From: an uncultured Clostridia bacterium
Lineage (GTDB): Bacteria > Bacillota > Clostridia > Christensenellales > UBA1242
DNA length: 64,000 nt
Direction of reading: 5' to 3'
Assembly: GCA_944349375.1 (NCBI GenBank)
Contig: CALVMV010000003.1
Span: forward strand, 93,926 to 157,925
Positions 1 through 64,000 of the stretch are shown piece after piece; the first letter of the stretch is position 1; every line of letters starts with the position of its first letter. The notes under the pieces are model-generated. The model did no database searches, was not told the origin of the DNA, and saw only the letters and a program-made list of their open reading frames with translations. A program made the translations under genes and the position numbers.

Positions 1-613
1 TGTCATTTCTTTTTTCAAGACCTTCACCGAGTTCATATCTTGTAAATCTTCTAATTGAAATTTTTTCTCCGATTTGTAATGTTTTTTCATTAATAAATTG
101 TGTAATTGTCATGCTTGGGTCTTTAACAAAAGTTTGTTCCATAAGACAAACATCTTGATAGAATTTTTTTACTCTACCTTCAACCATTTTATCAATGATT
201 TGAGCTGGTTTGCCTTCATTGAGAGCTTGATTTCTAAGAATTTCTTTTTCTTTGTTAAGCTCTTCTTGTGGAACTTCCTCAATTCTTACATATTTTGGAG
301 CAGATGCAGCAATTTGTAAAGCTACATCATGACAAATTTCTTGGAAAGCTTCAGTTTTAGCAACGAAATCTGTTTCGCAGTTAACTTCAACTAAAACGCC
401 AATTTTGCCACCCATGTGAATATATGAAACTACAGCGCCTTCAGAAGCAATTCTAGATTGTTTTTTAGCGGCAGCAGCCATACCTTTTTCTCTTAACCAA
501 ATAGTTGCTTTTTCGAAATCTCCATCGCAAGCGGTTAAAGCTTGTTTGCAGTCCATCATTCCTGCATTTGTTCTAGCTCTAAGAGCTGCAACATCTTGTG
601 CTGTAAAGTTCAT
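1..613 (-). CDS. tsf: Elongation factor Ts (EF-Ts), 3' end cut by window edge
   Basis: EF-Ts is the nucleotide exchange factor that recycles EF-Tu-GDP to EF-Tu-GTP in the cytoplasm. The first 204 residues are visible: an N-terminal UBA-like segment starting [20 protein letters not shown], then the family signature around [11 protein letters not shown]. The last visible residues ([13 protein letters not shown]) match the closing segment of the short, roughly 215-residue EF-Ts type, so perhaps only a dozen residues are missing. The start ATG at 613 lies 2 nt after the rpsB stop and has an AGGAGA ribosome site inside the rpsB end. rpsB-tsf is the usual bacterial operon. Confidence 0.97.
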
Positions 614-615
614 AA

Positions 616-1503
616 TTATTCTCCTTTCTTTTCTTCTTTATTATCTTCTTTCTTTTCTTCAGTTTTTTCTACTTTCTTTTTAGCAGGTTTCTTTTTAGCA
701 GGTTTCTTTTGTTTGTTTTCTTCGCCAGCTTCTGCAATTTCAAGGTTAGGTTTTGTTTCTGCAAGAACTTTTTCGATATCTATTTCTTCATCAGAAGATT
801 CATCTTCTTTTTTCATAGATACCCCTTCTCTTGCTTCGATAACTGCATCAGCAATAGCTCCTGCAATTAATTTAACAGATCTGATAGCATCATCATTACC
901 AGGGATAACAACATTGATTCCATCAGGATTTCCATTAGTATCAACAAGACCAACCATAGGGATTCCAAGATTTTTGCATTCGCTAACGCAAATATGTTCA
1001 ACACTTGGGTCAACAACGAATACTAAGCCAGGCAAATCTCTCATTTCTTTAATTCCGCCTAAGTTTTTTTCAAGTTTATCTCTTTCAGCTTTTAAAAGAG
1101 TAACTTCTTTTTTAGGAAGAAGATCAAATTCTCCTACTTTTTCCATTTGATTTAATTTGTTAAGTCTTTCGATTCTTGATTTAATTGTCTTAAAGTTAGT
1201 AAGGCAACCACCAAGCCATCTAGTATTGATGTAATACATTCCACATCTTTCTGCTTCTTCTTTAACAGCATCTTGTGCTTGTTTTTTTGTTCCTACGAAC
1301 AATACATTTTTTCCTGAAGCAACTATATCACGAACAAAAATGTATGCTTTATCAACTTGAGCAGAAGTGTCTTCCAAGTTAATAATATGGATATCATTTC
1401 TTGCAGTGAAAATATATTTTTTCATTTTAGGGTTCCACTTTCTAGTTTGATGACCAAAGTGAACACCAGCTTCAAGAAGTTGTTTCATTGAAATAACTGA
1501 CAT
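616..1503 (-). CDS. rpsB: 30S ribosomal protein S2 with Lys/Glu-rich C-terminal tail
   Basis: S2 is a primary component of the small ribosomal subunit and helps bind S1-type proteins. The start [20 protein letters not shown] is the standard S2 N terminus. An upstream in-frame ATG at 1554 is rejected because AAAAGGAGG stands 8 nt before the ATG at 1503. The core runs to about residue 245. Residues from about 247 to 295 form a low-complexity tail dominated by Lys and Glu ([12 protein letters not shown]), longer than the usual S2 end. The gene is followed 2 nt later by tsf and has its own promoter and a leader of about 170 nt. Confidence 0.97.
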
Positions 1504-1674
1504 TTTATAATCCTCCTTTTGTTTTTGTCCTTCCCCAAAGTTTTCAAGCTCCATAATGCGACCACAGGGTTGATGATGGAACCCTTTATTAGTAAAACTG
1601 TATAGTTTTATGTCTTACTACATTTTGGCAACTGCAAATGAATCTACTTTGAGTGCAAATTTGTCTTCAATGAC
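1504..1674 (-). promoter_or_regulatory. Long 5' leader of rpsB-tsf, possible autoregulatory RNA
   Basis: The transcript expected from the promoter at 1681-1709 has about 170 nt before rpsB. It contains a hairpin GGGTT...AACCC near 1568-1586 and a near-palindrome AAAACTATACAGTTTT near 1594-1612. S2 is known to repress its own operon in several bacteria through such leaders. No known leader family was matched here, so the regulatory role is inference. Confidence 0.35.
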
Positions 1675-1680
1675 TTTGAT

Positions 1681-1709
1681 ATGATATCACAAATCTAAAA
1701 ATAAGTCAA
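1681..1709 (-). promoter_or_regulatory. Sigma-A-type promoter of rpsB-tsf
   Basis: On the minus strand TTGACT (1704-1709), a 17-nt spacer and TATCAT (1681-1686). Spacing is ideal and the site faces rpsB. Confidence 0.7.
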
Positions 1710-1730
1710 TAAAAAATAAAAATTAAACAA

Positions 1731-1775
1731 AAAAACTACTAAGTTTTTTAGTTAAAATCTAAGTAGTTTAATTTT
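1731..1775 (-). terminator. Rho-independent terminator of the 1897-2439 gene
   Basis: Read on the minus strand, AAACTACT and AGTAGTTT pair across a loop that can itself pair, followed by a T run. It lies between the unknown gene and the rpsB promoter and would insulate the two units. Confidence 0.6.
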
Positions 1776-1896
1776 TGTTATTTATTACATTTAAATAATT
1801 TTTCAACAAAACGGGAAAAATGTCTTTTCTTCCCCTATTTTATATTAATTCAATCTTTGTTTTTTAAGATTTTGCAGATGCTATTTACTTAAATTT

Positions 1897-2439
1897 TTAA
1901 ATATTTATTTCATTGCTAATCGAATTAGTTTTTTCCAAAGTATTTTCACATAAAAATATTTCTGATTTGCAATTGTCTTGTTTACTTGAAGTTTTATTAT
2001 AAATTATATTAATACATTTACTAAAATAGCAATCATCATAAAAATCTTCAATATCAGCGTACTCAATTATTTCTGCTATAATCTTCAAATGTTTAAATTT
2101 AATTATATTGCTTGGTATTGCATATTCTTCAACAGAAACTAAATTGATTGTTTTATCATCTGAACAAGCAATTTCAAAATAACTATTATATTTCCCAAAA
2201 CCATGGTATTTTGTTAAAATTTCAGTAGGTATATCATAAATACATATATACATGCCTTTTGAAGTATTTAAGTAAAGTAGGTCTGTTTTGGATTTAAAAA
2301 AATGTAAATATTTTGTATTTTCTTTATAATTGTGAGAATTAATTTCCGTATTTTTGCAAAAATTCCCAACGTTATCAAAAGAACGTTCATCTAAGATTCT
2401 TTTAACTTCTTCCTTTTTACACACGCGATAAATTACCAT
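1897..2439 (-). CDS. Hypothetical protein, 180 aa; weak resemblance to ADP-ribosyltransferase-like folds
   Basis: No family was recognised with confidence. The protein is soluble, without signal peptide or membrane segment. It opens with MVIYRVCKKEEVKRIL, has an aromatic YLHFF segment near residues 44-48, a conserved-looking stretch IYDIPTEILTKYHGFG, and EEYAIPSN near residues 104-111. An early YR, a central aromatic segment and a late E in a strand resemble the H/R-Y-E layout of small ADP-ribosyltransferase-like domains, but this is only impression. The C-terminal 40 residues are polar and probably disordered. GAAGGAG stands 7 nt before the ATG. It is monocistronic, with its own terminator. 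Confidence 0.6.
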   Translation of the reverse strand: MVIYRVCKKEEVKRILDERSFDNVGNFCKNTEINSHNYKENTKYLHFFKSKTDLLYLNTSKGMYICIYDIPTEILTKYHGFGKYNSYFEIACSDDKTINLVSVEEYAIPSNIIKFKHLKIIAEIIEYADIEDFYDDCYFSKCINIIYNKTSSKQDNCKSEIFLCENTLEKTNSISNEINI

Positions 2440-2635
2440 TTTTCTCCTTCATGTACAATATATTTTACTTTTGCAATATTCAATCTTTTCAGTTAATATT
2501 TAAATTTTGATAAAACGGATTTTTGACAATAGAAATTTTTAAAAGTTTTAATAATTAAATATATTTTTTTAACAAAAGCAATATTGTGTAGAACAATAAT
2601 GTTAATTTAATTTATTATTTTTGGTAACCAATTAT

Positions 2636-3697
2636 TTAGATAAATTTTCTATTCTTTTTAATTGGTTTATAAACTATTGCGTAAAAACCAGGAAGAATAA
2701 ACTGTGCGCTTACGAAATTAACTATAACAGATATTAATAAAGCTAAAGCTGTGTATCTCATAACTGCAGTACTGAATGCAATTAAAATTATTGATAGAAC
2801 AAACAAAATGGCATACAAATATAAGTTTAATTTAATGTTCGATTTGCTTACTTCATTGGCAACGCAATTAGCTTTAGATTGATCTACTGCCCCACTTGAA
2901 GTCATCTCTTTAGATTTGCTATAGAAAACAAGTAGATTGATAACACTCATAAACATAGTAAATCCGACTACAGCTAAAGTTGAAAGATTGAAAGGAATTC
3001 TTGTTATAGCAACTAGAGCTAGCATTAATAAAATATCATGAACTATAGTTATAAAAGCTGTAACAAAAGCTGTTTTTTCATATCTGCATGCAAGGTATAT
3101 TATTGTAAATACAATAGCGACAACAATAGCTATTATACAACTATAAACTATTGTCAAATTTTGATTATAGTTTTCTAAGATAGAGGGTTCACTAACAGCT
3201 TCTTCTAATAAAACTGCATCTTCATTCTGATAACCTAGGGCTTGCATAATAGCTGTTTTAATTTCAGAATTTAAATTTGTTTGTTCTTCTTTTGTTAAAG
3301 ATGAATCATTATAATAAATAATTTCTAAAGCTTTTGCATCTTTTATATTTTCATTTTTAAGGTCAATAGTTGTTTTTTCTACTGATTCAATTTGTGTTCC
3401 GTTTTTTGATAAAGCATTAGAAATTAAATTTATAACTTTGTTATAATCTTCGCTATCATCAATATCATAACTGTTTATTGTGTCTTGAATATAATTTTCA
3501 GAATTAGTATAAACTTTGATTGAAGATAAACTAGCAAAGTCATTTCCTAGATTAAAACCAAGAAAAGAAAAAATGAATATGCCAGCAATGATTAAAATGA
3601 GAGTGGATAGAATAAAGTATTTAAAACTTTTATAAAAATCAAACTTGCTTTGAGAAATGACATTATCAAATCTTTGATTAAATGATGTTTTTTTCAT
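2636..3697 (-). CDS. secF: SecF-like protein translocase accessory subunit, divergent
   Basis: SecD and SecF form a membrane complex that uses the proton motive force to pull exported proteins through SecYEG. This 353-residue protein has one N-terminal membrane segment, an extracytoplasmic P4-like domain (about residues 60-170) and five further membrane segments, as expected for SecF. RYEKTA and the HD pair at residues 220-221 match conserved SecF positions. The usual GIDFTGG motif is reduced to LGNDFAS. In the segment that normally reads SINDTVVVF, the relay Asp aligns with Ile253. It overlaps the secD stop by one base (TAATG), implying translational coupling. A short hairpin at 2582-2598 could terminate the operon. 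Confidence 0.85.
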   Translation of the reverse strand: MKKTSFNQRFDNVISQSKFDFYKSFKYFILSTLILIIAGIFIFSFLGFNLGNDFASLSSIKVYTNSENYIQDTINSYDIDDSEDYNKVINLISNALSKNGTQIESVEKTTIDLKNENIKDAKALEIIYYNDSSLTKEEQTNLNSEIKTAIMQALGYQNEDAVLLEEAVSEPSILENYNQNLTIVYSCIIAIVVAIVFTIIYLACRYEKTAFVTAFITIVHDILLMLALVAITRIPFNLSTLAVVGFTMFMSVINLLVFYSKSKEMTSSGAVDQSKANCVANEVSKSNIKLNLYLYAILFVLSIILIAFSTAVMRYTALALLISVIVNFVSAQFILPGFYAIVYKPIKKNRKFI

Positions 3698-5094
3698 TAT
3701 AATTGCCCTCCTTCTTCAGAGGTAAGAGCTGAAGCTTTGTCCTCGGGTATAATTTCAACTTCTTCTTTGATTTCTTTTACATTTGCTTCTCTATATAATT
3801 TTAATTTTTTAGGTTTTGTGCTGTTAAGAGGAAGATATGTGTTAACAAAAAATCTAAATAAAACATAAAGAGTGAAAAATGATACTAAAGAAGCAATAAA
3901 AATTACACCACCAAAGTAAGAAATAGAATATTTGCCTATTAACAACAAAATTATAGAAGCAACAAGAGTAATGATGTGCAAGTCAAAAATTCTCCAAAAT
4001 GATTTTTTGAAACCATTTTTGCATGAAACATGAATTCTATTTCCTATTGCGTATTCTTTTCCTACCCTTTCACATATTATGATTTGGCATACGGTAAATA
4101 AAATTAAAGAAAGGAACATTGCCAAAGCACCACCCAAGTCTAGTCTTATAAAAGGTAACGCTTGCATAAAGAAAAATTGTAAAACTATGAAGAAAATCAA
4201 GGCAAAGTTTGCAAGCAAACCTAAATCTCCATATTTAACCCACATAAAAATCATAATTGCAATTGCAAAAACTAAGAAGGCAATAAGAGTGTAAAGCCAT
4301 GCGTTATCACCTAGTTTTGCAGAAATAGTATTCATAGATTCTTGTTCTAATGTTACATCAAAAGTTCCAACAAAAATATTGCTTGCTGTTTGGTATGCGT
4401 TTGAATAGTCTGAGGTTGTATTTGATGCAGAAGACGAAGAAATAAACATTGTTTTGTCTAATTTGCTTACAGATATTTCGCCATAAGCATTAGAAGAATT
4501 TATTTCATCAAGGTAAACATAAACAGTATCAGAATCAATATAATCTGCTTGTTTTTTCAAATTGTCAAGTTTAGATTTTCCCAAATTTGTTAAGGTAACA
4601 TTAATTCCATATACACTTGAATTTTGGTTGTAAGATACTTCAGCAAAAGAAATATCGCTACTATCCAAATAACTTTCTGGTGTCAAAGAATCAGAAGCTT
4701 CTTCAATAGTGAAAAATATTTTTTGACCAGACTCTAAAAGTCCAAGCATAGTTGAAGAATATTCATCTTCTAAAATTTGAATTTCTATTTTTGTGTCACC
4801 TTGTTTGTTTATTTCGTATTCAGAAAACCCGTGATAAGACAAAAATTTATCAATTTTAGAAAGAGTATTGTCCACTGCTTGACTTGTAGAAGAAATAGTA
4901 GAATTTGTTTTTTCAGCCGAATAGACAATAGAAACTCCACTTGAATAATCTAATCCAAGTGGAATTGAATTAACAAAACCATTATAATTTGTAGTAGTAT
5001 AAGGAATTGTAAAAAAGCATACTGTAAGAAGAATGCCAATAAGAGCTACAAAAGCTAATACAACGAATCTTGTTATTGAGCGTTTTTTAACCAT
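3697..5094 (-). CDS. secD: SecD-like protein translocase accessory subunit, divergent
   Basis: SecD partner of the adjacent secF. It has an N-terminal membrane segment, the motif GLDYSSG at residues 47-53 (family GLDLxGG), a periplasmic-type P1 region to about residue 260, five membrane segments, and an acidic cytoplasmic tail ending SEEGGQL. The family motif AVDANVLIFERI is here FTVCQIIICERV (residues 333-344), so the proton-relay Asp aligns with Val335 and the following Asn with Gln337. Length (465 aa) is near the usual size for a separate SecD. Order secD-secF is standard. Family membership is safe; proton-driven activity is doubtful. Confidence 0.87.
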   Translation of the reverse strand: MVKKRSITRFVVLAFVALIGILLTVCFFTIPYTTTNYNGFVNSIPLGLDYSSGVSIVYSAEKTNSTISSTSQAVDNTLSKIDKFLSYHGFSEYEINKQGDTKIEIQILEDEYSSTMLGLLESGQKIFFTIEEASDSLTPESYLDSSDISFAEVSYNQNSSVYGINVTLTNLGKSKLDNLKKQADYIDSDTVYVYLDEINSSNAYGEISVSKLDKTMFISSSSASNTTSDYSNAYQTASNIFVGTFDVTLEQESMNTISAKLGDNAWLYTLIAFLVFAIAIMIFMWVKYGDLGLLANFALIFFIVLQFFFMQALPFIRLDLGGALAMFLSLILFTVCQIIICERVGKEYAIGNRIHVSCKNGFKKSFWRIFDLHIITLVASIILLLIGKYSISYFGGVIFIASLVSFFTLYVLFRFFVNTYLPLNSTKPKKLKLYREANVKEIKEEVEIIPEDKASALTSEEGGQL

Positions 5095-5145
5095 GAAAGT
5101 CCCCTTTTCAATAATGAAAGCAAAAAATAAATTTTATACTTACAT

Positions 5146-5175
5146 ATTATATAAGAACTTTGCCCACTCTGTCAA
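5146..5175 (-). promoter_or_regulatory. Sigma-A-type promoter of secD-secF
   Basis: Minus-strand TTGACA (5170-5175), 18-nt spacer, TATAAT (5146-5151), about 45 nt before the likely transcription start to secD ATG. Confidence 0.75.
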
Positions 5176-5188
5176 ACAAAATTAATTG

Positions 5189-5605
5189 TTAGTTGGTAGA
5201 TTTTTTTAAATTTACACAAATAATGCCACAGATAGCTCCCATAACTGCCCCAAAAAGAATGTCAGTTAAAAAAGTTATATCAAAAGCGAAAACTCCACCA
5301 AGACAAGAGAAAATAACAAATGCAACTATTGTGTATAAAAATCCGATAAGAAGACCGCTTACTAATCCAAGGTCTTTAGATTTTTTTAATGCAATGAAGA
5401 CACCAATAAGAATAGACAATCCTTTTATCACTTGGTTAACAGGTTTTATTGTGCTTTCTGGTATATTTGTAAATTTTAAAATAAAAGCGAACAATAAAAC
5501 TAAGATAAGCGAAACACATACTGCAACCAACATTCCTTTTGCTACATTAATAACAAAAGAATTGTTTGACATTTTTAATGAGCTATTTTTTGCTTTCAAT
5601 TTCAT
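5189..5605 (-). CDS. TIGR04086/YrzE-type small membrane protein
   Basis: A 138-residue protein with four predicted membrane segments and a basic N terminus. The segment KPVNQVIKGLSILIG, with a charged/polar motif between the first two helices, is typical of the TIGR04086 membrane family found in Bacillota. The role of this family is unknown. The start at 5605 is preceded by AAAAGGAG. It ends just downstream of the secD promoter region and is probably transcribed alone; in many clostridia this family sits near yajC, as here. Confidence 0.75.
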   Translation of the reverse strand: MKLKAKNSSLKMSNNSFVINVAKGMLVAVCVSLILVLLFAFILKFTNIPESTIKPVNQVIKGLSILIGVFIALKKSKDLGLVSGLLIGFLYTIVAFVIFSCLGGVFAFDITFLTDILFGAVMGAICGIICVNLKKSTN

Positions 5606-5682
5606 GATTAACTCCTTTTTAAGATTTTATACTTTTTTCTTAAGTAGAGTATGCTTGAAAAGAAAGAAAAATGCCATTTTAA

Positions 5683-6393
5683 TTAAAGTTCTAATTTTTC
5701 AAAAGCAGAGAAATTTTTTCCTAATAAATACGAATCATAATCAAAATCTTCAATGGATTGTATTTTAGAAAAATCATTAAGAAGTTCATCATTGCTTATT
5801 CTGGACAATTCTGTAAAATTAAATAAAGACCTATAAAGTTCTTCATCCATTATTAAATTGTGTGAACCATCAAAAATTTTAGATTTTCCATCTAAATTAA
5901 ATTGACATACAGAATGTAAAAAAGCTTCAGCTGGGTTAATTAAATTATCTACCATCCTGTTGTAGGTCCCGGTAATCAAATTTGGTTTTAATTCACTATA
6001 AATTATTGCAAACAAAATGGCGGCAAAATGACATCTTTGAGCTTTAGTGTAAACTTTTGGATCAATAAGTTGTTTTGGTAAAGAAAACAAACCGGTTCCA
6101 AATTCACATTCTAACATATGTTGATTTTTGCAATAATTGGCTGTAACTTTCACAGGATGTTTAATAAAATGAAATTTAGAAATATTGTCTGTTTCAAATG
6201 GCTGAGGCATATTAATTATAGTTTGTTTAGAAATTGGAGAATTATAAAGAGAGTAAACTATTTGCTTAATAGCATTTGTTATTAAAAGCTTTCTACTTTT
6301 AGTTGGCTCATTTACATATTTTTCATTAAGTTGATTTTCAAACATTTTTCTTTTTTCTAAAAATGCTATGATTTTTTCTTTATCTTTTTCCAT
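5683..6393 (-). CDS. Hypothetical protein, 236 aa, probable leaderless mRNA
   Basis: No family recognised. The protein is soluble, rich in Lys, Asn, Phe and Ile, and looks largely helical. Visible blocks include MPQPFETDNISKFHF in the first third and AQRCHFAAILFAIIYSEL in the middle; the latter could be a buried helix. Two cysteines lie close together (YCKNQHMLECEF). I choose the ATG at 6393 rather than 6411 because a strong promoter (TTGACT-N16-TATAAT) ends only 6 nt before it, so the upstream codon lies within the promoter. No Shine-Dalgarno sequence precedes either codon. The yajC terminator lies immediately upstream, making it monocistronic. Confidence 0.65.
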   Translation of the reverse strand: MEKDKEKIIAFLEKRKMFENQLNEKYVNEPTKSRKLLITNAIKQIVYSLYNSPISKQTIINMPQPFETDNISKFHFIKHPVKVTANYCKNQHMLECEFGTGLFSLPKQLIDPKVYTKAQRCHFAAILFAIIYSELKPNLITGTYNRMVDNLINPAEAFLHSVCQFNLDGKSKIFDGSHNLIMDEELYRSLFNFTELSRISNDELLNDFSKIQSIEDFDYDSYLLGKNFSAFEKLEL

Positions 6394-6399
6394 AGATAT

Positions 6400-6427
6400 A
6401 TTATAAATCAATTATAATAAAAGTCAA
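6400..6427 (-). promoter_or_regulatory. Promoter abutting the start codon of the 236-aa gene
   Basis: Minus-strand TTGACT (6422-6427), 16-nt spacer, TATAAT (6400-6405). Only ATATCT separates the -10 box from the ATG at 6393, so transcription should begin at or within one or two bases of the start codon. Confidence 0.65.
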
Positions 6428-6430
6428 TAT

Positions 6431-6462
6431 AAAAAAGGAAGATTTATTTATCTTCCTTTTTT
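6431..6462 (-). terminator. Terminator of yajC, overlapping its last codons
   Basis: Minus-strand AAAAAAGGAAGAT and ATCTTCCTTTTTT pair around the loop AAATAA, which contains the yajC stop codon. The T run follows directly. Confidence 0.8.
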
Positions 6463-6914
6463 GATTTTCTCTCTTTTATTTTAACTTCTTTTTCTGTTTT
6501 TGCAGTGTTATTTGATTTTGTTTCTTTTGCTTTTTCAGATGTTGTAGTTTTTTTATCTTCTTTAATAGATTCTTTGTTAGATTCAACTTTTGGTTGATTT
6601 TTGTTCTCTGCGTCGTTAGGAGCAAAATTATCGTTTAATATGCTATAAATTGCATAAGCATCTATTGACATATAACCTTTATTTTTAGCAGTTCCTGTTT
6701 CAATAGTAACGATTTTTCTTTCACCTTCTTGATGTAAATCTACAATAGTTCCAACAATTCCACTTGTGGTCATAATTTTGTCTCCACGCTTTAAAGAATT
6801 TGTTTGTTCATCAAGTTTTTGTCTTTCTTTTTTGTTTCTTGAACTTACCATAATAGGATAAGCAATAATAAGTAAAACAATAACAACGATTAAAATGATT
6901 TGTCCAATGTCCAT
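6444..6914 (-). CDS. yajC: YajC, Sec translocase accessory subunit with long charged tail
   Basis: YajC is a small single-pass membrane protein associated with SecDF and the translocon. The N-terminal membrane segment IILIVVIVLLIIAYPIM is followed by the family core RGDKIMTTSGIVGTIVDL (residues about 44-61). After about residue 100 the protein carries a 55-residue Lys/Glu/Asn/Thr tail that is not typical of the 90-110 residue family. AAGGAGG precedes the ATG and overlaps the stop of the 24-codon ORF upstream. Its nearness to secD-secF fits a shared export role, although an unrelated gene and a terminator lie between. Confidence 0.92.
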   Translation of the reverse strand: MDIGQIILIVVIVLLIIAYPIMVSSRNKKERQKLDEQTNSLKRGDKIMTTSGIVGTIVDLHQEGERKIVTIETGTAKNKGYMSIDAYAIYSILNDNFAPNDAENKNQPKVESNKESIKEDKKTTTSEKAKETKSNNTAKTEKEVKIKERKSKKEDK

Positions 6915-6926
6915 GAATATACCTCC

Positions 6927-7001
6927 TTATTTTTTCATAAACACAAAAATAAATAGAAATAAAAAGAATACAACTACTAATGCCGTAAAAACACCATTCA
7001 T
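6927..7001 (-). CDS. 24-residue single-pass membrane peptide upstream of yajC
   Basis: A short open frame: ATG at 7001, stop TAA at 6927-6929, preceded by a strong TAAGGAGG at 7013-7020. The product is MNGVFTALVVVFFLFLFIFV plus FMKK: one hydrophobic helix with two terminal lysines, suggesting an N-out, C-in membrane peptide. Its TAA lies inside the AAGGAGG of yajC, so the two genes are probably co-translated. No family was recognised. The ribosome site and coupling are the reasons for calling it a gene. Confidence 0.7.
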   Translation of the reverse strand: MNGVFTALVVVFFLFLFIFVFMKK

Positions 7002-7060
7002 TAATATTTTTTTTCCTCCTTAGTTTAACATAATTATACTCTATTTCAAAACAATTTCAA

Positions 7061-8800
7061 CTAGATTTTTTTAGAATTTATTTCATTTTTTAATCTTTCG
7101 ATAAAATCTTTCAAAATTAGACCGCTTTTGTTCTCAAATCCCCTGCCTCTAATTGAAATAGTGTTATTTTTTTCTTCTTCATCTCCGACAATGATTAAAT
7201 AAGGGATCTTTAATGCAGAAGCTTCACGAATTTTATACCCAATTTTTTCGTTTCGTATATCAGCTTCTACCCTAAAGCCTAAATCAAAGAGTTTATTTTT
7301 GATTGAGAGTGCATAATCGTTATTTCTTTCAGTTAGAGAAAGAACTTTAACTTGTTCAGGTGCAAGCCATAATGGAAATGCTCCAGCAAAATGTTCGATA
7401 AGTATACCCATAAATCTATCTATAGAACCATAAATAACTCTATGTATCATGATAGGTCTATGTTTTTCACCATCTTCGGCAGTATATTCAAGTTCAAATC
7501 TTTGTGGAAGTTGAAAATCAAGTTGAATTGTTCCGCATTGCCAAGTTCTGCCAAGGGCATCTGTCAAGTGGAAATCTATTTTAGGCCCATAGAAAGCACC
7601 ATCACCTTCGTTTATCACATAATCTTTTCCAAGTTCGTCAAGAGCGGATTTAAGTGCATCTGTTGCAACTTCCCAGTCTTCGTCGCTTCCTATGCTATTT
7701 TCAGGACGAGTTGACAATTCTACATGATATTTGAAGTTGAAAATTTTATAAACTTGGTCAATAAGGTCGACAACATTTTTAATTTCACTTTTTATTTGTG
7801 AAGGAGTCATAAAAATATGAGCATCATCTTGAGTGAAAGCTCTTACTCTCATAAGCCCACCTAGTTCTCCTGATTTTTCATGCCTATGGACAAGTCCCAG
7901 TTCTCCAATTCTTAAAGGTAAATCTCTATAAGAATGAGGTTCATTCTTATAAACTAAAACGCCACCCGGACAATTCATGGGTTTAATCGCAAAGTCAGTA
8001 TCATCAATTTTTGTTGTATACATGTTTGCTTTATAGTGGTCCCAATGTCCAGAAGTTTCCCAAAGATGACGACTTAACATAATAGGAGTTGATATTTCTT
8101 TGTAGCCTGCTTTTCTATGAATTTCACGCCAAAAATCGATTAAAATATTTCGAACAATCATTCCATTTGGAAGATAGAAAGGAAATCCCGGTCCTTCAGG
8201 AGATATCATAAATAATTTTAGTTCTTTTCCTAGCTTTCTATTATCTCTTTTCTTTGCTTCTTCAAGCATTGCAATATGGTCTGCTAATTCTTTTTTTGTT
8301 TTAAAAGCATAACAATAAACTCTTTGAAGCATTTTATTTTTTTCATCGCCCCGCCAGTAAGCACCGTTTATACTATGAATTTTAAACCCGTAATTTTGAA
8401 GCTTTTTGCAACTATCAACATGAGGTCCACGGCATAAATCAAAGAAATCTTCTCCTGTATAATACAAAGAAACTTCTTCGTTTTCTGGAAGTTCATTTAT
8501 AATTTCGGTTTTATACTCATTGTCTTTAAAAAATTGTAAAGCCTTTTCTTTTGAGACTACTACCCTTTTAAACTCTTCCCCCTTATTTATAATTTCTTGC
8601 ATCTGTTTTTCGATAGCTTTAAATTCATCTGGAGTTATAGAATGTGATAAATCTATATCATAATAAAAACCATCTTCGATAGCAGGGCCAATAGTTAGTT
8701 TTGTTTCAGGATAAAGTTTAACAAGTGCTTTTGCAAGCACATGAGCAAGCGAATGTCTAGCTTTTTCCAATTCCATATCTTTTTCATTTTTAATTTCCAT
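7061..8800 (-). CDS. thrS: Threonyl-tRNA synthetase lacking the N-terminal TGS domain
   Basis: Class II synthetase that attaches threonine to tRNA-Thr. The 579-residue protein begins almost directly with the editing domain (ARHSLAHVLAKAL near residue 16; Cys in FFDLCRGPHVDSC), continues with the catalytic core (motif 2 region RVRAFTQDDAHIF; zinc-binding Cys in AIKPMNCPGG; motif 3 region MIHRVIYGSIDRF) and ends with the anticodon-binding domain. Usual length is about 640; the missing 60 residues are the TGS domain. The start at 8800 is preceded by AAGGAGG, excluding the ATG at 8818. A threonine T-box leader controls it. Confidence 0.96.
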   Translation of the reverse strand: MEIKNEKDMELEKARHSLAHVLAKALVKLYPETKLTIGPAIEDGFYYDIDLSHSITPDEFKAIEKQMQEIINKGEEFKRVVVSKEKALQFFKDNEYKTEIINELPENEEVSLYYTGEDFFDLCRGPHVDSCKKLQNYGFKIHSINGAYWRGDEKNKMLQRVYCYAFKTKKELADHIAMLEEAKKRDNRKLGKELKLFMISPEGPGFPFYLPNGMIVRNILIDFWREIHRKAGYKEISTPIMLSRHLWETSGHWDHYKANMYTTKIDDTDFAIKPMNCPGGVLVYKNEPHSYRDLPLRIGELGLVHRHEKSGELGGLMRVRAFTQDDAHIFMTPSQIKSEIKNVVDLIDQVYKIFNFKYHVELSTRPENSIGSDEDWEVATDALKSALDELGKDYVINEGDGAFYGPKIDFHLTDALGRTWQCGTIQLDFQLPQRFELEYTAEDGEKHRPIMIHRVIYGSIDRFMGILIEHFAGAFPLWLAPEQVKVLSLTERNNDYALSIKNKLFDLGFRVEADIRNEKIGYKIREASALKIPYLIIVGDEEEKNNTISIRGRGFENKSGLILKDFIERLKNEINSKKI

Positions 8801-8822
8801 AAATTCCTCCTTGGGCATAAAT

Positions 8823-9015
8823 AAAAAACGCCCTAAAATTATTTTAAGGACGATTTAAACAAAACCGCGGTTCCACCTTAATTGCAAAAGTGCCACTCAT
8901 TTAATACTCTTCATTGTAGTAGTGGTTTCATTATGTTTTTAGCTAAGGTTTTTCACCAACCAACCTTTCTCTGTGCGCATCAAAACTAACTACTTGTCTA
9001 CTGCTCTGAGTTTTC
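8823..9015 (-). ncRNA. T-box leader (threonine) of thrS, with terminator
   Basis: A cis-acting RNA that binds uncharged tRNA and lets transcription continue. On the minus strand the T-box core AAGGTGGAACCGCG lies at about 8867-8880. A stem I region contains ACAGAGAAAGG and GGTTGGTGAAAAACC. A GAAACCAC segment near 8929-8936 is compatible with an ACC (Thr) specifier. The terminator stem (CGTCCTTAAAATAATTTTAGGGCG followed by six T) is at about 8827-8852. The thrS Shine-Dalgarno sequence follows. The specifier assignment is inferred from position and needs a structure model. Confidence 0.92.
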
Positions 9016-9021
9016 GTTTAT

Positions 9022-9051
9022 ATTATAATACAATTAATTAAAAAAAGTCAA
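9022..9051 (-). promoter_or_regulatory. Sigma-A-type promoter of the thrS T-box transcript
   Basis: Minus-strand TTGACT (9046-9051), 18-nt spacer, TATAAT (9022-9027), immediately before the T-box leader. Confidence 0.8.
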
Positions 9052-9069
9052 CACAAAAAGAAAATAATT

Positions 9070-9831
9070 TTAAAATTTATCAAAACTATTTATTTTTATA
9101 TGTCTTTTATCAGTAATTCTTTCTTCAAATAGTTTATGCAAAAGAGTAATTGCCTTGCTATCTTCTTCGCAATAAAGATTTATTTTTTGAGGTGAAATAT
9201 CAATTATAGACGAAACTAAACAGTCTTCTGTAAAATTTTTGTTTTGATAAAGTTTGTCGCTAATTAAGATTTTGTAACTTAAATCTTCATCTTGATAAAT
9301 AGATATCTCATCTTGACATATTTCCAAATTGTCCACCAAAAATTTTAATAAATCTAAAAAACTATCACTTGAAGTTAGATAATCTCTATTTTCATTTGCA
9401 AGAGTTACAAGCTCTGCCCATTTAGATTTTAATGATGCAAGTTTGAATTGATAATAACTTTCTAAAAAGAAGTCTTTTTTTAATATTAAACCTTTTCTCA
9501 CTAAGTACCTGTCTGTTTCTTTGTCAAAGTTTAATAGTGCTTTTTTAAAAGCATTTATACCAAGTTTGTCTTGACTAGGCAAAAAAAGATGTTTGTCTAA
9601 AAAGTTAGATTTGAATACTGTGCATATAACTTCAGTTATACAACTTGAAATATAACACTGTGCGTTTTCTTTATCTTGCTCTTTGACAGCAATTAAAATT
9701 GAAATATATCCCCCTTCTTCAACAGAAGTTACTACTCCATTCCATTTGTTGCAAACTGAAGAAATGTTGTTAAAAATAAACTTTGCAAGCTCAAAATTTT
9801 CTGTTTTAACATTAAGTGAAAATTCCCACAT
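9070..9831 (-). CDS. ytxC: YtxC-like putative sporulation protein
   Basis: The YtxC family is of unknown biochemical role and is named as a putative sporulation protein. The 253-residue product has no membrane segment. Its central block YYQFKLASLKSKWAELVTLA followed by a leucine-rich segment and LVDNLEICQDEISIY resembles the conserved YtxC helix region. The location beside thrS matches Bacillus, where ytxC is next to thrS. AAGGAG precedes the ATG. The upstream region carries a sigma-E-like promoter (9851-9878), which fits a sporulation role. Similarity is moderate, so the assignment rests on pattern plus context. Confidence 0.72.
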   Translation of the reverse strand: MWEFSLNVKTENFELAKFIFNNISSVCNKWNGVVTSVEEGGYISILIAVKEQDKENAQCYISSCITEVICTVFKSNFLDKHLFLPSQDKLGINAFKKALLNFDKETDRYLVRKGLILKKDFFLESYYQFKLASLKSKWAELVTLANENRDYLTSSDSFLDLLKFLVDNLEICQDEISIYQDEDLSYKILISDKLYQNKNFTEDCLVSSIIDISPQKINLYCEEDSKAITLLHKLFEERITDKRHIKINSFDKF

Positions 9832-9850
9832 AGAAGCTCCTTACAAACCT

Positions 9851-9878
9851 ATTCTATGCAAGCGTAAAAAAAATACTC
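9851..9878 (-). promoter_or_regulatory. Candidate sigma-E-type promoter of ytxC
   Basis: Minus-strand GAGTATT (9872-9878), 13-nt spacer, CATAGAAT (9851-9858), close to the Bacillus sigma-E pattern (KMATATT and CATACAHT). Chance matches are easy in such AT-rich DNA. Confidence 0.4.
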
Positions 9879-9906
9879 AAAAATATTTTGATTTCTTTTA
9901 AATAAT

Positions 9907-9934
9907 TTGACAAAAAATATAAAATAATTAATAA
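9907..9934 (+). promoter_or_regulatory. Promoter of the lipoprotein gene
   Basis: TTGACA (9907-9912) with a weak TAATAA -10 box at 9929-9934 (16-nt spacer), about 20 nt before an AAAGGA ribosome site. Confidence 0.5.
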
Positions 9935-9962
9935 TAAAGAATATAAAAGAAAGGATAGAGTT

Positions 9963-10703
9963 ATGAAAAAAAATATAAAAATATTTTTAACTTTTGTTTT
10001 AATATTGCCAATAATTTTGCTAGCTTCATGCGGTATAACTCAATATTACACCATTACGGCAGTTTCTAGTGAGAAGAAATTTGGAACTGTAAATGGTGGA
10101 ATAGATGTTGCAAAAGCTGAAGGAACAGAAATTTCCTTAGTGGCAAGTGAATTAAGTCCTATAGATAACCCTTTTGTTTGCTGGATAAAAAATAATAACA
10201 AAGTTGTATCTTTTGATAAGGTTTATAATATGACATACTCCTCTGCAACAGAGGGGAAATATACTGCTCTATTTCAAGAAATCAATATAAATAAAACTCG
10301 TTACGCAACAATCACTGACATTCAAATAGAAGGAGCAAGTGCTGGAACGATTGAAATTAAATATGCATCTGCTTCATCTAGTTCAAATTATCAAACAATA
10401 GAAAATTTATCATTTGCCAGCAAAACAATAGAAACAGATAAAACAAATCTTCTATATTTTGGTGGAGCTGATGGCATTAATAATAAAGTTGCATTAAATT
10501 TTCAAGTAAAATTAGTGGCTCAAAATGTTAGCTCAAGCACAACCTATACATTGAATTTTGATAAGACTTTAGTTGATGGAACAACAAGCGAAAATCAAAT
10601 ATCATTCGATAGCGAAGGGAAATGTAGTTTAGTTGCAACCAATGGTAGAGATATAACAATAACATTAACTTTGTCAAAGTTAAATTTGGATTTATATAAA
10701 TAA
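9963..10703 (+). CDS. Putative lipoprotein with Ig/B-repeat-like domain
   Basis: A 246-residue secreted lipoprotein. The signal peptide ends in a lipobox LLASC, with Cys23 as the predicted lipidation site, so the mature protein should be anchored on the outer face of the membrane. After it, residues about 30-100 contain a pattern GTVNGG...LVA...NPFVCWIKNN...YTALF, which resembles bacterial surface repeat domains that read FxxWxxN...YTAxF. The rest looks like a beta-sandwich rich in Ser and Thr. No enzyme motif is seen. AAAGGATAGAG precedes the ATG. It stands alone on the plus strand and ends at a shared terminator. Confidence 0.75.
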   Translation: MKKNIKIFLTFVLILPIILLASCGITQYYTITAVSSEKKFGTVNGGIDVAKAEGTEISLVASELSPIDNPFVCWIKNNNKVVSFDKVYNMTYSSATEGKYTALFQEININKTRYATITDIQIEGASAGTIEIKYASASSSSNYQTIENLSFASKTIETDKTNLLYFGGADGINNKVALNFQVKLVAQNVSSSTTYTLNFDKTLVDGTTSENQISFDSEGKCSLVATNGRDITITLTLSKLNLDLYK

Positions 10704-10742
10704 ACATTAATGTTGGAAAAATGAAATATAAAAATAAAAGAA

Positions 10743-10778
10743 TAAAAAAAAGAAGGTATTTGCTACCTTCTTTTTTTG
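10743..10778. terminator. Bidirectional terminator between lipoprotein and 44-aa gene
   Basis: GAAGGTA and TACCTTC pair around TTTGC, flanked by A and T runs on both sides. It can end both the plus-strand lipoprotein transcript and the minus-strand small gene. Confidence 0.85.
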
Positions 10779-10786
10779 GTTGAAAA

Positions 10787-10921
10787 CTACCTAGAGCAGT
10801 TTTTAGTTTCAGATTTTGAAGCTTTAGAACTGCATGATTTAGACTCATTACTGCACTCTACATTTTTAGATGTTTTAGAGTTTTTAGAAGCCTTGTTCAT
10901 TTTGGAATTTTTACCAAACAT
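10787..10921 (-). CDS. 44-residue Lys/Ser-rich peptide with three cysteines
   Basis: Short open frame from ATG at 10921 to TAG at 10787-10789, preceded by GGGAGGTGAAAACT, a strong ribosome site. The product starts MFGKNSKMNKASKNSKTSKN and has repeated SK/NSK steps, three Cys (residues 23, 30, 42) and no hydrophobic segment. It lies between a terminator and a leader of about 100 nt holding a perfect 6-bp hairpin (10943-10960). The function is unknown. Its size and composition are compatible with a small spore or nucleic-acid-binding protein, but nothing proves it. Confidence 0.65.
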   Translation of the reverse strand: MFGKNSKMNKASKNSKTSKNVECSNESKSCSSKASKSETKNCSR

Positions 10922-11026
10922 AGTTTTCACCTCCCGTTTATTCAAGGAACTTAATCCTTGTAATCATAGTGTTACCCAAACTTCAAAATTTATACAATAA
11001 AAGTACAATCTTTTTAACTTAAAACA

Positions 11027-11051
11027 AAAGAAGTGCAAACTTACACTTCTT
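11027..11051 (-). terminator. Terminator of the 28-residue-repeat gene
   Basis: Minus-strand AAGAAGTG and CACTTCTT pair around TAAGTTTG, then a T-rich stretch. It overlaps the stop codon region of the C-terminal repeat fragment. Confidence 0.75.
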
Positions 11052-11616
11052 AATCTTTGATGCTATAAGAGGTATTAATAAAATCATCTAATAATTTAGA
11101 TTTATCTTCATCTACGAATTTAATTTTACCATTTTCATCGTGTTCTACATTGATAAAATAAGAAACATTGGGGTTTTTATTAAAGGCTTCAATAATTTTT
11201 AATAAATCATTTTCATCAAAAGATGTGTATATTTGGTGTAAATATCTATCAAAATTTTCAAGATATTCAGCTATACAACATATATATTCAACATCACCAA
11301 TTTGTATTAAAGCTTTAACCAATTTTTGAGTATCAGCATTTTCAATTGTTATTATAAATTTTGATATATATTCAGAGTCTTTTGTTTGAATTATAGCATC
11401 TGTTAAAATATCTATAGGAGCATTTTTTACATCTGCTGCAAATTCATAAATATATTGAGCATTTTCAGTTTTGCATATTGCATCTGCTAAAATATTTACA
11501 GTGATACTGGAACTTTTTTTAATATAATATTTAAGTAAATAAATATATTCAGCATCATTTGTTTTAATTATTCCATCAGCAAGAATATCTATAGGAGCAT
11601 TTTTTATTTTTTCCAT
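11050..11616 (-). pseudogene. C-terminal part of a frameshifted 28-residue-repeat protein
   Basis: This frame continues the repeat protein encoded just upstream in another frame. Its first residues, MEKIKNAPIDILADGIIKTN, fall in the middle of repeat 7-8, and no ribosome site stands before the ATG at 11616, so it is not an independent gene. It carries four repeats of the NAPxDxLAxAI type, then a roughly 68-residue non-repeat C terminus containing DENDLLKIIEAFNKN and VEHDENGKIKFVDEDK. Restoring one A at 11646-11648 joins it in frame to the upstream part, giving a protein of about 470 residues. It may be a true inactivation or a homopolymer sequencing error. Confidence 0.8.
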
Positions 11617-12188
11617 AAATTCATATATATATTCTGCGTCACCAGTTTACAAATGGCTTCAGCGAGAATAGCTATAGGAGCATCTTTAATATTTTTTGCA
11701 AAAGAATAAATATGTTTAGCCTCACCAAGTTTACAAATGGCTTCAGCAAGAATATCAACAGGAGCATTGTTAATATTTTTTGCAAAAGAATATATATATT
11801 CAATATTTTCAGATTGGCAAATTGCTTCTGCAAGTTCTCTAATAGGGGCTTCCTTAACTTCATTTGCAAAATCATAAATGCGTTTAGTATCTTTAGTTTC
11901 TATTAATTTTTTTGCAAGCATTTCAATTGGAGCACCCTTAACTCGTGATGCGAAATATAAAATAAATTCAGAGTTACCAGATTCCCCTACCACATTTGCA
12001 AGCATATCAACTGGGGCATCTTCAAAATCTTGAGCAAACCATGTAATATAATTAATTGCTTTAGTTTTGGATAAAGCAATTGCCAATTTTTCTGTAGGAG
12101 CATCTTTAATATTTTTTGCAAATTTATATATATACTCAGCATTTCCAGTCTTAATGATAGCATCTGCAAGAATATCAACAGGAGCATT
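11257..12188 (-). repeat. Tandem array of about eleven 84-bp coding repeats (28 residues each)
   Basis: Each unit reads roughly NAP(V/I)DILA(D/E)AI with a following xxTGxAEYIYxFAKxIK half. Eight units lie in the upstream frame (the last one broken) and the rest in the downstream frame; one unit is 31 residues. The periodicity suggests a two-helix solenoid. Strongly conserved positions are Ala-Pro at the unit start, Leu-Ala in helix one and Tyr-Ile-Tyr in helix two. I know no named Pfam-type repeat with exactly this pattern. Confidence 0.85.
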
Positions 12189-12464
12189 TTTAAAATTTGT
12201 GGCGATTAAATAAATATACTTAGGTTTAAGAGGAGTTTTATCAATTAAGCTTTTACATAATTTAACCACATCAATTGATTTTATATTTGCTTCCACAATT
12301 TCATAAAGTTGTTCAGTAGAGCACATTTCATACATTTTATCTTCCAGAGCTTTAAATTCTGCTGTAGATTCAATTGTTTTTTTATTTTCTTTTTGTTTTA
12401 CAATTGACTTTTTGTCTTCAATTTTTAGCAAATGTAAAATTTTTTCAAATAATTGTTGTTCCAT
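11604..12464 (-). pseudogene. N-terminal part of a frameshifted 28-residue-repeat protein
   Basis: The start at 12464 has an AAAGGAT ribosome site and a good promoter. Residues 1-92 form a helical, charged N-terminal region (STEQLYEIVEANIKSI is a degenerate first repeat); residues 93 onward are tandem 28-residue units. The reading frame leaves the repeat pattern after AEAICK and ends KLVTQNIYMNLWKK. In the +1 frame the pattern continues as TGDAEYIYEF, showing one missing base in an A run (three A instead of four). No signal peptide or membrane segment is seen, so the intact protein was probably cytoplasmic. The function is unknown; such solenoids usually bind other proteins. Confidence 0.8.
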
Positions 12465-12505
12465 ATATCTTAAATCCTTTTTTATAATATTATATTAACA
12501 ATACT

Positions 12506-12534
12506 ATATTAACAAATAATTTTTATAAAGTCAA
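12506..12534 (-). promoter_or_regulatory. Sigma-A-type promoter of the repeat gene
   Basis: Minus-strand TTGACT (12529-12534), 17-nt spacer, TAATAT (12506-12511). A working promoter suggests the frameshift is recent or artefactual. Confidence 0.65.
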
Positions 12535-12589
12535 TATATTAATTTTAAATTAACAAAAAAATGCAAGATTTAATTTTTGATTTTAACAA

Positions 12590-12612
12590 AAAAGTGCTAT
12601 TAGTTAGCACCT
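12590..12612 (-). terminator. Terminator of ruvX-DUF1292
   Basis: Minus-strand GGTGCTA and TAGCAC pair around ACTAA, then TTTTTT. It spans the last codons of the DUF1292 gene. Confidence 0.8.
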
Positions 12613-13070
12613 TTTTTTGTTGTTTTTTTAGTTTCTGTTTTAGCTTCTTTTTTACCTGCTGTTTTTGTAACTTTTTTTGCTGTAGTTTTAGCTTTAGTTT
12701 CTGTTGCTTTTTTTGCAGGTTTTTTCTCTTTTGCAAGTTCTTCTTCAAGAAGATCATAATATTCGTTGAAAACATCGATTGCAACATCTTCATCTTCTTC
12801 AATTCTCAAAGTTGTGTTGCCATCTTTATCTTGTTCAACTCTAAATACAATAGCTTCATTTTCGCCAAGACCTTCAATTTTATCAACAGGTTTTAAAATA
12901 GCGAACAATTTTTTCTCTTTTTTTACTTCATGAACAATCATAGCAATTTGCTCGAATGAAAGTTGTTTGCCTTTTTCATCCATCAATGTGATTGGTTCTT
13001 TGTTTTCCTTATCTAAGAGTATATCAAGAAGATCTACTTTTTCTTCATTATTTTCTACTTTTTTATCCAT
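12600..13070 (-). CDS. DUF1292 (YrzB-like) protein with histone-like Lys/Ala/Thr tail
   Basis: The first 110 residues match the DUF1292 pattern: an acidic N terminus, ITLMDEKGKQLSFEQIAMI, then KLFAILKPVDK and a strand-rich stretch ending VFNEYYDLLEE. The biochemical role of this family is unknown. Residues after about 115 form a tail of KKPAKKA, KTTAKK and KTAGKKEAK blocks, resembling bacterial H1-like tails and possibly binding nucleic acid. The start at 13070 is chosen because AAGGGG precedes it and the upstream frame runs into ruvX. It follows ruvX by 7 nt, the usual arrangement in Bacillota. Confidence 0.85.
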   Translation of the reverse strand: MDKKVENNEEKVDLLDILLDKENKEPITLMDEKGKQLSFEQIAMIVHEVKKEKKLFAILKPVDKIEGLGENEAIVFRVEQDKDGNTTLRIEEDEDVAIDVFNEYYDLLEEELAKEKKPAKKATETKAKTTAKKVTKTAGKKEAKTETKKTTKKGAN

Positions 13071-13077
13071 AATTTTA

Positions 13078-13506
13078 TTAACCCCTTTTTGTTTGATTGA
13101 GATATGTTTGCAAAATAATTTGTGCTGAAATTTTATCAATAAGTTCCTTTCGCTTTTCCCTTCTAACTCCGCTACTAATTAAAATTTCTTCTGCTTCAGC
13201 CGAGGTTAAGCGCTCATCGACAAAATCAACTTTTACTCCTGATTGTTCAGCGAGTAATTTTCCAAACTCCCTATGAATTTTTGCTCTTTCCCCTTCTGTT
13301 CCATCCATATTTAATGGAAGTCCCATTGCTATTTCATCAACATTAAATTCTTTTATTAAAGAAATTAAATGCTCTAATGATTTTTCTTGAGAAACATTTT
13401 GGAAAACTTCATAAGGACTTGAAATGATGCACAAGGCATCAGTAAGTGCTACACCAATGCGTTTATCACCATAATCAATGCCCATTTTTCGTGTTTTTTG
13501 CATCAT
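13078..13506 (-). CDS. ruvX: RuvX/YqgF Holliday-junction resolvase-like protein (pre-16S rRNA nuclease)
   Basis: RuvX/YqgF has an RNase H-like fold; in E. coli it is linked to 16S rRNA 5' maturation. The 142-residue protein has the N-terminal strand MGIDYGDKRIGVALTD with the first catalytic Asp, the central MGLPLNMDGTEGERA, and the C-terminal DERLTSAEAEEIL followed by IDKISAQIILQTYL, covering the normal full length. The start is ATG at 13506 (or 13503); a far upstream ATG at 13638 overlaps another gene. It lies in one unit with the DUF1292 gene. Confidence 0.93.
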   Translation of the reverse strand: MMQKTRKMGIDYGDKRIGVALTDALCIISSPYEVFQNVSQEKSLEHLISLIKEFNVDEIAMGLPLNMDGTEGERAKIHREFGKLLAEQSGVKVDFVDERLTSAEAEEILISSGVRREKRKELIDKISAQIILQTYLNQTKRG

Positions 13507-13574
13507 AACTCCACTTTTAGTATAGTAAATTTGGAATTTTAAGTCAAATAAAATAAAATGTTTTATTAAAAATT

Positions 13575-14264
13575 TTATAAATTTACAAATTTCAAAATAG
13601 ATCGCAAATCTTTTACATTTAAAAGATAATGAGTCCATATTTTTTTATTGGTATAATCTGTTTTAACTGGATTTAAACAAATAGTTGTTACACCACTTTT
13701 GTAAACTTCTTCATCATTATATGAATTGCCGACAAAGATCACTTCTTCTTTTTTTAAATTATATTTTTTCATTTGATTTAAAACAAAATTGCTTTTATCT
13801 TCGACATTAGATTCAGCCAAAACAATTCCATTTACAATTCCATCATTATCTAGAGTTAATGTTTCTGCTTCAATTTCAGTTATAAATTGTCTGAATTTTT
13901 TTACTTTTTCTTCGATTATATTTTTTACTCCCCCTGACAAAATGCATATTTTTATGTCATTTTGATACAAAAACTTAAAGACTTTTTTGCAATTATTTAA
14001 AAGATGAATTTTCTTTGCTGCTTTCGAGAAAGTTTTGTTGTTTACTTTATTCTCTCTATAAATTTTAATAATTTCATCCACCCATTGTTTATAGGTAATT
14101 TGTTTATCTTTATATAGATTATATAATCTTATGTCTTCATCTAAAAGGTTAATTTCAATCCAAATTCTAGCCCAAGAGTTATCGATTTCATCAGGTACAG
14201 ATAAAGTCCCATCAAAATCAAATATAATTAATTTGGTCTTAGCTTCAGATTTATTTGCATTCAT
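13575..14264 (-). CDS. HAD-superfamily phosphatase (SerB-like subgroup)
   Basis: Haloacid dehalogenase fold hydrolase, probably a phosphatase acting on a small molecule. Motif I is FDFDGTL (residues about 15-21, two catalytic Asp), motif II is LSGG (near residue 109), and motif IV is VGNSYNDEE near residue 176. The cap lies between motifs I and II and is helical, as in phosphoserine phosphatase-type enzymes. Substrate cannot be assigned. The ATG at 14264 has AAGGAGA before it and overlaps the polA end by 14 nt, so it is translated with polA. Confidence 0.85.
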   Translation of the reverse strand: MNANKSEAKTKLIIFDFDGTLSVPDEIDNSWARIWIEINLLDEDIRLYNLYKDKQITYKQWVDEIIKIYRENKVNNKTFSKAAKKIHLLNNCKKVFKFLYQNDIKICILSGGVKNIIEEKVKKFRQFITEIEAETLTLDNDGIVNGIVLAESNVEDKSNFVLNQMKKYNLKKEEVIFVGNSYNDEEVYKSGVTTICLNPVKTDYTNKKIWTHYLLNVKDLRSILKFVNL

Positions 14265-16737
14265 ATAAATTTTCTCCTTTTCCTATAGAAACTTTTAGTG
14301 GAACTTTTAATTTGGCAATTTTTTCCATTTCATTTTTTAAAATATCTTCAATCATTTTTTCTTCACCAGGGAAACAGTCGATAATAAGTTCATCATGAAT
14401 TTGTAAAATAAGTTTGCTTTTTAAACTTTTTTCTTCAATTTCTTTTGCAACTTTTATCATTGCAAGTTTGATTATGTCAGATGCTGTTCCTTGCAAAGGC
14501 ATATTCATAGCAACTCTTTCTGCAAAATTTCTTACTAAATATTTTGAAGAATTAATATCAGGAATTAATCTTCTTCTACCAAATTTAGTTATAGCGTAAC
14601 CATGTTCTTTAGCAAATTTTATGTTGTTATCCATAAATAGTTTGACATTAGGATATTTTTCAAAATAGTTGTCTATGTAAAGTTTTGCATTAGCTCTTGT
14701 TGAATTAATATTTTGAGAAAGCCCATAATCACTTATTCCATAAATAATGCCAAAATTAACGGCTTTTGCATCTCTTCTCATATTTTCAGAAACTTTTTCA
14801 ACGGGAACATGAAAAATTTCTGAGGCAGTTATCGTGTGTATATCTTGACCTTGATTATAGGCATCAACTAATCTTTTTTCTTCTGACATATCTGCAAGAA
14901 GTCTTAACTCAATTTGGTTATAGTCGGCAGATATAATCTTTCCTCCTTCAAATTTTGAGATAAATATTTTGCGAAGTTCTTTGCCTTCATTATCACGAGT
15001 AGGAATATTTTGAAGATTAGGTTCACTACTTGATAATCTTCCTGTATTTGTTAAAGTTTGATTGAAAGTGGTATGAATAATATTTCCATTTGTAGTGCAA
15101 ATAGATTTATACACATCAATGTAAGTATTTTTTAATTTTGCAAGTTTTCTGTATTCAAGAATATGAGAAATTATAGGAATATAGTTTAATTCTTCTAATA
15201 CTTCTTTTGAAGTTGAACGCTTTTTGTTATTAAATGTTTTTATTCCGAGTTTGTCAAAAAGAATAGTTGCAGTTTGTTGAGGAGAATTTAAATTAAAATT
15301 TTCTCCTGCTTCTTCAAAAATATTGTTTTGTAGAGATGAAATTTTAGAAGAAAAGTATTCATCTAATTCATCAAGTTTATTTTCGTTAATTTTAAATCCT
15401 GTTTCTTCCATTTGAAATAGGATTTTAGTTAAAGGTAATTCTATTTGATAATAAATGAATTTAAGCCCATCATCCATTTTTCTTAAAAAATTTTTTAGTT
15501 GATTAGAAGCCTTATCTACAGAGATTTCTTTTACAACATTTCCACCAACATTTACAACATAATTTGCAATCATAACATCTTCGTAGTTAATTAATTTGAT
15601 GTTATACTTTGCTAAAATGTGCATATCTTCTTTTGAAGATGATGTGATTTTAGTTACATTTTTGTTTTCAAAAACATTTTTTAATTTTTCAACAACTTCA
15701 CTAAAACTTAAACCACAATCAAACATTTGAAAGTTTGGTTCTAAGTAGTAAATAGAATTTTCAAAAAACAATTCTATTTTTTTTAAGTTATATACAAATT
15801 CTCCACTATTAATTTTTGATATTTGCTCTAAAATATCACTGTTTAAAGGAATTCGTTTGACTTCTTTTTCTTTTAAAATAGCTTCACTTTCAAACAACTC
15901 TTCTTTAAGTAAAGATGAAAAATCCCATTTTTTAAAAAACTCATAACATTTTGCTGAAAAAGGTAAAGAAAAATTTAATTTGTTTAAATCAAAATTGATA
16001 TCGCAATCACATTTTATTGTAGCTAGTTGTTTTGACATAAAAGCTTTTTCTTTGTCGGTTTCTAGTTTTTCTTTTAATTTACCTTTTATCTCTTCAATGT
16101 TTGAATAGATATTTTCAATATTTTCATATTTTTCTAAGAGAGAAAGTGCAGTTTTTTCTCCAACTCCGCTTACTCCTGGTATATTATCAGAGCTATCCCC
16201 CATTAAACCTTTTAGCTCTATGATTTGATAAGGTAAAAGATGATAATTTTGCTTTAAATATAATTCATCTACTTTTTCAATTTGAGAAACACCTTTTTTA
16301 GTTAGCCAAACAGAAGTGCTAGCGTTTATAAGTTGAAGCAAATCTCTATCCCCTGACAAAAGTATTTTGTCGCCTTCTATTTTTTTTGATAAAGTCCCAA
16401 TTATATCATCAGCTTCAATTCCATCAATCTCAAATATAGAAATGCCCATGCTTGTCAACATTTCTTTGATAACAGGAAACTGCTCAATAAGTTCTTTTGG
16501 AGTTTCTTTTCTTTGAGCTTTATATTCGGAGTATATTTTATTTCTAAAAGTTTGCCTTGAATGGTCAAAAGCAACAGCTATTTTGTTTGGTTTAAGGTCC
16601 AAAATTATTTTTATCAAAATGTTTGCAAAACCAAACACTGCTCCTGAGGGTTGACCTTGTTGATTCATTAAAAAAGGCAAAGCATAAAACGCTCTGTTTG
16701 CAATGCTATTGCCATCTATAATTAAAGTTTTATCCAT
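14251..16737 (-). CDS. polA: DNA polymerase I (5' nuclease plus polymerase)
   Basis: Repairs and completes lagging-strand DNA. The 828-residue protein has a 5'-nuclease domain (DGNSIANRAFYALP at the start; GIEADDIIGTL; GDRDLLQL; GDSSDNIPGVSGVGEKTA), a shortened middle region in which the 3'-5' exonuclease acidic motifs are not seen, and a polymerase domain with motif A DYNQIELRLLA, motif B RRDAKAVNFGIIYG and motif C QIHDELIID. Loss of proofreading is common in Bacillota Pol I. AAAGGAA precedes the ATG. The upstream neighbour is a small membrane protein; the downstream gene overlaps. Confidence 0.97.
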   Translation of the reverse strand: MDKTLIIDGNSIANRAFYALPFLMNQQGQPSGAVFGFANILIKIILDLKPNKIAVAFDHSRQTFRNKIYSEYKAQRKETPKELIEQFPVIKEMLTSMGISIFEIDGIEADDIIGTLSKKIEGDKILLSGDRDLLQLINASTSVWLTKKGVSQIEKVDELYLKQNYHLLPYQIIELKGLMGDSSDNIPGVSGVGEKTALSLLEKYENIENIYSNIEEIKGKLKEKLETDKEKAFMSKQLATIKCDCDINFDLNKLNFSLPFSAKCYEFFKKWDFSSLLKEELFESEAILKEKEVKRIPLNSDILEQISKINSGEFVYNLKKIELFFENSIYYLEPNFQMFDCGLSFSEVVEKLKNVFENKNVTKITSSSKEDMHILAKYNIKLINYEDVMIANYVVNVGGNVVKEISVDKASNQLKNFLRKMDDGLKFIYYQIELPLTKILFQMEETGFKINENKLDELDEYFSSKISSLQNNIFEEAGENFNLNSPQQTATILFDKLGIKTFNNKKRSTSKEVLEELNYIPIISHILEYRKLAKLKNTYIDVYKSICTTNGNIIHTTFNQTLTNTGRLSSSEPNLQNIPTRDNEGKELRKIFISKFEGGKIISADYNQIELRLLADMSEEKRLVDAYNQGQDIHTITASEIFHVPVEKVSENMRRDAKAVNFGIIYGISDYGLSQNINSTRANAKLYIDNYFEKYPNVKLFMDNNIKFAKEHGYAITKFGRRRLIPDINSSKYLVRNFAERVAMNMPLQGTASDIIKLAMIKVAKEIEEKSLKSKLILQIHDELIIDCFPGEEKMIEDILKNEMEKIAKLKVPLKVSIGKGENLYECK

Positions 16738-16754
16738 GCTTTATATTCCTTTAT

Positions 16755-17063
16755 TTAAAAAAATATGATTGATGTGTTCTGTGTGTTTTCTACTATAATT
16801 CCAAAAAGGTTTCTAAATGTATCAGGCATAACAGCTGTTAAAATTAAGAAGATTGTTGCTAAAATTAATAATATAAAAAATGCGATTTTTAAAGGATTGC
16901 CAAAGAAGTTGATTGCAGCATAAGCCAGCATAATAGCTAGGCCGCCGTAGTTTGCAATTAATCTAATAGTTTCATTAACTTCAACTGCTACATTACAATA
17001 ACATAATAGTCCTATGTAACCTATTGTTAAAACAGCTAAAACGAAATATAAAATAGTCTTCAT
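16755..17063 (-). CDS. Small membrane protein, 102 aa, unknown
   Basis: Three hydrophobic segments are visible: residues 3-26, 38-56 and 58-80, with PDTFRNLFG after the third and a short polar end. The segment NFFGNPLKIAFFILLILATI joins helix two to helix three. No family was recognised. GGAGG precedes the ATG at 17063. It lies 17 nt before polA and under a promoter at 17084-17112, so it seems to be the first gene of the polA-HAD transcript. Whether that has functional meaning is unclear. Confidence 0.7.
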   Translation of the reverse strand: MKTILYFVLAVLTIGYIGLLCYCNVAVEVNETIRLIANYGGLAIMLAYAAINFFGNPLKIAFFILLILATIFLILTAVMPDTFRNLFGIIVENTQNTSIIFF

Positions 17064-17083
17064 CTTTCCTCCACTTTAATCTT

Positions 17084-17112
17084 AGTTTATCACAAAAACA
17101 ATATTTAAACAA
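17084..17112 (-). promoter_or_regulatory. Candidate promoter of the polA operon
   Basis: Minus-strand TTGTTT (17107-17112), 17-nt spacer, TAAACT (17084-17089), about 15 nt before the ribosome site of the 102-aa gene. Confidence 0.5.
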
Positions 17113-17136
17113 ATATTTTTAGATAAAACACGCAAT

Positions 17137-17160
17137 AAAAAAGAAGCTATTTAAGCTTCG
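17137..17160 (-). terminator. Terminator of rarA/acyltransferase-fold operon
   Basis: Minus-strand GAAGC and GCTTC pair around TTAAATA, then TTTTTT. It includes the stop codon at 17151-17153. Confidence 0.75.
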
Positions 17161-18284
17161 TTTTTATGTTTTTCTTTTTGTTTTTTCAATCTTTCTTCTT
17201 TTTTCTGTTCTTTTTCAGCTAATCTTTGTTCTTTTTCTGCAAGTTTTAATTCTTTTTCTTTTAATTTTTCTTGTTGTCTTTTCTCTTTATTGAGTTTTGC
17301 AGCAAGTTTTTTTGCTTCGGCTTTTTCTTTATTGTGAAGAGGTTTAATCTTTTTGGTTTTTGATTTTTTCTCTTTTTTTACTTTAGTTTTTTTCTTAGTT
17401 TTCTTAAATTTAACAATCTTAGTAGCCTTTTTAGGTATTGTTCCATCGTCAGGTAAAGCAATTTTTAAGTTGTCAGGATTAGAGATAAAATCTTTGAAAA
17501 GTCTTAAGCTTTTTCCCATATAAAGTCCATCAGCAACTCTTTCGTCAAGGCTCATTCCAAAAGTTAAAATTTTTGCTAATGTTAATTCTTTGTTATTTTC
17601 TACATATGGTTCAATTTGCTCTTTTCCCATAGAAACAAAAATAGTTGTAGTTCCAAAATTATACAAATGGTGAAAAATATAGTTTAATTTTATTGATTTC
17701 AAGTTTGTAAAGAAACAACTTGTATGAAAAGGACTTGCTTTAATTAACGATTTTGGTAATGCTCCGTGCTTATCTAAAAATCTTACAAAAGCCATTGCCC
17801 ATCTAAAAAGAAAATCTGGCAATTTTGTAAATTTTGCGGCAGCTTTTGTTGTTTGGTGAACTTCTTTTTCATCTAAATTTTTAGCAATTTCATCATCAAC
17901 TATTTTTTTTACTTCTTCAAGACTTTCTCTGCCTGTAAAATACATTTTTAATGTTACTTGTTCTCCATCATCTTCAAGCTTTTTCTTTATATCCATTGAA
18001 ATTGAAATTGTATTTCTCTGATAAATAGAGCCTCGCATAATAAATCTATTTAATTTTTTGCGAATATACAAAAGTCTAACTAAAGTTGCAATTACTATAT
18101 GCATATAAGAGTACGAAACACCATTTTTTCTTTCTCTTGCAATAAATTCATCAATAGTATCACATTTTACTTTTACTGTAGTATAATTGACTGCATCGAT
18201 TCTTTGAGGCATGAAAAAAGGCTCTGCTTTATCAATAATTTGCATTCCTTTTACTTTTTTCCCATCACTTCTATAACCAAACAT
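17151..18284 (-). CDS. CAT/E2 acyltransferase-fold protein with altered active site and Lys-rich tail
   Basis: Residues 1-290 resemble the trimeric chloramphenicol acetyltransferase/dihydrolipoamide acyltransferase fold: an N-terminal RSDGKKVKGM, a middle SIYQRNTISISMDIKKK strand, HTSCFFTNLKSI, and the C-terminal motif SLDERVADG at residues 245-253. In active enzymes this motif is DHRxxDG with catalytic His; here Glu248 replaces His. Residues 300-377 are an extremely basic coiled-coil-like tail (KKTKKKTKVKKEKKSK, then KEKELKLAEKEQRLAEKEQ). AGGAG precedes the ATG, 8 nt after rarA. The protein is probably not a drug acetyltransferase; its role is unknown. Confidence 0.75.
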   Translation of the reverse strand: MFGYRSDGKKVKGMQIIDKAEPFFMPQRIDAVNYTTVKVKCDTIDEFIARERKNGVSYSYMHIVIATLVRLLYIRKKLNRFIMRGSIYQRNTISISMDIKKKLEDDGEQVTLKMYFTGRESLEEVKKIVDDEIAKNLDEKEVHQTTKAAAKFTKLPDFLFRWAMAFVRFLDKHGALPKSLIKASPFHTSCFFTNLKSIKLNYIFHHLYNFGTTTIFVSMGKEQIEPYVENNKELTLAKILTFGMSLDERVADGLYMGKSLRLFKDFISNPDNLKIALPDDGTIPKKATKIVKFKKTKKKTKVKKEKKSKTKKIKPLHNKEKAEAKKLAAKLNKEKRQQEKLKEKELKLAEKEQRLAEKEQKKEERLKKQKEKHKNEA

Positions 18285-18292
18285 AATTACTC

Positions 18293-19555
18293 CTATTTGT
18301 TTTGAAATTTTTTTCTTATCAAATTTTTTTCTCTGCCATTTTGGCTAGGCTGATAATATATCCTGTCTTTAAGAGAATCAGGCATATATTGTTGTTTAAC
18401 ATATCCCCCGAAGTCATGAGGATATTTGTATTTACCATGTCCATCACTATTTGTAGAAGGATGATTTTTTAAATGATTTGGTACTTTATTGTCATTCATA
18501 TTAATAGCATCTTCTTTTGCTAAGTTCATTGCTTTGATAACTGAATTTGATTTTTCTGCTTCGCAAACATAAATTATTGCATGAGAAAGCGGGATAAGAC
18601 CTTCTGGTGCACCCATTTTTTCAACTGCATACATTGCACTTGTTGCAAGAAGAAGTGCGTTTGAATCTGCCATACCAACATCTTCAGATGCGTGAGCCAC
18701 AAGTCTTCTTGCAATTATCATTGGGTCGCAACCAGCATTTATCAATCTTTGACTATAAAACAAAGCAGCTTCAACATCACAACCTCTTAGCGATTTACAA
18801 AAAGCCGATAAGTTGTCGTAATACATATTTTCATCTAAACTTAAAGCTTTTTTGTCTGTTGATTGCTTAGCTATTTCATAAGTAATATGTATTTTTTTAT
18901 CCTTGCTTGCAGGAGTAGTCATAACAGCAAGTTCTAAACTGTTTAAAGAATTACGCAAATCTCCTGCACTAGCAAAAGCAATATACTCTAATGCTTTTTC
19001 GTCAACTTCAATATTAAATTTTGCAAGTCCTTTTTCTTCATCAACTATAGCTTTTTTCAAAGCTTTGACTATATCTTTAGAAGATAATGGTTTAAATTCA
19101 AAAATTCTGCATCTTGATACAATAGCTCTTGTCATCGAAGTATAAGGATTTTCAGTTGTAGTTCCAATTAAATATATATCTCCGTTTTCGATTGCTTCTA
19201 GGACACAATCCGATTGAGCTTTATTCCATCTGTGACATTCATCTAAAATCAAGAAAGTATCTTTGCCTAACATTGCTTTATCTGTTCTAGCTCTTTCTAT
19301 AACAGCTTTTGCATCAGCAACCCCACTTGTAACAGCATTGAGCTTAACATAGTTAGCATTTAAGGTTTTGGCAATAATATTTCCAAGAGTTGTCTTGCCT
19401 GTCCCAGGTGGACCATAAAAAATACAGCTACCTAATGAGCCATATTTGATAGCTCTATATAGCAATGTGTTTTTACCAACAATATGTTCTTGACCAACAA
19501 AATCATCAAAAGAAGTTGGTCTCATTCTTTCTGCTAAAGGTATTCTAACTTCCAC
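18293..19555 (-). CDS. rarA: Replication-associated recombination protein RarA (MgsA)
   Basis: AAA+ ATPase related to clamp loaders that acts at stalled replication forks. The 420-residue protein has PLAERMRPTSFDDFVGQEH at the N terminus, Walker A GPPGTGKTT (about residues 45-53), Walker B LILDECHRWN, sensor 1 LIGTTTENP, and the C-terminal tetramerisation region LRGCDVEAALFYSQRLINAG. The start is GTG at 19553-19555. A good promoter (TTGTCT-N17-TATAAT) ends 6 nt before it and no useful Shine-Dalgarno sequence exists, so the message is probably leaderless. Confidence 0.95.
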   Translation of the reverse strand: MEVRIPLAERMRPTSFDDFVGQEHIVGKNTLLYRAIKYGSLGSCIFYGPPGTGKTTLGNIIAKTLNANYVKLNAVTSGVADAKAVIERARTDKAMLGKDTFLILDECHRWNKAQSDCVLEAIENGDIYLIGTTTENPYTSMTRAIVSRCRIFEFKPLSSKDIVKALKKAIVDEEKGLAKFNIEVDEKALEYIAFASAGDLRNSLNSLELAVMTTPASKDKKIHITYEIAKQSTDKKALSLDENMYYDNLSAFCKSLRGCDVEAALFYSQRLINAGCDPMIIARRLVAHASEDVGMADSNALLLATSAMYAVEKMGAPEGLIPLSHAIIYVCEAEKSNSVIKAMNLAKEDAINMNDNKVPNHLKNHPSTNSDGHGKYKYPHDFGGYVKQQYMPDSLKDRIYYQPSQNGREKNLIRKKFQNK

Positions 19556-19561
19556 GCCTCA

Positions 19562-19590
19562 ATTATACATAATTACTTTTCAAAAGACAA
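19562..19590 (-). promoter_or_regulatory. Promoter abutting the GTG start of rarA
   Basis: Minus-strand TTGTCT (19585-19590), 17-nt spacer, TATAAT (19562-19567). Six bases (TGAGGC) separate it from GTG. It overlaps the 3' end of the upstream gene. Confidence 0.6.
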
Positions 19591-20799
19591 GTATATTTCG
19601 TTGTTTTTTTTGAAAATTTCATTTGTGAGCAACATAAAGTTAAAATATCTTGTGTTATCAGCAAACATATATCTTGAACCATTGTGAACAATAAAAATGC
19701 GTTTCCACCTTTGATTTCGGTATAAAGAGGCTTCTTTAAGCTCTTTAAAATTCTCATTAATTTGTTCACCATTTTCAAATTTTTTTATTATAGAATTTCT
19801 AATTTTTAGCCATTCTTTTTCACTTTCTTCATCATAACCATTTTTTTGCCACTTTTCCCATATATTTCTTGGCAAAGAGCGATTAAAAAACTCGTCAAAT
19901 TTATAATTTGTAGTTTTTACCTGTAAATCAAAAATTTGAAACATTTTTTGTTGGCTAATTTCAAAAAAATCGTTCATTTCTAAACTGTTTTTTATACAAT
20001 ATTTCTTATCTCCATAATTAAAATATAGCTTTCTTTGCTCTTTTGGTAACAAATTAATTTCGGTTTCAAAATTTATACAAGCAAACGATGAAAAATCAAG
20101 CCCATCTACATTTGCAAAATTAAATTTAGCATTTTTACAATAATAGTTAAAATAAGCTTTGTCTTGATTAAATAGGTTTTTGATTTCTACACATTCATTA
20201 CTCTTTTTAAAAAAATAATACCCTCTTGGCAATGGCAAATTTAATTCAATTTTAACCTTGCTACAATGCTTTTCCAAATTAATTAAATTGATTATAAAAT
20301 TTCTACCATTACATAAAAATTCTTTAATTTCAAAAGAGTTCCCATTTTCAGAATACTTTTTATAATTATAATAAGGGAGATATGAAAACTCAACTTCCTT
20401 ATTATTTATTGCGAGAAATTGTTTGTTGTATTTTATTTTGTATGATGAATGAGCCGAATAATTTATGTTTAAGGCATCTAAAGAATAGTATAAACTTTCA
20501 CTTATTTCATCTGGCAAAAACAAAAAAGTTTGTGGTAATTTGTTAATTTTTGTTTTTTTAATTAAGGGCTTTTGTGTCAAAACTAAATTAAAGCCTACTC
20601 TTTTTTTTGCTTTTTTAAAAGCATGAAAAAAAATTTTATCAAGTGGCTTCTTGTAAATAAAAACAGGCAAAGAAGTGTCTATACCAACGACTTTTAACAA
20701 TTCTAAATCAATTTGCTCGTTTTCTAAATTAGGAGCATGATATTTAATTTTGTTATAAATTAACTGTTCAATTTTTGCAATATATTCTTTCTTATTCAT
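19573..20799 (-). CDS. Hypothetical protein, 408 aa, downstream of rnpB
   Basis: No family recognised. The protein is soluble, rich in Asn, Lys, Tyr and Phe, and appears mixed alpha/beta. Notable blocks are PVFIYKKPLDKIFFHAFKKA, FLFLPDEISESLYYSLDALN, LNLPLPRGYYFFKKSN, and a C-terminal block RNQRWKRIFIVHNGSRYMFA. The last could be a beta-hairpin core. The ATG at 20799 is chosen because the upstream in-frame codon at 20853 lies in the rnpB terminator. No Shine-Dalgarno sequence is present and a weak promoter (TTGTTT-N18-AATAAT) ends 6 nt before ATG. It precedes rarA by 17 nt. Confidence 0.65.
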   Translation of the reverse strand: MNKKEYIAKIEQLIYNKIKYHAPNLENEQIDLELLKVVGIDTSLPVFIYKKPLDKIFFHAFKKAKKRVGFNLVLTQKPLIKKTKINKLPQTFLFLPDEISESLYYSLDALNINYSAHSSYKIKYNKQFLAINNKEVEFSYLPYYNYKKYSENGNSFEIKEFLCNGRNFIINLINLEKHCSKVKIELNLPLPRGYYFFKKSNECVEIKNLFNQDKAYFNYYCKNAKFNFANVDGLDFSSFACINFETEINLLPKEQRKLYFNYGDKKYCIKNSLEMNDFFEISQQKMFQIFDLQVKTTNYKFDEFFNRSLPRNIWEKWQKNGYDEESEKEWLKIRNSIIKKFENGEQINENFKELKEASLYRNQRWKRIFIVHNGSRYMFADNTRYFNFMLLTNEIFKKNNEIYLSFEK

Positions 20800-20805
20800 G
20801 CTTTT

Positions 20806-20835
20806 ATTATTGACATTATTTTGCCCTATAAACAA
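20806..20835 (-). promoter_or_regulatory. Weak promoter abutting the start of the 408-aa gene
   Basis: Minus-strand TTGTTT (20830-20835), 18-nt spacer, AATAAT (20806-20811), then AAAAGC and ATG. It overlaps the T tract of the rnpB terminator. Confidence 0.35.
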
Positions 20836-20853
20836 AAAAAGTGGCAAAGCCAC
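20834..20853 (-). terminator. Terminator of rnpB
   Basis: Minus-strand GTGGC and GCCAC pair around TTT, followed by TTTTTTTG, directly after the RNase P RNA. Confidence 0.9.
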
Positions 20854-20856
20854 AAA

Positions 20857-21180
20857 TCAGTTATGCTATAAGCCGAGTTCTGTATTTGACAATCATCTAT
20901 CTAGTTTTATAGTTGCCTATAAAATCAAGCGGCTAAAAGGACACGAGAGAACAAGCGTATTTGTCCTTCTCCTTGCATCAGGTGGGGTTTACAGAGCAAA
21001 AATTGTCTCCAATTTTTCGGTAGTCTCTTACACTACCTTTCCATCCTTACCGAGAAGCTCGGCGGTTTATTTCTGTTGCACTTTCCTTAGGGTCGCCCCC
21101 ACAGGCCGTTAGCCTGCACCTCTGTTCTCTAGATGCTCGGACTTTCCTCATTTTGCAATGCGATTGTCTGCATAACTGAC
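20857..21180 (-). ncRNA. rnpB: RNase P RNA, class A
   Basis: Catalytic RNA that matures tRNA 5' ends. On the minus strand the conserved P4 5' segment GAGGAAAGTCCGAGC (near 21130-21145) and 3' segment ACAGAACTCGGCTTAT (near 20869-20885) are present, with AGGAAAGTGCAACAGAAA and ACCGCC between, a class A pattern. The ends GTCAGTTATGC and GCATAACTGA form helix P1. A consensus promoter and a terminator flank it. Confidence 0.97.
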
Positions 21181-21187
21181 AAAAACG

Positions 21188-21216
21188 ATTATAAATCTTT
21201 AATGTATTTTTGTCAA
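21188..21216 (-). promoter_or_regulatory. Consensus promoter of rnpB
   Basis: Minus-strand TTGACA (21211-21216), exactly 17 nt, TATAAT (21188-21193); a perfect sigma-A promoter facing rnpB. Confidence 0.92.
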
Positions 21217-21230
21217 TAAATAAAATTGTA

Positions 21231-21259
21231 TTGACAAAAAAATAATGTTTGGTTATAAT
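21231..21259 (+). promoter_or_regulatory. Consensus promoter of the divergent two-gene cassette
   Basis: TTGACA (21231-21236), 17-nt spacer, TATAAT (21254-21259); perfect boxes. The ATG at 21266 lies 7 bases downstream of the -10 box, where transcription should begin. The two divergent -35 boxes are only 14 bp apart. Confidence 0.85.
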
Positions 21260-21265
21260 TTAGAT

Positions 21266-21649
21266 ATGATGAATAGAAAAAGTAAGCTTTTAATAGATAC
21301 AGAAGAGGCTAAAAAATTATTTTTAGCCACCTCTTTTTCATTGCAAGAGTTAAAAAAAGTAGATAAAGACCTAAAAACTAAAATAGAACAAGGATATGTT
21401 GCTGGAGGATATGATATTCTAAATGTAATTGACAAACTAAGAAGCTTTTCAACAACATTTGATATTAGTTTTTACAAAGAAATGTTTATAAAATATCTTG
21501 AAAAAGTGGTTTTAGAATTTATTATAAAACTACTTGAAGACAAAAAAGATTTAATAAAAAAATACTTTACCGAAGAAGAAATAAAACAAATTAATAATAT
21601 TTTACTTGTAAAAAAAGAGAAAGAAAGGATTGACTTTGATCATGTATAA
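21266..21649 (+). CDS. Hypothetical protein, 127 aa, probable leaderless mRNA
   Basis: No family recognised. The product is Lys/Leu/Ile-rich, without Cys or Trp, and looks all-helical (DTEEAKKLFLATSFSLQELK; FYKEMFIKYLEKVVLEFIIK; KKYFTEEEIKQINNILL). The ATG codons at 21266 and 21269 are adjacent. An upstream in-frame ATG at 21245 lies inside the promoter and is excluded. No Shine-Dalgarno sequence is possible because transcription should begin at the ATG. The stop overlaps the start region of the next gene, so the two form a cassette divergent from rnpB. Confidence 0.65.
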   Translation: MMNRKSKLLIDTEEAKKLFLATSFSLQELKKVDKDLKTKIEQGYVAGGYDILNVIDKLRSFSTTFDISFYKEMFIKYLEKVVLEFIIKLLEDKKDLIKKYFTEEEIKQINNILLVKKEKERIDFDHV

Positions 21650-22100
21650 TAACATTCCTTATAAAAATATTGATGGGAAAAAATTTGTTGATTTTGAAAA
21701 TTTAAATTATTCCCCCACTAAAGAAAATGCAGAAACATTTATTTCTATAATGATCATTCATCCATACCAATTAACGGAAAAAAATGTTAAAGACTTCTTT
21801 AAATTGATAAAACAAGTTTATAAATTATATCCAGATTTTCAAATAAGATTTTTTGATTGGTTAAAAGTAAAAAAAATGTTAGATACTTATGGGTTTAAAT
21901 ATGATAGAAAATTTGTAAATGATAAAATAGTTTCAAATTTAAATTATGTTTATCAAGCCTTGAAGAATGGAAAGAAAAATCTTTTGACAAGTGAAGAAGA
22001 AATTTATTTAGAGTTTTTGGAATCTTTTAAAGAAAATGCAGACGGTAATGCAGAAAAAATATTAAAAAAGTTAGATTATTTTTGCGAAAAAGAAAAATAA
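21642..22100 (+). CDS. Hypothetical protein, 152 aa, second gene of cassette
   Basis: No family recognised. The soluble protein begins MYNNIPYKNIDGKKFVDFEN and contains a helical middle (FFKLIKQVYKLYPDFQIRFF) and a helical C terminus (EEEIYLEFLESFKENADGNA). It has a single Cys near the end. AAAGGA ends 12 nt before the ATG at 21642; a TTG at 21630 is another possible start but is too close to that site. It overlaps the previous gene by 8 nt, so the two are translationally coupled, and it ends at a strong terminator. Confidence 0.65.
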   Translation: MYNNIPYKNIDGKKFVDFENLNYSPTKENAETFISIMIIHPYQLTEKNVKDFFKLIKQVYKLYPDFQIRFFDWLKVKKMLDTYGFKYDRKFVNDKIVSNLNYVYQALKNGKKNLLTSEEEIYLEFLESFKENADGNAEKILKKLDYFCEKEK

Positions 22101-22125
22101 AAGCACTATAAATTAGTGCTTTTTT
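22098..22125. terminator. Bidirectional terminator between the cassette and the DisA-like gene
   Basis: AAAAGCACT and AGTGCTTTTTT pair around ATAAATT; A and T runs on both sides serve both converging transcripts. Confidence 0.85.
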
Positions 22126-22126
22126 A

Positions 22127-23497
22127 TTACCCTACTGTAAACAATGTTTTTATTTTACCATTCTTTTTATCACTATATAGTGCTGTTAAGTTGCCATCTT
22201 GTGAAATTTTTATTGCTACTCCATATTTTGCTAATGTTTGTGTTGCAGCTAGTCTTCCACCGCCTTCGCTTCCCGCTTCAATTTTGATAATCGCACCAAT
22301 AGCAATTATATTTCCATCACTATCTATGACAGTTGCTCCATCCATGCTTACAAGCTCTTGTCTAAGTTTTCTGCTTAACTCCTGAAAAGGTCTGTTGGCA
22401 ATAATCTTTCTTAAAGCTTGAGCCTTATAACATTTTTCTTGTTGTAAAAACACATTGTAAGGCACTTTATAAGTTTTTTCAATAGAAGTAAGATTTTGAT
22501 AATTGTATAATTTATTTGCTTCTTCAAGTTCTTGTTCTTTTTTAATTTCAAAATATTTTTCCATTATTATATCGTGTGCATCAATATGAGTAAGTGCTTG
22601 TTCTACTGTATCCTTATTTAAATAAACTATGCAACCACCAGTATATGCAAAAGAAGTATCTAGTGCAGTAAAATAGATTGATCTTCTTATGTCTTTTAAA
22701 GAATAAGTACCTCTGCTAAGCAATAATTGTATAACTTCATCATGAGAAAAGACATTCCAAACACCATTTCTTTTTGCAAACAGAAGTGTTCTATTTTTAA
22801 AAATTAAAAAATCACCATTTAAGGTCAATACTAACCCTATTCTTTTTTCGTTGCAATATTTTGCGATTGCTTCATACTTATAAGGAGAAACAGTTGTAGA
22901 TATCCTTTTACTACTCATTTGAATATATCCATTTAGTATGCCATTTTTATCAAATTCAACAGCAGATAGTTCTCCATCAGTTAAAAGTAAAAAGAAATCT
23001 TTAGGCATAACATCAGAATAATAAATATTATTATCTTGAGAAGTTAAATCTAAGGATTGATTTATAATTGAACATATTGATATTCTTTTCCCTTCATAAG
23101 TTCTTGTTGCTAACTTTTCTAATTCGCTTAAAATCCCTAGCATAACTGAAACAGTTTCTTCTTGTTCACATAAACTTCTACATATAGATTTCTCTATGGC
23201 GTGTGATTGTAAAATTGAAACATAGTTTAAATCTTGTAAATTTAGCTGAGAAATTGTATTAAGTTCAGATAATATAGATTTGATTAATTCTATCTCAAAA
23301 GGTTGAAAAGCTTGTCCTCTTTTTAAAACAAGGCGATATTCATCTTGTTTTGAAGGCTTTAAAAGTAATGAGTTTTTTTTGCCAAGTGCAACTTCGCTAT
23401 CTCTAGCAGAAGATTCTTCTTCTCCTTCTAGATATGAGCCAGTAAATAAGGGCAATACTAATTTTTGAAGTAAGTTGTAAAATTCTGTTTTTTCCAT
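22127..23497 (-). CDS. DisA_N/diadenylate-cyclase-like sensor-domain protein
   Basis: A 456-residue soluble protein. The C-terminal 75 residues resemble the nucleotide-binding half of the DisA_N (diadenylate cyclase) fold: DGATVIDSDGNIIAIGAI from residue 386 contains the family DGA motif, and the distal segment has GGGRLAA (412-418) and VAIKISQDGNLTAL. Active cyclases carry RHR where this has GGR, so it more likely binds than makes c-di-AMP or a related nucleotide. This recalls DAC-related sensor families described by comparative genomics. Residues 1-370 hold mixed alpha/beta segments, including FFLLLTDGELSAVEFDKNG. GGAGGGTGAT precedes ATG. It is next to sigK. Confidence 0.7.
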   Translation of the reverse strand: MEKTEFYNLLQKLVLPLFTGSYLEGEEESSARDSEVALGKKNSLLLKPSKQDEYRLVLKRGQAFQPFEIELIKSILSELNTISQLNLQDLNYVSILQSHAIEKSICRSLCEQEETVSVMLGILSELEKLATRTYEGKRISICSIINQSLDLTSQDNNIYYSDVMPKDFFLLLTDGELSAVEFDKNGILNGYIQMSSKRISTTVSPYKYEAIAKYCNEKRIGLVLTLNGDFLIFKNRTLLFAKRNGVWNVFSHDEVIQLLLSRGTYSLKDIRRSIYFTALDTSFAYTGGCIVYLNKDTVEQALTHIDAHDIIMEKYFEIKKEQELEEANKLYNYQNLTSIEKTYKVPYNVFLQQEKCYKAQALRKIIANRPFQELSRKLRQELVSMDGATVIDSDGNIIAIGAIIKIEAGSEGGGRLAATQTLAKYGVAIKISQDGNLTALYSDKKNGKIKTLFTVG

Positions 23498-23575
23498 ATC
23501 ACCCTCCTTTATTTTTTCATTATAAATCTTTTATCAAAATTTTTTCAAGCAAATTTAACGATTTTTTTTATTTTT

Positions 23576-24280
23576 TCATAAATATTTTTCATCTTTAGGC
23601 ATTTTATTTTTAATGATTGCAAGAGCCCTGCTTTCAATTCTAGAAACATAAGAGCGAGAAATTCCTAATTTATCTGCAACTTCTTTTTGTGTTAAACAGT
23701 CTTTACCATTCAGACCAAAACGGAGAACTAGAATTTCTCTTTCTCTAATATCAAGACATTTTTCTGCTATTTCTTGAACTTGTTTCATAAAACAATTTCT
23801 GTCCACTTCTTCAAAAACTTCATCACTTTCTGGATCGCAAATGACTTCAAATAATTCTAATTCATCTCCTTTACTATTGCCTGGTAAAATTGTGTTATAT
23901 GATATTGTGCAGTTGTGTTTTTTTGATGCTCTTATAGCCATTAAAATTTCATTTTCTATACATCTTGATGCATAAGTTCCAAGTTGAACTTTTTTGTCAG
24001 ATTTAAAAGTGTCGATTGCTTTTATTAAACCTATAGTTCCAATAGATATCAAATCATCAACTTCCAAAGCTCCAGTAAATTTTTTTACAATATGTGATAC
24101 AAGTCGTAAGTTGTGAGTTATAAGCTTATCTCTCGCCTCTTTGCTCCCTTTTGCGAGCTCATCTAAGAGTTTTTGTTCATCTTCTTTTGATAATGGTTTA
24201 GGGAACCCTTGAACAGAGCCGACAAAATAAGTAAAGTTGGAAATTTTTCCAACCACAGTGATTAAACTTTCATAAAACAT
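23576..24280 (-). CDS. sigK: Pro-sigma-K, late mother-cell sporulation sigma factor
   Basis: Directs late mother-cell gene expression (coat and spore maturation). Residues 1-25 (MFYESLITVVGKISNFTYFV) form a hydrophobic pro-sequence like that of Bacillus pro-sigma-K; maturation would cut just before SVQGFPKPLS. Region 2 is ARDKLITHNLRLVSHIVKKF then DLISIGTIGLIKAI; region 4 is CLTQKEVADKLGISRSYVSR. The gene is intact, without a skin-type insertion. GAGGG precedes the ATG. A sigma-E-like promoter lies upstream, and a terminator isolates it from ftsY. Its expected processing protease, SpoIVFB, is encoded at 38160-39011. Confidence 0.93.
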   Translation of the reverse strand: MFYESLITVVGKISNFTYFVGSVQGFPKPLSKEDEQKLLDELAKGSKEARDKLITHNLRLVSHIVKKFTGALEVDDLISIGTIGLIKAIDTFKSDKKVQLGTYASRCIENEILMAIRASKKHNCTISYNTILPGNSKGDELELFEVICDPESDEVFEEVDRNCFMKQVQEIAEKCLDIREREILVLRFGLNGKDCLTQKEVADKLGISRSYVSRIESRALAIIKNKMPKDEKYL

Positions 24281-24308
24281 ATATATTACCCTCTCAATTT
24301 ATAGTAAT

Positions 24309-24337
24309 GATATATGTTGAAAGTTGTCGAATTTTGC
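24309..24337 (-). promoter_or_regulatory. Candidate sigma-E-type promoter of sigK
   Basis: Minus-strand GCAAAATT (24330-24337), 13-nt spacer, CATATATC (24309-24316), 6 of 8 in each half against GKMATAWW and CATACAHT. sigK is sigma-E-dependent in Bacillus. Confidence 0.4.
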
Positions 24338-24345
24338 TTGTCTAT

Positions 24346-24377
24346 AAAAAAAAGACTTGAAATTTTATCAAGTCTTT
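24346..24377 (-). terminator. Terminator of ftsY
   Basis: Minus-strand AAAGACTTGA and TCAAGTCTTT pair around a 7-nt loop, then a T run; 5 nt after the ftsY stop. Confidence 0.88.
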
Positions 24378-24381
24378 ACAT

Positions 24382-25278
24382 TTAGAATAAATTATCTATG
24401 AAATCATCGCTATTAAATTCTTCAATATCATTTTCGCTTTCCCCTACACCAACGAAAACTACAGGTAAAGCCAAATCTTTTTCTATAGCAATAATTACAC
24501 CACCTTTTGCAGTTCCATCAAGTTTGGTTAAAATTATACCATCTATTTTAACAAATTCGTTGAAAGCAGAGATTTGAGAAAGAGCATTTTGTCCAGTTGT
24601 TGCATCTAAAACTATAAAAGTATATTTATTAGCCTCAGGATATTCTCTATTTATAACCCTATTTATTTTTCTTAATTCTTCCATTAAATTTGTTTTAGTA
24701 TGAAGCCTGCCTGCTGTGTCAACCAACACTACATCTGTTTTTTTAGCTTTAGCACTTGCTATACCATCAAAAACAACACTAGCTGCATCAGCTCCTTCAG
24801 ATTGTTTTACTATCTTAGTTTTGGTTCGTAAAGCCCACTCATTTAGCTGATTTGATGCGGCAGCTCTAAAAGTGTCGCCAGCAACCAATAATACTTCTTT
24901 TTTCTTATCTTTAAAATATTTTGATAATTTACCTATTGTAGTAGTCTTTCCAACCCCATTGACTCCGATGATAGTTATAATAGCTGGATACTCAATGTTA
25001 ATTTGGTTTAAAGAAGAAAATTCTTCTTTAAGTATCCTTTTTAACTCGTTTTTAACATCTTCAGCTGTTCTAATTTTATTTTTTCTAGCACTTAGTCTTA
25101 AATTTTCTACAATGTCAATACTAGTTTTTACACCCACATCACAAGAAATTAATATATCTGTAAGTTCATCATAAAAATCATCATCGATTTCTCCATGACT
25201 AAGTAAAGCATCAATTTTTCTAGCTATGGCTTCTCTAGTTTTTTTAAGAGCGTTGCCAATTTTTTTAAATAGTCCCAT
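24382..25278 (-). CDS. ftsY: Signal recognition particle receptor FtsY
   Basis: GTPase that docks SRP-bound ribosomes at the membrane. The 298-residue protein is almost only the NG domain: N domain to about residue 95, then G1 GVNGVGKTTTIGKL, DTFRAAASNQL, G3 DTAGR, G4 TKLDGTAKGG and the closing VGVGESENDIEEFNSDDF. The long acidic A domain of some bacteria is absent; the basic first 20 residues may contact membrane. AGGAG precedes the ATG. It follows smc by 40 nt in the conserved rnc-smc-ftsY order. Confidence 0.97.
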   Translation of the reverse strand: MGLFKKIGNALKKTREAIARKIDALLSHGEIDDDFYDELTDILISCDVGVKTSIDIVENLRLSARKNKIRTAEDVKNELKRILKEEFSSLNQINIEYPAIITIIGVNGVGKTTTIGKLSKYFKDKKKEVLLVAGDTFRAAASNQLNEWALRTKTKIVKQSEGADAASVVFDGIASAKAKKTDVVLVDTAGRLHTKTNLMEELRKINRVINREYPEANKYTFIVLDATTGQNALSQISAFNEFVKIDGIILTKLDGTAKGGVIIAIEKDLALPVVFVGVGESENDIEEFNSDDFIDNLF

Positions 25279-25318
25279 AAAAACTCCTAATTAAATTTAG
25301 ATCGTCTATTTCTTTAAT

Positions 25319-28300
25319 TTAATTTTCTTGTGCATGTCGGATAGCATCAGAAAGTTGAACAGACACAATCTTAGATACTCCTTTTTCTTCCATTGTAACC
25401 CCAAATAATGCTTTAGCATATTCCATTGTTGGCTTTTTGTGTGTAATAAGAATAAATTGTGTTTCATTAGAAAGCTTTTTCAAATATTTATCAACAATTT
25501 CAACATTTGAATCATCTAAAGCAGCCTCAACTTCATCGAAAAGGCAGAAAGGCAAAGGCTTAATTCTCAAAATGGCAAAGATAACTGCCATAGCTGTTAA
25601 AGATTTTTCTCCACCAGAAAGCAAAGTCATGTTTTGTATTTTTTTACCTGGTGGTTGAGCAAAAATTTCTACACCACTTTCTAGTGGGTCATTTTCATCA
25701 CAAAGAGCAAGTTTTGCTGTTCCCCCACCAAACAATTCTTTGAATGTTATTTTAAAACTTTCATTAATCTTATTAAGTTCATTATTAAATTTTTCAATCA
25801 TTATGCCAGAAAGGTCTTTTATAATTTTGTTTAAGTCATCTTGTGCCTTTTCGAGGTCTTGTGCTTGAGTATTTAAGTCTTCATATCTTTCATAGAGAGC
25901 TTTGCAGTCTTCAATTGCGTTTACATTTACATAACCAAGAGCATTAATAGACTTTTTAAGTTTTGAAATTTCTGGCATGGCTTCATTTATATCGAACTCA
26001 GCTCTTCTTAAATCTTGACAAGTAGCATAAGTTAACGAATATTCTTCATATATTCGCTCTTGCATAGCTTCAAGTTCGCTATCAACTTTAGATAGATTCA
26101 TTTCTTCCCTGAACTTTTTGTCATGTAAACGGGATAATTCATCCATCAGAGCTGTTTTTTGATTGTCTAATTCTTTAATTTTGTCATTAATTTCTTGTTT
26201 ATTTTGTTCAATCTCTGTTCTTTTATTTATATTAAGCTCTAATTCTTGCTTTTTAGCTGAAGAAGGAGCCGAAGCAAGTTTTTCTTTTATTATTTCTTCA
26301 GAATCAGCAATGAATTTTGTATTTGAGTTGAGTTGTTCATCTATTTGAGAAATTAAGGATAAAAGTCTTCCTTCTTCATTTTCAAGTCTAATTTTTTCTT
26401 CTTTTGCATTAGAAAGTTTAGTTCTTTTTTGTGCCATTTCAACCTTAATAGTTAAGATGTTGTCATTGATTTTATCCCTTTCTTTTCGCAAGTATTCAAA
26501 TTTTTCTCTTTTTTCTCTTACAATTTCATCAGCATCTTCTTTGTTGCCAGACAATGCACTTTCAAGTTTTTCAGCTTTTGTGAGTTCTTCTTCAATTAAA
26601 GCCAATTTGTTTTTAACAGTTTGACTCTCCATTTCACTAACTTGCAAGTTATCAGCAGTTTCCAAAAGGTAATTCTCAAATTGTTCAAGTTTTTCCTTAT
26701 CTTTAGCTATTTCAATTTCAAATTGACCGATTTGAGCTTGTTTTTCTTTTAATAATTGTTTATTTTTTTCATATTCGGCTGACTTAGTTTGATATTCTTT
26801 TGCTATTTGCTCTAAACGAATATTAAATTTAACTATGTCATCGCCAAGAGTTTCAATTTCTCTTTCTCTTCCCATAATATTAGAAGATTCAGCTTTTTTG
26901 CTTCCACCGGTAAGAGAACCTTGAGGGTTTACAACATCGCCATCTAAAGTTACAATTCTAAAAGCATAACCACTAGACTTTGCAATTTCAACTGCCACTT
27001 GTAAATTGTCGGCAATAACAGTAGAACCTAAAAGATTGCTTACTACATTATCTATTGATTTATCATAATCTACAAGTTCGCTAGCAATTCCATAGATACC
27101 TGATTTGCCATTAATGTATTTTTTATCTAAATCCCTTCTTTTCATTGAAGAAATTGGTAAAAAGGTTGCTCTTCCAAAAGAATTTTCTTTTAAGAATTTA
27201 ATTAAATATTTAGCATCATCTTCATTGTGAGTTACTATATTTTGTACTGCTCCTCCAAGGGCAACTTCTATAGCTGTTTCAAACTTTTGAGGAACTTTAA
27301 TCAAAGATGCGATAACACCTACGATTTTTGATTTAATATTTGCATTTTTGTCGCTTTCTTTAAGCAATTTTTTTATAGAATAGGCATAACCATCATATTC
27401 ATTTTGTAGGTCTGTTAATAATTTTTTTCTATTTTCAAAAACTTTTATTTGTGTAGTTAAATTAGCTTTTTCATTTTCAAGTTCTCGCAATTTTCTTTCT
27501 GCAACAAAATCAATACTAGCTAAATTTTTAACATCTTCTTTCAAAGAGATTATATTTTTTTCTTTCTCTGCCAATGCTTTTTTAGCACTTTCAGTAATTT
27601 TTTTATTTTCATCTTGTTTTGTAGATAATCCACCTAAATCAGATTGCAAATTTTTAAGACTTTCTGTTAATAAGGCTTTTTCAGCTTTCAATTTAGAAAC
27701 ATTGCTTTTTATGTCAGAAAGAGAGCCAAGAGTTTCAATGATTTTTTGTTGATTAGCTCCGGCTTCATCTTCGCTTATTGTTAATTCATTTGCTAAAGAA
27801 GAATAAGTAGAAGAAAGTTCATCAAAAGATTTTTCCATAATGCTAAGTTCATTTTCCAAAACATTTATACTTTCTTCAATTTGTTTTTTGCTTTCTTGAC
27901 AAGCTTGTAAAGCTGTCATACTATTAGTTTTGTCTAAATTTAATCTATCGTTCTCTTTATATGTAAAATTAATTCTTTCTCTAACAAGTTTGGTTTCCCC
28001 CTCTTGTTTTTCCAAACTAACAGTTAAATCTAAAATTTTTTGATTTATAGAAGCCAAACTTTTATCAAAGTTTTCAATACTTTCCATAGCACTGGTGTAT
28101 TGTTCATTAGTTTTATCTAAATCAGTTTGTCTTATATCTATTTGTTTATTTACGGCATCAAGCTTTAAATTTATTTGCTCTTTAAGATTGTTAGAATTTT
28201 CATATTGATAAATATAAGCATTAACCTCTAAATCTTTAAGCTGTCCTTTATATTCAAGGTATTTTTTAGCATTTTCAGCTTGTTTTTTTAAAGGCCCCAT

Positions 28301-28903
28301 TTGTCTTTCAATCTCGGCAAGAATATCTTTAACTCTAGTTAAATTGTCAGTTGTCCTTTCTAATTTTCTTTCAGCTTCTTTTTTGTCATTTTTATATTTT
28401 GAAATACCTGCAGCATCCTCAAACATAGCACGACGGCTTTCAGGTTTAGCATCAACAAGCTCTGTTACTTTACCCTGACTAACTACAGAATATCCATTTT
28501 TACCAAGACCGCTATTATAAAGCAAATTGGTAATATCTCTTAAATGGCAAGTGTTTCGGTTAATTAAATATTCGCTTTCTCCAGAACGATAAAGTTTTCT
28601 AGTTATAGCGAGTTCATCATAATCAAAATTGAAAAAGCGATTGGAGTTATCAAATGTCAAAGTTACTTCGCAGTAAGATAAACTTTTTCTTTTTTCTGTT
28701 CCGTTAAAAATAACATCTTGCATGCTATCACCACGCAAAGTTTTAGGACTTTGTTCACCTAAAACCCACCTAATAGCATCAGAAACATTACTTTTCCCAC
28801 AACCATTAGGTCCAACGATAGCAGTAAAATTGTCATTAAATTCTATAATTGTTCTGTCTGCAAATGATTTAAAACCAATCATTTCAATCTTTTTAAAAAT
28901 CAT
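25319..28903 (-). CDS. smc: Chromosome segregation ATPase SMC
   Basis: SMC dimers with ScpA and ScpB entrap and organise the chromosome. The 1194-residue protein has Walker A VGPNGCGKSNVSDAIRWVLG at the N terminus, a long coiled coil, a hinge from about residue 510 to 670 (IKSKIVGVIASLIKV to NPQGSLTGGS), a second coiled coil, and the C-terminal head with signature LLSGGEKSLTAMA and Walker B FCLFDEVEAALDD. Length is normal. GAGGT precedes the ATG. scpA and scpB, its partners, are at 39190-40634. Confidence 0.98.
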   Translation of the reverse strand: MIFKKIEMIGFKSFADRTIIEFNDNFTAIVGPNGCGKSNVSDAIRWVLGEQSPKTLRGDSMQDVIFNGTEKRKSLSYCEVTLTFDNSNRFFNFDYDELAITRKLYRSGESEYLINRNTCHLRDITNLLYNSGLGKNGYSVVSQGKVTELVDAKPESRRAMFEDAAGISKYKNDKKEAERKLERTTDNLTRVKDILAEIERQMGPLKKQAENAKKYLEYKGQLKDLEVNAYIYQYENSNNLKEQINLKLDAVNKQIDIRQTDLDKTNEQYTSAMESIENFDKSLASINQKILDLTVSLEKQEGETKLVRERINFTYKENDRLNLDKTNSMTALQACQESKKQIEESINVLENELSIMEKSFDELSSTYSSLANELTISEDEAGANQQKIIETLGSLSDIKSNVSKLKAEKALLTESLKNLQSDLGGLSTKQDENKKITESAKKALAEKEKNIISLKEDVKNLASIDFVAERKLRELENEKANLTTQIKVFENRKKLLTDLQNEYDGYAYSIKKLLKESDKNANIKSKIVGVIASLIKVPQKFETAIEVALGGAVQNIVTHNEDDAKYLIKFLKENSFGRATFLPISSMKRRDLDKKYINGKSGIYGIASELVDYDKSIDNVVSNLLGSTVIADNLQVAVEIAKSSGYAFRIVTLDGDVVNPQGSLTGGSKKAESSNIMGREREIETLGDDIVKFNIRLEQIAKEYQTKSAEYEKNKQLLKEKQAQIGQFEIEIAKDKEKLEQFENYLLETADNLQVSEMESQTVKNKLALIEEELTKAEKLESALSGNKEDADEIVREKREKFEYLRKERDKINDNILTIKVEMAQKRTKLSNAKEEKIRLENEEGRLLSLISQIDEQLNSNTKFIADSEEIIKEKLASAPSSAKKQELELNINKRTEIEQNKQEINDKIKELDNQKTALMDELSRLHDKKFREEMNLSKVDSELEAMQERIYEEYSLTYATCQDLRRAEFDINEAMPEISKLKKSINALGYVNVNAIEDCKALYERYEDLNTQAQDLEKAQDDLNKIIKDLSGIMIEKFNNELNKINESFKITFKELFGGGTAKLALCDENDPLESGVEIFAQPPGKKIQNMTLLSGGEKSLTAMAVIFAILRIKPLPFCLFDEVEAALDDSNVEIVDKYLKKLSNETQFILITHKKPTMEYAKALFGVTMEEKGVSKIVSVQLSDAIRHAQEN

Positions 28904-28924
28904 ATATAACCTCGCATTTTCATC

Positions 28925-29563
28925 TTAGAGTAGAAAAAGCTTTTTTATAGCTTTTTTTGCAGTTTTTTGTTCTGCCTCAATCTTGCTAAATCCTTCAGCC
29001 GAACTGATAGCATCTTCATCCATATAAAAAGTGGAAATAAAACCATTTTCAGAAGGTTCAGTTTTATATTGAATATGACACTTAAAATTGGCTTGTACAA
29101 GTTCTTGCAATTTAGATTTGTAGTTGTCATCAACAACACTTGTAAAGTTTTGTAAATCAAAGTTTTTGTAGATAAAATCTTTTGCTGTTTCAAGTCCTCC
29201 ATCTAAATATAAGCTAGCAATTATAGCTTCAATAATATCACCTTTAATTGCCTTAGAAATTGGACCTTGATAACTTTTTCCAAGAGAAACAAAATCGTTT
29301 AATTTTAATTTGTCAAAAATTTGGCATAAATAATTTTCAGACACATAATGACTTCGCCAAACGGTTAATTTTCCTTCTTTTTCCTTGGTGTGAGAGTAAA
29401 GATAATCTCCTACTAAAAAGTCTAAAATGCCATCTCCTAAAAACTCTAACCTTTCATAATTAATTTCTGATTTTGAACTGTGAGTTAAAGCTTGGCTTAT
29501 CAAAGATTTATCCTTAAAGACATGATTTAAAATTTTATATATTTCTGTTATATCTTTAATCAT
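28925..29563 (-). CDS. rnc: Ribonuclease III
   Basis: Double-strand-specific endoribonuclease for rRNA and mRNA processing. The 212-residue protein has the signature ERLEFLGDGILDFLVGDYLY (catalytic Glu and Asp), a second acidic site KGDIIEAIIASLYLDGG, and a C-terminal dsRNA-binding domain (KSKLQELVQANF to EAEQKTAKKAIKKL). It is slightly shorter than usual (about 230). Its start overlaps the plsX end by 8 nt. The order plsX-rnc-smc-ftsY is as in Bacillus but without fabD, fabG and acpP between. Confidence 0.97.
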   Translation of the reverse strand: MIKDITEIYKILNHVFKDKSLISQALTHSSKSEINYERLEFLGDGILDFLVGDYLYSHTKEKEGKLTVWRSHYVSENYLCQIFDKLKLNDFVSLGKSYQGPISKAIKGDIIEAIIASLYLDGGLETAKDFIYKNFDLQNFTSVVDDNYKSKLQELVQANFKCHIQYKTEPSENGFISTFYMDEDAISSAEGFSKIEAEQKTAKKAIKKLFLL

Positions 29564-30569
29564 TGTTTTCCGCCTTTTCTAAAAGAGAGAGCGAATTTTC
29601 TATTTTTTCAATTAATTTGTTTTCATGTAATAGCATTGTTTGTTCAATTGAAGATAAGATGTTAAATCTCTTGCAAGAGCCATGATTTTTTACGACTAAT
29701 TTTTTGCATCCTAAAAGAGGACTTCCACCGTGTTTTTTAAGAATATCAATTCTATTTTTTAGTTCATTAAAAGTTTGCTTCATAAACAAGGCTCCAATTT
29801 TGCTTAAAGCATGAGATTTAATGCTCTTTTTTAGTAAACTAAGAACCGCTCCAACAGCTCCTTCGGTACCTTTAAGCAAAGCATTACCAGCAAAGCCATC
29901 TGCAACCATAACATCAACTTCGCCACTCATAAAATCTCCGCCTTCACGATTTCCAATGAAATTAATTGGAGCATTTTTTAATAAAGGAAATGCTTCTTTA
30001 ACGAGTTCGTTGCCTTTTTCTTCTTCTCTACCATTGTTTAAAAGAGCTACTCTTGGAGAAGGTTTATTGTAAACAATAGAATAATATGCACTACCCATCA
30101 AAGCGAAATGTAACAAATTTACAGGCTTACAATCAACATTCGCTCCACTATCTATGATAATTACATCGCTATCCAATTTGGTAGGCAAAATTGGAGCTAA
30201 AGCAGGTCTTGTAATACCTTTGATGCGACCAATTTTCATAATAGCTCCAGCTAAAACAGCCCCTGTGCTACCTGCACTCACAAGACCAATAACATCTTCT
30301 TGATTTTTTAAAATATCATAAGCTTTAACTAAAGAAGAATCAGTTTTATATCTAATGGCTTCTGTTGGTTTGTCATTGTTAGTAATTATTTCTTTGGCAT
30401 CCACAATAGAAATCCTTTCTTCTCTACCATTTAAGATTTTTTTAATTTCTTCTGTTGCCCCTGTCAATATGATTTCCAAATCTTTATGTTTATTTATTGC
30501 TAGCACACATCCTTCTATTATTTCTAAAGGTGCGTTATCACCACCGAAAGCATCAACGACGATTTTCAT
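29556..30569 (-). CDS. plsX: Phosphate acyltransferase PlsX
   Basis: Makes acyl-phosphate from acyl-ACP, the acyl donor for PlsY in phospholipid synthesis; peripheral membrane enzyme. The 337-residue protein begins MKIVVDAFGGDNAP and contains VSAGSTGAVLAGAIMKIGRI, DSGANVDCKP, LLNNGREEEKG and MVADGFAGNALLKGTEG, all family landmarks over the normal length. GGGAG precedes the ATG. It overlaps rnc by 8 nt. rpmF lies upstream but has its own terminator, so plsX starts a separate transcript. Confidence 0.97.
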   Translation of the reverse strand: MKIVVDAFGGDNAPLEIIEGCVLAINKHKDLEIILTGATEEIKKILNGREERISIVDAKEIITNNDKPTEAIRYKTDSSLVKAYDILKNQEDVIGLVSAGSTGAVLAGAIMKIGRIKGITRPALAPILPTKLDSDVIIIDSGANVDCKPVNLLHFALMGSAYYSIVYNKPSPRVALLNNGREEEKGNELVKEAFPLLKNAPINFIGNREGGDFMSGEVDVMVADGFAGNALLKGTEGAVGAVLSLLKKSIKSHALSKIGALFMKQTFNELKNRIDILKKHGGSPLLGCKKLVVKNHGSCKRFNILSSIEQTMLLHENKLIEKIENSLSLLEKAENND

Positions 30570-30616
30570 TTATTTTCTCCCTTTATACTTTTATTTCATT
30601 ATTTCAGTTTATATAT

Positions 30617-30644
30617 ATAATATCAAAAGCAGTAAAATAATCAA
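30617..30644 (-). promoter_or_regulatory. Candidate promoter of plsX-rnc-smc-ftsY
   Basis: Minus-strand TTGATT (30639-30644), 16-nt spacer, TATTAT (30617-30622), about 40 nt before plsX. Confidence 0.5.
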
Positions 30645-30702
30645 AACAATTTGACGAATTTTTTTATAGACAATGAAGGATTCGATTATTGAATAAATAT
30701 TG

Positions 30703-30732
30703 CATAAAATCATATATCTTGTATGTTTTATG
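30703..30732. repeat. Inverted repeat upstream of plsX
   Basis: CATAAAA(T)CATA and TATGTTTTATG pair as an 11-bp inverted repeat with one bulge around TATCTTG. It lies about 60 bp upstream of the plsX promoter and downstream of the rpmF terminator. It could be an operator or a second RNA hairpin. The sequence does not resemble the Bacillus FapR operator as I know it. Confidence 0.4.
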
Positions 30733-30790
30733 TTATGCATAATACAATAAATTGACAAAATTAATAACTGCGAAACAATTTACTAAATAA

Positions 30791-30816
30791 AAAAACTCGC
30801 CATAAAACGAGTTTTT
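30791..30816 (-). terminator. Terminator of rpmF
   Basis: Minus-strand AAAAACTCG and CGAGTTTTT pair around a 7-nt loop, ending in a T run; 6 nt after the rpmF stop. Confidence 0.85.
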
Positions 30817-30821
30817 GTAAA

Positions 30822-31013
30822 TTATTTTGTTTTTTCTTTTTTTACTATAACAGTTTCACCTTTATAACTTCCACACTTTTTGCAAACAGTATGAGGTTTT
30901 TTCATCTCATGACATTTTGGACACTCAACAAGTGTTGGTGCAACAGCTTTAAAATTTGCAGAATTTCTTGTGTTTCTTCTAGCTTTTGAAACCTTACCCT
31001 TTGGAACAGCCAT
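30822..31013 (-). CDS. rpmF: 50S ribosomal protein L32 (zinc-ribbon form)
   Basis: Large-subunit ribosomal protein. The 63-residue product starts MAVPKGKVSKARRNTRNS, the L32 signature, and keeps a zinc ribbon CPKCHEMKKPHTVCKKCG with four Cys. GGAGG precedes the ATG. It has a consensus promoter and a terminator and so is a monocistronic unit between ackA and plsX. Confidence 0.97.
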   Translation of the reverse strand: MAVPKGKVSKARRNTRNSANFKAVAPTLVECPKCHEMKKPHTVCKKCGSYKGETVIVKKEKTK

Positions 31014-31058
31014 TGTTTTCCTCCTTTACAAATCTTTCTTTTGATATCTTGCTTAACA

Positions 31059-31087
31059 AGTATATAGATTTTTTTGTCAAATGTCAA
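31059..31087 (-). promoter_or_regulatory. Consensus promoter of rpmF
   Basis: Minus-strand TTGACA (31082-31087), 17-nt spacer, TATACT (31059-31064). Confidence 0.85.
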
Positions 31088-31125
31088 GCATTTTATCATT
31101 TTTTGTTATTTTATTTTACATAAAA

Positions 31126-32325
31126 TTATTTTTTTATCAATTCTAAAGTATCTCTAGCGATTAAAAGTTCTTCATCTGTTGGTATTCTATATACTTTAAC
31201 TTTTGATTTCTTTGTGCTAATAAGTTCATTAGTTCCTCTAGGTAAAGAACTGTTTTTCTTTACATCAAGGATTATTCCATAGTTTTCAAGTCCTTTAAGA
31301 GCTTCTTCTCTTAAGTCTTCTTGGTTTTCTCCTACCCCACCAGTGAATACGATTGCATCAACTTTTCCAAGAACAGCCATATAAGAACCAATGAATTTCT
31401 TTGTTCTATATTTTAACATATCCAAAGCAAGTTTTGCTCTTTTATTTCCTTTTACTACAGCATCATTTATTTCTCTTAAATCGCTAGAAACTCCACTTAT
31501 TCCCAACATTCCACATTCTTTGTTTAAGTAAGAAACAACTTCGCTTGCACTTTGTCCTTTTTTGTCAGCAAGATAAGAAACAACTGAAGGGTCTAAGTCA
31601 CCTGAACGAGTTCCCATTATAAGACCTTCAAGTGGAGTTAAGCCCATTGTTGTATCAATGCTTTTGCCTTTTTCAATAGCAGTTATCGAAGAACCATTGC
31701 CCATGTGAACAGTTATTAAATTTAAATCTTCCAATTTTTTCTTCATTAAGCGAGCGCATTCATTGGCAACAAATCTATGGCTTGTTCCATGGAATCCATA
31801 TTTTCTGATATGATATTTTTCAGCATCTTGGTATTTAATGCCATAGTTATATGCTTTTTCAGGCATAGTAGCATGGAAAGATGTATCAAAAACCAAAACT
31901 TGTGGAACTTTTGGCATTACTTTTAAACAACCATTGATTCCTGCCATGTTTGCGTGAGCATGTAATGGTGATAAATCTGTTAATTTTTCAAGATCTTTTA
32001 AAACTTTTTTAGTAACTAAAACGCTTTTATCAAAAATCCAACCACCTTGAACTACTCTATGTCCGCAAGCAGAGATTTCAGACAAAGATTTTATAACACC
32101 TTCATTTTTATCTGTTAATATTTTCAAAACATTCTCAAGTGCTTCTACATGATTACTCATTTTAATAGCAACTTCTTTTTTGTCGCCGTTTGTTTTGTAA
32201 CCAATAAATGAAGCTGGTAAACCTATTTTTTCACAATTACCTTTTGCGATAACACTTTCATTTTCCATATCAAAAAGTTGAAACTTTAATGATGAACTTC
32301 CTGCATTAATAACTAATATTTTCAT
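31126..32325 (-). CDS. ackA: Acetate kinase
   Basis: Converts acetyl-phosphate and ADP to acetate and ATP, the ATP-yielding step of fermentation. The 399-residue protein starts MKILVINAGSSSLKFQLFD and contains VFDTSFHATMPEKAYNY, KYGFHGTSH, VHMGNGSSI, GTRSGDLDPS and VFTGGVGENQ, the canonical blocks over the full length. AGGAGTAAAT precedes the ATG. It follows pta by 3 nt, and the pair forms one operon. Confidence 0.98.
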   Translation of the reverse strand: MKILVINAGSSSLKFQLFDMENESVIAKGNCEKIGLPASFIGYKTNGDKKEVAIKMSNHVEALENVLKILTDKNEGVIKSLSEISACGHRVVQGGWIFDKSVLVTKKVLKDLEKLTDLSPLHAHANMAGINGCLKVMPKVPQVLVFDTSFHATMPEKAYNYGIKYQDAEKYHIRKYGFHGTSHRFVANECARLMKKKLEDLNLITVHMGNGSSITAIEKGKSIDTTMGLTPLEGLIMGTRSGDLDPSVVSYLADKKGQSASEVVSYLNKECGMLGISGVSSDLREINDAVVKGNKRAKLALDMLKYRTKKFIGSYMAVLGKVDAIVFTGGVGENQEDLREEALKGLENYGIILDVKKNSSLPRGTNELISTKKSKVKVYRIPTDEELLIARDTLELIKK

Positions 32326-32328
32326 AAT

Positions 32329-33306
32329 TTACTCCTTTATTGTTTGTAATACTGTAATTGCTGTTACAGTTACGATATCATCTACACTGCACCCTCTTGA
32401 CAAGTCGTTTATTGGCTTATTTAATCCTTGTAAGATTGGTCCAACTGCATTTAAACCACCTATATATTGAATTGCCTTGTAACATATATTCCCGCTATTT
32501 AAATCAGGGAATATTAATATGTTTGCATCTCCACAGATTGCACTATTTGGTGCTTTCTGTCTTGCAACTGAAGGGACCATTGCACTGTCAAATTGTAGTT
32601 CTCCATCTGCACATATCCCACTTTTTTTGAATTTTTCAAAAGCTTTTTGCACTTTTTCAACCATTTCATTTTTTGCAGAACCTTTTGAGGAAAAAGACAA
32701 GAACGCAACTTTTGGTGAGCCTAAGTCTAAAGCTTTAAATGTTTTCACACTGTCGCTTGCAATTTGAGCAAGCTCATCAGAACTAGGGTTTGGCAACACT
32801 CCACAATCTGCTAAAATTAAAGATTTATCCTTTAAAAATTTATTCTTTCCGTAAATAAAGAAACATGAATTTACGGGAGCACCTTTCTTTTTTGCTTTTA
32901 TGATTTGCAATGCAGGCCTAACTGTATTTGCTGTAGAGGCTTCAGCACCTGCTACCATTCCATCTGCATACCCTTCTTCAACTAGCAGTGTTCCAAAATA
33001 ATAAGGGTCAAGCGCTAATTTTTTTGCTTCTTCTAGTGTCAACCCTTTTTCTTTTCTCTTTGCATATAAACATTTAGCAAGTTTGTCAAAATGTTCAAAA
33101 GTTTTAGGATTGATTATCTGATATCCGATAAAGGATTTATCTCTTAAAATTAATCCGCTTTCATCTCCTATAAGTATAGGCTTTGCAATTTTTTTCTTAG
33201 CAATAATTTTTATTGCCTGCAATGTCCTTTCACTAAATTCAGCTTCTGGGAAAACTATTGTTTTTTGTAGTTTTTCAGCTTTTTTATATAATTTTTTTAT
33301 TTTCAT
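32329..33306 (-). CDS. pta: Phosphate acetyltransferase
   Basis: Interconverts acetyl-CoA and acetyl-phosphate, feeding acetate kinase. The short clostridial type (about 325 residues) without N-terminal regulatory domains: IVFPEAEFSERTLQA, DPYYFGTLLVEEGYADGMVAGA, NTVRPALQIIK, ILADCGVLPNPSS, VAFLSFSSKGSA and the final GLNKPINDLSRGCSVDDI. I choose ATG at 33306 over a TTG at 33318 because AAGGT stands before the ATG. The promoter is shared back-to-back with ylbJ. Confidence 0.97.
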   Translation of the reverse strand: MKIKKLYKKAEKLQKTIVFPEAEFSERTLQAIKIIAKKKIAKPILIGDESGLILRDKSFIGYQIINPKTFEHFDKLAKCLYAKRKEKGLTLEEAKKLALDPYYFGTLLVEEGYADGMVAGAEASTANTVRPALQIIKAKKKGAPVNSCFFIYGKNKFLKDKSLILADCGVLPNPSSDELAQIASDSVKTFKALDLGSPKVAFLSFSSKGSAKNEMVEKVQKAFEKFKKSGICADGELQFDSAMVPSVARQKAPNSAICGDANILIFPDLNSGNICYKAIQYIGGLNAVGPILQGLNKPINDLSRGCSVDDIVTVTAITVLQTIKE

Positions 33307-33353
33307 CTTTACCTTCAATTTTTTAATTTATAGAATAATTTTTATCTAAAAAA

Positions 33354-33382
33354 ATTATAAATATATTAGATTATAATGTCAA
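33354..33382 (-). promoter_or_regulatory. Consensus promoter of pta-ackA
   Basis: Minus-strand TTGACA (33377-33382), 17-nt spacer, TATAAT (33354-33359). It occupies the short gap to the divergent ylbJ. Confidence 0.85.
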
Positions 33383-33400
33383 ACAAATTGGAGATAAAAC

Positions 33401-34345
33401 ATGCAAAAATCAAGAAAAATCACCTTTTTAAACTACATTTTGTCAATCTTTGTCATTTACATTCTAGTAAACATGATTTTGTTTCCGTCATTTTATTTGC
33501 AAACCACACTAAATGGAATTACTGCATGGGCTTTTAATGTGTTGCCTGCTATTCTCCCTTTTATATTCTTTACTAAAATTTTATCTCTCTCTGGCGTTGT
33601 AGAAAAATTCTCTTCTTTTTTTTCTAAACCAACAAAGTTTTTATATAACACATCTTCTCTGTCATCTTTTGCTTTTGTTTCTAGCATAATATCAGGTTAT
33701 CCCGTTGGTGCCAAAATCACATCTGATCTTTATCAAAATGGTAAAATAACTAGGCAAGATGCTTGTAAAATGATGAGCTTTTGTTCTACATCTGGGCCTA
33801 TGTTTATAATAGGTGCAGTTGGAGCAGGAATGCTAGGCTCTGTTACGGCTGGATATTTAATTTTTATTGCGCATATTTTAGGAGCATTGATAAACGGTAT
33901 AATTTATCGAAAAATAAAGTTAAAAGAAATTGGGAATGAAAACCATAATTTTCAAAATTTTAAATCAAACAATTTATCATCAATTGTATTAGATTCTGCT
34001 TTAAGTGTTATTTCTGTAGGTGCTATAATTGCTATTTTCTTTGTTGTGATAACTTCATTATCACCTTTGTTATCAATGTTTTCACCAGCAACTTCTGCTT
34101 TTTTAGGAGGAATAATTGAAATAACTAAAGGATGTTTAGATATCTCTGCTCTTTCTAATTTACCACTAAAAGTTATTTTATCAACTTTTATAATAAGTTT
34201 TGGAGGGATTTCAACATTATTTCAATGTGCTTCACTTACAAACTCTTTTAAACCACCGATAGGGCTATTAATTTTGCAAAAATTAACTCATGCCATTTTT
34301 TCAACTATAATAATATTTATCATTTTATTTATATTCTCTTTATAA
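33401..34345 (+). CDS. ylbJ: Sporulation integral membrane protein YlbJ
   Basis: YlbJ is a polytopic mother-cell membrane protein needed for spore cortex or maturation in Bacillus; its transport role is unproven. The 314-residue protein has about eight membrane segments and the family landmarks LPAILPFIFFTKIL, SIISGYPVGAKITSDLY, MMSFCSTSGPMFIIGAVGAG and SFGGISTLFQCASL, a nucleoside-transporter-like (Gate) pattern. TTGGAG precedes the ATG. It is transcribed divergently from pta and ends at a strong terminator. Confidence 0.93.
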   Translation: MQKSRKITFLNYILSIFVIYILVNMILFPSFYLQTTLNGITAWAFNVLPAILPFIFFTKILSLSGVVEKFSSFFSKPTKFLYNTSSLSSFAFVSSIISGYPVGAKITSDLYQNGKITRQDACKMMSFCSTSGPMFIIGAVGAGMLGSVTAGYLIFIAHILGALINGIIYRKIKLKEIGNENHNFQNFKSNNLSSIVLDSALSVISVGAIIAIFFVVITSLSPLLSMFSPATSAFLGGIIEITKGCLDISALSNLPLKVILSTFIISFGGISTLFQCASLTNSFKPPIGLLILQKLTHAIFSTIIIFIILFIFSL

Positions 34346-34346
34346 T

Positions 34347-34376
34347 AAAAAAAACTCGGTCAAACCGAGTTTTTTT
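34347..34376. terminator. Bidirectional terminator between ylbJ and DUF378 gene
   Basis: AAACTCGGT and ACCGAGTTT pair around CAA, with A and T runs on both sides. Confidence 0.92.
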
Positions 34377-34388
34377 GCTTTAGCTAAA

Positions 34389-34619
34389 TTAAGCACCAGT
34401 TGTTGTAGCTATTTCTCTAAGGAGAATACCGCCGTCTATAATGCATGCTACAATAAGGTAAAGAGTTGCAAGTAATACTAGAATATAAATTATTCTTTCT
34501 ACAATTTTACTGCCCATACTTAACCAAGCAACTAAATTGAAATTAACTAGACCAATAATTCCCCAGTTAAGTCCTCCTATTAAAAGGATAATTAATGCGA
34601 TATAGTTTGCTATAATCAT
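34389..34619 (-). CDS. DUF378 (YuzA-like) small membrane protein
   Basis: A 76-residue protein with two membrane segments. LIILLIGGLNWGIIGLVNF is the DUF378 signature (GGLNWGLxG), followed by a second helix and a short polar end. The function of the family is unknown. GGAGG precedes the ATG. A hairpin (34630-34666: TAGCATAATTATTTC pairing with GGGGAAAATAATGCTA) lies just before its ribosome site and after mnmA; it may end the mnmA message or influence translation. Confidence 0.85.
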   Translation of the reverse strand: MIIANYIALIILLIGGLNWGIIGLVNFNLVAWLSMGSKIVERIIYILVLLATLYLIVACIIDGGILLREIATTTGA

Positions 34620-34629
34620 TTTTACCTCC

Positions 34630-34666
34630 TAGCATTATTTTCCCCTTAAAAGAAATAATTATGCTA
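34630..34666 (-). other. Stem-loop between mnmA and the DUF378 gene
   Basis: An imperfect hairpin of about 14 bp (outer TAGCAT/ATGCTA, inner AT-rich). No T run follows, so it is not a classical terminator; it may be a processing site or an mRNA stabiliser. Confidence 0.4.
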
Positions 34667-34672
34667 AAAGAG

Positions 34673-35752
34673 TTATTCTTTTTTAAATCTTTCGGTGATT
34701 GTTCCTCCACCCAAACACATTCCGTTTTTATCATATAAAACTACAAACTGCCCAGGTGTTATGGCTCTCTGAGGTTGTATAAAATCAACTTTAATAGACT
34801 TATTACTTAATATTGATACTTTAACCTCTTGGTCAGGTTGTCTATATCTAAATTTTGCCAAACAATTAAATTCTTTTTCTTTTGGCAAGCAAGGTATCCA
34901 ATTCATATTGTCAGCATAAAGCCCATCACTAAAAAGAAGTTTATCTTCGCCTTGACTTACAATCAAGTTATTATGTTCTAAATCTTTGTCTAAAACGAAC
35001 CACCTTTCGCCATTCCCGCCTTTCAAACCACCAATATTTAAACCTCTGCGTTGACCTAATGTATAATACATAAGCCCTTCATGTTTTCCTACAATGTTAC
35101 CATGAATATCTATTATGTTGCCTGGTTGAGCTGGCAAAAATTCTTGTAAAAATTTTTTAAAATTCCTTTCCCCTATAAAACAAATTCCAGTCGAATCTTT
35201 TTTTTCTGCTGTTGATAAATCTAATTGTTTTGCAATTTTCCTTACTTCTGGCTTGGAAATATCTGAGAGAGGGAATATGACTTTGGAAAGTTGATATTGA
35301 TTAAGTTGATTTAAAAAATATGATTGGTCTTTATTTAAATCACTTGCCTTTGCTAATAAATATTTCCCATCTTTTTCTATTACTTTTGCGTAATGCCCTG
35401 TGGCAATCATGTCAGCCCCTAAAGCCATAGCCTTGTCTAAAAAAGGGCCAAACTTAATTTCTCTATTGCATAACACATCAGGATTTGGTGTTTTTCCTGC
35501 TTTATATTCTGATAAAAAATATTTAAATACTCTATCATAATACTCCTTTGCATAATTAACCGAGTAATAAGGTATTCCTATCTTATTACAAACTCTTTTT
35601 ACATCTTCAAAATCTTCTTCCGCAGTGCAAGCGCTATCTTTTTCTTCCCAATTAATCATAAACAGACCAATGACATCATGTCCTTGTTGTTTTAATAAAT
35701 ATGCTGCTACTGAAGAATCTACACCACCACTAATTCCTACAACTACTCTCAT
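34673..35752 (-). CDS. mnmA: tRNA-specific 2-thiouridylase MnmA
   Basis: Thiolates U34 of tRNA-Lys, -Glu and -Gln using ATP and sulfur from a desulfurase. The 359-residue protein has the PP-loop [15 protein letters not shown], catalytic Cys in [13 protein letters not shown], second Cys in [12 protein letters not shown], and [10 protein letters not shown]. Length is normal. Its ATG overlaps the stop of the upstream gene by one base (TAATG), so it is co-translated with the zinc-ribbon/TM2 protein. Confidence 0.97.
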
Positions 35753-36255
35753 TAATTTTCACCTTTGTTTGATAAATTTTCGCCTTGTAAATCTATAGCG
35801 ACTGGTACTTTAAATTTTCTGCAAACTACCATAACAATATCATAAAACCATAGAAACATAACAAAACCTAGTATTGTGCAAAGACAACCAACCAATGTTT
35901 CACTAAACGCTATTAGTTGTGCATTAAATATGGTAATCAATACTATCATTAGAAAATCAATAAGCAAAACACTTCCTCTTAAATATCTTCCTGTATAAAA
36001 GCAATGTCCCCCAACAACCCCTGTAAATATTACTAATAATAACAATTTTATATAATTAACATCACTTGGCAAATTTGAAGTATAGATGATAAATTGCTTA
36101 TCATGTCTTTTGATTTTGTTTTTTGCATCTTTGTTTGTTGCGATTTCTAAGCGTGAAAAAATCAGTCCACAATCAGGACATTCTTCTATAGACTCGTCAA
36201 CTTTAATTCCGCATCTAGGACAAGTTTTTTTATGTCTTAAATTCCCTACTTTCAC
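35752..36255 (-). CDS. Zinc-ribbon plus TM2-domain membrane protein
   Basis: The 167-residue protein has an N-terminal zinc ribbon CPRCG...CPDCG (residues about 12-29), a linker, then a TM2-like domain with [16 protein letters not shown] between two membrane segments and a third hydrophobic stretch. TM2 proteins are small membrane proteins of unknown role. The start is GTG at 36253-36255; a promoter (TTGACA-N18-TAAAAT) ends 7 nt before it and no other in-frame start precedes the zinc ribbon, so the message is probably leaderless. It is the first gene of the mnmA operon. Confidence 0.8.
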
Positions 36256-36262
36256 AGAGAAG

Positions 36263-36292
36263 ATTTTATCACTTATTTATTTATCATGTCAA
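36263..36292 (-). promoter_or_regulatory. Promoter abutting the GTG start of the TM2 gene
   Basis: Minus-strand TTGACA (36287-36292), 18-nt spacer, TAAAAT (36263-36268), then CTTCTCT and GTG. Confidence 0.8.
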
Positions 36293-36293
36293 G

Positions 36294-37640
36294 TTAATTT
36301 TTACATTGATTAAAATATAGATAAGAAGCTCTATCATTAGGATTTTCTTTTAAAATGTTTTCAAAAAGAATTAAGGCTCTTTGTTTTTCTCCTTTATTAT
36401 AAAAAAGAACAGCTTTTTCAAAAGGTTGTTTATTTTTATCTAAAAGTTCTCTTTTCTTTCTAGGATAAACTTCTAAACTTTCAAAGATATTGATTTCAGA
36501 ATTGTCTAATCTTCCTAAATATCTGTATTTTAACAAATAATTAGTTGGTAAGTTGTCTAAAATTCTGTTAGTAAATATAAGTTTGCAATTTGCTTTGTGA
36601 ATAAAAGAAGTTAATTCATGTGCAAAATCAAAATTTTTATTATTAATAAGAACTTTTCCTTTTTCATTTGAAGAAATCTGAATTTCACATTTATCTACTA
36701 TTAACATCGGAACAATTTTGTAATCTATATGTTTAGTTTTTATTTTAACAATTCTGCAAACTGCATGAGCAAAGTCTAAAGCATCTTCTGATTTAAAAAA
36801 TAACCCACAGCAATATTCATCATCATTTTCAATAGAAATCCCATTAAATCTTTTTATCAAGGGTTCTATATTATTGACATAAAATTTTAATACAGTGTAA
36901 TCAGAATTCCTGTTATGAGAAAGATTACTTATTAACTTACAAAGTACAATATTAAAAGATTGACTAATTGGAGCCCCATTTTGCAGACTTGTTAATTTTT
37001 CATCATTAAGATTTTTAGTTAAGTTTTTTGGAAGTTTTGAAGTGTAAAAAACATCATTACTATTGTTTGTAAAATTATTATTTATTTTTAAAAGAGAATG
37101 AGAGATTTCAGAAAATTGTTTTCCCCCACCTATATTAAATTTTTTTTCTTTAATTTTACCATCACCTAATCTTAGCAATACTTTTTCCATTTTGTAAATA
37201 GGTTTTGTAACAAAAAAATAAACAATAAACAAAATAACAATATACAATATTGTTAATAATATTGCCCATAAAATAGTGTTGTATTGATTTTCTTTTGTAA
37301 TGTTAAGAATGGTTTTTACCCCATTAGCCGTCGGGTTGTCTAAACTTGATAAATATGCGAGTGAAAATAGTGCGACACCATAAATTAAAGTAAAAGGTAA
37401 AGTTGAGAAAAATAAGACTTTGTTAATTGATAATGTTTTTAAAAATCTAAAAAACAATATAGTTCCAAAGATGCTAGATAAAATGGTTAAACCTAAAGCT
37501 ACATATGATAGCACAGAAAAATTTACACTAAGGCCTTTTTCATTTATTACAATAGCTTTAGACACATTGGGAAATAAAACAATCGAAGCGATTGATGTAA
37601 TTGCAAATAAAACTAGAAAAATTTTTGATGATGTTTTCAT
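36294..37640 (-). CDS. Membrane protein with degenerate class III nucleotidyl cyclase domain and TPR-like tail
   Basis: A 448-residue protein from ATG 37640. Membrane segments lie near residues 5-25, 40-65, 75-100 and 125-150, then a HAMP-like linker (VTKPIYKMEKVLLRLGDGK). The domain from about residue 230 to 395 follows class III adenylate/guanylate cyclase order (FNIVLCKLISNL; FNGISIENDDEYCCGLFF; EDALDFAHAVCRI; FDFAHELTSFIHKANCKLIF; YRYLGRLD). The first metal Asp (FxDIxGF) is replaced by LCKLISNL, so catalysis is unlikely. The end (KAVLFYNKGEKQRALILFEN) resembles the TPR tail common after such cyclases. It may be a sensor. Confidence 0.65.
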   Translation of the reverse strand: MKTSSKIFLVLFAITSIASIVLFPNVSKAIVINEKGLSVNFSVLSYVALGLTILSSIFGTILFFRFLKTLSINKVLFFSTLPFTLIYGVALFSLAYLSSLDNPTANGVKTILNITKENQYNTILWAILLTILYIVILFIVYFFVTKPIYKMEKVLLRLGDGKIKEKKFNIGGGKQFSEISHSLLKINNNFTNNSNDVFYTSKLPKNLTKNLNDEKLTSLQNGAPISQSFNIVLCKLISNLSHNRNSDYTVLKFYVNNIEPLIKRFNGISIENDDEYCCGLFFKSEDALDFAHAVCRIVKIKTKHIDYKIVPMLIVDKCEIQISSNEKGKVLINNKNFDFAHELTSFIHKANCKLIFTNRILDNLPTNYLLKYRYLGRLDNSEINIFESLEVYPRKKRELLDKNKQPFEKAVLFYNKGEKQRALILFENILKENPNDRASYLYFNQCKN

Positions 37641-37671
37641 GGTTTTATTTTTTGCAAGAAAAATTAAAATA

Positions 37672-37700
37672 TGTATATATGGTTTGTATAAATTTTGCAA
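37672..37700 (-). promoter_or_regulatory. Candidate promoter of the cyclase-like gene
   Basis: Minus-strand TTGCAA (37695-37700), 17-nt spacer, TATACA (37672-37677), about 30 nt before the ATG at 37640. No Shine-Dalgarno sequence follows. Confidence 0.45.
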
Positions 37701-37730
37701 AACTACACATTAAAATTATGGAGGAAAAAC

Positions 37731-38183
37731 ATGGAAGAAAAAGTTAAAAAGGAAAATTTGGAAAACTATTTAAATGCAGTTTATCAAAACATAAAAACTG
37801 CTGCTCAATCAATTGATGATTTGTTGCCAAAGGTTAAAGATGATAATTTGAAAAAAGAACTTGCATCTCAGCAAGATAAATATTTGGCATTACAAAAAGA
37901 ATGTGAAGTTTTGGCACAAGCTGAAAAATTAGAAAAAATAAAAGATAATAATTGGTTAGAGAAAGCAAGATTATGGTCGAGCATAAATCTTTCTACTTTG
38001 ACAAACAAAACTACACGACACATTGCTGAAATGATGTTGTTTGGAACTTTTATGGGATATATAACTTGTGTTAAAGATTTATCAGATCATCGCAATATTT
38101 CTAAAGAAGTAGATGAGATTTTAACAAAACTAAAAGAATTTGAAAGAGGAAATATTGATTCACTTATGCCATATTTGGTCTAA
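37731..38183 (+). CDS. Hypothetical helical protein, 150 aa
   Basis: No family recognised. The protein looks fully helical, Lys/Glu/Leu-rich, without signal peptide: VYQNIKTAAQSIDDLLPKVK, LQKECEVLAQAEKLEKIK, then a more hydrophobic block MMLFGTFMGYITCVKDLS. The overall pattern, two long helices and a C-terminal pair, suggests a four-helix bundle. GGAGG ends 5 nt before the ATG at 37731, an excellent site, so upstream in-frame codons are excluded. Its last 24 bp overlap the 3' end of the oppositely transcribed spoIVFB. Confidence 0.75.
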   Translation: MEEKVKKENLENYLNAVYQNIKTAAQSIDDLLPKVKDDNLKKELASQQDKYLALQKECEVLAQAEKLEKIKDNNWLEKARLWSSINLSTLTNKTTRHIAEMMLFGTFMGYITCVKDLSDHRNISKEVDEILTKLKEFERGNIDSLMPYLV

Positions 38184-39011
38184 AATCTCCCCTATTGTCA
38201 TCGTAAGTGGATATTGTTTAGAAAAGTTAAAAACTTTTTGTTCATCTAAAAATATTGTTCTTTTATCACTTATAACAAAAATCGTAAATTTATTTTGGTC
38301 AACTTTATTAATTAATTTCGATAATAAGGTTGACTTTTTTATATATATAAATCTAACTTTTGAAAAGTTTTTGTTTATTTTATTTAATCGGTTTACAAGG
38401 CAGAATTTGCTTTGGCTTGAATTTATAAAAAAGCTTAAAAGCAAAAATACAGATACGGTAGCAAAAGTAGGATTAAAATCAATAAAACATGAAAGGATAA
38501 AAAGTAAGAAGAAAACAATAGAAAAGATAAAATTTAGAATACAAGAAATTTTAATAGCTTTTTCTCTTGAAATATAGTTTTGTAAACAAGCAGTTAAAAC
38601 TCTCCCACCATCTAAAGGATAGCATGGCAACAAATTAAACATTGCAAAAAAATAAGATTGCAAAACAAATAAATAAGTTAAATTATAAAAATTGGGGAAA
38701 ATCCACCAAAAAGATACCATTGTTACTGCACAAATTAAATTTGAAATTGGGCCAGCAACTGCAATTTTGATTTCATCATTATTGACAAAAATTTCTTGCT
38801 TAAAGTTTATAGAAGCCCCATGAGGAGCTAAAACAAAATTTTCAACTTTATAGCCTAATTTTTTAGCAACGAAGGTATGAGAAAATTCATGAACAAAAAA
38901 AACAGCAATAAAGTTAAAAACAAAAAAAATACCATTTGTGATTATTAAGTATATGAGCAACAAAAAAAATGTAGGTTCAAAAGGTATTTTTTTTAAAAAC
39001 CTAATGCCCAT
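38160..39011 (-). CDS. spoIVFB: SpoIVFB-like site-2 metalloprotease (pro-sigma-K processing)
   Basis: Intramembrane zinc protease of family M50B. The 283-residue protein has HEFSH (residues about 42-46) in membrane segment two, a further segment with AVAGPISNLICA, and the third metal ligand in FNLLPCYPLDGGR. About six membrane segments are followed by a soluble C-terminal region of about 80 residues in the place of the CBS domain of SpoIVFB; it ends TMTIGEILDQIW. Length matches SpoIVFB (288). AGGA stands before the ATG. With intact pro-sigK in the window, cleavage of that pro-sequence is its likely job; a general housekeeping S2P role cannot be excluded. Confidence 0.85.
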   Translation of the reverse strand: MGIRFLKKIPFEPTFFLLLIYLIITNGIFFVFNFIAVFFVHEFSHTFVAKKLGYKVENFVLAPHGASINFKQEIFVNNDEIKIAVAGPISNLICAVTMVSFWWIFPNFYNLTYLFVLQSYFFAMFNLLPCYPLDGGRVLTACLQNYISREKAIKISCILNFIFSIVFFLLFILSCFIDFNPTFATVSVFLLLSFFINSSQSKFCLVNRLNKINKNFSKVRFIYIKKSTLLSKLINKVDQNKFTIFVISDKRTIFLDEQKVFNFSKQYPLTMTIGEILDQIWHK

Positions 39012-39142
39012 AATATTCCTAAAACAATTTCTGCAACTAGTATAAAAAACAGAAATATATTTAAAATTATGCCTCTGGCAATTCGATATTTAACCTTGTT
39101 TTGATTATACTTTTGACCATACACTTTTATTTTTTTTTGCAT
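38993..39142 (-). CDS. 49-residue single-pass membrane ORF upstream of spoIVFB
   Basis: Open frame from ATG 39142 to TAA at 38993-38995, overlapping the spoIVFB start by 19 bp. The product has a basic N terminus (MQKKIKVYGQKYNQNKVKYR) and one long hydrophobic helix (residues about 25-47) ending WALGF. This is the position of spoIVFA in Bacillus, but the product is far smaller. There is no Shine-Dalgarno sequence; a sigma-E-like promoter ends 5 nt before the ATG, the same layout as the pdaB-like gene. It may be a miniature SpoIVFA/BofA-type regulator or merely a translated leader. Confidence 0.5.
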   Translation of the reverse strand: MQKKIKVYGQKYNQNKVKYRIARGIILNIFLFFILVAEIVLGILWALGF

Positions 39143-39147
39143 AAAAT

Positions 39148-39176
39148 ATAATATTATTTTAAATATTTTTTATGCT
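39148..39176 (-). promoter_or_regulatory. Candidate sigma-E-type promoter of the spoIVFB unit
   Basis: Minus-strand AGCATAAA (39169-39176), 13-nt spacer, AATATTAT (39148-39155). The -35 half is good, the -10 half only 5 of 8. The region is also an AT-rich inverted repeat. Confidence 0.3.
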
Positions 39177-39189
39177 ATAGTTTTAATAT

Positions 39190-39864
39190 TTAAGCTATTG
39201 TATCATCTGCTGAAATAGATTGCACATCTTCCCCTTTTAAGAAATCAGGCAAATCTTCTTCAAATTCAATATTGTCAACATTTTTAAAAAGAGTTTCTTG
39301 TTTGTTTTCGTCTTCCTCAGCACGAATAGTCTTGATTCTTTCTAATAATTCTTCATAGTCAGGAAGTTGGTTAATGTCTGATAAATTAAATCGTTTTAAA
39401 AAGGAATCTGTTGTTCCAAATAGCAAAGGTTTTCCTACAGCATCTTTACGCCCTACTACTTCAATCATATTTTGGTCAACTAAAATTTGAACAGCATAGT
39501 CAGAATTAACCCTTCTAATATCTTCTACTTCAAGTTTTGTTATAGGCTGTTTATAAGCAATTATCGCTAAAGTTTCTAAAGCAGCTCTAGTTAAAGATTT
39601 TTCACGAATAGGATTTAAGACATCAGATATGTAATTGGCATAGTTTGGATTTGAGGCTAATTGAATCTTATTTTTATATTCAATAAGGTGAACTCCTTTA
39701 TCTCCAGATAAATCATTTTTAAGTTCTTGCAAAGCTTTTTCTAATTCTTTTTGGCTTACTTGCAACTTTTCAGACAAAAAAGATTTTTCAATTCCATCGC
39801 CAGCGACGAAAAGTATTGAAAATAAAACATCTTTAAGATTGTAAATTGTATCAATAGTGCTCAT
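39190..39864 (-). CDS. scpB: Segregation and condensation protein ScpB
   Basis: Winged-helix subunit that dimerises and binds ScpA in the SMC complex. The 224-residue protein contains FVAGDGIEKSFLSEKL, LTRAALETLAIIAYKQPITK and VEDIRRVNSDYAVQILVDQN, then the second winged helix with GRKDAVGKPLLFGTT and LKRFNLSDINQLPD, all conserved. An acidic tail follows. It starts 2 nt after the scpA stop. Its SMC partner is encoded at 25319-28903. Confidence 0.96.
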   Translation of the reverse strand: MSTIDTIYNLKDVLFSILFVAGDGIEKSFLSEKLQVSQKELEKALQELKNDLSGDKGVHLIEYKNKIQLASNPNYANYISDVLNPIREKSLTRAALETLAIIAYKQPITKLEVEDIRRVNSDYAVQILVDQNMIEVVGRKDAVGKPLLFGTTDSFLKRFNLSDINQLPDYEELLERIKTIRAEEDENKQETLFKNVDNIEFEEDLPDFLKGEDVQSISADDTIA

Positions 39865-39866
39865 AA

Positions 39867-40634
39867 TTAAACCTCATTAGAAATAATATTTATTTGCTTG
39901 AAAATTCCAGCTTGTTCTACTCTTACAGTTTGAAGTTTTAATAATTCTAAAAGAGCAAGAAAAACATTTATCATTTCGCTTTTGGTCATATCTTGTGTAT
40001 AGATTTCTTCAAAAGGAAATCGTTTATGTTCCCTAGCATAAGCCCTAATAGAAACTATTTTTTCAGCAACGGTAAATCTATCTTTAACTATTTTTTTAGG
40101 TTCAGGATTATCTTTCCCTCTTGCTTCAGCTTTGGCTAAAAGATTTGCAAAAGCATCAAGCAGTTTGTCAAGAACCATATCTTTTATAATTATTTTAACT
40201 TTTTCAGTTTCTTTTCCTGGAGCCCTATAAAGTTTATTGATATCTTCAATTTCTTTAAGTCTTTTTCCTGTTTCTTTGAAAAGTTCATACTCTTTTAATC
40301 TTTCCAGTAATAAAGCTTCGCTATCTTCTTCATCAATATTATCTTCTTGTTCAACAGGAAGTAAATGTTTAGATTTGATTTCAATAAGAGTTGCAGCGAC
40401 AGTTATAAACTCACTAGCTTTATCCATATCTATAGAATCAATGTCTTTCATATATTCAAGGTATTGTTCTGTAATATCGGCAAGTTTTACAGACATGATG
40501 TCCATTTTTGCGTCTTTGATAAGATGTAATAATAAGTCTAAAGGTCCTTCAAAGTTATCAAGTTTAAACCTATATTTATCATCAACAAAACTCATTTGTT
40601 CTGTTGCAAGGACTTGTTCTGAAGATTGTTCCAT
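39867..40634 (-). CDS. scpA: Segregation and condensation protein ScpA (kleisin)
   Basis: Kleisin that bridges the SMC heads. The 255-residue protein has the N-terminal FKLDNFEGPLDLLLHLIKDA, MDIMSVKLADITEQYLEYM, ASEFITVAATLIEIKSKHLL, and a C-terminal winged helix ending with VFLALLELLKLQTVRVEQ. AGGAG before ATG 40634 decides the start; an upstream in-frame TTG/ATG at 40697 has no ribosome site. It lies in an operon with scpB. Confidence 0.97.
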   Translation of the reverse strand: MEQSSEQVLATEQMSFVDDKYRFKLDNFEGPLDLLLHLIKDAKMDIMSVKLADITEQYLEYMKDIDSIDMDKASEFITVAATLIEIKSKHLLPVEQEDNIDEEDSEALLLERLKEYELFKETGKRLKEIEDINKLYRAPGKETEKVKIIIKDMVLDKLLDAFANLLAKAEARGKDNPEPKKIVKDRFTVAEKIVSIRAYAREHKRFPFEEIYTQDMTKSEMINVFLALLELLKLQTVRVEQAGIFKQINIISNEV

Positions 40635-40752
40635 TATTTTACTCCTAAAATGAGTTTGCCGACTTTTAATACTTAAGTAGTATAAATCTACCGACAAAAA
40701 AAAGCAAGCAATTTGAGAAACAAAATAACTTATAAAATAATAAATATTTAAT

Positions 40753-41397
40753 TTAAACTAAAACAACAGACACACTAACGGCAAAATTTAATGTTTCAAA
40801 ATCAAAATTCAAATAGCCATTTTTACTAGCTGTTAATAAATAACCAAAAGGTAAAGTCTCTACTGTTAAACCATCAGAGCAAGAAAGAGTAAAAACGGGA
40901 TTTGTTATTTCATCGCCCTGTTTATCTAGTAAGCTTATTTTAAATTGACAAGTTGTTTTGCTCATTTCTAATACATTATTTTCAAAATTACAATCAACAA
41001 TAGGAATTATTGAAAGAGAATAAGAATCTTTTATAGCAGTAAAATAAAAATTACAATTTGCAGTTTTATCATCTAAAGTTGCTGTAATTTTGATTAAAGT
41101 TTGACCAGGATTAAGTGCAGTTATATATCCATTTTCTATCTTTGCTACCCTTTCATCAGATATTTCAAAAGATAACAAAGCTTTTTCATCTGAAACAATA
41201 ATTGGCAATTTAGTTGATTGCCCTACATTTAAAGTAATGTTAGAACAACTAACTGAAAATAAATTATTAGTTTTAGAATTTGAATCGTGCAGACAAAAAT
41301 AAATGACAAGAGTTATTATACTTGCCAATAGAAGAATAATTGAACAAATCATAATAATTGTAGATTTTTTAGAATTTGCCAAGCTTACACTCTCCAT
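40753..41397 (-). CDS. Membrane-anchored protein with bacterial Ig-like (Big_2) domain
   Basis: The 214-residue protein has a cytoplasmic N terminus (MESVSLANSKKS), one membrane segment (residues about 15-36) and an extracellular part. Residues about 47-118 match a Big_2-type Ig fold: ITLNVGQSTKLPIIV, FEISDERVAKIENGYITALN, PGQTLIKITATLD. A second beta-rich region follows and ends FAVSVSVVLV. It lacks a lipobox or sorting motif, so it is held by the helix. It may be a cell-surface adhesive or spore-envelope protein. No Shine-Dalgarno sequence precedes the ATG at 41397. Confidence 0.7.
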   Translation of the reverse strand: MESVSLANSKKSTIIMICSIILLLASIITLVIYFCLHDSNSKTNNLFSVSCSNITLNVGQSTKLPIIVSDEKALLSFEISDERVAKIENGYITALNPGQTLIKITATLDDKTANCNFYFTAIKDSYSLSIIPIVDCNFENNVLEMSKTTCQFKISLLDKQGDEITNPVFTLSCSDGLTVETLPFGYLLTASKNGYLNFDFETLNFAVSVSVVLV

Positions 41398-41413
41398 TGC
41401 TATTTCTTGTTGT

Positions 41414-41441
41414 ATAATAACAAAAATTGTCGAAAAATCAA
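41414..41441 (-). promoter_or_regulatory. Candidate promoter of the Ig-like gene
   Basis: Minus-strand TTGATT (41436-41441), 16-nt spacer, TATTAT (41414-41419), predicting a leader of only about 10 nt. Confidence 0.4.
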
Positions 41442-41490
41442 AGCAAATTTGTTTGCTATGCCTAAAAAGATATTGTTTAAGGTTGTAAAT

Positions 41491-41517
41491 AAAAAAGAGC
41501 AATATAATTTGCTCTCT
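41491..41517 (-). terminator. Terminator of spoIIM-dac operon
   Basis: Minus-strand AGAGCAA and TTGCTCT-type arms pair around an AT loop, then TTTTTT; about 40 nt after the carboxypeptidase stop. Confidence 0.75.
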
Positions 41518-41558
41518 TTTAATTTTAAAACATTTTTAATTAAAATAAGGTTAAATTT

Positions 41559-42707
41559 TTACCATTGCGTTGCAATTCTATCTACACAATCTTTGTAAGA
41601 AAGAGCTTCAACATTGTCTTTGACAATCAAATCAATTTCTTTAATCAATGTGCCGTCTTTTGATATAATTGCTCTGCCAATGATTTGTCCTTGTTTTAAA
41701 GGTGCATTAATAATTTTAGGTAATTGATAATCAACATCTAATTCGGCTTCTTGTCCTTTTCTTGTTGTAACAGAATAATCTTCATTTGCAAAAACTTCAA
41801 TAGAGTTTGTTTTACCTTTATTAATAGTTAAATTGTTAATTGCTTTTTGACTGTCAATAATCGTTCTGCTTTCGAAATTAGCAAAGCCATAGTTGAATAA
41901 CTTTGAACATTCATTAAATCTTGTTTGACTATTTTTCGCCCCTATAACAACTGAAATAAGTCTAAAATTATTTCTTTTTGCTGTAGCACTTAGACAACAA
42001 CCTGCTTCATTTGTCGAACCAGTCTTTCCACCATCACAACCATCATAATATTTTACTAAACGATTTGTATTTACAAGTTCAGTTTTTCTTCCTGAAGGAT
42101 GAACTAATTCATCCATCCAAATAGTAGAAAATTCATGATATTTATCATACTTTGCTACCTCTTTTAAAACTATAGCACAATCTTTAGCACAAGAGTACTG
42201 CTCTGGTGCTGGTAAGCCTGTGCAGTTAACATAGTTTGTGTCGTTCATGCCTAACTGTTTTGCCTTTTCATTCATTTTGGTAACGAATGAGCTTTCGCTA
42301 CCTGCAATATGCTCTGCTAAGGCAACAGAAGCATCATTAGCTGATGCCATAATTACACTTTTTAACATATCTTTTGCACTGTATTCAACATAAGGATCAA
42401 TAAAAACTTGACTACCTCCCATAGAAGAAGCATTTTCAGTGGTTGATATAAGAGTTTCATCGGTTAAATTTCCTTTTTCAAATTCTTCTAAGGTAAGTAA
42501 AATTGTCATCATCTTTACCATGCTCGCAACAGGAAGATGAGTTTGAGAATCTTTTTCGAAAAGAATTTGTCCCGATGAAAAATCGACAAGACAAGCAGAT
42601 TTGCAAGTGATATCAATTGCCGAATCTGCTGAAGTTACTGGCAAACTAATACAACATATAGTTGCTAATATGCACAACATAATACTAAATGCAATAAAAC
42701 GCTTCAT
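41559..42707 (-). CDS. D-alanyl-D-alanine carboxypeptidase (DacF/DacB-like, peptidase S11)
   Basis: Removes the terminal D-Ala of peptidoglycan stem peptides; sporulation paralogues trim cortex cross-linking. The 382-residue protein has an N-terminal signal peptide (FIAFSIMLCILATICCI), active-site SxxK as SMVKMM, SxN in MASANDASVALAEH, KTGSTNEAGCCL, and a C-terminal PBP5-type domain. No clear membrane anchor is visible at the C terminus. AAGGAG before ATG 42707 sets the start. It lies 61 nt after spoIIM and carries a sigma-E-like promoter, suggesting a sporulation form, although DacA-type function is possible. Confidence 0.92.
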   Translation of the reverse strand: MKRFIAFSIMLCILATICCISLPVTSADSAIDITCKSACLVDFSSGQILFEKDSQTHLPVASMVKMMTILLTLEEFEKGNLTDETLISTTENASSMGGSQVFIDPYVEYSAKDMLKSVIMASANDASVALAEHIAGSESSFVTKMNEKAKQLGMNDTNYVNCTGLPAPEQYSCAKDCAIVLKEVAKYDKYHEFSTIWMDELVHPSGRKTELVNTNRLVKYYDGCDGGKTGSTNEAGCCLSATAKRNNFRLISVVIGAKNSQTRFNECSKLFNYGFANFESRTIIDSQKAINNLTINKGKTNSIEVFANEDYSVTTRKGQEAELDVDYQLPKIINAPLKQGQIIGRAIISKDGTLIKEIDLIVKDNVEALSYKDCVDRIATQW

Positions 42708-42728
42708 AATACACTCCTTTTTCAATTT

Positions 42729-42757
42729 ATTGTAATCAAAAAAGGAATTTCTATTCA
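42729..42757 (-). promoter_or_regulatory. Candidate sigma-E-type promoter of the carboxypeptidase gene
   Basis: Minus-strand TGAATAGA (42750-42757), 13-nt spacer, ATTACAAT (42729-42736); 6 of 8 in each half. Confidence 0.3.
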
Positions 42758-42768
42758 AAGCTTTAGAT

Positions 42769-43380
42769 TTAAATTATTAGAATAACATTAGCACTAAAAA
42801 TTGTTAATAAAAGAGATTCGACTAAACAAATACAAAATATTAAAGCAAAAGAAAATATTGAAACAAAAAGTCTTTGCCTAGGGAATCTACATCCCCCAAA
42901 ACAGCAAAAATCATTTCTTGTTCTAATTAAAATTATATAAAACAAAATTAAAGCAGATATAATAATTAAATGGCACGGAGTGATAATAAAAATTGATAAA
43001 ATAGCTCCAGAAAAACCATATATAATTATCATAAAGCAAATATTTAAACCTAAAAGATAACTTCTATAACATAAAAGTAATAAACCTAGAGGGAAAAGAT
43101 ATTTGTTTAAAGAAAAAACAAAAAGCAAAGCCATTATTAAAATAGTTGATAAAAGTCTAGTAAAGAAAGAAGATGTAATTATTTTAAAAGAGCCTTCTTT
43201 TAAGGCATAGCCAAAAATATTGTCTGGGTTATAAGCCCCTGTTCTACAAGCAACTATTATTCCTGTTAAGAAAAGTAAAAAACAAAAAATAATAAGCAAA
43301 ATGCTTTTAATTTTATTTATCTTAATACTTTCTATTAAAAAGGATTTTATAGGAGAAAATTGTCGAAATTTGTTTTTCAT
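42769..43380 (-). CDS. spoIIM: SpoIIM-like stage II sporulation membrane protein
   Basis: SpoIIM is a mother-cell scaffold for the SpoIIDMP complex that drives engulfment. The 203-residue protein has about five membrane segments, a basic N terminus, and the family pattern of an early TGIIVACRTGAYN exposed loop followed by helices and a histidine-containing segment TPCHLIIISALILFY. A Cys-rich loop (FCCFGGCRFPRQR) lies before the last helix. Length is near the usual 210. The ATG has no Shine-Dalgarno sequence; a CATACATT box lies 6 nt upstream. Recognition rests on topology and context more than on strong identity. Confidence 0.75.
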   Translation of the reverse strand: MKNKFRQFSPIKSFLIESIKINKIKSILLIIFCFLLFLTGIIVACRTGAYNPDNIFGYALKEGSFKIITSSFFTRLLSTILIMALLFVFSLNKYLFPLGLLLLCYRSYLLGLNICFMIIIYGFSGAILSIFIITPCHLIIISALILFYIILIRTRNDFCCFGGCRFPRQRLFVSIFSFALIFCICLVESLLLTIFSANVILII

Positions 43381-43386
43381 ATATTT

Positions 43387-43394
43387 AATGTATG
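43387..43394 (-). promoter_or_regulatory. Sigma-E-type -10 box before spoIIM
   Basis: Minus-strand CATACATT, an exact match to the sigma-E -10 consensus CATACAHT, 6 nt before ATG. The matching -35 region is poor. Confidence 0.4.
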
Positions 43395-43415
43395 AAAGTA
43401 ATAAAAAAAAAGAAC

Positions 43416-43440
43416 AAAAAAAGCAACTATGAGTCGCTTT
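43416..43440 (-). terminator. Terminator of the miaB-mutS-mutL-miaA-ynbB operon
   Basis: Minus-strand AAAGCGAC and GTTGCTTT pair around TCATA with one mismatch, then TTTTT; 2 nt after the last gene. Confidence 0.7.
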
Positions 43441-43442
43441 TA

Positions 43443-44648
43443 TTAATAGATTTTATTTAATTCTTCTGCCAGTATTTTCACATGCTCATAAGTTAACCCA
43501 CCCTGAAAATAGGCAATATAAGGTGCTTTGATAGGAGAATCACAAGAGAGTTCTATTGATGCTCCTCCAACAAAAGTTCCTGCAGCCATAATAACTTGGT
43601 CATTATAGCCCGGCATATCCCAAGGCATTGGGACAATAAAAGAATCTACTGGAGAGATTTTTTGAACAAGTTGAACAAATTTTATAAGCTCATCTGATGT
43701 ATTGAACACAACAGATTTGATTATATCTCCCGCTTTTTCTTGATTTGATGGAATTATTTTGTATCCTTTTTCTTCCATAACTTGTCCGACAAGCATTGCT
43801 CCTTTTAATGCTTGAGCTACTATGTGTGGTGCCATAAAAAGTCCTTGATAGAAAAGCCTATATCCCATTTCAAAAGAGCCAACTTCTAATAATAGTGATG
43901 GAGATGTAAAACGAGTGGCAATTGAATTAATTGCTTTTTCTGTTCCACAAATATAAGCACCTGTAGGAGCAAGCCCGCCACCTGGATTTTTGATTAATGA
44001 GCCTACAACAACATCTGCTCCGATTTGCGATGGTTCTTTTTCTTCCACAAATTCCCCATAACAATTATCTACAACAATAATTGGTGGATTTTTTAAGGAT
44101 TTAATTTGAGAAAAGATTTGTTGCATTTGTTTAATTGACAAAGCTTTGCGACTTGAATACCCTCTAGAGCGTTGAACAAAAACAACTTTTGGCTTTTGCT
44201 TTTTTATAGTTTTAAGAATCAAATCTGAATCAAAAGTATTATTTTGCAAATCTATTTGTTTAAATTTTATACCAAAATTTTCTAAAGAACCATTTTCTTT
44301 GCCGAATAATGTATCATACAAAGTATCATAAAGTTGACCACTAATTGATAATATTGTATCTCCTGGTCTAAGCAGTCCATACAATACCGTAGAAATAGCA
44401 TGAGAGCCACAAGTAATTAAAGGAGAAACGATAGCTTTTTCAGAGCCAAAAACATTGCTATAAACAGAAGCTAATTTATCTCTGCCAACATCATCATATC
44501 CATAACCTGTTGTTCCTGCAAAACATTGAGAAGTAATTTTGCAGTCTGAAAATGCCTTTAAAACTTTCTTTTGATTTACAAAAGATATTCTGTCAATTTC
44601 TTTAAATTGGTTTTGTAATTTTTCTTCTATTTTGTCTAAATCAACCAT
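43443..44648 (-). CDS. ynbB: YnbB-like PLP-dependent lyase (methionine gamma-lyase/aluminium-resistance family)
   Basis: Fold-type I pyridoxal-phosphate protein of the family annotated as methionine gamma-lyase family or aluminium resistance protein; its true substrate is uncertain. The 401-residue protein has TTGYGYDDVGRDKLASVYS, ITCGSHAISTVLYGLLRPGD, DNCYGEFVEEKEP with the PLP-contacting Asp, and SLIKNPGGGLAPTGAY with the likely Schiff-base Lys. The C-terminal APYIAYFQGGLTYEHV is also conserved. It overlaps miaA by 13 nt and closes the operon; ynbB is also near miaA in Bacillus. Confidence 0.9.
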   Translation of the reverse strand: MVDLDKIEEKLQNQFKEIDRISFVNQKKVLKAFSDCKITSQCFAGTTGYGYDDVGRDKLASVYSNVFGSEKAIVSPLITCGSHAISTVLYGLLRPGDTILSISGQLYDTLYDTLFGKENGSLENFGIKFKQIDLQNNTFDSDLILKTIKKQKPKVVFVQRSRGYSSRKALSIKQMQQIFSQIKSLKNPPIIVVDNCYGEFVEEKEPSQIGADVVVGSLIKNPGGGLAPTGAYICGTEKAINSIATRFTSPSLLLEVGSFEMGYRLFYQGLFMAPHIVAQALKGAMLVGQVMEEKGYKIIPSNQEKAGDIIKSVVFNTSDELIKFVQLVQKISPVDSFIVPMPWDMPGYNDQVIMAAGTFVGGASIELSCDSPIKAPYIAYFQGGLTYEHVKILAEELNKIY

Positions 44649-45535
44649 TTTTTTAATTCTCCTATTATTTGCTTTTTGGCAAAATCATAATTCTCAACAT
44701 CTATCCATATGCAGTCTTTCATTCCCCTAATAAATGTCAATTGTCTTTTTGCATAATTTCTAGAATGTTGCTTAATTAACTCTTTGACTTTTTCTAATGT
44801 ATATTCGCCTTTGAAGAAAGGTATAAATTCTTTATATCCAATAGCTTTAAAAGGTTGAACACCTTCTCCATATTTATTAAATAAAGTTTTAACCTCATCT
44901 TCTAAGCCTTGACTAAACATTTCTTCTACTCTTTCGTTTATCTTATTGTAAAGAACTTCTCTATTGCGATTTAATGCAAAAATTTTGTAGTCATATTCGC
45001 TTTCTGATTTTGTTTTAACATTATCAGAAAGAGCAATTTCTATTGCCCTTATAACTCTTACAGGATTTTTTAAATCTATTTCTTTTGCTTTTGTTGGAGC
45101 TAAATTTTTAAGCTTATTTACCAAAAACTCAAGTCCAAATTCTTTTAATTCGTTTTCAAGTTCGGCTCTTAATTTCTCATCTTTTTCTCCGCCTAAATTA
45201 TAGTTCTCAAATAAAGCTTTAATATATAAGGCTGTTCCTCCGACAATTATAGGAGTTTTTCCTTTTTCTAATATTTGATTTATTCTCGATTTTGAATAAT
45301 TTACAAAATCAAATGCTGAAAAATTTTCATTAGGGCTAACAATATCTATTGCATAATGTTTTATACCACAAGTTTCAGAAGACTTTATTTTAGCAGAACC
45401 AATGTCAAATTCTTTATATATTTGAACAGAATCAGCAGATATTATTTCACCATTAAACTTTTGTGCAATTTCTATACCCATTTTAGATTTTCCTACACCC
45501 GTAGGTCCTAAAATAGCAACAATTTTTGGTTTCAC
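44636..45535 (-). CDS. miaA: tRNA dimethylallyltransferase MiaA
   Basis: Adds a dimethylallyl group to A37 of tRNAs that read UNN codons, the substrate for MiaB. The 299-residue protein has P-loop GPTGVGKSKMGIEIA, ADSVQIYKEFDIGSAK, GGTALYIKALFENY, RNREVLYNKINERVEEMFSQG and the final YAKRQLTFIRGM. It lies 3 nt after mutL. Having miaA and miaB in one operon joins two consecutive steps of the same modification. Confidence 0.97.
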   Translation of the reverse strand: MKPKIVAILGPTGVGKSKMGIEIAQKFNGEIISADSVQIYKEFDIGSAKIKSSETCGIKHYAIDIVSPNENFSAFDFVNYSKSRINQILEKGKTPIIVGGTALYIKALFENYNLGGEKDEKLRAELENELKEFGLEFLVNKLKNLAPTKAKEIDLKNPVRVIRAIEIALSDNVKTKSESEYDYKIFALNRNREVLYNKINERVEEMFSQGLEDEVKTLFNKYGEGVQPFKAIGYKEFIPFFKGEYTLEKVKELIKQHSRNYAKRQLTFIRGMKDCIWIDVENYDFAKKQIIGELKKWLI

Positions 45536-45538
45536 AAT

Positions 45539-47476
45539 TTAAACTATCCTTTTAAACATTTTTTCGAATTCAGTTTTTGAAATTACAAGTGTTATCGGTC
45601 TGCCATGAGGACAAAGCATAACCCCCTTTCTAACTTGTTCAATTATATAAGCACATTCATCTAACGAGATGCTATCTCCAGCCTTTATGGCATGTTTACA
45701 AGCAATTTGGCACAGTTTTGAATGTATAAAATCGCTTTTCTTTTTATCCCAATTTAATCCTTCTTTAATCAATTCATTTACAAAATCGTCCAATGAAATA
45801 TCACTCAGTATTGCTGGAACACTATTTATAACTAAATTATTATTTGATATTTGAATGTTAAAACCTAATTCGTTTATTTGAGGTAAAAGTTGAATTACAG
45901 ATTCCAATTCTTTTGAATTTAGAGTAAAAGTAAATGGAATAAGTAAATCCTGAGATATAATTTTTTTAGAATCTGTTTGCGTCATCAGTTTATCATATAG
46001 CAACCTTTCGTGTGCAGCATGTTGATCAATGAAATATAGATTGTCGTTAAATTCGATAGCTATATATGTTTTAAATATAGTTCCTAAAACTTTCATTTCA
46101 TCTCTGACGCTTGCTTTTAAAAACTTATCATTTTCCACTTTTTCTGCTTGTTTTTTTATTTCTGATAAAAATTCTGTTTTGTCTTGGTCAAAGAAAACTA
46201 AATTATTTTTACTATTATCTGGGACTTCTTTTTCTGGCAAAGTAATATTCGCAAAATCAGGTAAATCATTATTAGGAACCTTTTCTGTTTTTATGTCCCT
46301 ATCAACAATAACTTCTTTATTAATAACATCAACGCATTGTGATTTTTTTGAAAAACTAAATCCCTCATTTGAAGAAAGAGATTTTTCAAATAAAGGTTTT
46401 TTTGCAAATTCCGAATCATAATAAGGAGTTAAATTTTTTGTAATATTTTCATGTTTATCTTCATCAACTGTTATAAATTTATTTACTTGGTCATCATTTA
46501 ATAATGCACTTTCTATTGCTCTACGAACTAATGAAAAAATTCTATTTGGATTTTCAAATTTTACTTCTTTTTTTGAAGGATGGACATTAACATCTACTGT
46601 ATCAGTAGGCATTTGTAAACACAAAACATAAAAAGGAAATCTTCCTTTCATCAAAAAACTTTCAAAGACATTTTGAACTGCCGATGAAACAATATAGTTT
46701 TCTACATATCTCTTGTTAACAAAGAAAGATTGATAAGAGCGATTAGAACGAGAATATGCTGGTTTGCTAACATATCCATAAAGCCTAAAATCTTCTTCAG
46801 TTAAATCAACTGGTAAAAGATTTTGATATACTTCCTTGCCATATATAGTGTATATTATGTCTTGCATATCACAACAAGTGGTATTATAGATAAGTTTACC
46901 ATCTACAAAATACTTAAAACAAATATCGCTACGACATAGCATAAATTTTTCTATTAAATGCGTTATTTCACTTTCTTCAACTTTTGATTTTTTTAAGAAT
47001 TTTGCTCTAACAGGTGTATTAAAAAACAAATTTGAACAGCTAATAGTTGTTCCTTGACTTCGTGCTACTTGTGAAATCTCCCCAGATACTCCACCATCAA
47101 CACTTAATGAGTAACCATATTCGCTATCAGCTGTCTTAGATGAAATTTTGACTTGACATACAGAGCCAATACTTGCTAAAGCCTCTCCTCTAAAACCCAA
47201 ACTTATAATATTATCTAAGTCTTCGACAGATTTGATTTTGCTTGTTGCATGAGGCAAAAAAGCTAATGGTAAATCTTCTTTTGAAATGCCTGAGCCATCA
47301 TCAGATATTGTGATATTTTTTTTGCCACCATCTTCGATTTCTATAACAATATTTTTAGCTTTTGCATCGATACTGTTTTCAATAAGCTCTTTTACTATTG
47401 AAGCAGGTCTTTCAACCACTTCTCCGGCACTAATTCTATTAAAAACTTTAGGATCTAATAAATTAATTTTATTCAT
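45539..47476 (-). CDS. mutL: DNA mismatch repair protein MutL (endonuclease type)
   Basis: ATP-dependent matchmaker of mismatch repair. The 645-residue protein has the GHKL ATPase motifs ELIENSIDAKAKNI, DDGSGI and GFRGEALASIG, the DVNVHPSKKEVKF segment, a variable linker (about 330-450), and a C-terminal dimerisation/endonuclease domain with FIDQHAAHERLLYDKL, ACKHAIKAGDS and CPHGRP. In the nuclease motif the final Glu of DQHAxxExxxxE is Asp here, a mild change. It overlaps mutS by 8 nt. Confidence 0.96.
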   Translation of the reverse strand: MNKINLLDPKVFNRISAGEVVERPASIVKELIENSIDAKAKNIVIEIEDGGKKNITISDDGSGISKEDLPLAFLPHATSKIKSVEDLDNIISLGFRGEALASIGSVCQVKISSKTADSEYGYSLSVDGGVSGEISQVARSQGTTISCSNLFFNTPVRAKFLKKSKVEESEITHLIEKFMLCRSDICFKYFVDGKLIYNTTCCDMQDIIYTIYGKEVYQNLLPVDLTEEDFRLYGYVSKPAYSRSNRSYQSFFVNKRYVENYIVSSAVQNVFESFLMKGRFPFYVLCLQMPTDTVDVNVHPSKKEVKFENPNRIFSLVRRAIESALLNDDQVNKFITVDEDKHENITKNLTPYYDSEFAKKPLFEKSLSSNEGFSFSKKSQCVDVINKEVIVDRDIKTEKVPNNDLPDFANITLPEKEVPDNSKNNLVFFDQDKTEFLSEIKKQAEKVENDKFLKASVRDEMKVLGTIFKTYIAIEFNDNLYFIDQHAAHERLLYDKLMTQTDSKKIISQDLLIPFTFTLNSKELESVIQLLPQINELGFNIQISNNNLVINSVPAILSDISLDDFVNELIKEGLNWDKKKSDFIHSKLCQIACKHAIKAGDSISLDECAYIIEQVRKGVMLCPHGRPITLVISKTEFEKMFKRIV

Positions 47477-50081
47477 TATCTTCCTCCTTTGCCTTTGTTA
47501 TTAAATCATTAAGAAGTTCAAAAGCATACATAGGTGAAATCTTATTTATATCAGTATCTTTTAAAGTGTTAAAAATTTCAAGAGCGACCTTTCTATTGTC
47601 TATAGCTTTAGTTTGCTTTTCTTCAAAAATATTAACATCGAGTTTGTTATTTACTTTTTCAAGATTTTGAGAAATAGTTTTTGCTCTTGTTAATACTTCC
47701 GTTGGCAAACCTGCAAGTCTTGCAACTTCTATACCAAAACTTCGATTAGCCCCACCTCTAACTATTTTCCTTAAGAAAACTATATTGTCATCTATTTCTT
47801 TGACGGCAATTCGATAATTTTTAACCCCTTCAATAATGCCTTCTAGTTCAGTCAATTCGTGATAATGTGTTGCAAAAAGAATTTTTGATTTAAAATTATT
47901 TGCCAAATATTCTATAACTGCCCAAGCAATACTTAGTCCATCAAAAGTAGATGTTCCGCGACCTATTTCATCTAAAATGATTAAGCTTTTGTCAGTAGCA
48001 TTTGCTAAAATTAAAGCAACTTCGCTCATTTCAACCATAAAAGTGCTTTGCCCAAAGGCTAAATCATCACTTGCCCCAACTCTAGTAAAAATTCTATCAG
48101 TTAATGCTATTTCTGCTTCTCTTGCAGGGACAAAGCTACCAATGTGAGCCATATATGTTATTATTGCATTTTGTCGCATATAAGTGCTCTTACCAGCCAT
48201 ATTTGGTCCTGTAATTATCATCATTCTGTTTTTGTCTTGGTCAAGATATGTATCGTTTGCAACAAATTGCCCATTTTTTAAATACAACTCTACAACAGGA
48301 TGCCTACCTGCTTCTATCTTAATATGAGAAATTGATGATTTTATTACAGGTTTACAATAATTATTTTTTACAGCTACTTGAGCTAACGATAAAAGAGCAT
48401 CAATTTCTGCAATACTAGCCGAAATTTGCTGAAAAGATGGAATTTGCCCTAAAAGGTACTCTTTTAACTTTGCGAAAATCTCGTTTTCAAGTTTTAAGGC
48501 ATTTTCTTCAGAATGTAAAACAACATCTTCTATTTGTTTTAAATCTTCTGTAATATACCTTTCGTTGTTGGCAATAGTTTGTCTTCTCTTATATCTTAAA
48601 GGGACATTCTCTGCCTGATTTTTGCTAACTTCAATATAGTAACCAAAAACTCGATTATAACCAATTTTTAAAGTCTTAATTCCTGTTTCTTCTATTTCTT
48701 TTGCCTCTAAATCTTTTATCCATTGATTAGCAGAAACTTTTGCATCTCTAAGTTTATCTAGCTCTTTATTGAAACCGGCCTTAATATAGCCACCTTCTTT
48801 CATAGAAGTAGTAGCATCTTCATCAATCGCATTTGCTAAAAGCGTGGCAACGGAGCTCATATCAAAAAGAGTGTCGTTACAATTTTTTAATTTTTTTGTT
48901 TGGCAACTATTTAATATATTTTTCAGATTTGGGATAGCTAGTAAAGTATTCTTTAATCCTAATAGTTCTTTTGGAGAAACAGTACCATAACTTATCCTTC
49001 CTGCTATTCTTTCAATGTCATTTACTGAAGATAAAGCTTCAGATAAACTTTCTCTTACAACAAGTTTTTTTACAAGTTCTTCCACAGCATCAAGTCTTTC
49101 GTTTATTTCTTTTTCATCTTGAAGTGGCTGGTCTATCATATTTCTTAATTTTCTGCCACCCATAGACGTTTTTGTTTTATCAAGAACCCATAATAATGAC
49201 CCTGTTTTGCTATGATCTCTCATATTTTCAACTATTTCAAGATTTCTTCTAGAATTAGAATCTATTGTTAAAAACTTATCATTTTTAATTATACTTATCT
49301 TATTTATTCCTTTAAGAACTCTTTTCTGAGTTTCTTTTAAGTATTCAAGAGTCGCTCCTGCTGCAGCAATTAACTCTGGTTGATTTTTTAATTCATAAAC
49401 ATTCAACGCATTGTTGCCAAATTGACTTTCAAGATTTTCTTCAGCTCTTGATTTTGAAAAAGCCCATTCATAATAAGGGTAAAACTTACCTATAGAATTC
49501 ATTCTCGATTTTTTAATATCCCCTAGTTCTTCACCTGCATTTTCATTACAAATGATTTCTGAAGGCATAACCCTAGCGATAACATCGCATAAATCTCTTT
49601 GATAATCTTTCCCAAAAGGAACAAGAGCAAATTCTCCTGTCGAAATATCAACATAGCAAACGCCTACTTTATCATAACCTTTAAAAACGCACATAAGGTA
49701 ATTGTTTTTGCTACCCTCTAGCATTTCATCTTCAACAATAGTTCCAGGTGTTATAACTCTAACAACATCTCTTTTTAATATTTTCACTCCTTTTTGAGGA
49801 GCAGTTAATTGTTCGCAAATAGCAACTTTGTAACCTTTTGCAATAAGCCTGGCAATATAGTTTTGACAAGCATGATAAGGGATCCCACACATTGGGGCTT
49901 TGTCAGGAAGTCCGCATTGTTTTGATGTCAAAATCAAATCAAGCTCTTTGGAAGCTGTTATGGCATCTTCATAAAACATTTCATAAAAATCCCCCATTCT
50001 ATAAAAAAGAATGCAGTCTTTATAATTTTCTTTTGTTTCTAGATATTGACGCATTGCGGGTGAAAGTTCTTCTTTACTCAT
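47469..50081 (-). CDS. mutS: DNA mismatch repair protein MutS
   Basis: Mismatch recognition ATPase. The 870-residue protein has the N-terminal mismatch-binding motif MGDFYEMFYED (Phe-x-Glu), the connector and lever domains, the clamp, and the ATPase with Walker A GPNMAGKSTYMRQ, ASDDLAFGQSTFMVEM, LDEIGRGTSTFDGLSIAWA and TATHYHELTE-like FATHYHELTE. Length is normal. Its ATG overlaps the miaB stop (ATGA). The C terminus (KISPMYAFELLNDLITKAKE) is the MutS-typical helical end. Confidence 0.98.
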   Translation of the reverse strand: MSKEELSPAMRQYLETKENYKDCILFYRMGDFYEMFYEDAITASKELDLILTSKQCGLPDKAPMCGIPYHACQNYIARLIAKGYKVAICEQLTAPQKGVKILKRDVVRVITPGTIVEDEMLEGSKNNYLMCVFKGYDKVGVCYVDISTGEFALVPFGKDYQRDLCDVIARVMPSEIICNENAGEELGDIKKSRMNSIGKFYPYYEWAFSKSRAEENLESQFGNNALNVYELKNQPELIAAAGATLEYLKETQKRVLKGINKISIIKNDKFLTIDSNSRRNLEIVENMRDHSKTGSLLWVLDKTKTSMGGRKLRNMIDQPLQDEKEINERLDAVEELVKKLVVRESLSEALSSVNDIERIAGRISYGTVSPKELLGLKNTLLAIPNLKNILNSCQTKKLKNCNDTLFDMSSVATLLANAIDEDATTSMKEGGYIKAGFNKELDKLRDAKVSANQWIKDLEAKEIEETGIKTLKIGYNRVFGYYIEVSKNQAENVPLRYKRRQTIANNERYITEDLKQIEDVVLHSEENALKLENEIFAKLKEYLLGQIPSFQQISASIAEIDALLSLAQVAVKNNYCKPVIKSSISHIKIEAGRHPVVELYLKNGQFVANDTYLDQDKNRMMIITGPNMAGKSTYMRQNAIITYMAHIGSFVPAREAEIALTDRIFTRVGASDDLAFGQSTFMVEMSEVALILANATDKSLIILDEIGRGTSTFDGLSIAWAVIEYLANNFKSKILFATHYHELTELEGIIEGVKNYRIAVKEIDDNIVFLRKIVRGGANRSFGIEVARLAGLPTEVLTRAKTISQNLEKVNNKLDVNIFEEKQTKAIDNRKVALEIFNTLKDTDINKISPMYAFELLNDLITKAKEEDNE

Positions 50082-51202
50082 CGTTTCCCTGTCTCCTTTT
50101 GGATTTTCTTCTCTAGTTTTAATAGTTTGTTTACTCTTTCATTTTTAACATTTTCTGGAACTTGATTTTCCATTTTGCTAGCCACTGTTCCTTCTCTTGG
50201 TGAATACATAAATGCAAAAATGCTATCAAATTGAACTTCTTTGATTAGTGAGTAAGTATCTTCAAATTCTTCTTCTGTCTCAGAAGGAAAACCTACAATA
50301 AAATCTGATGTGATACGACAACTTGGTATTTTTTCACGAATTTTCTGAATAATTGAAAGATATTTTTCTCTCGTGTATTTTCTATTCATTAGGTGTAAAA
50401 TTCTATTATTTCCGCTTTGAGCTGGCAAGTGAATATATTTTTCAATTTTATCTTCACTTGCAATAACATCTATAACTTCATTAGTCAGGTCCTTTGGATG
50501 AGATGTCATAAAAGAAAGCTTAAAATCTCCTTCTATAGAGCAAATATCTTTAAGAAGCTGAGCAAAAGAAACTTGTGGATTTAAATCTTTACCATATGAA
50601 TTTACATTTTGTCCAAGCAAGGTAATCTTTTTATATTTTTTTTCAGATACAATATTTTTGATTTCATTTAATATGTTTTCTTCTTTTCGAGATTTTTCTC
50701 TACCGCGAACATAAGGTACAATACAATATGTACAAAAATTATTGCACCCCTGCATGATATTGACCCATGCGTTATCTCCACTAGAACGCTTGTAAGGTAA
50801 AACTTCATCAATTTCGCCTTCTTGCCAAATTTCAAATTGCCTTCCCTTTTTAACAGATTCAATATAATCTCCAAGTTTAGATAAATTAAAAGTTCCAATT
50901 ATTATATCTACAAAAGGAAAAGTTCTAAGCATTTTTTGTGCAGTTTCTTCTTTCTGTGTCATGCAACCACAAAGTGCAATAATTAGATTTTTATTCTTTT
51001 TCTTTAATTTTTTTAAATTTCCGACATTACCAAAAACCCTATCTTCTGCTCCTTCTCTTATAGCACAAGTATTGAACACAATAATATCAGCTTCTTCTCT
51101 ATTTTGTGCCAAAGAATACCCTAAATTTTCCAAAATTCCGGCTATTTTTTCAGATTCATGAACATTCATTTGACAACCATAAGTTACAATAAAGTATTTC
51201 AT
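50078..51202 (-). CDS. miaB: tRNA-2-methylthio-N6-dimethylallyladenosine synthase MiaB lacking TRAM domain
   Basis: Radical-SAM methylthiotransferase that modifies i6A37 made by MiaA. The N-terminal MTTase domain has YGCQMNVHESE, NTCAIRE and GCMTQKE with three cluster-binding Cys; the radical-SAM motif is CNNFCTYCIVPYVRGRE; GQNVNSYG, SHPKDL, LPAQSGNNRIL and DFIVGFPSETEEEFEDT follow. The protein ends at residue 374 (KKIQKETGKR), just where the linker to the TRAM domain begins, about 60 residues short of usual MiaB. The stop TGA forms ATGA with mutS, so the short form is not an assembly artefact of the window. Confidence 0.93.
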   Translation of the reverse strand: MKYFIVTYGCQMNVHESEKIAGILENLGYSLAQNREEADIIVFNTCAIREGAEDRVFGNVGNLKKLKKKNKNLIIALCGCMTQKEETAQKMLRTFPFVDIIIGTFNLSKLGDYIESVKKGRQFEIWQEGEIDEVLPYKRSSGDNAWVNIMQGCNNFCTYCIVPYVRGREKSRKEENILNEIKNIVSEKKYKKITLLGQNVNSYGKDLNPQVSFAQLLKDICSIEGDFKLSFMTSHPKDLTNEVIDVIASEDKIEKYIHLPAQSGNNRILHLMNRKYTREKYLSIIQKIREKIPSCRITSDFIVGFPSETEEEFEDTYSLIKEVQFDSIFAFMYSPREGTVASKMENQVPENVKNERVNKLLKLEKKIQKETGKR

Positions 51203-51252
51203 AATAATATCATTTATCCTTTTAAAAGCGTGTTACAAACATAAGCAATCTT

Positions 51253-51281
51253 ATTATACAATACATTTTTTAAATTTTCAA
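51253..51281 (-). promoter_or_regulatory. Promoter of the miaB-mutS-mutL-miaA-ynbB operon
   Basis: Minus-strand TTGAAA (51276-51281), 17-nt spacer, TATAAT (51253-51258). Confidence 0.7.
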
Positions 51282-51334
51282 ATAAATTATAAATTAAGCA
51301 AATAATTTTTTAAAATGGCACCATAATAAAAACG

Positions 51335-53557
51335 ATGAAAAAATTTATAAAATACTTTTTTATTTCTTTGACTATTTTGATTTTGATTTTGCTTGTATCA
51401 TTATCTTTTTACATCGGTTCAATTTATACAAATGCCTTAAAGATTGATATAGATGAAGCAAAACTATCTGCACCATTCACCACCATTGAAATTTATGATA
51501 ATGATAACAAACCTATACGAGAAGACAATACGATAAACGAAAACTTTGTAGAGGGTTATGAGCTTTCAGAAGATACCAAAAATGCTTTTATTTCAATTGA
51601 AGACAAAGATTTTTACACTCACCATGGTGTTAATTATAAAAGAATGGTTAAAGCAATGATTAATAACATAAAAGCTGGCAAATTTAAAGAAGGTGCATCC
51701 ACTATTACTCAACAACTTATTAAAAATAGCCACTTGACAAGCGCTAAAACTTTTGAAAGAAAAATAACAGAAATCGCATTGAGTCAAAAGTTAGAAAAAC
51801 AATATTCTAAAGATGAAATTTTGAGCCAATATCTTAACATTATATATTTTGGTAATAATTGCTATGGCATTGAAGACGCAAGCCAATTTTATTTTTCAAA
51901 GCCAGCAAAAGAATTGACTATTTCAGAGAGTGCAATGCTTGCGGGATTAATCAAATCCCCGTCAAAATATTCCCCTATCAAAAACCCTGAGAATGCTTTA
52001 ACAAGAAGAAATATTGTAATAACTGAAATGGAAAAAGATGGTAAAATCTCTATGGAAGAAGCAATAAAAGCTAAAAATCAACCTTTAAACCTTAAAATTG
52101 ATACTCATAGCAAAAATAGATTAAACTCTTATAGCCAAGCCGCAATAGATGAAGCAGAAGAAATATTGCAAATACCAGCTCAACAAATTGCTTTACAAGG
52201 GTACAAAATTTATACATATCAAAACGAAAAATTACAAAACGATCTTCAAAATGCTTTTGAATCAACCGACCATAATTGTAATCATGCTGGAATAGTTATT
52301 GATAATAAATCTCATTCCATAGTTGCATATACTGGCAAAGGAGATTATAAAATATTAGATTGTAAAAGACAGCCCGGTTCATGTATCAAACCTATTTTAG
52401 TTTATGGTCCTGCATTAAATGAAGATGTCATATATCCTTGCACCCAACTACTAGATGAAAAGACCGAAATTGCAGATTTTAAGCCAAAAAACATCGGCAA
52501 TGTATATCATGGTTATGTTTCGGCGAGAGAAAGTCTTTCAAAGTCTATAAATATACCTGCTGTTAAAATTCTTAGTTATGTCGGAATAGATAAAGCAAAA
52601 CAATATGCCGAAGATATGGGGTTAAGTTTTGTAGAAGCAGATGAAGGATATTGTTTAGCATTAGGAGGCATGACTTATGGAGTAAACATCAAACAACTTG
52701 CTGGTGCATATTCAACATTTGCAAATCTTGGCAAATTTAGTCAACCTCAATTTATTTCATTTATTTCTGATAAAAATGGAAAGATTGTTTATGTTCATAA
52801 GGCAGAAGGAAAGCAAGTGCTTAGAGAAGATAGTAGTTATTTGCTAACAGATATGCTTAAAACTTGTGCTCAAAGTGGAACAGGGAAAAAATTATCAGAA
52901 TTAGAAATCGAAATAGCAACCAAAACAGGTACAGTTGGCAAATCTGGCACCAAACAAAACCTTGATGCATGGAATGTATCTTACACCCCAAATCTGACCT
53001 GTGCAGTATGGCTTGGAAATCTAGACAATACGCCAATAGATTACACTGGCGGAAATCAACCAACAGAAATAGCGAAAAACTTTTTTAAAACAAATAAAAC
53101 TACAGAAAAATTTGAAAAACCCGATTCTATAGTTGAAAAGAACATAGATACAATAGAATTAGAAGAAAATCATAGAATTGTACTAGCAAACGAGTATATG
53201 CCTGAAAGATATACTCAACAAGAACTATTTTCATCATTCAATCTGCCAAATTCTTATTCAGACAAATTTGCAAAAGCACAAATTCCATCTTATACAAGCA
53301 AGGTGGTAAATAACAATGCAATTATAACTTTTACAGCAAACGAATATTTAACTTATCAAATTTATGAAGAAGATAAATTAAAACAAGAAATTTCAAATAA
53401 AACAGGATCTCAAACATTTGAAATACCTTTAACAAAAAACAAACAAAAATTAAAATTTAAAACCTTTTATACATTGTCACCAGAGATTGAAGATGAAGAT
53501 GAAATAACTTTTGTAAAGTCAAATAAAATAACCAATAACAAAAGATGGTATATATAA
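51335..53557 (+). CDS. Class A penicillin-binding protein (transglycosylase/transpeptidase, PBP1a type)
   Basis: Bifunctional peptidoglycan synthase. One N-terminal membrane helix (residues about 6-30) is followed by a GT51 transglycosylase domain with SIEDKDFYTHHGVNYKRM (catalytic Glu near residue 89), EGASTITQQLIKN and QYLNIIYFGNNCYGIEDAS. The transpeptidase domain has Ser349 in PGSCIKPIL (SxxK), SKSINIPA (SxN) and TKTGTVG (KTG). A C-terminal beta-rich region of about 110 residues follows. The gene has no Shine-Dalgarno sequence; a CATAAT box at 51322-51327 lies 7 nt before the ATG, possibly giving a leaderless message. Confidence 0.94.
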   Translation: MKKFIKYFFISLTILILILLVSLSFYIGSIYTNALKIDIDEAKLSAPFTTIEIYDNDNKPIREDNTINENFVEGYELSEDTKNAFISIEDKDFYTHHGVNYKRMVKAMINNIKAGKFKEGASTITQQLIKNSHLTSAKTFERKITEIALSQKLEKQYSKDEILSQYLNIIYFGNNCYGIEDASQFYFSKPAKELTISESAMLAGLIKSPSKYSPIKNPENALTRRNIVITEMEKDGKISMEEAIKAKNQPLNLKIDTHSKNRLNSYSQAAIDEAEEILQIPAQQIALQGYKIYTYQNEKLQNDLQNAFESTDHNCNHAGIVIDNKSHSIVAYTGKGDYKILDCKRQPGSCIKPILVYGPALNEDVIYPCTQLLDEKTEIADFKPKNIGNVYHGYVSARESLSKSINIPAVKILSYVGIDKAKQYAEDMGLSFVEADEGYCLALGGMTYGVNIKQLAGAYSTFANLGKFSQPQFISFISDKNGKIVYVHKAEGKQVLREDSSYLLTDMLKTCAQSGTGKKLSELEIEIATKTGTVGKSGTKQNLDAWNVSYTPNLTCAVWLGNLDNTPIDYTGGNQPTEIAKNFFKTNKTTEKFEKPDSIVEKNIDTIELEENHRIVLANEYMPERYTQQELFSSFNLPNSYSDKFAKAQIPSYTSKVVNNNAIITFTANEYLTYQIYEEDKLKQEISNKTGSQTFEIPLTKNKQKLKFKTFYTLSPEIEDEDEITFVKSNKITNNKRWYI

Positions 53558-53690
53558 CAAAAAAAACTTTGCTTGGGTCCATTATTTCTAAAAGTAATGC
53601 AAAAAGAATTTTATTATATTTATGTATTTCTTTTCATAGGTTCAACCATAAAAATTAAGATTAAATTAATATTTTATTGCTCATTTACAA

Positions 53691-53702
53691 ACTAATATTA
53701 GT
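53691..53702. promoter_or_regulatory. Perfect palindrome upstream of the peroxiredoxin promoter
   Basis: ACTAATATTAGT, a 12-bp perfect palindrome 11 bp before the -35 box. It could be an operator for an oxidative-stress regulator; it is not the PerR box in full. AT-rich palindromes of this size occur by chance. Confidence 0.35.
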
Positions 53703-53713
53703 AATAAATTTAA

Positions 53714-53742
53714 TTGACAATATTATTTTTTATAAGTATACT
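53714..53742 (+). promoter_or_regulatory. Consensus promoter of the peroxiredoxin gene
   Basis: TTGACA (53714-53719), 17-nt spacer, TATACT (53737-53742), then a strong AAAGGAGG ribosome site. Confidence 0.88.
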
Positions 53743-53764
53743 TTAGCTATAAAGGAGGAAAATT

Positions 53765-54442
53765 ATGATTGAAAATGAATATAATAAAATGCCTTTAATT
53801 GGTGATTCTGCGCCAAGTTTTAAGGCTATTACAACACAAGGAGAAATCAATTTCCCAAAAGATTTTTCTGGCAAATGGGTAATTTTATTCTCTCATCCAG
53901 CAGATTTTACACCTGTTTGTACAACTGAATTTATGACTTTTGGCTCTATGATAGATGAATTTAAATCACTTAATACTGAATTAGTAGGATTATCAGTTGA
54001 TTCGCTTTATTCACATATTGCTTGGCTACGCAAAATACAAGAACTTGAATGGAATGGAAAAAAACATATTAATGTCACATTTCCATTAATTGAAGATATC
54101 AAAATGGAAGTAGCAAAAGCATATGGAATGATACAACCTGGTCAATCTACCACACAAGCAGTAAGAGCTGTTTTTGTTATTGATCCTAAAGGGATAATAA
54201 GAACTATACTATACTATCCGCTTTCCACAGGAAGAAATTTTGATGAAATCAAAAGGATAATTTTAGCATTACAAAAAGCAGATAAGGATAGTGTTGCTAC
54301 CCCAGCAGATTGGCGCCCAGGTGATGATGTAATTGTCCCAACAGCTGGAAGTTGTGGAGTTGCAAAAGAAAGAATGGACAATCAAACAAATGATCAATAT
54401 TGTTTAGACTGGTTTATGTGCTTTAGACGTGAAAAAAAATAA
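53765..54442 (+). CDS. Peroxiredoxin (Prx6/AhpC-TSA type)
   Basis: Thiol peroxidase that reduces hydrogen and organic peroxides. The 225-residue protein has the peroxidatic motif HPADFTPVCTTEF (Cys near residue 50), VGLSVDSLYSHIAWL, the conserved Arg region STTQAVRAVFVIDPKG, and the long C-terminal domain of the Prx6/archaeal class (ATPADWRPGDDVIVP). Two or three C-terminal Cys (SCGVAKE, YCLDWFMCFR) could act as resolving residues, as in archaeal 2-Cys members. AAAGGAGG precedes the ATG. It is monocistronic, with a consensus promoter and terminator. Confidence 0.94.
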   Translation: MIENEYNKMPLIGDSAPSFKAITTQGEINFPKDFSGKWVILFSHPADFTPVCTTEFMTFGSMIDEFKSLNTELVGLSVDSLYSHIAWLRKIQELEWNGKKHINVTFPLIEDIKMEVAKAYGMIQPGQSTTQAVRAVFVIDPKGIIRTILYYPLSTGRNFDEIKRIILALQKADKDSVATPADWRPGDDVIVPTAGSCGVAKERMDNQTNDQYCLDWFMCFRREKK

Positions 54443-54480
54443 AATAAAAAAACTTAGTCCATATTTGTGAAAAATAAAAA

Positions 54481-54512
54481 AAAAGAACTTTACTATTTTA
54501 AAGTTCTTTTTT
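54481..54512. terminator. Bidirectional terminator between peroxiredoxin gene and recA
   Basis: AAAGAACTTT and AAAGTTCTTT pair around a short AT loop, with A and T runs outside on both strands. Confidence 0.82.
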
Positions 54513-54545
54513 GTTATATAAGATTAAAAAGCGTTTACTTGATAA

Positions 54546-55553
54546 CTATGCAATTTCATATCTTTCTTTTACTTTTTGCATTATTTCATCATATACGTCT
54601 TTATGTTCTTCCAAAAATTGCTTAACATTTTCTTTTCCTTGTCCAATTTTTTCATCGTTATAAGAGAACCATGAACCAGACTTTTGAATAATATCAGCAT
54701 TTAGTGCAAGGTCAACAATGCAACCTGTTTGAGAAATACCTTTTCCATAAATGATATCAAATTCAGCAGTTTTGAATGGAGGAGCTAATTTGTTTTTAAC
54801 AACTTTAATAGTTGTTCTATTACCAACTATATTAGCACCATCTTTGATTGTATCCTTTTTACGAACATCAAGCCTAATACTTGCGTAGAACTTCAATGCT
54901 TTTCCACCTGTTGTAGTTTCTGGTGAGCCAAATAAAACCCCTACTTTTTCTCTTAATTGATTAATAAAGATAACAGTTGTATTGCTTTTGTTTATAACCC
55001 CTGTTAATTTTCTTAGTGCTTGGCTCATCATTCTTGCTTGCAAGCCAACATGAGAATCCCCCATTTCTCCATCAATTTCAGCCTTAGGAGTTAAAGCAGC
55101 TACAGAGTCAACTACAACAATATCAACCGAACCGGATTTAACGAGTGTTTCACAAATATTTAATGCTTGTTCTCCATTATCTGGTTGAGAAACTAACAAA
55201 TCATCTAAATTAACTCCCAATTTTTCTGCATACACAGGATCCAAAGCGTGTTCTGCATCAATAAATGCAGCAGTTCCTCCTAATTTTTGTGTTTCAGAAA
55301 TAATATGCAAAGAAACAGTGGTTTTACCTGATGACTCTGGTCCATAGATTTCTATAACTCTACCTCTTGGGATCCCCCCAATTCCTAAGGCAATATCAAG
55401 AACTAAACAACCTGTAGGAATAACATCTATTTTTTCATGGACTCTTTCTCCGAGCTTCATTATAGAGCCTTTACCGTATTGTCTTTCTATTTGCAAAAGA
55501 GCTTGATCAAGAGCCTCTTTTTTTGCATCTTTTTTAATATCTTTCTTTTCCAT
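54546..55553 (-). CDS. recA: Recombinase RecA
   Basis: Strand-exchange ATPase for recombination and SOS induction. The 335-residue protein has [16 protein letters not shown], Walker [46 protein letters not shown], loop L1-L2 region [20 protein letters not shown] and the [12 protein letters not shown] segment. The usual acidic C-terminal tail is short. The start at 55553 has AAAGGGGAA before it; an upstream in-frame ATG at 55580 lacks one. It follows the cinA-like gene by 34 nt in the common pgsA-cinA-recA order. Confidence 0.98.
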
Positions 55554-55587
55554 AAATTCCCCTTTAGTATATTTTACCATTATTTAC

Positions 55588-56568
55588 TTAAAAAGCAAAA
55601 TCATTTTGACGCAATTTTTTTACTAGATGATATAAAAGAGTATTTTTAGCCATTTCTATTGAATTATTAATATTACCGCTAAAATTGCATTTGTAAAAAT
55701 GGACTTCTTTTTTATCAGCTAAAGTAAAAATAAAGCTAAATTTATCTTCTACCATTTCTCCATATGTTACGATAGCCAAATCACTACCACTTTCTTCTAA
55801 TAATTTCATAGAACGATTATGTAAAAAATTGTTGTCTGGTTTATCATAAAATTCTATTTTTCCTGTTTTTAGTACACTAGAGAACAAATTGTTATTTTCT
55901 AATAATGCAGAAAGGATTTTCCCTTGAGTTACGTTTTCACAGATAGAAATTGATAAATTTTTCATTTTTAAAAGTTGATAAACTATCGTTTCCAAATTGA
56001 GCTCATTTTCGCTATACATATTTGCTTTAAATACAGAGGCGATTTTGACTAAATTATCATCAATTAAATCATTTTCCCCTGAATAAGAGAGGTATATATC
56101 ACACAATATGTTGTTTTCTACGATTTTAAATTTTAAAGAAGGAATTTCATTCTTTAAGTTATCCAACTTTTCAATTATCACATTTTTATTCATACCAAAC
56201 ACATGAAATTGACAAAATTTATTATCTGTTTTTAAAACTTTATAAAGCAGATCTAAATTGCTTTCTAAAGGCATAAAAATTGTTTTTCCTTTTTCAGAAG
56301 AAAATACAACTATTTGTTCATCAATTATTTCTTTATTTTGACCTAGTTGAGAATAAAAATTTATTATAAGGTCATCAATATTCTCATTTTCAGAAAAAAT
56401 AATATTGTTGTTACCTAGGTTTAAACCTTTACTTTTTTCAATAGGTAAAAATTCAACAGAATCTATTTCTGTAATAGTTTTTGCAAATATTTGAATCGCC
56501 TTATCAAAATCAAATACTGAAAACCCTTTTAATACTTTATCTGAAAAAATGTATATTCTGTGTTTCAC
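55588..56568 (-). CDS. cinA: Eroded CinA-like protein
   Basis: CinA joins a MoaB/MogA-like domain to a PncC nicotinamide-nucleotide amidase domain. This 326-residue protein lies where cinA lies (between pgsA and recA) and keeps only faint traces. The C-terminal part LETIVYQLLKMKNLSISICE aligns with the start of the PncC domain (LEExVxxLLKxKxLTIAxAE), and VTQGKILSALL aligns with the normally invariant SCTGGLIAxxL, but the catalytic Ser and Gly pair are lost. The middle HVFGMNKNVIIEKLDNL resembles the CinA linker domain (GxxExxIxxKLxDL). The MoaB-like N-terminal domain is shortened. Activity is unlikely. Confidence 0.68.
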   Translation of the reverse strand: MKHRIYIFSDKVLKGFSVFDFDKAIQIFAKTITEIDSVEFLPIEKSKGLNLGNNNIIFSENENIDDLIINFYSQLGQNKEIIDEQIVVFSSEKGKTIFMPLESNLDLLYKVLKTDNKFCQFHVFGMNKNVIIEKLDNLKNEIPSLKFKIVENNILCDIYLSYSGENDLIDDNLVKIASVFKANMYSENELNLETIVYQLLKMKNLSISICENVTQGKILSALLENNNLFSSVLKTGKIEFYDKPDNNFLHNRSMKLLEESGSDLAIVTYGEMVEDKFSFIFTLADKKEVHFYKCNFSGNINNSIEMAKNTLLYHLVKKLRQNDFAF

Positions 56569-57215
56569 TAATTCTCCTCATTTTTGTTTTTTGATTTTTC
56601 ATCTTTAAAAACAAATTTGTTTTCCACCAAATAATGAACCCCTGAATATACTGTTAATACAGTAGCGCAGGCAAGGATAATCATTAGGATTAGCCCTACT
56701 ATCCCAGTAACTTTTTCAACAACATCTGTTGCCATATTTGGGACAATGTCAGTTAAGAAGAAAGCATAAAGCATATAAAGAATAATTGAAATAAATTGCA
56801 AAGTTGCTTTTACTTTCCCACTCATATCTGCAGCCAAAACTTTACCTTTGCTGGCAGCAAGTTGTCTTAATGCAGAAATAATAAATTCTCTAGCTAGCAT
56901 AACAATTACACAAGCAACACCTAACCAAACAGGCCATACAACAGGGGCAGCGCCAGTAATAGGAACAGCAATAATTAAAATAAAGCCTGTCATTGTTAAA
57001 ACTTTATCTGCTATCGCATCAAAGAATTTTCCAAGGTCTGTAACTTGGTTTGTTTTTCTTGCTATTCTTCCATCAACAAAATCTGTTAAACTTGCAATAG
57101 CAAACAAAATTGCTGCTACAAGTCTAGCATAAGGGATAAATGTTGCTAAGTAGAAAAATACTATTAGTGGTATTAACAATAATCTAGAAAGAGTTATCTT
57201 ATTAGGTGTATTCAT
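56568..57215 (-). CDS. pgsA: CDP-diacylglycerol-glycerol-3-phosphate 3-phosphatidyltransferase
   Basis: Committed step of phosphatidylglycerol synthesis, an integral membrane enzyme. The 215-residue protein has an N-terminal TPNKITLSRLLLIPLIVFF, the CDP-alcohol phosphatidyltransferase motif DFVDGRIARKTNQVTDLGKF with FDAIADK following (DxxDGxxAR...GxxxDxxxD complete), and five or six membrane segments. The C terminus is a charged tail. It overlaps rimO by 4 nt (ATGA) and the cinA-like gene by 1 nt (TAATG). Confidence 0.96.
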   Translation of the reverse strand: MNTPNKITLSRLLLIPLIVFFYLATFIPYARLVAAILFAIASLTDFVDGRIARKTNQVTDLGKFFDAIADKVLTMTGFILIIAVPITGAAPVVWPVWLGVACVIVMLAREFIISALRQLAASKGKVLAADMSGKVKATLQFISIILYMLYAFFLTDIVPNMATDVVEKVTGIVGLILMIILACATVLTVYSGVHYLVENKFVFKDEKSKNKNEEN

Positions 57216-58534
57216 ACTAATTCTCCTTTTAAAAAACTTCCATCAAAATCAACTATTTTTACTTTTACAAAGGTTGAAATTTCGATATTTCCATTATCTA
57301 CAAATCTTACTCCAAAGTCAACTGTTGGAGATAGATTTTGAGTATGACCAACATATTCTCCTGTGCTTTCATCAAAATAATCGACAAGAACTTCCATTTC
57401 TTTTTCAATTAAGGTTGAAATTTTATCTTCTACAATTTTTTGTTGTAGTTTTTTTATTTTGTCAGTTCTTCTATTTTTTATAAAGTTAAAAACTTGATTT
57501 TTCATGAAAAATGCAGCAGTATTTGGCTCCTTGCTATATGGGAAAAAGCCTGCATAATCGAAACCGATTTCATTTACAAATTTTAATAGTTTTTTAAATT
57601 TTTGTTTAGTTTCGCCTGGATAACCAATAATGAAAGTTGACCTTAACATAAAATTAGGATATTTAGATTTTATTTTTTGCAATAATGTTCTTGTTTCTTC
57701 TTCCCCTAATTTCCTATTCATGCTTTTCAAAATTTCGTTGTCAATATGTTGCAGAGGTATATCCAAATATTTGCACATCTTTTCACTATTATTTATGTAT
57801 TCTAATAATTCATCGGATACTTTTTCTGGATAAAGATAATGCAGTCTAATCCATTGTAATTTTTTGATTTTGCTAAGTTTTTGACACAGCTCAATAAGTT
57901 TATTTTCTCCATATAAATCTTCACCATAGCGAGTGGTATCTTGAGCAACTAAAATAATTTCTTTAACTCCCCTAGAAACCAAATTTTTTGCTTCATCTAC
58001 AAGTTCATCTATTGGCACGCTTTGATATCTACCTCTTATTCTAGGTATTGTGCAATAAGAACATACATTATCACAACCATCAGCAATTTTTAAGTATGCA
58101 TAACTAATTCCACTTGTTAGCACTCTTTCACAATTTTTAGCAGGTTTAGATTTTTCAATTTGATAAAGTTCTTCAATTTTTTGACAGATTAAATTATTTT
58201 CTCTCAATCTTAAAAATAGGTCAATATTAGGAAAATTGTTAGCCATATCATCAAAATGTCTTTCAGGTAAACATCCACTAACAACAATTTTTTCAATAAC
58301 TCCCTGTTCCTTTAATTTTTCCATTGCTAAAATGTTTTCGATTGCTTCTTCTTGTGCAGGCTGGATAAAAGCACAAGTATTGACAATAACAATATCAGCA
58401 TCATAGACATCACTTACAATGGTGAAACCATAGTCATTAAGCCTACCCAACATTTTTTCTAAATCAACCTTGTTTTTATCACAACCAAGGCTTATGGCTG
58501 ATATTTTCTTGCCAATTAGTTCTTTTTTAGTCAT
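57212..58534 (-). CDS. rimO: Ribosomal protein S12 methylthiotransferase RimO
   Basis: Radical-SAM enzyme that methylthiolates an Asp of ribosomal protein S12. The 440-residue protein has MTTase Cys motifs SLGCDKNKVDLE, VNTCAFI and SGCLPE, the radical-SAM motif CDNVCSYCTIPRIRGRYQ, LVAQDTTRYGEDLYG and LDIPLQHIDNEIL, and a C-terminal TRAM domain (roughly residues 375-440), in contrast to the MiaB here. GGAG before ATG 58534 decides the start over a TTG at 58546. It overlaps ftsK by 8 nt. Confidence 0.96.
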   Translation of the reverse strand: MTKKELIGKKISAISLGCDKNKVDLEKMLGRLNDYGFTIVSDVYDADIVIVNTCAFIQPAQEEAIENILAMEKLKEQGVIEKIVVSGCLPERHFDDMANNFPNIDLFLRLRENNLICQKIEELYQIEKSKPAKNCERVLTSGISYAYLKIADGCDNVCSYCTIPRIRGRYQSVPIDELVDEAKNLVSRGVKEIILVAQDTTRYGEDLYGENKLIELCQKLSKIKKLQWIRLHYLYPEKVSDELLEYINNSEKMCKYLDIPLQHIDNEILKSMNRKLGEEETRTLLQKIKSKYPNFMLRSTFIIGYPGETKQKFKKLLKFVNEIGFDYAGFFPYSKEPNTAAFFMKNQVFNFIKNRRTDKIKKLQQKIVEDKISTLIEKEMEVLVDYFDESTGEYVGHTQNLSPTVDFGVRFVDNGNIEISTFVKVKIVDFDGSFLKGELV

Positions 58535-61445
58535 AAGTATCTCCAAAAATTTGATAAAATTCTTCTATAGTGATATAGACACTTCGTTGTTTAGAACCTT
58601 CTGCAGAAGAGATATATCCTCTTTCTTCCATTTGGTCAATAATTCGTGCTGCTCTAGGATAACCAATAGCCAATTTTCTTTGAACCATAGTAGTGCTTGC
58701 AACACCATTATCAATACAAATTTTAAGTGCTTGTGGAAGCATAGGATCCATACTGCTATCTTCCCCACCTCCATTAGAGCTTTTACCTGGGCTATTAATT
58801 GCATTATTTGCTTCTTCATCAAAAGTTTCTTCATTGTTTTGAATTACAAAATTCACAATATCTTTAGTTTCAGGTGTATCTATAAAACAACCTTGCAAAC
58901 GAATAGGCGCAGAATCTGCTGGCTTATAAAGCATATCTCCATAGCCTAAAAGTTTTTCAGCACCAGTAGCGCCCATAATAACTTCGCTATCGACTCTACT
59001 TGCGACTTTGAATGCAATTCTAGCCGGTAAGTTTGCTTTTAAAGTTCCAGTAACAACATCTGTTGAAGGTCTTTGTGTAGCCAAAATCAAGTGAATACCA
59101 GCAGCTCTTGCCTTACCTGCTAATCTTCTAATTTTATCTTCAATTTCATTTTTCGCAACAGCCATAAAGTCTGCGAACTCATCAAATATAACAACAATGT
59201 AAGGCATTTTTTTAACCTTTCTTGAGAGAACTTTATCAGTTTTGTTATATTCATCAATATTACGCACTCTTTCTTCAGAAATCAGTCTAAATCTTCTTTC
59301 CATTTCATCAACTGCCCATTGAAGAGCATTTACTGCCTTAGTAGGATCAGTAAGAACTTTAGGAATAACCATGTGAGGTAACCCTTCATACATTGAAAGT
59401 TCAACTTGCTTAGGGTCAATCATGATAAATTTAACTTCATCAGGAGATGATTTGTAAATAAGTGAGGTAATAATTGTATTAAGGCATACACTTTTACCAG
59501 AACCTGTAGTCCCTGCAACCAAAAGATGAGGCATCTTTTGTAAATTGCAAACTTTGACAGTTCCTGTAATATCTTTACCTAGTGCAAAAGTTAAAGGAGA
59601 AGGCGATAAAGAAAACTCTTTTGAAAGTAAAACATCTTTCAAACTAACCTTTGCAACTTTATTATTTGGAACTTCAATACCAACCTTGCTTCTTCCAGGA
59701 ATTGGAGCTTCAATTCGAATTTGCCCTTTAGCAGAAAGAGCATAAGCAATATCAGCATCTAAAGATAAAATTTTTTTAACTGAAATACCTTCTGGCATTT
59801 CAATTTCATACCTTGTTACAGTAGGCCCAATTACTACATTTTGGACTTTAGCTGGCACACCAAATTTTTCAAGTGCATTTTCAAGAGCAACCCTTTTCAT
59901 AGGGATTTCTTCATTAAAAATTGATAAATCATCAGATTGTGTAGTTATCAAATCGATTGATGGTCTAGTATAAACATATTGAGGGACAAGTTCATTTTTA
60001 GTGTCGCTATCAAGTTCAACAAATCTTTTTTTCTTTTCAATCGCACTAGAATTGGTATTTGTCAAATGGCTTTCTCTTGACAACCCTTCTTGTCTATCTC
60101 TAGTAAAATTATCTCTATTTAATGATTCACTTGAATTATTTTCTCTAGAGAAATTTTCTCTAGAAAAGGTTGCCCTGTCCCTTGAAATATTTTGATTTTC
60201 AGTTGAAAAACTTCTCCTATCTGAAGAAAAATCATTTCTTTCTCCAGAAAAACCGTTCCTATCTCTTGAATAATTTGTTTCTCTTTCAAAACTCTGATTA
60301 TCATGATTTTCAATATCAGAAAAATCAATAAATTCATTATTATTTTCTAAATCACTTTGTCTTTGTGAAATTTCCTCTTTAACAACTTCCCTAATTATAT
60401 CTTCTGCTTGAGAAGTTATTTGTTCAGGGTTCATTTCTGGTAAGTTCCCTCGTTTGATTTGAGGCTGTGAAAAATCATAACTTTCTTCATGAACATATGT
60501 TGATGGCTTGATTTGTTCATCTTTAAGTTCGTTTATAGTTTTGTTTAAATCTGAATTGTTAATGTTCGTAATTGGATTAGACACTCTTTTGTTTTTTGTT
60601 GCCATAAATTTATCAATATCGACAGTTGGTGGTTGCAACAAATATTCTCTTATAGTCATACCCTCAGGGATTTTAGGCTCATTTTGAGATTCTTTAGGCA
60701 ATTTTATTTGTTGATGCTCTGCTGGTATTCTTTTAAACCCTCCCGCCAAACCTAATTTTTCACGAGCAGATAATTCTTTTTTCTCTTCTTCTTTTTTATT
60801 GGCATCAAACATAACATTAACATCTTTCTCTGGAGTTAAAAGTTTTGCTAGTTTTGGAGATTTTTCATATACTACCTGTTTTTGTGTTGTTGATTTTTCT
60901 TTAATATTTATTTTTACAGCTTCTTCTTGTTTTTCATTCTTTTTTAATGAAAGAATTGTTTCAACAAAAAACACAATAGAAACAATTAGCCCTAAAGATA
61001 AAATAATATAAGTTGCTACAGCCCCCATTAAATATGCGAGAGAACAAGGAATAAACCCAATAATCATTCCCCCAGCAGTAAATCTTTTTGAATAATTTAG
61101 TGCCATATATTCTCCATATCCCATTTCACCAGGCAAGCCAACAATTATGAGTTGAAGAATAGTTAAAAAGAAATATAAAGATAAAAACAAAAAAATTGCA
61201 TATCTTTTTGGCATTACATATTTTTTATCATTTAAAAGAGCTAAAGAAAGTATTAAACCAAATACAGATAATGGATAAACAAAAATACCTAAAATACCCA
61301 AGAAAAATGTTTGAAAAGCAGGTATTAAACTAGTTACAGAAAAAAGAAATACAATAGTCGAAACTGCTAACAAAATAGCACCAAACAATTTTTTTCTTTT
61401 TTTTGAAGATTTTTTGTTTTTATTTGAAACTTGAAAAGTTGCCAT
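58527..61445 (-). CDS. ftsK: DNA translocase FtsK/SpoIIIE
   Basis: Hexameric DNA pump that clears chromosome DNA from division or sporulation septa. The 972-residue protein has four N-terminal membrane segments (about 22-165), a long linker, then alpha/beta motor domains with Walker A VAGTTGSGKSVCLN, Walker B VVIFDEFADFM and ATQRPSTDVVTG, and a C-terminal gamma winged helix (TTMVQRKLAIGYPRAARIID). The linker from about residue 388 to 460 repeats short RDRxxFSxE-like units. Only one FtsK-type gene is present in the window, so vegetative and sporulation roles cannot be separated. Confidence 0.96.
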   Translation of the reverse strand: MATFQVSNKNKKSSKKRKKLFGAILLAVSTIVFLFSVTSLIPAFQTFFLGILGIFVYPLSVFGLILSLALLNDKKYVMPKRYAIFLFLSLYFFLTILQLIIVGLPGEMGYGEYMALNYSKRFTAGGMIIGFIPCSLAYLMGAVATYIILSLGLIVSIVFFVETILSLKKNEKQEEAVKINIKEKSTTQKQVVYEKSPKLAKLLTPEKDVNVMFDANKKEEEKKELSAREKLGLAGGFKRIPAEHQQIKLPKESQNEPKIPEGMTIREYLLQPPTVDIDKFMATKNKRVSNPITNINNSDLNKTINELKDEQIKPSTYVHEESYDFSQPQIKRGNLPEMNPEQITSQAEDIIREVVKEEISQRQSDLENNNEFIDFSDIENHDNQSFERETNYSRDRNGFSGERNDFSSDRRSFSTENQNISRDRATFSRENFSRENNSSESLNRDNFTRDRQEGLSRESHLTNTNSSAIEKKKRFVELDSDTKNELVPQYVYTRPSIDLITTQSDDLSIFNEEIPMKRVALENALEKFGVPAKVQNVVIGPTVTRYEIEMPEGISVKKILSLDADIAYALSAKGQIRIEAPIPGRSKVGIEVPNNKVAKVSLKDVLLSKEFSLSPSPLTFALGKDITGTVKVCNLQKMPHLLVAGTTGSGKSVCLNTIITSLIYKSSPDEVKFIMIDPKQVELSMYEGLPHMVIPKVLTDPTKAVNALQWAVDEMERRFRLISEERVRNIDEYNKTDKVLSRKVKKMPYIVVIFDEFADFMAVAKNEIEDKIRRLAGKARAAGIHLILATQRPSTDVVTGTLKANLPARIAFKVASRVDSEVIMGATGAEKLLGYGDMLYKPADSAPIRLQGCFIDTPETKDIVNFVIQNNEETFDEEANNAINSPGKSSNGGGEDSSMDPMLPQALKICIDNGVASTTMVQRKLAIGYPRAARIIDQMEERGYISSAEGSKQRSVYITIEEFYQIFGDTYD
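60066..60284 (-). repeat. RDR/SRE low-complexity repeats in the FtsK linker
   Basis: The linker holds imperfect units such as SRDRNGF, GERNDF, SSDRRSF, SRDRATF, SRENF and TRDRQE, alternating Arg-Asp/Arg-Glu with Phe-Ser. The segment should be disordered and flexible. The DNA is correspondingly repetitive (TCTAGAGAAA-type words). Confidence 0.7.
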
Positions 61446-61492
61446 AACACTTCCTTTATAAAAACTTTACATATTAAATATATCATAAAAGC

Positions 61493-61522
61493 AAAATATC
61501 TCAAACAAAGTTGAGATATTTT
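61493..61522 (-). terminator. Probable terminator of the pdaB-like gene
   Basis: AAATATCTCAAC and GTTTGAGATATTT pair around a small loop. It lies between the pdaB-like stop and the ftsK start. The T run is better on the plus strand, but no plus-strand gene is near. Confidence 0.5.
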
Positions 61523-61568
61523 TTATTTTTTATTTTAATATTTTGTTAATAACAGTCAAAAAACAACA

Positions 61569-62300
61569 TTAATTTGCATTTGGTTCTAAAGTTTGCGAAA
61601 CAGTGGTTAAATTAAAACCATTATCTTTAAACCAAGAAATTATTTTTGGTAATGCTTCAACAGTTTTTTCAGTTGGGTGCATTAAAATCAAATCTCCTCC
61701 ACAAGCATTTTTGATAGCTCTTGAATAAATAAGTTCTGCATCTTTATCACGCCAATCTACTGTATCTCTAGTCCACATAATCGTTTTATAACCTAAAGAA
61801 GAAGCAGAAGAAACAGTAAGTTTGTCGTATGCTCCACTAGGTGGGGCAAACAAATTCATCTCTACCCCTAAAAGTTCTTGAATTATTGTGTGAGTTGTCG
61901 AAATTTCATTAAGGTTGCCTTGCTCATCTAATTTGTCATGGTCTTTGTGATGGTATCCATGATTTGCAATTTCGTGTCCATCATCATAAATCTTTTTAAG
62001 CATGTCTTCATTAAGAACAGCCCATGTCCCGCCTATAAAGAAAGTAGTTTGCACATTATTTTCTTTTAAGATTGAGAGCATATCGTCAAGATATTCAGTT
62101 CCCCAATAAACATTTATCATAAGAGATACATTTTTTGAACTTTTATCCCCATTATAATAAACACCGCTTACAGCAGAAGAAGTTGCAAGAATATTGCCAC
62201 CCCACACTGCAAATGCTGAAATACCAGCCAAAAGCACAACAATAAAGATATTGACTATCCATTTTCTAAATTTAATAACTTTAAAATGTATTTTTTTCAT
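61569..62300 (-). CDS. PdaB-like polysaccharide deacetylase-fold protein
   Basis: Carbohydrate esterase 4 fold, nearest to the sporulation proteins PdaB/YlxY. The 243-residue protein has an N-terminal membrane anchor (residues about 15-36), motif 1 as SLMINVYWGTEYLDDML (the catalytic Asp of TFDDG replaced by Asn), motif 2 HEIANHGYHHKDH with both metal-binding His, motif 3 APPSGAYDKL and motif 5 LILMHPTEKTVE. The WG variant of motif 1 is seen in PdaB-type proteins. With the Asn it may be inactive or act differently. The sigma-E-like promoter and the absent leader support sporulation-specific expression. Confidence 0.82.
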   Translation of the reverse strand: MKKIHFKVIKFRKWIVNIFIVVLLAGISAFAVWGGNILATSSAVSGVYYNGDKSSKNVSLMINVYWGTEYLDDMLSILKENNVQTTFFIGGTWAVLNEDMLKKIYDDGHEIANHGYHHKDHDKLDEQGNLNEISTTHTIIQELLGVEMNLFAPPSGAYDKLTVSSASSLGYKTIMWTRDTVDWRDKDAELIYSRAIKNACGGDLILMHPTEKTVEALPKIISWFKDNGFNLTTVSQTLEPNAN

Positions 62301-62305
62301 AGTAT

Positions 62306-62334
62306 AAAATATGACTTAAAAAAATTTTTATGAC
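62306..62334 (-). promoter_or_regulatory. Sigma-E-type promoter abutting the pdaB-like start
   Basis: Minus-strand GTCATAAA (62327-62334; exact fit to GKMATAWW), 13-nt spacer, CATATTTT (62306-62313; 6 of 8 to CATACAHT), then ATACT and ATG. pdaB of Bacillus is under sigma-E. Confidence 0.5.
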
Positions 62335-62340
62335 ATAAAT

Positions 62341-62374
62341 AAAAAAAAACATACAAGAATTCTTCCTTATATGC
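62341..62374 (-). terminator. Orphan terminator after a gene-end remnant
   Basis: Minus-strand CATATAAG and CTTGTATG pair (one mismatch) around GAAGAATT, then nine T. No complete gene lies between it and the ankyrin gene's own terminator at 62505-62535. Confidence 0.6.
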
Positions 62375-62381
62375 TTATACA

Positions 62382-62426
62382 TTATTTTTCAATATTTTCA
62401 ATTAAATTTGCTCTTTCACTTTTAGA
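62382..62426 (-). pseudogene. Remnant of a duplicated ankyrin-gene 3' end
   Basis: The minus-strand frame ending at 62382 reads SKSERANLIENIEK then stop. Its last 19 bases are identical to the last 19 of the ankyrin gene at 62557-62575, and the preceding residues are similar (SKLIKLTDENIEK). An in-frame stop precedes it, and a terminator follows it. It looks like the tail of a lost tandem paralogue. Confidence 0.5.
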
Positions 62427-62504
62427 TTAAAAAAAGATAATTATTGTCTATATGAAATAAATGAAAATTTAAGTGAACGATGGCTAAACTTTTATCTAGA
62501 CAAC

Positions 62505-62535
62505 AAAAAAACTATGCGTCGAGCATAGATTTTTT
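62505..62535 (-). terminator. Terminator of the ankyrin-repeat gene
   Basis: CTATGC and GCATAG pair around GTCGA, with A and T runs on both sides; 22 nt after the stop. Confidence 0.85.
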
Positions 62536-62556
62536 GATTTATAATTATATATCTTC

Positions 62557-63786
62557 TTATTTTTCAATATTTTCATCAGTTAATTTGATTAACTTTGAAT
62601 AATCACTCTTTTTATTATCTTTTACTTTTTGCATTATTAAATCCAAACATGTTTCGCCTCGATTATCTTTTATCTTTAATAGATTTTTATCTGTCTTAAA
62701 AGCTTCGATTAAAACATTTGCCATTCCTTTCTCCGCTGCATAATGTAAAAATGTTTTCCCTTGATAATCCTGCATCTTTGCCAAAGAGGTTTCCTTTTTT
62801 ATTGCCTTAATTAAAATTTGAGAAAACCCTTTGTCTGCAGATATATGTAAAAATGTTTGTCCTCGATCATTTCTAATTTCCGCTAATTTATGATTTTTTT
62901 CTAAAGCAATATTTAAAACTGTGTTTAAGTCTTCACGAGCAGCTCGATGCAAAAAGGTTTCACCGTCACTATTTTTTATTTCTGCATATTCAATTTTATT
63001 TTTTAATGTTAAAATGAGAATATCCGAAAGCCCTTTATCCGCTGCATAATGTAAAAATGTTCTTCCTTGTCTATCTTTAATTTTTGCAAGTTGAGGATTA
63101 CTTTCAAAAGCTTTTATTAAAATTTCAGAAAGACCAAAAAATGCTGCATAATGCAAATAAGTTCTACCTAAACTATCTTGCATAGTTGCCGATTTTATAT
63201 TTTTATCTAGTGCCAATCTCAAAACACCAGAAAGTTTTTTTTCTGCTGCTATATGCAAAAATGTTTTTTTATAATCGTCTTGCATAAAAGCGAGATTAGG
63301 ATCTTTATTTAATGCATAAATTAAAACTTCTGAAAGCAAATTTTCTGCTGCTATATGCAAAAATGTTTCTTTACTAAAAGTTTTAACATTTAAAAGATTA
63401 ATATTTTTGTCTAACGCATTAATTAAAACATTTATAAGACCTTGTTCTGCTGCTATATGCAAAAATGTTTTCCCATGGAAATTTTTAATTGTCGCAAGTT
63501 TTACATCCTTTTCTAATGCCATTATTAAAACATCTGCAAATCCATTCCGTGCTGCTATATGCAAAAATGTTTGCTCATAAACATTTTTAAGCATTCCAAG
63601 ATTTGGATTTTTATTTAATGCTAAAATTAAAACATCAGAGAATCCTTCTTCTGCTGCTTCATGAAGAAGAGTCTGAGAATAATCATCTAGCATTTGTGCA
63701 AAATTAGGAATTGTTTTAAATGCTTTTAATAAAACTTCATGTCTTTCTTGTTTTGTTAACTTTTGTTTTTTGGTTAAATGTTCCAT
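62557..63786 (-). CDS. Ankyrin-repeat protein, 409 aa
   Basis: Ten full ankyrin-type repeats of about 35 residues and an eleventh partial one fill almost the whole protein. Each unit has a TFLHIAAxxG-type helix start (here QTFLHIAARNG, KTFLHIAAEQG, RTFLHYAADKG and so on), a second helix DVLIxALxKN and a linker ending in a K(I/M)(Q/K)(D/N) turn. There is no signal peptide, membrane segment or catalytic domain, so it is a cytoplasmic binding scaffold. ATG 63786 has GGAGG 8 nt upstream. A consensus promoter drives it alone. The near-identical units suggest recent repeat amplification. The partner is unknown. Confidence 0.88.
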   Translation of the reverse strand: MEHLTKKQKLTKQERHEVLLKAFKTIPNFAQMLDDYSQTLLHEAAEEGFSDVLILALNKNPNLGMLKNVYEQTFLHIAARNGFADVLIMALEKDVKLATIKNFHGKTFLHIAAEQGLINVLINALDKNINLLNVKTFSKETFLHIAAENLLSEVLIYALNKDPNLAFMQDDYKKTFLHIAAEKKLSGVLRLALDKNIKSATMQDSLGRTYLHYAAFFGLSEILIKAFESNPQLAKIKDRQGRTFLHYAADKGLSDILILTLKNKIEYAEIKNSDGETFLHRAAREDLNTVLNIALEKNHKLAEIRNDRGQTFLHISADKGFSQILIKAIKKETSLAKMQDYQGKTFLHYAAEKGMANVLIEAFKTDKNLLKIKDNRGETCLDLIMQKVKDNKKSDYSKLIKLTDENIEK

Positions 63787-63806
63787 AGCATTCCTCCATT
63801 GCTTAT

Positions 63807-63835
63807 ATTTTACCATATTCTTTTTGCTTAGTCAA
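63807..63835 (-). promoter_or_regulatory. Sigma-A-type promoter of the ankyrin gene
   Basis: Minus-strand TTGACT (63830-63835), 17-nt spacer, TAAAAT (63807-63812). Confidence 0.75.
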
Positions 63836-63903
63836 TACTTAAATTAACGATAAAACCTAATTTAGATATGTTTAAAAGATAAAGAAAAAATAATAATGAC
63901 AAC

Positions 63904-63938
63904 AAAAAAGTCTATGCTTAATCGCATAGACTTTTTTT
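63904..63938. terminator. Strong terminator near the right edge
   Basis: AAAAAAGTCTATGC and GCATAGACTTTTTTT pair around TTAATC. It probably ends a minus-strand gene entering from beyond the window. Its GTCTATGC arm resembles the arm of the terminator at 62505-62535. Confidence 0.88.
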
Positions 63939-64000
63939 ATCAATTAAATAGATTTCCCGTTATTGAGTTCTAAGACGGGTATTTTTGTATTTCAATGTAG
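63939..64000. other. Window edge, possible 3' end of an off-window gene
   Basis: The minus strand carries three short open tails here with different stops (one ends KYKNTRLRTQ, another IPVLELNNGKSI). The terminator next to it implies a gene end, but the frame cannot be chosen from 62 bases. Confidence 0.3.

Follow-up and report, generated by a model that had tools for sequence, protein, structure and literature searches.

A two-gene cassette divergent from rnpB in a Christensenellales genus has a predicted leaderless start at a conserved distance from its promoter

The window analysed here, a stretch of 64,000 nt from an uncultured Clostridia bacterium (assembly of 0.94 Mb in 15 contigs, 80% complete), carries the class A RNase P RNA gene rnpB on the minus strand (20853..21179), called by covariance model with 265.9 bits over model positions 1-367 of RF00010 against an Rfam cut-off of 100. 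Next to it, two perfect matches to the housekeeping sigma promoter TTGACA-N17-TATAAT stand back to back, one on each strand. The rnpB promoter has its -10 box at 21188..21193 (ATTATA as written, TATAAT on the minus strand) and its -35 box at 21211..21216 (TGTCAA as written, TTGACA on the minus strand), and given the position of the RF00010 match, the 5′ end of rnpB falls where this promoter should start transcription. Beyond 14 A/T-rich bp (21217..21230) lies the plus-strand promoter, with its -35 box TTGACA at 21231..21236 and its -10 box TATAAT at 21254..21259, followed by a 6-nt spacer, TTAGAT (21260..21265), and the ATG of a 127-aa open reading frame (gene 1, 21266..21649, predicted to be leaderless). 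A second plus-strand frame of 152 aa (gene 2, 21642..22100) has its ATG inside gene 1, the two frames sharing 8 nt. Our reading of the sequence agrees, coordinates included, with a preliminary description of the locus, which had reported the two perfect promoters with 14 bp between their -35 boxes, RNase P RNA behind one of them, and a 127-aa/152-aa cassette behind the other with its first ATG at the predicted transcription start. As a chance control, TTGACA-N16..18-TATAAT was counted 21 times in the 942-kb genome and never when read backwards, and TTGACA-N16..18-TANNNT-N5..7-ATG 14 times against once backwards.

Both frames sit inside slightly longer ones (134 and 156 aa) whose start codons lie further upstream. 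Structure models predict an all-helical protein for gene 1 (pLDDT 88) and a mostly helical one with two short strands for gene 2 (pLDDT 89). For neither protein was there a match over the curated cut-offs in Pfam or NCBIfam or a strong match in PHROGs; the best E-values against PDB sequence profiles were only 0.037 and 0.22, and a fold search of both models against the PDB gave no match with E ≤ 0.001. Matches in the protein database were near copies only, one for gene 2 and 23 for gene 1, the window's own included. As a first guess, the two small helical proteins might form a joint complex. Immediately after gene 2, a perfect inverted repeat (AAAGCACTA/TAGTGCTTT) with a T run was found by eye (22100..22128), which is likely to be a terminator between gene 2 and a convergent gene on the minus strand (22127-23497). 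The 456-aa product of this convergent gene has no Pfam or NCBIfam match over cut-off, the best Pfam hint being a GdpP-like GGDEF domain (E 0.067), and its C-terminal part, judged by eye, may resemble diadenylate cyclase motifs. A 426-aa protein encoded downstream of rnpB (19573-20853, minus strand) likewise has no match in Pfam or NCBIfam.

RF00010 matched in 101 of the 112 genomes of the genus, and the rnpB region was fetched for 97 of these; the other four hold rnpB fragments, from which only the G017 contig, carrying a gene 1 homologue, was taken. Gene 1 occurs in ten of the 112 genomes, beside rnpB in nine (G000, G028, G076, G077, G078, G083, G085, G101 and G106) and in the tenth, G017, on a contig that breaks inside rnpB. 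These ten were found with E < 1e-32 in a profile search of all 112 genomes, which otherwise returned six weak fragments in five genomes (E 6e-4 to 0.009), two of them containing stops; these were judged to be chance, as were a weak match in G056 (E 2e-4) and a match for gene 2 in G067 (E 5e-4) that is not on the rnpB contig. Identity to the window copy is 14-48% for gene 1 and 24-32% for gene 2. Homologues of gene 2 are present in six of the ten species and absent after gene 1 in G028, G077, G078 and G085. Where both genes occur, the start of gene 2 ranges from 8 nt ahead of the gene 1 end to 25 nt past it, which is consistent with translational coupling.

All ten orthologues of gene 1 are preceded by a promoter of the form TTGAC[AT]-N17-TAnnnT (TTGACA in nine, TTGACT in one). 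From the -10 box to the start codon, the distance is exactly 6 nt in nine of the ten, G077 being the exception, and the nine, which share descent and so are not nine independent tests, all start with ATG. The letters of the spacer vary (TTAGAT, TATGAT, AAAGCC, AAAAGC, CTAAGC, ATGGGT, AAAGAC, CAAGAT and GGGTAT), and its last base, directly before the ATG, is a pyrimidine in each. An alignment of orthologous loci, which the preliminary description had named as a check, thus finds the spacing kept, and the protein conservation upstream of 21266 that it had named as contrary evidence is not borne out. In eight of the nine, an in-frame stop precedes the ATG by 12 nt (seven species, where it lies at the -10 box itself) or 18 nt (one species), which excludes an earlier start of gene 1 in these eight orthologues; G083 has an extra ATG 6 nt before the start, but downstream of the in-frame stop. 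No Shine-Dalgarno (SD)-like word stands before the ATG in the nine apart from AGGA in G017 and G106, which belongs to the -10 box and therefore lies outside the predicted message, and the window has no AGGAG-type word at 5-14 nt upstream of gene 1. The exception, G077, has ATA at the 6-nt position and an ATG six codons later behind AAGGAAGG, with such a word at the 5-14 nt required for an SD-led start. In this species, an SD-led start seems to have taken the place of the leaderless one.

In a tree of a PolC-type exonuclease from 30 genomes (see below), the ten cassette species group together (support 100/99); the row of G093, misread owing to its GTG start, sits on a long branch. The cassette is absent from 88 of the 97 fetched rnpB loci. 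The convergent 456-aa gene is present in 77 of them and ends at most 400 nt from rnpB in 58, so the cassette was likely inserted between the two. A single origin within one clade of the genus is likely for the unit, which would have formed between the rnpB promoter and the convergent gene. Other genes, with SD-like words, lie divergent from rnpB in G087 (L088), G094 (L079), G125 (L133) and G135 (L118), and one gene at this site is common to G087 and G094. The site seems to take in clade-specific genes repeatedly.

The same arrangement recurs across the genus. TTGACA-N17-TAnnnT-N6-ATG is found at 812 sites in the 112 genomes, or about 7 per genome, whereas the seven control distances of 8-14 nt together give 1520 sites, 217 each, making 6 nt 3.7 times as common. 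This excess emerged with the relaxed -10 box and whole-genome counts and not from the perfect consensus alone; among the 150 perfect-consensus matches listed, a distance of 4 nt (12) is commoner than 6 nt (10). Frames of at least 80 codons follow 27 of 29 sampled 6-nt sites, against a background of 15% for ATGs in the same loci, and the frames at the other two have just 17 codons and 1 codon. Six sampled frames were scanned and all exceeded their family cut-offs (RsfS, three; RuvC, TlyA-family and TatD-family, one each). Four of the six such sites in the window genome lead long frames, namely the cassette, the PolC-type exonuclease, a flippase-like gene and a 282-aa gene with partial similarity to GlmU. 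RNA polymerase favours a pyrimidine-purine step at -1/+1. At the first 87 listed 6-nt sites, the ATG is preceded by T or C in 81 cases and by G in none, compared with T or C at 35 of the first 75 listed sites at 8-14 nt (Fisher p = 4e-11), and this pyrimidine would make the A of the ATG the first transcribed base. SD sites are used in the genus as well, as 52 of 84 listed ATGs located 15-30 nt past perfect promoters have an SD-like word. Among 116 genomes of the order outside the genus, 445 sites were counted at 6 nt against 224 per control distance (ratio 2.0), with a patchy distribution by family (ratios of 0 to about 9) and frames of at least 80 codons at 20 of 30 sampled sites.

Two short frames were seen at this distance. 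One, in G000 (L147, C1:104878-104915, minus strand, and the following 130 nt), has 10 codons (MSNTKFLALL), three of them for Leu, and is located before a leuS-like frame (by eye) and followed by a terminator-like hairpin and a complementary segment; it has no Rfam match and looks like a putative leaderless leader peptide of an attenuator. The other, a conserved 17-codon frame (MKVEVSTSHHSII(E/A)LNW) in G000 (L152) and G028 (L253), begins 6 nt past the -10 box before an infC-like frame (by eye) and, with no Rfam match, is perhaps kept as an RNA structure and not as a peptide.

The PolC-type exonuclease provides a second gene in which the distance can be followed. In G000 (L292, C3:82500-87500, positions 3339-4883, minus strand), it encodes 514 aa comprising an OB-like part and an RNase_T exonuclease domain (Pfam, 122.5 bits against a cut-off of 24), followed by rimP and nusA. 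Its best NCBIfam matches are PolC models, with scores far below the full-length cut-offs because the polymerase part is absent. An initial label as the replicative polymerase polC, based on the first 501 residues, was rejected, since the frame is 508-525 aa long and has no polymerase part; the gene may be what is left of polC, retained as an exonuclease in its own right. All 30 sampled genomes have its start after TTGACA-N17-TAnnnT, at 6 nt in 27 and 7 nt in three, with ATG in 29 and GTG in one, and the frame has the length given above in 29 of the 30, stopping at codon 91 in G085. Of 29 scored genomes, 23 have the -35 box within the end of the gene upstream, whose protein ends in DILHF plus two residues; the doubtful G087, with a 118-codon frame, is not counted among these 23, and G017, with its shorter locus, is not among the 29. 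In the remaining six, the promoter lies after the upstream gene or elsewhere, and the distance is again 6-7 nt. The Asp codon within DILHF is GAC in 23 of 23 cases, against 322 of 926 Asp codons in the exonuclease frames, which indicates that promoter letters are kept at a silent position; this comparison carries no probability, since related species are not independent.

Database entries bear on where gene 1 begins. The mechanical list of open reading frames and 21 of the 23 listed database proteins, the window's own included, give a protein of 134 aa starting at an upstream ATG (21245), which would require a message beginning further upstream, and among 16 of these proteins that were read, all 14 with 134 aa carry the 7-residue extension, with a substitution in two. 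This start is highly improbable in our view, since 21245 falls inside the promoter spacer and, in eight of the nine 6-nt orthologues, in-frame stops located 12-18 nt ahead of the ATG leave no room for it; gene callers would prefer the longer frame, and near-identical strains would be expected to retain the letters around 21245 as promoter. RNA polymerase is also loose in its choice of start, and gene 1 begins with a doubled start codon (ATGATG), so that transcription could wobble by a base or two around the ATG and give a leader of 1-4 nt. With a pyrimidine before the ATG in all nine orthologues and at 81 of 87 genus sites pointing at that A, such a very short leader is unlikely.

A/T-rich flanks would suit SD-less initiation by 30S subunits, and the 6-nt distance could then be a by-product of descent or of weak constraint, with gene 1 translated from a longer message originating elsewhere. 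That explanation appears very unlikely, because the spacer keeps its length of 6 nt while its letters differ and the two -35 boxes are separated by anything from 13 to 47 nt, and because the exonuclease keeps its distance whether the -35 box is inside the upstream gene (23 of 29) or not. The same variable gap bears on the proposal that rnpB is co-regulated with the cassette as a bidirectional pair, in which RNA polymerases compete over the 14 bp. With about 85 bp between the two predicted starts, polymerase footprints could touch, but a -35 to -35 distance of 13-47 nt in the ten orthologues speaks against a fixed bidirectional device, and 88 of the 97 rnpB loci lack the cassette altogether. 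We regard co-regulation as rather unlikely, and the setting of rnpB versus the cassette in the preliminary description, if meant as a fixed device, did not hold up.

We consider it highly probable that gene 1 is read leaderless and gene 2 by coupling to it, in a unit that arose once and uses a start mode found elsewhere in the genus. Under this leaderless reading, the consensus housekeeping promoter would make the A of the gene 1 ATG the likely first base of the message, ribosomes would start at this ATG without a Shine-Dalgarno site, and gene 2 would likely be translated by coupling through its 8-nt overlap with the end of gene 1; the start mode would be one that the genus also employs for other genes. 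More broadly, and with somewhat better than even confidence, we propose that the genus keeps a leaderless set marked by TTGACA-N17-TAnnnT-N5-Y-ATG, with the PolC-type exonuclease as a member and RuvC, RsfS, TlyA and TatD as further members in some species; clade-specific genes, the cassette among them, would be born into this mode beside strong promoters and could switch to SD-led initiation by loss of the start codon, as in G077. The distance fixed within a clade despite changing letters and neighbours makes a sequence-only case for leaderless initiation in Bacillota, and G077 would represent a natural switch to SD-led initiation within one species. If this is true, most database proteins listed for gene 1 carry a wrong start, and leaderless initiation would serve part of the housekeeping genes in this lineage.

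Leaderless genes have been reported in Bacillota before. A limited literature collection yielded no report connecting leaderless messages with polC and Clostridia, with rnpB and a divergent promoter, or with C. difficile start sites. Of the 209 Firmicutes genomes in Zheng 2011 (PMC3160421), 56 are reported to have leaderless genes (mean 4.2%), with a concentration in Lactobacillales and Mycoplasma. The view in the preliminary description that strong leaderless messages are unusual in Bacillota is only partly right: such messages are a minority, but 56 of those genomes have some and the arrangement recurs at about 7 sites per genome in this genus. The cassette resembles the TA-led leaderless genes of that study in having a -10-like signal about 10 bp before the start and no SD, and differs in belonging to a small-genome, Clostridia-related genus and in that the distance was followed across orthologues and not scored per genome; a -10-like bias before SD-less genes is also discussed in PMC5397173. 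According to two further sources, about 2-3% of mapped transcripts are leaderless in three solventogenic clostridia (PMC9045289), and 8% in Streptococcus agalactiae, where AUG is the start codon of every one of them and its A the first base of 90% (PMC4448216); those cases are measured 5′ ends, whereas the cassette is a prediction from sequence alone. Leaderless translation has also been reported to persist in the presence of kasugamycin (PMC4929434). Within the genus itself, SD-led short-leader genes, to which gene 1 of G077 belongs, share the same promoter boxes and differ from the cassette in having a leader with an AGGAG-type word before the ATG. As leaderless genes are a reported minority in Firmicutes, the cassette does not represent a new kind of start; it is a newly found, predicted case of a mode already known in Bacillota, with unusually good comparative support.
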